Source: an uncultured candidate division Zixibacteria bacterium (lineage in GTDB: Bacteria; Zixibacteria; MSB-5A5; GN15; FEB-12). From it: a DNA stretch of 18,603 nucleotides. The stretch's first letter is position 1, and each line of letters starts with the position of its first letter. The stretch spans positions 1 through 18,603 of the forward strand of contig CAJVYT010000037.1 in assembly GCA_913009765.1 (NCBI GenBank), given 5' to 3'. The notes beneath the pieces were generated by a model, which was given only the letters and a program-made list of their open reading frames with translations, did no database searches and had not been told where the DNA came from. This document shows, one piece after another, positions 1 to 18,603 of this stretch. A program made the translations under genes and the position numbers.

Positions 1-118
1 TCTATTGTTCATCTTTTGGACATATCTTATCTCATACTTTGCTATGATTTTTTTTTTTTTAATGATACGGCGACCACCGAGATCTACACTCTTTCCCTAC
101 ACGACGCTCTTCCGATCT
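1..118. other. Illumina adapter read-through artefact at the contig end
   Basis: Positions 61-118 match, base for base, the full 58-base Illumina universal P5/TruSeq adapter as I know it (begins AATGATACGGCGACC, ends GCTCTTCCGATCT). Positions 48-60 are thirteen T. Read on the minus strand this is genomic DNA, then the adapter complement, then a poly-A run, which is what a read shows when it runs through a short insert and past the end of the adapter. Positions 1-47 lie beyond the homopolymer and are probably noise or misjoined sequence. Nothing left of 119 should be taken as genomic. Confidence 0.97.
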
Positions 119-166
119 GTGATAAGTTTCACTATAACTTAAAAGTTATGTACAATTTTAGTCTTT

Positions 167-198
167 AAAAAAAGCAGAAACCAAACAATTTCCGCTTT
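167..198 (-). terminator. Intrinsic terminator of the minus-strand gene 227-868
   Basis: On the minus strand AAAGCGGAAA pairs with TTTCTGCTTT (one G.U pair) across an eight- to nine-base loop. A run of seven T (the A run at 167-173 of the plus strand) follows. The hairpin starts 28 bases past the stop codon of the upstream gene, as expected for a Rho-independent terminator. The partner arm is at 189-198. Confidence 0.75.
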
Positions 199-226
199 CA
201 AAACTTAAATAAATAAAAGTACTAAG

Positions 227-868
227 CTAATAATATTGATCATCTATTGAACTTACAAGAATTGCTCCTATAACCAAAGCAGTAACTGTTGAGATAACAG
301 CAGCGTACGATCCAAATCTAACACCTATATACCAACCGGTTTGTGTTCCGGAATTCGAAAGAGGTGCCGATATATTTGTATACGGATAAAATATACCGGA
401 GTTGTTGTAACGAACAGCTTGGAATTGTAAATCAAATGCAATTAAATCTCGAACTCCAATAGATGTGCTGGCAACAAATCCAGGGTATTTTACTGTTTGA
501 TAATTATCAGACCCTGCTAAAAGAATACCGGGGGAAATATCAAATGAAACTGTCTTCGTAAGCCAACGGCGGTATCGAAATTTTATACCAAAATTACCGG
601 CATCATCATCGCCGCTGCCATAAAGGGTAGCACCAATGCTGTAGTTTGGTGTCATATTTTTAATATACCCTAATTCCCCTGTGAGTAAAAATTTATCTTT
701 ACTCAATCGAGTGTTTGAGTCGGCAAATCTTGTTTTCCAACTTGTTTCAAAAACCCAAAAAGATTTTTGCTCAGGCAACGGTTTCCCTTGACACCATGCT
801 GCCAATAATTGACTTGAAAAAAACAATACGGATAAAACTGTTAGAAAAAATATCTTATAAATTTTCAT
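227..868 (-). CDS. Secreted, probably outer-membrane beta-barrel protein of unknown function
   Basis: I do not recognise the family. The protein is 213 residues from the ATG at 866-868. That start is preferred to the in-frame ATG at 893-895 because an AAAGGAG ribosome site lies upstream of it with nine bases of spacing, inside the longer frame. A signal peptide is clear: KIYKIFF, a hydrophobic core, then a likely cut after SSQLLA. The mature part has alternating polar/aromatic stretches (for example FGIKFRYRRWL, GWYIGVRFG) typical of small outer-membrane barrels. It is odd that the last 30 residues contain a hydrophobic helix-like run (AAVISTVTALVIGAILVSS), which a simple barrel would not need. 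It stands alone with its own terminator, so it is probably monocistronic. Membrane location is an inference from composition. Confidence 0.7.
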   Translation of the reverse strand: MKIYKIFFLTVLSVLFFSSQLLAAWCQGKPLPEQKSFWVFETSWKTRFADSNTRLSKDKFLLTGELGYIKNMTPNYSIGATLYGSGDDDAGNFGIKFRYRRWLTKTVSFDISPGILLAGSDNYQTVKYPGFVASTSIGVRDLIAFDLQFQAVRYNNSGIFYPYTNISAPLSNSGTQTGWYIGVRFGSYAAVISTVTALVIGAILVSSIDDQYY

Positions 869-1515
869 AACTGATTGCTCCTTTGATGGTTTCAAAGATA
901 ATATGGCTAATTTTTCAAAAGATGGAAATAAATAATTTTTTAATTATAGTAGAAGTAGACCGAGTTCAAGCAGCTACCGACAGGTGGATATAGAACCCGA
1001 CAAAATTACTATAGTTCTGTCCTCTTGACATTTACACATTTTATACAAACTCTCACTACTTTCTTATCGTATCCTTTCCTATGAATAACTTAATTATGAA
1101 AGAGAAATTCTATGCACAAAAACATAACAATAAATATTACCAAAATTGGCTTAAAGCCATTTTTACAGGCAAAGCCATTTCGCTGTAACAGACTGTTCGC
1201 ATGGCAGTTATCTGCTATATTAATGAGTCAGACGCAGTCTGTAGGTTCCCTTTATATGCGAAACGAACCCATTTTTTCGATGCCGAAAGGACTGGACTCC
1301 GTGGCAAGCATAGAAAGGAGTTCAGAAGAATAATGTTTTTCTCATTGTCATTTCCCATTTGATGTGGGGATAAAGGCAGGTCTCAAAAACGAAACTTGTC
1401 TACATTTATTGACATTCGGTAGGCAGACAATTTCTGTCTGTCCCAAAGTCGGAAAGTATATTCCTAAATAAGAAGTTTTTCAACAGTTCTATGAAGTTAA
1501 ATACTGTTTCATCTT
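869..1515. other. Intergenic region without a convincing gene
   Basis: About 650 bases separate two minus-strand genes. A 73-codon frame at 1112-1333 (plus) has no good ribosome site, no recognisable motif and an unstructured-looking product, so I do not call it. The stretch holds several short inverted repeats: CAGAC-GCA-GTCTG around 1230-1242, CAGACA-ATTTC-TGTCTG at 1424-1440, and AACAGACTGTT near 1188. A ten-base direct repeat AAAGCCATTT occurs twice near 1154-1180. No tRNA, rRNA or known RNA family is visible. Confidence 0.5.
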
Positions 1516-2370
1516 TCAATTAATTAAGCAGCACTTTTTGTATTTTTTTCCACTGCCACATGGACAAGTATCATTGCGACCAACTTTTAAATTTGGAATT
1601 GAGACAGGTTCATCGAAAATCGAAAAGTCTGTATATTTGAGAAGCTTTCGGTCTACTTCTTCAACTTTTTTATCGAATTCAGGATGACTTGGTTGAATCC
1701 CTTCTTTTAGGATTACTAATGATTCACGAAGCGTGAGATATGATCCTACAAAAGGTTCTTCATACCGAATACCAGAAAATGCGTCGAGCTGAATTTCGTT
1801 TAAGTATTCAGCGATATTATCTACATAACTTTCTATGATTGGAAGAAAAGACCTATCACCGTAATAACCCATCAGAAGCATTGCTTCATCAGGATCAGAT
1901 TTCAAATGTTCTAATAGTGCCTGATTTATTCTTTCATCTTTTACTCCAAGCTGAGCAAGAATCCATATCCATGTTGATGCTAATTCGAGGTTTTCTTTAT
2001 CAGCACTATATTTTTTGTAAACAAGTTCAAGTGCCGGTTTCCCCATGCCTTCCATGCCGATCATGATAGAGTCGTATACAATTGCCTCCCAGTTGTCTTT
2101 AACTTTATCCATCAGTTCAATCATCGGCTTACATGCTTCAGCAGATTTTAATTCACCAAGGATACGACATGAATATGCTATGCCATATTCCATATCAGAA
2201 TCCCATATATCAGTAGAGTTGATTTCTTTAAGAAATGTCTTCAGCTTCTCTATCAAAAAGTTAATTAGTTCTTTTTGACTTGGATATTTTGTCAGCCTGT
2301 CGATTGCTTTTTGCGGCGGTTTGTTACAGCAGATATTTTTAAATAATTTTTCAAGTTTAGTAATAGCCAT
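1516..2370 (-). CDS. SEC-C zinc-motif protein with helical-repeat N-terminal region
   Basis: The product is 284 residues from the ATG at 2368-2370; an in-frame TTG at 2380-2382 would add four residues, and neither has a strong ribosome site. The last ~22 residues are a classic SEC-C motif (VGRNDTCPCGSGKKYKKCC), the zinc-binding CxC...CC tail first known from SecA. The rest has no cysteine pairs of that kind and is almost all alpha-helical, with short repeated units reminiscent of HEAT repeats (SCRILGELKSAEACKPMIEL, WIWILAQLGVKDERINQALL). SEC-C is widely attached to otherwise unrelated cytoplasmic proteins and may aid protein, nucleic-acid or ribosome contacts. The precise function cannot be read from the sequence. 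No signal peptide is present. The motif call is firm; the HEAT-like reading is an inference. Confidence 0.85.
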   Translation of the reverse strand: MAITKLEKLFKNICCNKPPQKAIDRLTKYPSQKELINFLIEKLKTFLKEINSTDIWDSDMEYGIAYSCRILGELKSAEACKPMIELMDKVKDNWEAIVYDSIMIGMEGMGKPALELVYKKYSADKENLELASTWIWILAQLGVKDERINQALLEHLKSDPDEAMLLMGYYGDRSFLPIIESYVDNIAEYLNEIQLDAFSGIRYEEPFVGSYLTLRESLVILKEGIQPSHPEFDKKVEEVDRKLLKYTDFSIFDEPVSIPNLKVGRNDTCPCGSGKKYKKCCLIN

Positions 2371-2806
2371 TATTAAATCCAATATTAAAATTATTGAGTT
2401 AATATAACATTGTAGCGGACAAACGCATAGAATTATTTTGATTCATATAGCTTGTGCTGAAAGGTCGGATAGGATTATACTTAGAAAAGTACCGGGAGTG
2501 GGAGGTTACTCTAAAAAGTAAGAATTGCTATAATCCCTTGTGAGTTAACAGGATATAATAAAGCGGTCATTTAATAAAGAGTTCATACACAAATTGCTAT
2601 CTATTATTAAATGAATAATTTCTGTAGCTGTTGAGGGTTCGATTCTCCCATTTATGGGTCTATCTCTACCACAATTAAGTAGTCTTGAATGAGTATGAAA
2701 TTTAATCTTCAATTGTTCACTGTAATAGAGAGATAAGTCAGAACTGTTCAACTTATCTCCCTAATTACAGGAGAACAGATTTAAATAGTTGAGCTTGTTA
2801 CCATAA
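2371..2806. other. Intergenic region, no firm gene
   Basis: A 68-codon minus-strand frame (2545-2751) has a TTG start with GGGAG five bases upstream. Other genes here do use TTG, but its product shows no motif and I rate it unlikely. Just downstream of the giant gene are imperfect complementary segments (TCAACT at 2748-2753 with AGTTGA at 2787-2792, and CTCC/GGAG between them) that might form a weak hairpin, but there is no T run. A T-arm-like stretch near 2633-2650 is not part of a foldable tRNA. Confidence 0.4.
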
Positions 2807-5800
2807 TTATTTTTTAATCTCACCAACCATTTTATCTGACCCGATCGTTGGCACAGAAAGCAATGAGTTATAACAACAGTCAAGAGTACCAATTCCGTTT
2901 AAATACTTTCCCAACACCATTATATCAGTAATATCAATGCGGTTATTGCAATTGAAATCAATAGCTTTGAGTGGATTCGGGACAGGTCCACAATCAAAAT
3001 ATGTTTGTCGGGCGAATATTAAATCGTTTTGGTCAACCTGACCGTCGGAATTGGCATCACCGCATATATATTCTATAACCTCAAGATCGACAGGCACTTC
3101 CACCGTCGGCACAATAGGGTCGTTACTATTTATTACAATAACAGCAGAATAGGTTCCATTGTTCAGTCCCGTACCATCGAAAACCATTTCAACTATTGTC
3201 GTGTCACTAACGGAAGTGGTATCACCCAGAGGGGTTGCCGACAGCCAATCAATTTTACGTGCCAGGAAGCCGAACAACTGGTTGGCAAAAATTTGATTAT
3301 CGCCGGCTACAAGTATACCGTTATAGAACAGTTCGTCAGCTATTGTAACAACCACTCCATTACCGATATAGCTGTAAGCAGTATTAGGAACCCCCAGACG
3401 ATCACGGACAATAATTGAGGTTGACGGTAAGACAGGCTGTGTCAGGGTAGCAAGGGGATTATTAAGATATAGACTATCAACACCAACAGTCGTCTCATGA
3501 GGTTCAATATTAGTTGTTACCCCCTGTTCACCATTCAATGAAGAATATGAAATACCGACACCTATGCCACTAAGGATCTCATTGTAACTACTAACTGATT
3601 CATCACCTTCCAGCAACAGTCCGCCACCCGTATTGACCCATGCAGAGAGAGCGTTAATCTCAACAGGGTTCCACGAAAAGTTATGATCTACTAACCAGAA
3701 TACGTCGATGTTTGCCAGTAAAGTGCTGGTAATGGTAGTTGTATTTATTATTACAATAGCACCTCGTGTCTCTAAATCACTAATGATAGTTTGCCAATAG
3801 CTACTTCCAATAGAACCGTGGGATTCATCAAACATAATTCTGACACCAGTAAGATCATTTAAATATGCCTGCATAGGGTAAGTGCGTGGGGCAGGTGGAG
3901 GTGATACCGGAGTTCCAACGAGAGGTTCGGAAATCATAGTATTATTGTAAGCAGGAGGAGTTGTAAGAGTATAAATATTAAGAGGTACTGAATTATTGAA
4001 ACGGAGTGCAATGTTCCAGATTAGGTCACTCCCTGCATTATTATAGATTTTAAGTGTGTCAGTCTCTATTGGATTAATTGACAAAATCAAACTTTTTGCA
4101 AATGAAGTTGGACTTACTTCAATTTCCGGAGGGGTTAATCCCTCTCCACGAAGTATAACAGTTAACAATGGCGTATCAGGATCGTTGCTGGAGAAAGACA
4201 ATACTCCGTTTATAGATCCTATCACACTGGGAATAAAAGTAACGATCACTTCCTTTACTTCTCCAGGATTTAGTGAAAAGCCATTCGTATTGGATGTGAA
4301 ATCACTGTTATCAGATGTGATGCTGGAAACATTCAGTACATCGGTACCATTATTTTCTACAAAAACAATACTTTCTTTTGAAGTACCGGTAAATACAATA
4401 TTATAATCAATAGTATCAGGTGTTACTGCGATATCAGGAATACCGAATACATTCAAGTGTGCCGGCACCAGTAGTTCCGGTTCATCGGGGTCATTGCTAT
4501 TGATGAGTAGGTCTGCCAGATAGTCACCTGCTTCCAATCCGGTTGCGTTAAAAAACACATCAATATTTTGTGTTTGTCCAGCCGGTATCGTTCCGGAAGT
4601 AGGTGTAGCTGCAATCCACGGAGGGTATAACTCGAGAGTATTTAAGAAACTGGTCATTATATTCAAGGTTGCAGTATCATCTATGAAAAAGCCGCCGGCT
4701 CCAGCATAAAGGAGGTAATAAATGCGATTAACACCATTGAGATTTAGTATGCGATGGTAGTCATCATTGGTGTAAGTGGCAAATTCATGATTAGCTGTAG
4801 AGTCATATTCAATAATAATCAGGTGATTTATAGATGGATCTACAGCATTGTAGACTCTCTTGACAAATCCCAGATATGTAACTCCATTAAAAGTAGTTTC
4901 TAAAATGGAACCGTCGGCATTACCTCTCCCGTCAGCACCGAGATTGCCGGTAATCTGGAAATAACTTACGTCCTGCATATCTGCTGCCATAACAAACAAA
5001 CCGGGATACTTTCTGGTAAAGTATCTCCCAGCACTACCAAATATGGTGCTGTTTACGATTAAATTATCAGAGTAACTTATAGCTCCGCCCAGGTTCGTAG
5101 ATAGTTGATTTCCGCCGTCGTACATGTCGTTGCCGCCATCACTGATATAATACCCGGTTACTCCGTCGATGAAATTATACTTGTTAGGAATACTACTTGT
5201 AATAGATTCAAAGCCGGCATTCAGTTTGTCAAGAATATTTTCCAGTTCGTTAGGATTTGTGGTTGCGGATGGCGGTGGGATATAGTCAACTCCAGCACCA
5301 TCAAAAGTATAAACCTCTGATAAAGGGAGTTTATCAAGGAGAACTTCACTTGTAGAGTCTTTGGTTTGATATATATTTTCTGAAGCACTGAATATGGGAC
5401 TGGATAAAATTGAAGTAGTTATTCCTGCATATGCACTAGCAAGTTTCCAATTCAAATCAGAACCTCCGTTATTAAAAATAGCCAATACTTGAGTTGAAGA
5501 ATCACCAATAGTTAAAATTTCATCCAGTGAATCGGGTGATACATTGATATCAGGAGGAACCAAACCTTGTCCCGAGAGATAGACCGACACTTCAGGTTGA
5601 TCGAGGTCGTCGCTTGTAATTGTAAGAAGACCTTCAATAGTGCCTGAAATAGTGGGAGTAAAAGTAACAGGGATTTCAATATTTTCACCGGGGTTCAACG
5701 TAAAACTGGTAGTTTCCGGTATGAAGTTGGAGTTATTGGAGATGACGCTGAAGACATTTAACAGGTCGGTTCCGATGTTTTCAACGAGAATAGTATCTAC

Positions 5801-8800
5801 TGTTGATAATCCAATGAACAAAGGACCAAAATCAATTGAATCGGGAGAAACGGCGATATCCGGTTCACCGGTGACATGCATATAAGCTGGGACGATAAGT
5901 TCCGATTCATCGGGATCGTTGCTGGAAATTATAATATCTGCAAAATAATCACCGTCATAAAGACCAGTCGCATCGAAAGTAACTTCGAAATCATAGCTCA
6001 TTCCGGCTGGGATAATTGCACTAAACGGATCCAGATTCAGCCAATTTGAGAATCTTATTCCGCGGTCAATCACGTTTTCCAAATCGGTGAGACTGTTGCC
6101 GGCCCCATAAATTGTTTTTACCTCTATAATTGAACCGGAATTAATATCTCCTAATTCTAAATGAAGGATCCCCAAACCGTCCACCCCTGAGACTGGACCA
6201 ACTGGAATATCGACTACAGTGTTTCGCTGACCATAATCATCCCAGCCGATGATATCCATCAAGTTCGGTACACGGCTGCTTGCTATGGCTGTGTAATTAG
6301 TATTCCAGGAATAAACCATATTTCGAGATAGATCGTAATTCCAATTCCCCGAAAATTCTCCATCTGTGTCCCAATCGGCGTAACTCTTGAAAACAACATC
6401 TGTCACAAGACTATCCGAGCTGTTTTCGATTTTAGAGACAATGTCTATAAACTGATCGCTTCGGTCGAACCTGAAGGTTCGAGTTAAGAATAATAGATTG
6501 TCACTTGTTTTGGTAACAACTTCGACAATTACTTCTGAGGTATTGTTAACCAGTTCCGTATAGGAAACCGGGACAAACTGAGAACGTGCACTATGAGCCG
6601 CCACAGATATTCGGTCGATACCTAAAACGCGGTAAGCTATTGTATAACCAGACAGGTATGTTCCCTCTTGCAAGTGTTCGTTGCCGACTGGAAATTGGAA
6701 AGGCATAATCTCTCCGTAATCGGAGATCCCAAAGCTTAAATAATCTCCAGTATATATACCTGCGGATACTGAAGCTGTTTGGTTGGATATTTCAGGTTTA
6801 GAATTATTAAATTGCTGTACTGAAGTATTTGTATTTGTTTCATCATCCAGCAAACCTTGATTTGCTTCATAATTGTCCGTTAGTCTTTTAAGTAATGTCG
6901 AGTTCAGTGTTGCCGGCCCGGGAGTGTTATTTGTAAAGTTGACATCAATTCTTAAGTCAACGATAAGATCGCTGCCCCCTAAGTTGTCGATGGTCAAGGT
7001 ATCGACTTCTGTTTCACCGGTGAAAAGACTATCCTGCAGGGAATCAGGCGAGACGGAAATGTCCGGTGGAATCAGACCCTGTCCCGAAAGATAAACGGTT
7101 TCTACCGGCTGGTCGGGGTCGTTGCTTGTCAGTGTCAGAAATCCGCTGATTGAAGCGGCTGTAGTTGGAGTGAACGAGACTGCAATTGAAATGTATTCAC
7201 CGGGGTTCAGCGTGAAACTGGAGGTGTCAGGCTGAAAGTCGGAGTTATCAGAAATGGTACTGGAAACGTTCAATAAATCTGTTCCGTTGTTTTGTACGAA
7301 AATAGTATCTACTGTTGATAATCCAATAAACAAAGGACCAAAATCAATTGAATCGGGAGAAACGGCGATGTCCGGGGCACCGGTAACATGTAAGCGGGCA
7401 GGGATGAACAGTTCCGATTCGTCGGGGTCGTTAGAGGTAATTACGGCATCGGCATAATAATTTCCTCCGATCAAGTTATTCGCATCAAAGGTAACGGTTA
7501 CGTCCATCGAAGAACCTGCTGGAACCGTTCCGGAAGTTGGCTCAACCGATATAAAGTCACTAATTGACGCCAGCCAGTCAAAAACCTGATTGGCAAAAAG
7601 TCGGGTATCACCAACTGAAAGATTAAAGTCTCCTGAAAATTCATTCCCTACTGCGATTACTCTTCCCCTTCCAATTTTGGATACTGCGGCATGAGGACGA
7701 GAAATATCGTCAAATACAATCGTTTGGGCTGGAGAAACAACCGTGCAATATGCTCCATAAGATGAACCATTGATAGAACTGACTCCTACGGTTGTAGGAT
7801 GAGGTAAAATATTGTCGAAAACAGCACCAGAAAAACCACCAATAGAACTCTCCGAAATGCCTGACCCGGAAAGCAGATTGTTCAGATTAGCCATGGAACT
7901 ATTATTATCACCCTGCAGTAAAAGACCGTTTCCGTTTCCTGTCTGAAGCCAGGTTTTTATGACATCAAGGTCAGTGGTTGAAGCAAAGTATATATCATCA
8001 TCAATCGCCAGAACATCCAGGCTATCGAGTTCACTAGATGTGAAGGGATACCCAACAGTTACCACTACCGCACCACGAGCTGTTAAGTCTGCAATAATTG
8101 TTGAGTAAAAACTGGATGTGTTCAGAAAACCTATTCTCTTTCCACTCAAATTAGTCAATGTTGTAGACAGTGATTGGATTGTAGTAGCCCCTTGAATTGA
8201 GTCTGTACTTGAAGAAGCGTCAATCGCTGGTAAATTGTCAGAAAAGTTTATTTCCGGTAGTGAAAATAACGCCGTTGAGGCAGTTGCACTGTCATGTGAA
8301 ATTAACGAAATATCAAAAAGTAGGTCACTTCCGCTGGAGTTGCCAATGGTCAAGGTATCGACTGCTGTCTCACCTGTGAAGAGACTGTCCTGTAGCGAAT
8401 CAGGAGATACATAAATGTCAGGTGGAAAAATGCCGTTGCCTGACAAATAAACTGTTACATTCGGATTGGTAGAATCACTGCTGGTAATAAGGAGAGTGCC
8501 GGTTTCCGATCCCGTGACGGTTGGTAGAAATTGAATCGCCACATCCTTATACTCTCCCAGAGGAACATTGAAAACTGTGGGGGATAAAACAGAAAAATGC
8601 GTGTTGTCAGAAGTTATTTCAAATACTTCCAGTAGATCAGTCCCGTCATTGGAAATACGCAGTAATAGGGAATCTTGAAAACCTATATAAGTAGTTCCAA
8701 AATTGAGAGTATCATCAGAAAGAACAATATTTGGCGTTCCGATGATCTTCAGTTGTACAGGTATAGTGTCTTGTGAATGAACAGGGTCATTACTACCTAT

Positions 8801-9913
8801 CAATATCATAGCACTGTAATCACCACCATTCAAAAAATTAGTTCTAACCCTGACTTCAATACTCATGCTGTCACCGGGTAAAACTGAGCCGTCAGAAGGA
8901 AACTCGGACAGCCAGTAATCACTAGCACCCGCCAGTGCAGCGAAGCCCAAAGAAGAGATACGACCTAAATAGGCACCGGTATTTATGTCATATTTGTCGA
9001 TACCGCCACCTGGCACCGAGCCATAAATATATCTAGAACTGCATCCCAGACCATAAATTGTTTGTATTGGGATGAAAGAATTAATAACTGAACCGTCGGT
9101 TAAACTAAGTTCATAAATCACATGGTTGAAATTGCTGGCAAAGAGTCTTCCATTCCCGCCATCAATTCCTCCTCCGATAGGTACAGGGGGACTAATCATT
9201 CTGAGTAGTGTTCCATTTTCGGAATTTAATTCATAAATGACCCCAGAGCTAAAGTCTTGTGCGTAGAGTTTGTTGTCTACAAAGGCAAGACCATCAATGG
9301 AACTTGAGGGAGCAGGAAACGAGTCCAATATTACTCCTGTAGACGGATTTATTGCAAAAATATTAGTTGTACTGAATGCATCTGTGAAATAGAGTTTTTT
9401 ACCAGAAAATGCCAACCCGGTTGGACCGTCTGAAGTTGGTACAGGAGTGGAAAAACTATTAAGCACATTTCCAGTATTTAAATCAATTTCTACAATTTGA
9501 TTTCCATTCGCACCAAACATCCTGCCATTTTCTGATGTAGATGTAGAAGTTTGTGTGGAAGATCCACTGGTATTATTCAAAAATTTTGATACACTTTGAC
9601 TTGTGATCTTTTCTAAATCAGAGTACGGATTGAAAACTTTCTCACTTTTTATTACTTTAAATGATTCGGGGTAGTTGACTGACATACCGGCACTTGAAAC
9701 GTTTGATAATAATTCGTTATAGAGTTCAAAGTCCAGTGTTGTCGAGCCGTTATTACGAATGATAAGATGAGCAACAGAACTGTCACCTTCGGTCAAGGTG
9801 AAAGATAACGAATCTGGAGTTACATCTATTATAGGTTGGGTAAAACAGGGAGTGGCACTGACTGCTACGAAAACGAATAATACTGCAACGTAAACTTGAA
9901 ACATCTTTTTCAT
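2807..9913 (-). CDS. Giant secreted modular protein: five Ig-like units with nested insert domains plus dockerin-like end
   Basis: The 2368-residue protein has a signal peptide (residues 1-26, ending near CFTQ) and an AGAGGTAA ribosome site 5 bases before the ATG. One plan repeats: half-Ig segment A (VSPDSL...GSDL), an insert, half-Ig segment B (SGT.PAG...FDATGL..GDY...SNDPDE), then ASH/choice-of-anchor-D domain C. A segments are at about 27-66, 495-540, 947-990, 1451-1495 and 1926-1972. B segments are at 334-392, 787-845, 1293-1349, 1768-1824 and 2223-2281. C domains are at 393-494, 846-946, 1350-1450 and 1825-1925. Inserts are a five-blade propeller-like repeat (127-330), a DUF4350/GATase-like domain (588-786), two unrecognised beta-rich domains (1050-1292, 1584-1767) and a second DUF4350-like domain (2020-2222). 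Residues 2284-2347 are a dockerin-like pair of calcium loops (DANSDGQVDQND; DFNCNNRIDITD) flanked by cysteines. There is no type IX sorting tail. It is probably a cell-surface or extracellular adhesive or scaffold protein; no enzyme active site is evident. Confidence 0.9.
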   Translation of the reverse strand: MKKMFQVYVAVLFVFVAVSATPCFTQPIIDVTPDSLSFTLTEGDSSVAHLIIRNNGSTTLDFELYNELLSNVSSAGMSVNYPESFKVIKSEKVFNPYSDLEKITSQSVSKFLNNTSGSSTQTSTSTSENGRMFGANGNQIVEIDLNTGNVLNSFSTPVPTSDGPTGLAFSGKKLYFTDAFSTTNIFAINPSTGVILDSFPAPSSSIDGLAFVDNKLYAQDFSSGVIYELNSENGTLLRMISPPVPIGGGIDGGNGRLFASNFNHVIYELSLTDGSVINSFIPIQTIYGLGCSSRYIYGSVPGGGIDKYDINTGAYLGRISSLGFAALAGASDYWLSEFPSDGSVLPGDSMSIEVRVRTNFLNGGDYSAMILIGSNDPVHSQDTIPVQLKIIGTPNIVLSDDTLNFGTTYIGFQDSLLLRISNDGTDLLEVFEITSDNTHFSVLSPTVFNVPLGEYKDVAIQFLPTVTGSETGTLLITSSDSTNPNVTVYLSGNGIFPPDIYVSPDSLQDSLFTGETAVDTLTIGNSSGSDLLFDISLISHDSATASTALFSLPEINFSDNLPAIDASSSTDSIQGATTIQSLSTTLTNLSGKRIGFLNTSSFYSTIIADLTARGAVVVTVGYPFTSSELDSLDVLAIDDDIYFASTTDLDVIKTWLQTGNGNGLLLQGDNNSSMANLNNLLSGSGISESSIGGFSGAVFDNILPHPTTVGVSSINGSSYGAYCTVVSPAQTIVFDDISRPHAAVSKIGRGRVIAVGNEFSGDFNLSVGDTRLFANQVFDWLASISDFISVEPTSGTVPAGSSMDVTVTFDANNLIGGNYYADAVITSNDPDESELFIPARLHVTGAPDIAVSPDSIDFGPLFIGLSTVDTIFVQNNGTDLLNVSSTISDNSDFQPDTSSFTLNPGEYISIAVSFTPTTAASISGFLTLTSNDPDQPVETVYLSGQGLIPPDISVSPDSLQDSLFTGETEVDTLTIDNLGGSDLIVDLRIDVNFTNNTPGPATLNSTLLKRLTDNYEANQGLLDDETNTNTSVQQFNNSKPEISNQTASVSAGIYTGDYLSFGISDYGEIMPFQFPVGNEHLQEGTYLSGYTIAYRVLGIDRISVAAHSARSQFVPVSYTELVNNTSEVIVEVVTKTSDNLLFLTRTFRFDRSDQFIDIVSKIENSSDSLVTDVVFKSYADWDTDGEFSGNWNYDLSRNMVYSWNTNYTAIASSRVPNLMDIIGWDDYGQRNTVVDIPVGPVSGVDGLGILHLELGDINSGSIIEVKTIYGAGNSLTDLENVIDRGIRFSNWLNLDPFSAIIPAGMSYDFEVTFDATGLYDGDYFADIIISSNDPDESELIVPAYMHVTGEPDIAVSPDSIDFGPLFIGLSTVDTILVENIGTDLLNVFSVISNNSNFIPETTSFTLNPGENIEIPVTFTPTISGTIEGLLTITSDDLDQPEVSVYLSGQGLVPPDINVSPDSLDEILTIGDSSTQVLAIFNNGGSDLNWKLASAYAGITTSILSSPIFSASENIYQTKDSTSEVLLDKLPLSEVYTFDGAGVDYIPPPSATTNPNELENILDKLNAGFESITSSIPNKYNFIDGVTGYYISDGGNDMYDGGNQLSTNLGGAISYSDNLIVNSTIFGSAGRYFTRKYPGLFVMAADMQDVSYFQITGNLGADGRGNADGSILETTFNGVTYLGFVKRVYNAVDPSINHLIIIEYDSTANHEFATYTNDDYHRILNLNGVNRIYYLLYAGAGGFFIDDTATLNIMTSFLNTLELYPPWIAATPTSGTIPAGQTQNIDVFFNATGLEAGDYLADLLINSNDPDEPELLVPAHLNVFGIPDIAVTPDTIDYNIVFTGTSKESIVFVENNGTDVLNVSSITSDNSDFTSNTNGFSLNPGEVKEVIVTFIPSVIGSINGVLSFSSNDPDTPLLTVILRGEGLTPPEIEVSPTSFAKSLILSINPIETDTLKIYNNAGSDLIWNIALRFNNSVPLNIYTLTTPPAYNNTMISEPLVGTPVSPPPAPRTYPMQAYLNDLTGVRIMFDESHGSIGSSYWQTIISDLETRGAIVIINTTTITSTLLANIDVFWLVDHNFSWNPVEINALSAWVNTGGGLLLEGDESVSSYNEILSGIGVGISYSSLNGEQGVTTNIEPHETTVGVDSLYLNNPLATLTQPVLPSTSIIVRDRLGVPNTAYSYIGNGVVVTIADELFYNGILVAGDNQIFANQLFGFLARKIDWLSATPLGDTTSVSDTTIVEMVFDGTGLNNGTYSAVIVINSNDPIVPTVEVPVDLEVIEYICGDANSDGQVDQNDLIFARQTYFDCGPVPNPLKAIDFNCNNRIDITDIMVLGKYLNGIGTLDCCYNSLLSVPTIGSDKMVGEIKK
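5789..5863 (-). repeat. Near-identical intragenic repeat, copy 1 (partner 7301-7375)
   Basis: This 75-base segment matches 7301-7375 at all but two positions by my alignment. It encodes the start of the third C domain (DIAVSPDSIDFGPLFIGLST). Most other repeat copies in the gene have diverged at the nucleotide level, so this pair is a recent duplication or has been homogenised by gene conversion. Confidence 0.85.
7301..7375 (-). repeat. Near-identical intragenic repeat, copy 2 (partner 5789-5863)
   Basis: Second copy of the 75-base repeat, encoding the start of the second C domain. The two differences I see are A/G changes. The spacing between copies is 1512 bases, an exact multiple of three, equal to one complete A-insert-B-C unit. 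Confidence 0.85.
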
Positions 9914-10170
9914 CGGATTACCTCTATCGTCTAATTATTATTTACTAATAAAGTGTTATTGTACTGACAAAAAATGCTAAAAAGCTGTAGCCAATTCGCT
10001 GGATTGATTTGAAATTAACAGGAAGCATTACGGATCAATAATTAAAGAAGATTTGTAGCACAAATCATTCTAATTGATTCTTCCTGCAATTTAACATTGG
10101 TATGAAATTGTTGGAAGCTTAATACCAACTTTTCCCAGCTTTAAAAGCCTATTTTATTTCTGCGTTACAA
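9914..10170. other. Upstream region of the giant gene
   Basis: No gene is visible. Besides the ribosome site of the giant gene (complement of 9919-9926), the region holds a perfect inverted repeat with seven-base arms, GATTTGT-AGC-ACAAATC (10050-10066). It could be an operator or a short hairpin in the leader of the giant gene. I cannot place a convincing promoter. Confidence 0.4.
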
Positions 10171-10338
10171 TTAATATACAAATATATACCAAAATGTCAA
10201 CTTAGATTTCCATTTAATTCCTCTAGGTACTAATCTCTCTTTACGACCTTTATCATAAACTTTTAAGATATTTGTGAAAAGATCAATGTCTGATGTCTTA
10301 ATATCTAACAGTTCTTTCTTCCTTAGCATTTTCACAAT
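10171..10338 (-). pseudogene. Tyrosine recombinase (XerC/D-type integrase) remnant
   Basis: On the minus strand a frame open from the TAA just upstream of 10338, with an ATG at 10327-10329, runs to a TAA at 10171-10173. Its first 35 residues from the ATG read like the catalytic-domain core of phage/Xer integrases: LRKKELLDIKTSDIDL, then VYDKGRKERLVP. These are the conserved 'LR..EL..LK..DIDL' segment, carrying the first catalytic arginine, and the 'GKG.K.R.VP' beta-hairpin, carrying the catalytic lysine. After the VP the similarity stops and the frame ends 17 residues later. The SAM-like N-terminal domain, the H-x-x-R box and the tyrosine are all missing. At about 52 codons it cannot be a working recombinase. 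It is a decayed fragment marking a former integrase or integron-like element beside the ars operon. Confidence 0.8.
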
Positions 10339-10528
10339 TTAGAGAAATGAGAGATTGAATAGATATTAGAATAAAAAAATGGCTAAAAGAAATTGAAAAA
10401 GAAAATTTATAATTTTAAATAAGATAGCATATTGTTTCATAAACAAGGTACTGTTCTACATCTCATCCTGTTGGATAACAACAGTTTAAAAACAAAACAG
10501 ATTGAAATCAAAAATTCCTTGACAAATT
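10339..10528. other. Gene-free stretch between integrase remnant and ars promoter
   Basis: No coding sequence is supported on either strand. A perfect inverted repeat CTGTTG-GATAA-CAACAG lies at 10468-10484, about 40 bases before the arsR promoter, followed by TTTAAAA. It could be a weak terminator or an upstream regulator site. Its arms differ from the ArsR-type operators downstream. Confidence 0.4.
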
Positions 10529-10546
10529 AATCTATTTGGTTATTTT
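10519..10546 (+). promoter_or_regulatory. Predicted promoter of the ars operon
   Basis: A consensus -35 TTGACA (10519-10524) is followed after 16 bases by TATTTT (10541-10546) as the -10. This would start transcription near 10553, about 25 bases before arsR. The -10 falls inside the inverted repeat at 10529-10558, as expected for ArsR repression. Confidence 0.55.
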
Positions 10547-10558
10547 GCCAAGTAAATA
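10529..10558. promoter_or_regulatory. ArsR-type operator upstream of arsR (imperfect)
   Basis: Left arm AATCTATTTGGT, six-base spacer, right arm GCCAAGTAAATA. The left arm matches that of the perfect repeat at 10913-10942 except for the last base, the right arm matches in nine of twelve positions, and the spacer length is the same. The repetition on both sides of an ArsR-family gene and the overlap with the -10 identify it as the probable autoregulatory operator. Confidence 0.7.
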
Positions 10559-10578
10559 TGCCGATAAGATAAATAGTG

Positions 10579-10896
10579 ATGAACAATAAGAAAAAACAAA
10601 AATACGAAGCCCGAGCGAAAGTAATAAAGGCACTGGCACATCCTTCTCGTTTATTAATTGTAGATGAGCTTTCTAAAGGAGAGCGATGTGTTTGTGAGTT
10701 ACGTGATATGATTGGTGCTGATATTTCAACTGTATCAAAACATTTATCGGTTCTTAAACAAGCAGGAATAGTTGAAGATGATAAACGAGGACTCCAGGTT
10801 TGGTATACTCTTCGGGTTCCATGCATTCTTAACTTTTTTGGATGTATAGAAGAGGTATTAAAAGCAATGGCAAAACAAGCTCGACAGGCTTTGTAG
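10579..10896 (+). CDS. arsR: ArsR/SmtB-family metalloregulator
   Basis: A 105-residue repressor starting at ATG 10579; an in-frame GTG at 10576 would add one residue. It is a standard ArsR winged-helix protein: an ALAHPSRLLIVDEL helix, then the metal-site helix with CxC (GERCVCEL, C37 and C39), then the DNA-reading helix ISTVSKHLSVLKQAGIV and the wing (DDKRGLQVWYTLR). The CVC in the helix before the recognition helix is in the As(III)/Sb(III) site known from E. coli ArsR (ELCVCDLC), although only two of its three cysteines align. Two further cysteines lie near the C-terminus (VPCILNFFGC) and could supply the third ligand. It heads a plus-strand operon and is flanked by matching inverted repeats, so binding of a thiophilic metalloid probably releases it. 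The family and fold are certain; the exact inducer is inferred. Confidence 0.93.
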   Translation: MNNKKKQKYEARAKVIKALAHPSRLLIVDELSKGERCVCELRDMIGADISTVSKHLSVLKQAGIVEDDKRGLQVWYTLRVPCILNFFGCIEEVLKAMAKQARQAL

Positions 10897-10912
10897 CTAA
10901 TATTTTTTTGGA

Positions 10913-10942
10913 AATCTATTTGGCGAAACAGCCAAATAGATT
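10913..10942. promoter_or_regulatory. Second, perfect ArsR-type operator between arsR and the permease
   Basis: A perfect inverted repeat with twelve-base arms: AATCTATTTGGC, six-base spacer GAAACA, GCCAAATAGATT. It repeats the layout of the site in front of arsR. It sits 17 bases after the arsR stop and 34 bases before the permease start. A possible promoter straddles it (TTGGCG 10920-10925, 16 bases, TAGATT 10942-10947). The arms could form a hairpin in RNA, but no T run follows, so a simple terminator is less likely. Confidence 0.75.
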
Positions 10943-10976
10943 AGATTAAGTAAGTCTATTTTAAGGAGTAAGTAAA

Positions 10977-12275
10977 TTGAATTGGAAAACTGAATGGAAA
11001 CCGCTTGTATGGATAGTAGTAGTTTTCCTTATATTCTTTTATCTACCAATCGAAAGTATTCGTTTTAAAGAAGCAGTCTTTGAAGCACTTGCACTTACAA
11101 AATGGTATGCTCAAGAACATGTTATTCTCTGTTTGATTCCTGCATTTTTTATAGCAGGAGCAATTGCTGTTTTTGTGAGTCAAGCATCTGTAATGAAATA
11201 TTTAGGGGCTAAGGCGAACAAGGTACTTTCGTATGGTGTGGCGTCGGTGTCGGGAACGATATTGGCTGTTTGTTCTTGTACGGTACTACCTCTGTTTGCC
11301 GGAATCTATCGGATGGGTGCGGGTCTTGGTCCTGCAACAGCATTTCTTTATTCAGGACCTGCAATAAATGTTTTAGCAATAGTTCTAACAGCCAGAGTTC
11401 TTGGATTTGAATTAGGAGTTGCACGAGCTGTTGGAGCAATTGCATTTAGCATTATAATAGGACTTTCGATGCACTTTATTTATCGCAAGGAAGAAACCGA
11501 AAAAGCAAATGCTCAACTTTCACAACCGGAACCTGAAGTAGGTCGACCACTCTGGCAAAATGGGTTGTATTTTTTAGCAATGGTTATAATCTTAGTCTTT
11601 GCAAACTGGGGAAAACCTATCGAAACAAGTGGAGTTTGGTATCTCATATATGCATATAAATGGATAATCACAGGTATTGCGTCTATAGGACTTGGAATAA
11701 TATTAATTCTATGGTTTAAGCTGTCAAAGATTCCGATTATTCTGACCGGATTGGCAACTGCAATAATCGCATTGATATTTCCGAATGAACCGTTGTTGTC
11801 ATTTTCAGCGGCTGTGATTGGTTTATCAATTATAATCAGTCGTCGTACTGATGAATCGGGTGAATGGTTTGAACAAACATGGGGATTTGCAAAACAGATA
11901 TTACCCCTGTTATTAGGAGGTGTACTTGTAGCCGGTCTGTTGTTGGGTCGTCCTGGATTTGAAGGTATCATTCCTTCACATTGGATAAGTGATTCAGTTG
12001 GCGGGAATTCATTTGGAGCGAATCTCTTTGCTTCGGTTGCCGGAGCATTTATGTATTTTGCAACATTAACAGAAGTACCGATTTTACAAGGTTTAATAGG
12101 TAATGGAATGGGAAAAGGACCGGCATTGGCGTTATTATTAGCAGGTCCGGCACTTTCTTTACCAAATATGCTTGTCATTAGATCTATTATGGGAACACAA
12201 AAGACATTAGTCTTTGTATCGCTTGTAATTGTAATGGCAACTATTTCTGGAATGATATTTGGGGCGATATTTTAA
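10977..12275 (+). CDS. COG0701/ArsP-like membrane permease
   Basis: A 432-residue inner-membrane protein with about ten hydrophobic segments in two halves, joined by a charged linker around residues 170-192 (RKEETEKANAQLSQPEPE). The diagnostic family segments are AVCSCTVLPLFAGI (C99 and C101) followed by GLGPATAFLYSGPAINVLAI, and, in the second half, ATLTEVPILQGL (E366) and GKGPALALLLAGPALSLPN. This is the DUF318/UPF0718 permease family, which contains the organoarsenical (methylarsenite) exporter ArsP. The cysteines in the first re-entrant-like segment could bind a trivalent arsenical. The start is TTG at 10977, supported by AGGAG eight bases upstream. Placement after arsR and its operator argues for toxicant export. 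The substrate (arsenite, methylarsenite or another thiophilic ion) cannot be decided from sequence. Confidence 0.88.
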   Translation: MNWKTEWKPLVWIVVVFLIFFYLPIESIRFKEAVFEALALTKWYAQEHVILCLIPAFFIAGAIAVFVSQASVMKYLGAKANKVLSYGVASVSGTILAVCSCTVLPLFAGIYRMGAGLGPATAFLYSGPAINVLAIVLTARVLGFELGVARAVGAIAFSIIIGLSMHFIYRKEETEKANAQLSQPEPEVGRPLWQNGLYFLAMVIILVFANWGKPIETSGVWYLIYAYKWIITGIASIGLGIILILWFKLSKIPIILTGLATAIIALIFPNEPLLSFSAAVIGLSIIISRRTDESGEWFEQTWGFAKQILPLLLGGVLVAGLLLGRPGFEGIIPSHWISDSVGGNSFGANLFASVAGAFMYFATLTEVPILQGLIGNGMGKGPALALLLAGPALSLPNMLVIRSIMGTQKTLVFVSLVIVMATISGMIFGAIF

Positions 12276-12309
12276 TAATAATTATAGTGAAAACTTAAGG
12301 AGAAAAAAA

Positions 12310-12549
12310 TTGAAAAAAATTGAGATACTCGGAACTGGTTGCCCTAAGTGCAAGAAGCTTGAAGAGCAGGCACAAGAGGCGGCTGCTCAACTCAACTTAG
12401 AATGTGACATTGTAAAAGTGGAAGACATTCAAAAAATTATGGCTTATGGTGTGATGATGACACCCGCCCTTGTTGTTGACGGGCAGGTAAAAGTGACGGG
12501 TAAAGTACCTTCAATAGATGATATTAAACAAATAATTGCTCAAGAATAG
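12310..12549 (+). CDS. Small cytoplasmic thioredoxin/glutaredoxin-like protein (TM0996/MTH895 type)
   Basis: A 79-residue protein with the active-site motif GCPKC (C11, C14) at the N-terminus, a cis-proline segment MMTPALVVDG (P52) and the usual short KKIEILGTG first strand. This is the 'redox-active disulfide protein 2' family of minimal thioredoxins, with no signal peptide. I chose the TTG at 12310 rather than a longer in-frame start at 12259 for two reasons. TAAGGAG lies seven bases before it, and residues before it (GRYFNNNYSENLRRK) overlap the permease end and match nothing. It follows the permease by 34 bases. These small thioredoxins often travel with COG0701 permeases and may reduce the metalloid or disulfides for them. 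Here it may also feed electrons to the CcdA-like protein downstream (inference). Confidence 0.9.
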   Translation: MKKIEILGTGCPKCKKLEEQAQEAAAQLNLECDIVKVEDIQKIMAYGVMMTPALVVDGQVKVTGKVPSIDDIKQIIAQE

Positions 12550-12559
12550 AGAGGAATGT

Positions 12560-13042
12560 ATGAAGAACGTTTTATTAGTTGTTATAGGTCTTTTACTATT
12601 TTCAGTTGTTTCTGTTTTTGCTGTGGAAAAGCCTATGAATCAATCTAAAGATTCAAGTGAAGTAGTAATCAATAAGTCAAAAGAGACACAACAACTCGAC
12701 AAAGTTGTTGTATACTATCTGCACATGAACAGAAGATGTATGACTTGCAAAAAGCTTGAAGCATATTCAAAAGAAGCAATAGAAACCGGATTTGCACAGC
12801 AGTTACATGACAGCAGTGTTGTTATAGAAGTCAAAAACTTTGAACAAGAAGGCAACGAACACTTTGCTAAAAAATATCAGTTATATAGCCAATCTCTAAT
12901 TTTATCAAGACAGCACGACGGCAAGGAAACCGAATGGAAGAATCTTGATAAAATTTGGGAGTTGGTCGGAAATAAAGAAGAATTCATTACCTACGTGCAG
13001 AATCAGGTAAAAGATTTCCTTAACCCCAAAAAAGATAAGTAA
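12560..13042 (+). CDS. arsF: ArsF-family periplasmic thioredoxin-like protein
   Basis: A 160-residue exported protein. The ATG at 12560 is preceded by GAGAGG; the signal peptide (KNVLLVVIGLLLFSVVSVFA) is cut after about residue 21. After a low-complexity linker comes a thioredoxin-like core: strand VVVYYLHMN, then CMTC (C60, C63) and a helix KKLEAYSKEAI. A cis-proline loop is not obvious (the matching place reads SQSLILS). The family is annotated as ArsF, 'nitrophenyl compound nitroreductase subunit', by association with arsEFG clusters. The sequence itself shows only a CxxC oxidoreductase, with no flavin or metal site. It is ten bases from the thioredoxin gene and one base from arsG, so it is translationally coupled. 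It may be the outside acceptor of electrons passed by the ArsG-like membrane protein. Confidence 0.85.
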   Translation: MKNVLLVVIGLLLFSVVSVFAVEKPMNQSKDSSEVVINKSKETQQLDKVVVYYLHMNRRCMTCKKLEAYSKEAIETGFAQQLHDSSVVIEVKNFEQEGNEHFAKKYQLYSQSLILSRQHDGKETEWKNLDKIWELVGNKEEFITYVQNQVKDFLNPKKDK

Positions 13043-13043
13043 A

Positions 13044-13742
13044 ATGGACAGCTATTTTATAGCACTCGGTTCTGCCGTCTGGTTGGGTATTCTGACCTCG
13101 ATATCACCTTGTCCATTGGCTACCAATATTGCAGCTATCAGTTATATTGGCAAACAGGTCGATAAACCAAGCACTGTACTCCTATCAGGTGTCATGTATA
13201 CCGTTGGTCGTATGCTTTCCTATATCGTACTCGGTATGCTGGTCGTAGCAAGCATTTTATCTGTTCCTGATGTAGCTATGTTCCTTCAGCAAAATATGAA
13301 TAAAGCCCTTGGTCCTATCCTTATTTTAGTTGGCGTACTTTTATTAGGTATCTTCAATCTCAATCTGCCCGGCTATAGTGCGAGTGAGAAACTAACAGGT
13401 AGAGTGGAAAAATGGGGGATATTCGGTGCCGGAGCATTAGGATTCTTGTTTGCACTATCTTTCTGCCCTGTTTCAGCAGCATTGTTCTTTGGTAGTTTGA
13501 TACCTTTGGCGATAGAACATCAATCATCTATCCTGATGCCAACTGTTTTTGGAGTAGGAACTGCTCTTCCGGTTGTAGCTTTTGCAGTTTTAATTGCTAT
13601 TGGGGCAAAATGGGTAGGCTCTGCTTTTAATAAGATAAGCGTTTTTGAGAAATGGGCGAGAAGGATAACAGCAGTAGCTTTTATTTTAGTAGGTATTTAT
13701 TATACGTTGATTTATATTTTTGTAATAGAGGTCTTTGATTAA
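13044..13742 (+). CDS. arsG: ArsG-family CcdA/DsbD-like membrane protein
   Basis: A 232-residue protein with six predicted membrane segments. The family marks are two prolyl-cysteine segments in the first and fourth helices: SISPCPLATNIA (C23) and LSFCPVSAALFFG (C141). This is the symmetric cysteine pair of CcdA/DsbD-type transmembrane electron carriers. Databases name close relatives ArsG, 'aromatic aminobenzylarsenical efflux permease', a role assigned in arsEFG systems. The conserved cysteine pair suggests instead, or in addition, that it moves reducing power across the inner membrane. It starts one base after arsF and ends eight bases before the regulator gene. Its neighbours, a cytoplasmic thioredoxin and a periplasmic CxxC protein, fit the carrier reading. 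Family assignment is firm; transport versus electron transfer is open. Confidence 0.87.
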   Translation: MDSYFIALGSAVWLGILTSISPCPLATNIAAISYIGKQVDKPSTVLLSGVMYTVGRMLSYIVLGMLVVASILSVPDVAMFLQQNMNKALGPILILVGVLLLGIFNLNLPGYSASEKLTGRVEKWGIFGAGALGFLFALSFCPVSAALFFGSLIPLAIEHQSSILMPTVFGVGTALPVVAFAVLIAIGAKWVGSAFNKISVFEKWARRITAVAFILVGIYYTLIYIFVIEVFD

Positions 13743-13750
13743 TGGGATAA

Positions 13751-14434
13751 ATGATGACTCAGTATGAAAAAAATCGAGAGCAGGATTATAAAGAAACACA
13801 TAAGACATTCAGTAAATTTCTCAAGCCACGTAAATTTCGAAAAGGTCAATTGCTTTGGAGTGAGGGAGATACTGACGGTTTACTGGTCTTTCTTAAAACC
13901 GGTCGGGTGAAGATTTATCGGCTTCTTCCGACCGGTAAAGCAATTACTCTATACATTTTTGGTGCCAATACTGTTTTTGGATTTATGCCTTTTTTCGATG
14001 ATGCACCATATCCCGCTTATGCTCAGGCACTCGATAATTGTGAGGCTGAAGTTATCTCCCGCACCGGGCTTCGTCAGGCGGTTCACCAAGATCCCGACTT
14101 GTCAATAGTTCTCATGAAGCATCTGGCAAAAAGACTTCGTGATGCTTTTGATACGATAGAAAGGCTTCAGAGTAAAGGTACAGACCCAAAAGTCGCATCG
14201 GCTTTGTTAGCTTTGGTAGAAAATAGTTCTAACTCCTCCCACGCTCATATTATCATTTCCTTGCCGATTTCATCACACGAATATGCACAGTCTCTTGGGC
14301 TTACTCCTGAGTCTTTTTCTCGTTCAATTACTCGCTTGGTTGATAAAAGTATTCTTAAACGTCTGCAGAGAAACCGTTTTCAAATACTGAACTCAGAAGC
14401 CCTCAAAGAGGTTGCTGAAAGTGCCATATGGTAG
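13751..14434 (+). CDS. Crp/Fnr-family transcription regulator, DNR-like (no Fe-S cysteines)
   Basis: A 227-residue protein (ATG 13751; a second ATG three bases on). Residues 25-125 are a cyclic-nucleotide-type beta-roll (RKGQLLWSEGD, FLKTGRVKIYR, FGFMPFFDD). About 126-142 is the dimer helix, and 147-227 an HTH_Crp domain with turn and recognition helix at 173-200 (SSHEYAQSLGLTPESFSRSITRL). The recognition helix carries E187, S190 and R191, the E..SR pattern by which FNR reads TTGA half-sites; CRP-type RE...R is absent. There is only one cysteine (C97) and no N-terminal cluster, so it is not an oxygen-sensing FNR. DNR/HcpR-like sensing of NO, haem or another ligand is possible. It lies eight bases after arsG, so it is probably co-transcribed with the ars genes. 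Matching boxes stand before the next gene and before the tolC-like gene. Confidence 0.88.
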   Translation: MMTQYEKNREQDYKETHKTFSKFLKPRKFRKGQLLWSEGDTDGLLVFLKTGRVKIYRLLPTGKAITLYIFGANTVFGFMPFFDDAPYPAYAQALDNCEAEVISRTGLRQAVHQDPDLSIVLMKHLAKRLRDAFDTIERLQSKGTDPKVASALLALVENSSNSSHAHIIISLPISSHEYAQSLGLTPESFSRSITRLVDKSILKRLQRNRFQILNSEALKEVAESAIW

Positions 14435-14528
14435 TTTGATCTAAGTTCGTTCAAAAAAAAATACTATCCCCAAAATCATTTTATCCTAATCTAATCTCCC
14501 ACATATACTTGATGAAAATACTGCCTTT

Positions 14529-14571
14529 ATTGACGGCGGTCAATGAGCTGTTGTTACCATCTGCCTATATA
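14529..14571 (+). promoter_or_regulatory. Crp/Fnr-type box and promoter of the FmdE-TSUP genes
   Basis: ATTGACGGCGGTCAAT (14529-14544) is a near-perfect palindrome with TTGAC/GTCAA half-sites. It begins 95 bases after the Crp/Fnr gene stop and lies 79 bases before the next start codon. TATATA at 14566-14571 is a plausible -10; with +1 at about 14578 the box centre (14536.5) falls at exactly -41.5, the class II position for FNR-type activators. No good -35 is present, which fits activator dependence. Confidence 0.72.
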
Positions 14572-14623
14572 GGAACATGAAAGACGGAATTGAAACAAAA
14601 AACTCTTTGATGGAGAAACAGTT

Positions 14624-15241
14624 ATGGTAGAACCAAAAGAATTTCTTGAAGCGGGACAAATTTTTCACGGTCATAAATGTCCGGCAATGCCAATGGGGCT
14701 TAAAGTTGGTGCGGCAGCTATGAACAAACTGGGAGTAGAACGCTCAATGGATGGTCAGCTGCAAGCTCTGGTCGAAATCGGTGAAGGTCACTGTGCCACC
14801 TGCTTTGCGGACGGTGTCCAAATGATTACCGGTTGTACATTCGGCAAAGGTAATATTAAGAAACTTTATTATGGTAAATGGGGAGTAACACTTATCGATA
14901 CAACAACCGGTCGGGCAGTACGTGTTTCTCCCAAGGCAGAGGCGATGTTGGCAAGTAAGAAAACAGAGTTTTTTACCGAGTATAGGATGAAACATATCCC
15001 TGCATCGAAAGTTCCTTCTGAAGTTGTTGAACCTCTTGTGGAAAAAGTAATGAATGCTCCGGTTGAGATGCTGCTTAATATAGGTGAGGTATTTGATTAT
15101 GAAGTACCACCAAAAGTGGAATCTTTCACAGGTTTTGTTTGTGATATGTGCGGAGAAATGGTTTCAGAAATTTACGGTCGCCCTTTAGGTGATAAAAAAG
15201 TTTGTCAACCCTGTTATGAGAAAGCACAGAGAGAGCATTAA
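14624..15241 (+). CDS. FmdE-family protein with C-terminal zinc ribbon (copy 1)
   Basis: A 205-residue cytoplasmic protein (ATG with GGAG eight bases upstream). The PF02663 core is complete: FHGHKCPA (H15, H17, C19), EGHCATC (H56, C57, C60), DGVQMITGCTFGKGN (C71), then helices. A zinc ribbon closes it, CDMC...CQPC (C173, C176, C194, C197). FmdE is named from formylmethanofuran dehydrogenase operons of methanogens, but bacterial members occur without that enzyme. The conserved His/Cys set forms a metal-binding pocket, and a role in molybdenum/tungsten or another metal or sulfur relay is suspected rather than shown. It is the first gene after the FNR-like box and is followed 44 bases on by a TauE/SafE permease, so the two may share a substrate. 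A second copy lies at 16990. Confidence 0.9.
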   Translation: MVEPKEFLEAGQIFHGHKCPAMPMGLKVGAAAMNKLGVERSMDGQLQALVEIGEGHCATCFADGVQMITGCTFGKGNIKKLYYGKWGVTLIDTTTGRAVRVSPKAEAMLASKKTEFFTEYRMKHIPASKVPSEVVEPLVEKVMNAPVEMLLNIGEVFDYEVPPKVESFTGFVCDMCGEMVSEIYGRPLGDKKVCQPCYEKAQREH

Positions 15242-15253
15242 TGCTCTCTCTGT
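15226..15253. repeat. 28-base perfect palindrome spanning the FmdE stop codon
   Basis: ACAGAGAGAGCATT followed immediately by its exact reverse complement AATGCTCTCTCTGT. The TAA stop of the upstream gene (15239-15241) lies at the centre. In RNA this would be a stem of about 12 pairs with a TTAA loop. No T run follows, so it could be a processing or attenuation hairpin between the FmdE and permease genes, or a protein site. Confidence 0.85.
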
Positions 15254-15285
15254 AATTCGATAATTAACATAGAAAGGCATACGTC

Positions 15286-16035
15286 ATGGGCATAGAAATA
15301 TTCGCCGGAATTATAACGCTGATATTTACAGCTCTTCTCACTATTGCCGGAGTTGGGGCTGCTTTTATACTGATTCCTGTATTTATAGCATTGGGTATAG
15401 ATATACATACATCTATGGCAACAGCGTTATTGCTCAACAGTATCGCTATGATGTTTGCTTCATATAGATTTATCAAAAAGAAACTGATATTGTGGAAAGT
15501 TGCTATCCCGATTCTCATTATTGCAACGGTCTTATCTCCCGTTGGTGCTTATGTGAGTCAGTCGCTTGACCGTAATCTTCTTTTGTGGATGTTTGTCGGA
15601 TTCCTTCTTTTTGCTGCCGCTATGATGTTGTTTTATCAATCCAAACAACGCGAAACAGAAAGTGCTCAGTGGAAACAAATAACTCTTGGTTTGAGTGTTG
15701 GTGCCTTTGCCGGTTTCTTAGGCGGACTATTAGGTGTTGGAGGTGGTAATTTTATTGTGCCGGTTTTGGTCTGGCTTGGTTTCAATCCTAAATATGCTTC
15801 TGCCACAACATCGTTTATTGTCATATTCTCCTCTTTTTCAGGATTTTTAGGACATGCGTCAGTCGGAAATATTGATACAGCTCTATTAGCTTATACCGCT
15901 ATTGGTTCTGCCGGTGGAGCTGTGATAGGGTCATGGTTGATGACAGATAAATTAAAACGGAATCAAGTAAAAATAATTATTGGAGTTGTTCTTCTTGGAA
16001 TTGCTGCCAAAATGGTTTGGAATTTGATGTGCTGA
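15286..16035 (+). CDS. TauE/SafE-family (TSUP) membrane transporter
   Basis: A 249-residue inner-membrane protein with about eight hydrophobic segments. Both halves carry the TSUP pattern: an N-terminal half with GVGAAFILIPVFIALGIDIHTSMATALLLN and a C-terminal half with GFLGGLLGVGGGNFIVPVLV, followed by ATTSFIVIFSSFSGFLGH. The GGLLGVGGG.FIVP segment is diagnostic. Family members move sulfite, sulfoacetate, taurine-derived sulfonates or other anions; the direction and substrate here are unknown. The start at ATG 15286 has AAAGG eight bases upstream. It lies 44 bases after the FmdE gene across the palindromic stem, so it is probably one unit with it. A sulfur-anion or oxyanion role next to FmdE is an inference. 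Confidence 0.9.
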   Translation: MGIEIFAGIITLIFTALLTIAGVGAAFILIPVFIALGIDIHTSMATALLLNSIAMMFASYRFIKKKLILWKVAIPILIIATVLSPVGAYVSQSLDRNLLLWMFVGFLLFAAAMMLFYQSKQRETESAQWKQITLGLSVGAFAGFLGGLLGVGGGNFIVPVLVWLGFNPKYASATTSFIVIFSSFSGFLGHASVGNIDTALLAYTAIGSAGGAVIGSWLMTDKLKRNQVKIIIGVVLLGIAAKMVWNLMC

Positions 16036-16113
16036 GGAATGAAAAACGAATTTACATGGAAGTATATATAGTTGTTGTTATTGAGAATAAATGAGTGAAA
16101 GGAGATGATGCCA

Positions 16114-16188
16114 ATGGATATTTTATTTAACGAATTAATTTGCATGTATATACATAATAAAACTAAAACAATTGGAGTGTTAATATGA
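16114..16188 (+). CDS. Possible 24-codon small frame overlapping the barrel gene start
   Basis: An ATG at 16114 with AAAGGAG (16098-16104) nine bases upstream opens a 24-residue frame (MDILFNELICMYIHNKTK...). Its TGA (16186-16188) overlaps the ATG (16185-16187) of the following outer-membrane gene by two bases. Two further in-frame ATGs lie at 16105 and 16108. The ribosome site is stronger than the GGAGTG before the barrel gene, and the stop/start overlap is the signature of translational coupling. The product matches nothing I know. It may be a leader peptide rather than a functional protein, or chance in AT-rich DNA. Confidence 0.35.
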   Translation: MDILFNELICMYIHNKTKTIGVLI

Positions 16189-16847
16189 AAAAATTGTATT
16201 TTTTGACTTTGGTAGCAGGAATGGTTGGTCTATTTGCCATTTCAGCTAATGCTTTTGATTTAGTAAACAAGCTCGGAGTAGGAGTAACCGGTGGTATTTT
16301 TATCCCAACTAACGGTAATGTAACAACAGATAGTACCGTGGCTGACTTTTTTGATGCCGGACCATCTTGGGGTATTCGTCTAAAGTATGGCATCGTAAAA
16401 GGATTATCAGCAGAAACCGGTTTCAACTATTCTTACATTAAAATCAAAGACGAAGTAAATGAAGATCCTGTGAATGAACCATATCTCAATATGCCTGAAT
16501 TCTATCTTGATGGTGTTTGGGAACTCAATGGTTTATTTCATAATTCAAATAACATCTGGAATCCATTTCTAAAGGCAGGTGTGAGCCTTTACCCTTGGAA
16601 GTTAACTGAAGACGGAATTGATGGGGTTGCTCAAACTGGAGAAACCGGTGAGACATTCTCAAAAACCAGTTTTGGATTAAACTTTGGAGCAGGTCTTGAA
16701 GTTTTTGCTTCATCGCAACTATCAATATTCACTGAAAGCAAGTACCATTACATTTATACACAAGATGAAGAAAAACTTGGTGCTGATTTTGATAACACCG
16801 GCTACTTGGATATAGTAGGAGGTATTAATTATTATTTCCCACTTTAA
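16185..16847 (+). CDS. Outer-membrane beta-barrel protein (OmpW/porin-like family)
   Basis: A 220-residue protein with a clear signal peptide (MKKLYFLTLVAGMVGLFAISANA, cut before FDL). The mature protein shows alternating hydrophobic/polar strands with aromatic girdles: GVGVTGGIFIP, WGIRLKYGI, SAETGFNYSYIKI, WNPFLKAGVSLYPW, FGLNFGAGLEVF, SIFTESKYHYIY and DIVGGINYYFPL. About eight strands are predicted, similar to the OmpW/OmpX-like 'outer membrane beta-barrel' class. The final strand ends in an aromatic-rich YYFPL, close to the terminal aromatic that the BAM machinery recognises. It lies between the TSUP and second FmdE genes. It might let small molecules cross the outer membrane as part of the same stress response, but no substrate is readable. 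Confidence 0.8.
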   Translation: MKKLYFLTLVAGMVGLFAISANAFDLVNKLGVGVTGGIFIPTNGNVTTDSTVADFFDAGPSWGIRLKYGIVKGLSAETGFNYSYIKIKDEVNEDPVNEPYLNMPEFYLDGVWELNGLFHNSNNIWNPFLKAGVSLYPWKLTEDGIDGVAQTGETGETFSKTSFGLNFGAGLEVFASSQLSIFTESKYHYIYTQDEEKLGADFDNTGYLDIVGGINYYFPL

Positions 16848-16874
16848 TCGACAAAGAAGTAACTATTTTTCAAT

Positions 16875-16900
16875 GGGTAGAGCCTTTACAGGTTCTACCC
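16875..16900 (+). terminator. Hairpin after the barrel gene, probable terminator
   Basis: GGGTAGAGCCT and AGGTTCTACCC pair (one G.U) around a TTAC tetraloop, an 11-pair stem beginning 28 bases after the barrel gene stop. The downstream run TGTTAAATTT is only partly T-rich, so termination may be weak and read-through into the second FmdE gene possible. Confidence 0.6.
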
Positions 16901-16989
16901 TGTTAAATTTGCAAAGAATAAAACAGTAGGTGAAGTACAGATGAAATGATTAATGGTGAGAGATTATATACTAATTAAGAAGGTTTACG

Positions 16990-17604
16990 ATGGTTCAGAA
17001 TATTAACGACTTATTGATGACTGCATTTGATTTTCACGGACATAAGTGTCCGGCACTCTTGCTTGGTCTCAGATCAGGTATTGCGGCGATGAAAGTATTA
17101 ATGGTAGAGCGTTCAACAGACCAGGAACTCTATATAATTTCTGAAACAGGTGATGACCATGCCGGAGGATGTTTTGTTGATGGATTAATGGTTGCAACCG
17201 GGTGTACATTTGGTAAAGGAAATATTGAAAAAACTAATTGTGATAAGTTTGCCTTTACATTGATTGATACAGTAAGTCAACGTGCTGTACGAGCAACTCT
17301 CTTAAAGGAAAATATTGAAATGCTCATGCATTCACGTTTTGTTGAGGAGCGTAAAAGAGGAAAATCACCAATGGAAATACCGGCAGATTTTATGTCGCCA
17401 CTTATGGCAAGTGTTCTCTCAAAATCTGAAAAGAACTTTATTGATTTTGGAGCTGTAGTAGATTGGAAATGGGAACAAAAGCCTAAGACATATGATACTT
17501 CATATTGTGATTATTGTGGTGAGTTGACATTTGTCAGTAAGCTAGTTGAAAAAGAAAATAAAAAAATTTGTCCTTGTTGTTTTCAAAAATTATACGGTAA
17601 ATAA
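16990..17604 (+). CDS. FmdE-family protein with C-terminal zinc ribbon (copy 2, altered pocket)
   Basis: A 204-residue paralogue of the protein at 14624, with the same start pattern and GAAGG six bases before the ATG. It keeps FHGHKCPA (H16, H18, C20), the second-pocket histidine (H57) and GCTFGKGN (C72), and a zinc ribbon (C173, C176, C194, C196, C197). The HCATC motif of copy 1 reads HAGGC here: the first cysteine (C57) is alanine (A58), and only C61 remains. The ribbon gains a cysteine (CPCC instead of CQPC). The length match and co-linearity show a gene duplication; the change in metal ligands suggests the two copies have divided or changed function. It sits between the hairpin at 16875 and the FNR-like box at 17652, so it may be expressed alone. 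Confidence 0.88.
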   Translation: MVQNINDLLMTAFDFHGHKCPALLLGLRSGIAAMKVLMVERSTDQELYIISETGDDHAGGCFVDGLMVATGCTFGKGNIEKTNCDKFAFTLIDTVSQRAVRATLLKENIEMLMHSRFVEERKRGKSPMEIPADFMSPLMASVLSKSEKNFIDFGAVVDWKWEQKPKTYDTSYCDYCGELTFVSKLVEKENKKICPCCFQKLYGK

Positions 17605-17651
17605 TTAATTAGGGAGAATTTTAGGCTATAATCAAAATAATTGATATGATT

Positions 17652-17667
17652 TTTGACCGCCATCAAT
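17652..17667 (+). promoter_or_regulatory. Second Crp/Fnr-type box, upstream of the TolC-family gene
   Basis: TTGACCGCCATCAA (17653-17666), flanked by T on both sides, shares the TTGAC-N4-RTCAA pattern with the box at 14529. TAATAT at 17693-17698 is a possible -10, which would put the centre near -45. The spacing is less exact than at the first site, so I rate it lower. Confidence 0.6.
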
Positions 17668-17755
17668 GATAAAATTATTTAATTGCCGTTCTTAATATTA
17701 AAAGAAACCCTATTGATAAATTATTAGGGTAAGAGAAGTAATTGAAAATAAAAAG

Positions 17756-17772
17756 CTCTCAAAAGAGAGGAG
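17756..17772 (+). promoter_or_regulatory. Small hairpin overlapping the tolC-like ribosome site
   Basis: CTCTC-AAAA-GAGAG (17756-17769) runs into the Shine-Dalgarno sequence GAGGAG (17767-17772), so a five-pair stem would partly cover it. Another six-pair stem (ACCCTA 17707-17712, TAGGGT 17725-17730) lies in the same leader. Either could modulate translation, but the stems are short. Confidence 0.35.
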
Positions 17773-17777
17773 TGAAT

Positions 17778-18603
17778 ATGATTGATAAATATTTTAAAAC
17801 AAGCAGTTTTGGTAGAAAGCGTTCTATTGTCTTTTTACTTTCGGTGGTAATGGTGGGGATTCTACTATTCACTACAGCTAACGCCAAAGTTGTTACATTA
17901 GGAGAGGTACTGCATCAGGTTGAACTTCAAGCATCCCCTTTAAAAGCAGCAAATGCACAAATAGATATATTCAAAGCAAAACGGAATATTGTAAAAAGTA
18001 AGTTTTTGGGAGAAATAAACCTGTTTGCCCATGACGTGCATTTTAATGATAATCGTTTAACACGACCAATTTCTCCGCCAATTGATTTTTCAAATATGAC
18101 ATTTGATGATAATCAATATGGATATGGAGTCGGTGTACAATTACCTTTAGATTTAAATGGGCAAATTCGTAATAGTTTTCATGCTCTGACACATCAGACA
18201 AAAGCTGTTACAGCAGAAGTGGCAAATATTCGTCTATCACTTCTTTATACTGCAGCTGAATTGTATCGAAGTTTGGAGCAACTATATGGACAACGTAAAG
18301 CATTGCAGGAACAACAAGAAGCTCTTAAAGGGCATATTAAAATTGCCATAACTGCTGTTGAAGTTGGAAGGATTGCTAAAGTTGAAGAATTGCGACTTAT
18401 TGCAGAACTAAAAACAGTTGAAGGAAAACTTGCCGGTTTAGATGGTGCAGAATCTGGAATAAGAGCTCGACTTGCTTCTCTGCTTGATGTAGCTTCATTT
18501 ACAGATTCAATTTCTTTAACTACAAACCTGCCTCAATTTATGTTTTTGACTTCTGATTCAATCAGTCTTCGCCCTGATATTATTGCTGTTAAGGAACAGG
18601 AAA
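17778..18603 (+). CDS. TolC-family outer-membrane efflux protein (5' part; runs off the window)
   Basis: The first 275 codons are visible, from ATG 17778 behind AGAGGAG, and the frame is still open at 18603. A signal peptide (FLLSVVMVGILLFTTANA) ends near residue 36. Then come the usual OEP features: VTLGEVLHQVELQASPLKAANAQIDIFKAKRNIVKSKF (first helix), a barrel segment ending in YGYGVGVQLPLDLNG, and the following helix QIRNSFHALTHQTKAVTAEVANIRLSLLYTAAELYRSLEQL. A helix-turn LRLIAELKTVEGKLAGLDGAE, then the second half beginning with LRPDIIAVKEQE, the typical 'RPDI.A' start of the internal repeat. It would form the trimeric exit duct of an RND or similar pump. An adaptor and a pump gene probably follow beyond the window (inference). 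An FNR-like box lies in its leader. Confidence 0.92.
   Translation, partial: MIDKYFKTSSFGRKRSIVFLLSVVMVGILLFTTANAKVVTLGEVLHQVELQASPLKAANAQIDIFKAKRNIVKSKFLGEINLFAHDVHFNDNRLTRPISPPIDFSNMTFDDNQYGYGVGVQLPLDLNGQIRNSFHALTHQTKAVTAEVANIRLSLLYTAAELYRSLEQLYGQRKALQEQQEALKGHIKIAITAVEVGRIAKVEELRLIAELKTVEGKLAGLDGAESGIRARLASLLDVASFTDSISLTTNLPQFMFLTSDSISLRPDIIAVKEQE

Follow-up and report, generated by a model that had tools for sequence, protein, structure and literature searches.

ArsR repressors are usually described as switching their own operon directly. Within the Crp/Fnr superfamily, FNR reads TTGA half-sites through E209, S212 and R213, DNR, a haem-dependent NO sensor, and similar FNR-like regulators lack a [4Fe-4S] cluster yet bind FNR-type sites, and E. 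coli CRP contacts cAMP through E72, R82 and S83. Structures of the FmdE family (PF02663) are presented in one report (PMC2954224).

We analyzed an 18,603-nucleotide stretch of DNA (the window) in which an ArsR-linked operon ends in the gene of a probable activator of the Crp/Fnr family, and in which a box precedes the same two genes, fmdE and a TSUP permease gene, as in distant bacteria that also keep its promoter register. The regulator very probably turns on fmdE and TSUP, which points to an undescribed second control layer in arsenic-resistance islands and names FmdE and TSUP as candidate metalloid or sulfur detoxification proteins. The proposed two-layer circuit is open to testing in a cultured Anaeromyxobacter whose fmdE-TSUP genes stand next to arsC-arsD-arsA behind a variant of the box.

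As in known ArsR-controlled arsEFG and arsP operons, members of the arsR, arsP, arsE, arsF and arsG families stand in one operon, but here a Crp/Fnr gene closes it and a conserved box lies before fmdE-TSUP. The regulator shares with FNR an E..SR helix, TTGA half-sites and a box near −41.5 (class II), but it has no Fe-S cysteines and its best sequence and fold matches are of the Crp type (MtbCRP), not FNR. Fold and domain order are those of CRP, MtbCRP and GlxR, the best PDB matches by sequence and fold (TM about 0.5), whereas F78, P88 and A89 occupy the cAMP-contact positions and the box is of the TTGA type rather than a CRP site. DNR, which is among the PDB matches, belongs to a group that likewise uses an FNR-type site without a [4Fe-4S] cluster, but the predicted targets here are FmdE and TSUP with ars neighbours, not denitrification genes. 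The window FmdE has the core domain of its family, but its gene stands in an ars and efflux context, not with formylmethanofuran dehydrogenase genes. The parts of the circuit are of known kinds; the regulator clade, the FmdE/TSUP regulon and the ars-operon wiring appear to be new. An earlier note on this DNA knew of no coupling of ArsR, a Crp/Fnr regulator and FmdE/TSUP, and in the literature that we searched on FmdE/TSUP, Crp/Fnr and arsenic resistance, with most subscription journals lying outside the search, no description of such a circuit was found either.

Gene order in the window

By open reading frames and family profiles, arsR, arsP, arsE, arsF, arsG and the Crp/Fnr gene run in the same direction as one operon (Table 1). 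ArsR is assigned to the ArsR/SmtB class by a helix-turn-helix profile above cut-off together with C38-V-C40 and C83/C90 read from the sequence, and the arsEFG assignment follows from arsE, arsF and arsG members that all score above curated cut-offs. The start codon of the Crp/Fnr gene lies 8 nt past the arsG stop codon; this gene is the last of the ars operon, as the earlier note had it. Downstream of it come a non-coding stretch, fmdE, the TSUP permease gene, a beta-barrel gene, a second fmdE and a TolC-like gene. The first FmdE ends in a four-cysteine finger (seen by eye) and has 2gvi as its closest solved structure. Within the ars operon of locus L004 sits a relative of the second FmdE type (53% identity); the L066 FmdE is about as close to one window type as to the other. 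A secreted repeat protein of 2368 aa, its C-terminal end dockerin-like by eye, is encoded on the minus strand at 2807-9913.

Table 1. Coordinates of the features discussed, numbered from the first nucleotide of the window.
Feature	Position	Strand	Basis or remark
arsR promoter, −35 TTGACA	10519..10524	+	from sequence; layout alike in L001 and L004 by eye
Putative ArsR operator 1, TATTTGG-N8-CCAAGTA	10533..10554		by eye; imperfect arms; overlaps arsR −10
arsR promoter, −10 TATTTT	10541-10546	+	from sequence
arsR, ArsR/SmtB metalloregulator	10576..10896	+	NF033788, 85.5 bits (cut-off 55)
Putative ArsR operator 2, perfect 11-8-11 palindrome in the arsR-arsP gap	10913..10942		0/2000 shuffles
arsP-type permease	10977..12275	+	PF03773
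arsE, thioredoxin-like protein	12310..12549	+	TIGR00412 above cut-off; TTG start assumed
arsF family protein	12560..13042	+	NF040494 above cut-off; start assumed
arsG family transporter	13044..13742	+	NF040495, 297 bits (cut-off 200)
Crp/Fnr-family regulator, 227 aa	13751..14434	+	FNR-type recognition helix, no Fe-S cysteines
Regulator box TTGACGGCGGTCAA	14530-14543		centre −41.5 if +1 = 14578 (assumed)
fmdE promoter, −10 TATATA	14566-14571	+	from sequence
fmdE, predicted target	14624..15241	+	PF02663
TSUP/TauE family permease, predicted target	15286..16035	+	domain match; one transcript with fmdE assumed
Outer-membrane beta-barrel gene	from 16185		
Second FmdE gene	16990-17604		
Second box TTGACCGCCATCAA, 5′ of the outer-membrane efflux gene (17778)	17653..17666		exact match; −10 fit weaker by eye
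TolC-like outer membrane efflux protein (OEP), possible second target	17778..18603	+	truncated by window end

The regulator protein

The regulator combines a cNMP-type sensor (cNMP_binding, PF00027, 8e-19) with a Crp-type winged helix (HTH_Crp_2, PF13545, 2e-11), and its top fold matches, MtbCRP and TtCAP, agree with membership in the Crp/Fnr superfamily. The predicted model (mean pLDDT 86.1, pTM 0.61) has MtbCRP as its best fold match at a TM of about 0.5; model and fold search go no further than to confirm a Crp fold. Finer assignments were read from an alignment of 37 sequences, the window's own and 36 of the 120 homologues listed.

E187, S190 and R191, which we take to be the positions of FNR E209, S212 and R213, are invariant (37/37). 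From this FNR-type helix the earlier note had predicted TTGA half-sites, and TTGAY-N4-RTCAA boxes are indeed found at the fmdE/TSUP promoters of most orthologous loci; helix and half-sites together argue for FNR-type DNA specificity. The note was also right that the iron-sulfur cysteines are missing. C97, the single cysteine of the window regulator, is kept in 28 of the 37 sequences, 8 have no cysteine at all, and there is no conserved set such as FNR proper uses for its [4Fe-4S] cluster; with one non-invariant cysteine, the regulator is therefore no Fe-S FNR. A cAMP receptor of the CRP kind was likewise rejected: F78, P88 and A89, presumably (by an alignment made by eye) the positions of E72, R82 and S83 of E. 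coli CRP, are invariant in the alignment, and for this reason cAMP is an unlikely ligand. No histidine is invariant, and several sensor-domain motifs, FGFMP and PYPA among them, are strongly conserved. A plasmid search for the regulator gave no match at E 1e-25. The crp genes of L066 and L067 appear to encode an additional N-terminal winged-helix domain, LexA-like by eye.

The box and its promoter in the window

The box TTGACGGCGGTCAA begins 95 nt past the stop codon of the Crp/Fnr gene, with 22 nt between it and TATATA. The earlier note had read a box centred at −41.5 before a TATATA −10 element, and these coordinates agree with the sequence, the +1 at 14578 being assumed; the −10 itself is modest (0.9 bits in the matrix used). 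An exact TTGAY-N4-RTCAA site arose within 200 bp 5′ of fmdE in 2 of 1000 dinucleotide shuffles, and the whole window contains three exact sites (0.17 expected from mononucleotide shuffles), the third of which, at 18103, lies inside a gene. With up to 2 mismatches allowed, the window contains no excess of the motif (44 found, 47.3 expected), and weight is therefore placed on exact or near-exact sites in promoters.

Distribution of the regulator and its neighbours

A genome scan yielded 15 regulator loci and was followed by profile searches of four phyla, those of G001 (132 genomes), G006 (195), G003 (297, drawn from more) and G012 (28), bringing the regulator-bearing genomes found to 20 in all. 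Among the 132 genomes of the G001 phylum the regulator was found in none beyond G001 and G004, and the 28 of the G012 phylum gave no new regulator locus.

L001 and L004, both titled Zixibacteria/Zixiibacteriota, retain the order arsR-arsP-...-arsF-arsG-crp-fmdE-TSUP. In L066, crp-fmdE-TSUP is followed by arsE-arsF-arsG, and in L002 and L003 arsR lies 5′ of crp, and fmdE and TSUP belong to separate units. L010 and L012 come from Anaeromyxobacter: L010 (A. oryzisoli) has crp-fmdE-TSUP, an apparent acr3 remnant (by eye) and then arsC, arsD and arsA, with ArsD and ArsA above and ArsC below curated cut-offs, and L012 has crp-fmdE-TSUP, a family-less ORF, an ArsR-like ORF and then ACR3 above cut-off. 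An ars-type gene occurs in the fetched stretch of 14 of the 21 loci, the window included, a raw count in which some matches are weak or consist of ArsR alone; none was found in the fetched stretches of L005, L011, L013, L014, L015, L065 and L067, some of them on short contigs. Judged by sequence, the regulator and a boxed fmdE/TSUP form a core pair that recurs across four phyla or more (those of G001, G003, G006 and G012), often in arsenic-resistance neighbourhoods.

Conservation of the box and promoter register

The consensus TTGAY-N4-RTCAA was fixed, from knowledge of FNR and the window's box, before other loci were inspected. We scanned the 200 bp before fmdE or TSUP at 21 promoters (18 fmdE, 3 TSUP) from 17 regulator-bearing genomes and the window; G002 and G003 resemble each other, and the promoter rows are thus not all independent. 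G005 and G177, in which no close FmdE was found, and G622, whose box lies before another gene, have no row in the set. The box is exact at 13 promoters, has one mismatch at 1 and two at 6, and is missing at 1 (G008, four mismatches). The earlier note had proposed looking for the same gene order and box in related genomes, with the idea failing if loci that keep the regulator had no box: the box is kept at the fmdE/TSUP promoters of most orthologous loci, and only the fmdE of G008 departs from this. Shuffle fractions are 0 to 0.003 for the exact sites and 0.015 to 0.18 for those with two mismatches, which are singly weak.

Four of the 7 inexact boxes (G010, G180, G006 and G007, all in the phylum of G006) are a TTGCC variant in register. 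At L010, L012, L077 and L078 it can be seen that TTGCC often replaces TTGAC in this phylum, the helix residues E, S and R being unchanged in the homologues aligned; it is possible that box sequence and regulator have shifted together there.

A −10 matrix built on general frequencies was scored at each distance past the box for 19 promoters, the 21 minus G008, which has no box, and G144, whose box is not in register. The mean score peaks 22 nt past the box, where 8 of the 19 reach at least 2 bits, and none of 5000 mononucleotide shuffles matches the summed best score of 21-23 nt; adding G144 leaves peak and shuffle counts unchanged. The 13 exact sites by themselves give a peak at 21 nt, and the best of 21-23 nt is again reached in 0/5000 shuffles, but the score at 22 nt taken singly falls short of significance (405/5000). 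The register is therefore 21-22 nt rather than strictly 22, and that the inexact sites strengthen the 22-nt peak speaks for their being real. A box whose centre falls at −40.5 to −41.5 before a −10 element is the arrangement of a class II promoter, as predicted here from sequence.

The box stays with the target genes where the gene order changes. A rhodanese-like ORF (by eye) separates crp from fmdE in L013 and the box adjoins fmdE; fmdE and TSUP are split in L002, L003 and L014, with a box at each. L001 has an additional exact site directly 3′ of crp, at 8070.

Three of four fmdE genes lying away from crp also have the box or its variant (exact in G150; TTGCC, two mismatches, in G006 and G007). 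The fourth, in G008 (53% identical), has no box in its 200 bp upstream despite a regulator in the genome. In the G008 locus, L008, a box at 9628 lies 3′ of crp before a patatin-like ORF (by eye). Neither G145 nor G466, genomes in which the search found no regulator, has a site at 0-1 mismatch before its fmdE orthologue: the best site in G145 has 3 mismatches (shuffle fraction 0.74) and that in G466 has 2 (0.27), at −15 from the start codon. Absence of the regulator here means a profile threshold of E 1e-45 applied to the top candidates of each genome (15 of 23 scored in G145). Taken together, a box at fmdE tends to go with the presence of the regulator.

Among the 195 genomes of the G006 phylum the regulator occurs in 9 and FmdE in 8, with both in 7 (p 1.5e-10), and in the phylum of G001 one pair of genomes accounts for both the regulator (132 genomes searched) and FmdE (129 searched). 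Regulator (3/297) and close FmdE (1/297 at E 1e-80, G466) fall in different genomes of the G003 phylum at the thresholds applied; more distant FmdE genes lie close to the regulators of G003 and G513. FmdE was found in 0/200 genomes of the G008 phylum at E 1e-80. Box, register and co-occurrence in two phyla are thus results of comparison between genomes.

The ArsR step

In five loci (window, L001, L004, L002 and L003) the regulator lies downstream of ArsR-type palindromes. Besides the second putative operator of the window, the arsR-arsP gap holds a 10-8-10 palindrome in L001 (1/2000 shuffles) and a 7-8-7 palindrome in L004 (31/2000); the arsR-crp promoter has a perfect 7-8-7 palindrome in L002 (15/2000) and an imperfect one in L003. 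A perfect-repeat test at the first putative operator of the window (10533..10554) found none. A T-run followed by GG lies directly before the second palindrome in the window (10903-10911), and likewise in L001 and L004. The palindromes resemble ArsR operators, and ArsR control of crp is likely. Exact sites of the ArsR motif occur singly in G002, G003 and G001, the motif having been derived from the very loci in which it is counted, and at ≤2 mismatches it is not enriched genome-wide over the reversed pattern.

Linkage of arsR and regulator is limited to some lineages; elsewhere no arsR precedes the regulator, and ArsR coupling is therefore not universal. The cascade proposed in the earlier note, in which ArsR senses a metalloid and the second regulator made by its operon switches on FmdE/TSUP when a second signal is present, is supported in its link of regulator, box and fmdE/TSUP, with box and −10 kept, and gains an ArsR step from the palindromes, but not as a general arrangement.

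Proposed mechanism and alternatives

From these comparisons we infer a sequence of events that runs from inducer and ArsR control to binding and activation. ArsR would repress the arsR-arsP-arsE-arsF-arsG-crp operon through the palindromic operators, and a metalloid or related soft-metal compound would free it, so that the regulator is made. The regulator dimer would bind TTGAC-N4-GTCAA at about −41.5 with its FNR-type helix and act as a class II activator of fmdE-TSUP, two steps that comparative sequence evidence supports, and probably of the efflux gene at 17778 as well. Placement of the regulator under ArsR would be one lineage-specific wiring. We give this scheme as a whole, an ArsR-linked regulator that activates fmdE-TSUP from a conserved class II box, a probability of about 0.7, lowered slightly because regulator and close FmdE do not coincide in the G003 phylum and because the spacing spreads over 21-22 nt.

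Many FNR-type proteins could bind TTGAC-N4-GTCAA, so the box could be real and serve another of them, for example a true FNR, with the adjacent regulator having other targets; the separation of regulator and close FmdE in the phylum of G003, at the thresholds used, would fit this. We nevertheless hold it to be improbable, as it leaves unaccounted for the box at three of four distant fmdE genes (exact in G150, variant in G006 and G007, not in G008), the lack of a 0-1-mismatch site at fmdE of G145 and G466, in which the search found no regulator, and the fact that regulator and FmdE occur together in two phyla. Improbable too in our judgement is a regulator that represses from this box: a box covering the −35 region can block polymerase too, but a centre at −40.5 to −41.5 combined with a recognizable −10 in distant lineages is class II activator geometry. 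A somewhat unlikely variant dispenses with a second signal, release of ArsR alone raising the amount of regulator until fmdE/TSUP come on. The missing Fe-S cysteines and the F78, P88 and A89 invariant in 37 sequences at the cAMP-contact positions agree with such a feed-forward by amount, but the strong conservation of the sensor domain (FGFMP, PYPA, others) suggests a ligand pocket under selection, and lineages without arsR beside crp need something else to set regulator activity.

It is unlikely, too, that the arsenic link is incidental, with regulator and FmdE/TSUP acting on a sulfur compound and only happening to cluster with ars genes in resistance islands. For this reading speak Sulf_transp genes at or close to L004 and L061, the rhodanese-like ORF of L013 (by eye), a C_GCAxxG_C_C gene 3′ of the box in L067 with a two-rhodanese ORF after it (by eye), and the 7 of 21 loci without an ars-type gene in the fetched stretch; against it stand ars-type neighbours in 14 of 21 loci (a raw count), arsC-arsD-arsA 3′ in L010, acr3 in L012 and the ArsR-type palindromes before the crp operon. 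Under the favoured scheme, the sulfur-related neighbours in L004, L061, L013 and L067 hint at sulfur-bound metalloids or sulfane sulfur. Returning to activation of fmdE-TSUP by an ArsR-linked regulator, a wider proposal can be made tentatively and with less than even confidence: that a separate regulator clade with the invariant PYPA motif serves, in several phyla, as a dedicated second-tier activator of arsenic-resistance islands, that FmdE and TSUP are unrecognized parts of metalloid detoxification, perhaps of sulfur-bound arsenic, and that ArsR and sulfur or redox inputs are combined.

Further candidate targets

The second box, TTGACCGCCATCAA, arose in 0/2000 mononucleotide shuffles of its 200 bp, with a less clear −10 at 22 nt. 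It heads the efflux gene at 17778, which the regulator probably also activates; the run of TSUP, OEP, HlyD and AcrB-type genes in L003 offers a parallel for an efflux pump in the regulon. The L014 contig has exact boxes at 2091, 3131 and 6730, close to TSUP, to a cation diffusion facilitator gene and to fmdE/crp, and L044, from the same genome, has a further exact box near a small permease-like ORF (by eye). One-mismatch boxes lie within 300 bp 5′ of crp in 4 of the 21 loci (L001, L007, L010 and L012), and in L014 the box before crp is exact and common to fmdE; boxes in this position perhaps serve autoregulation.
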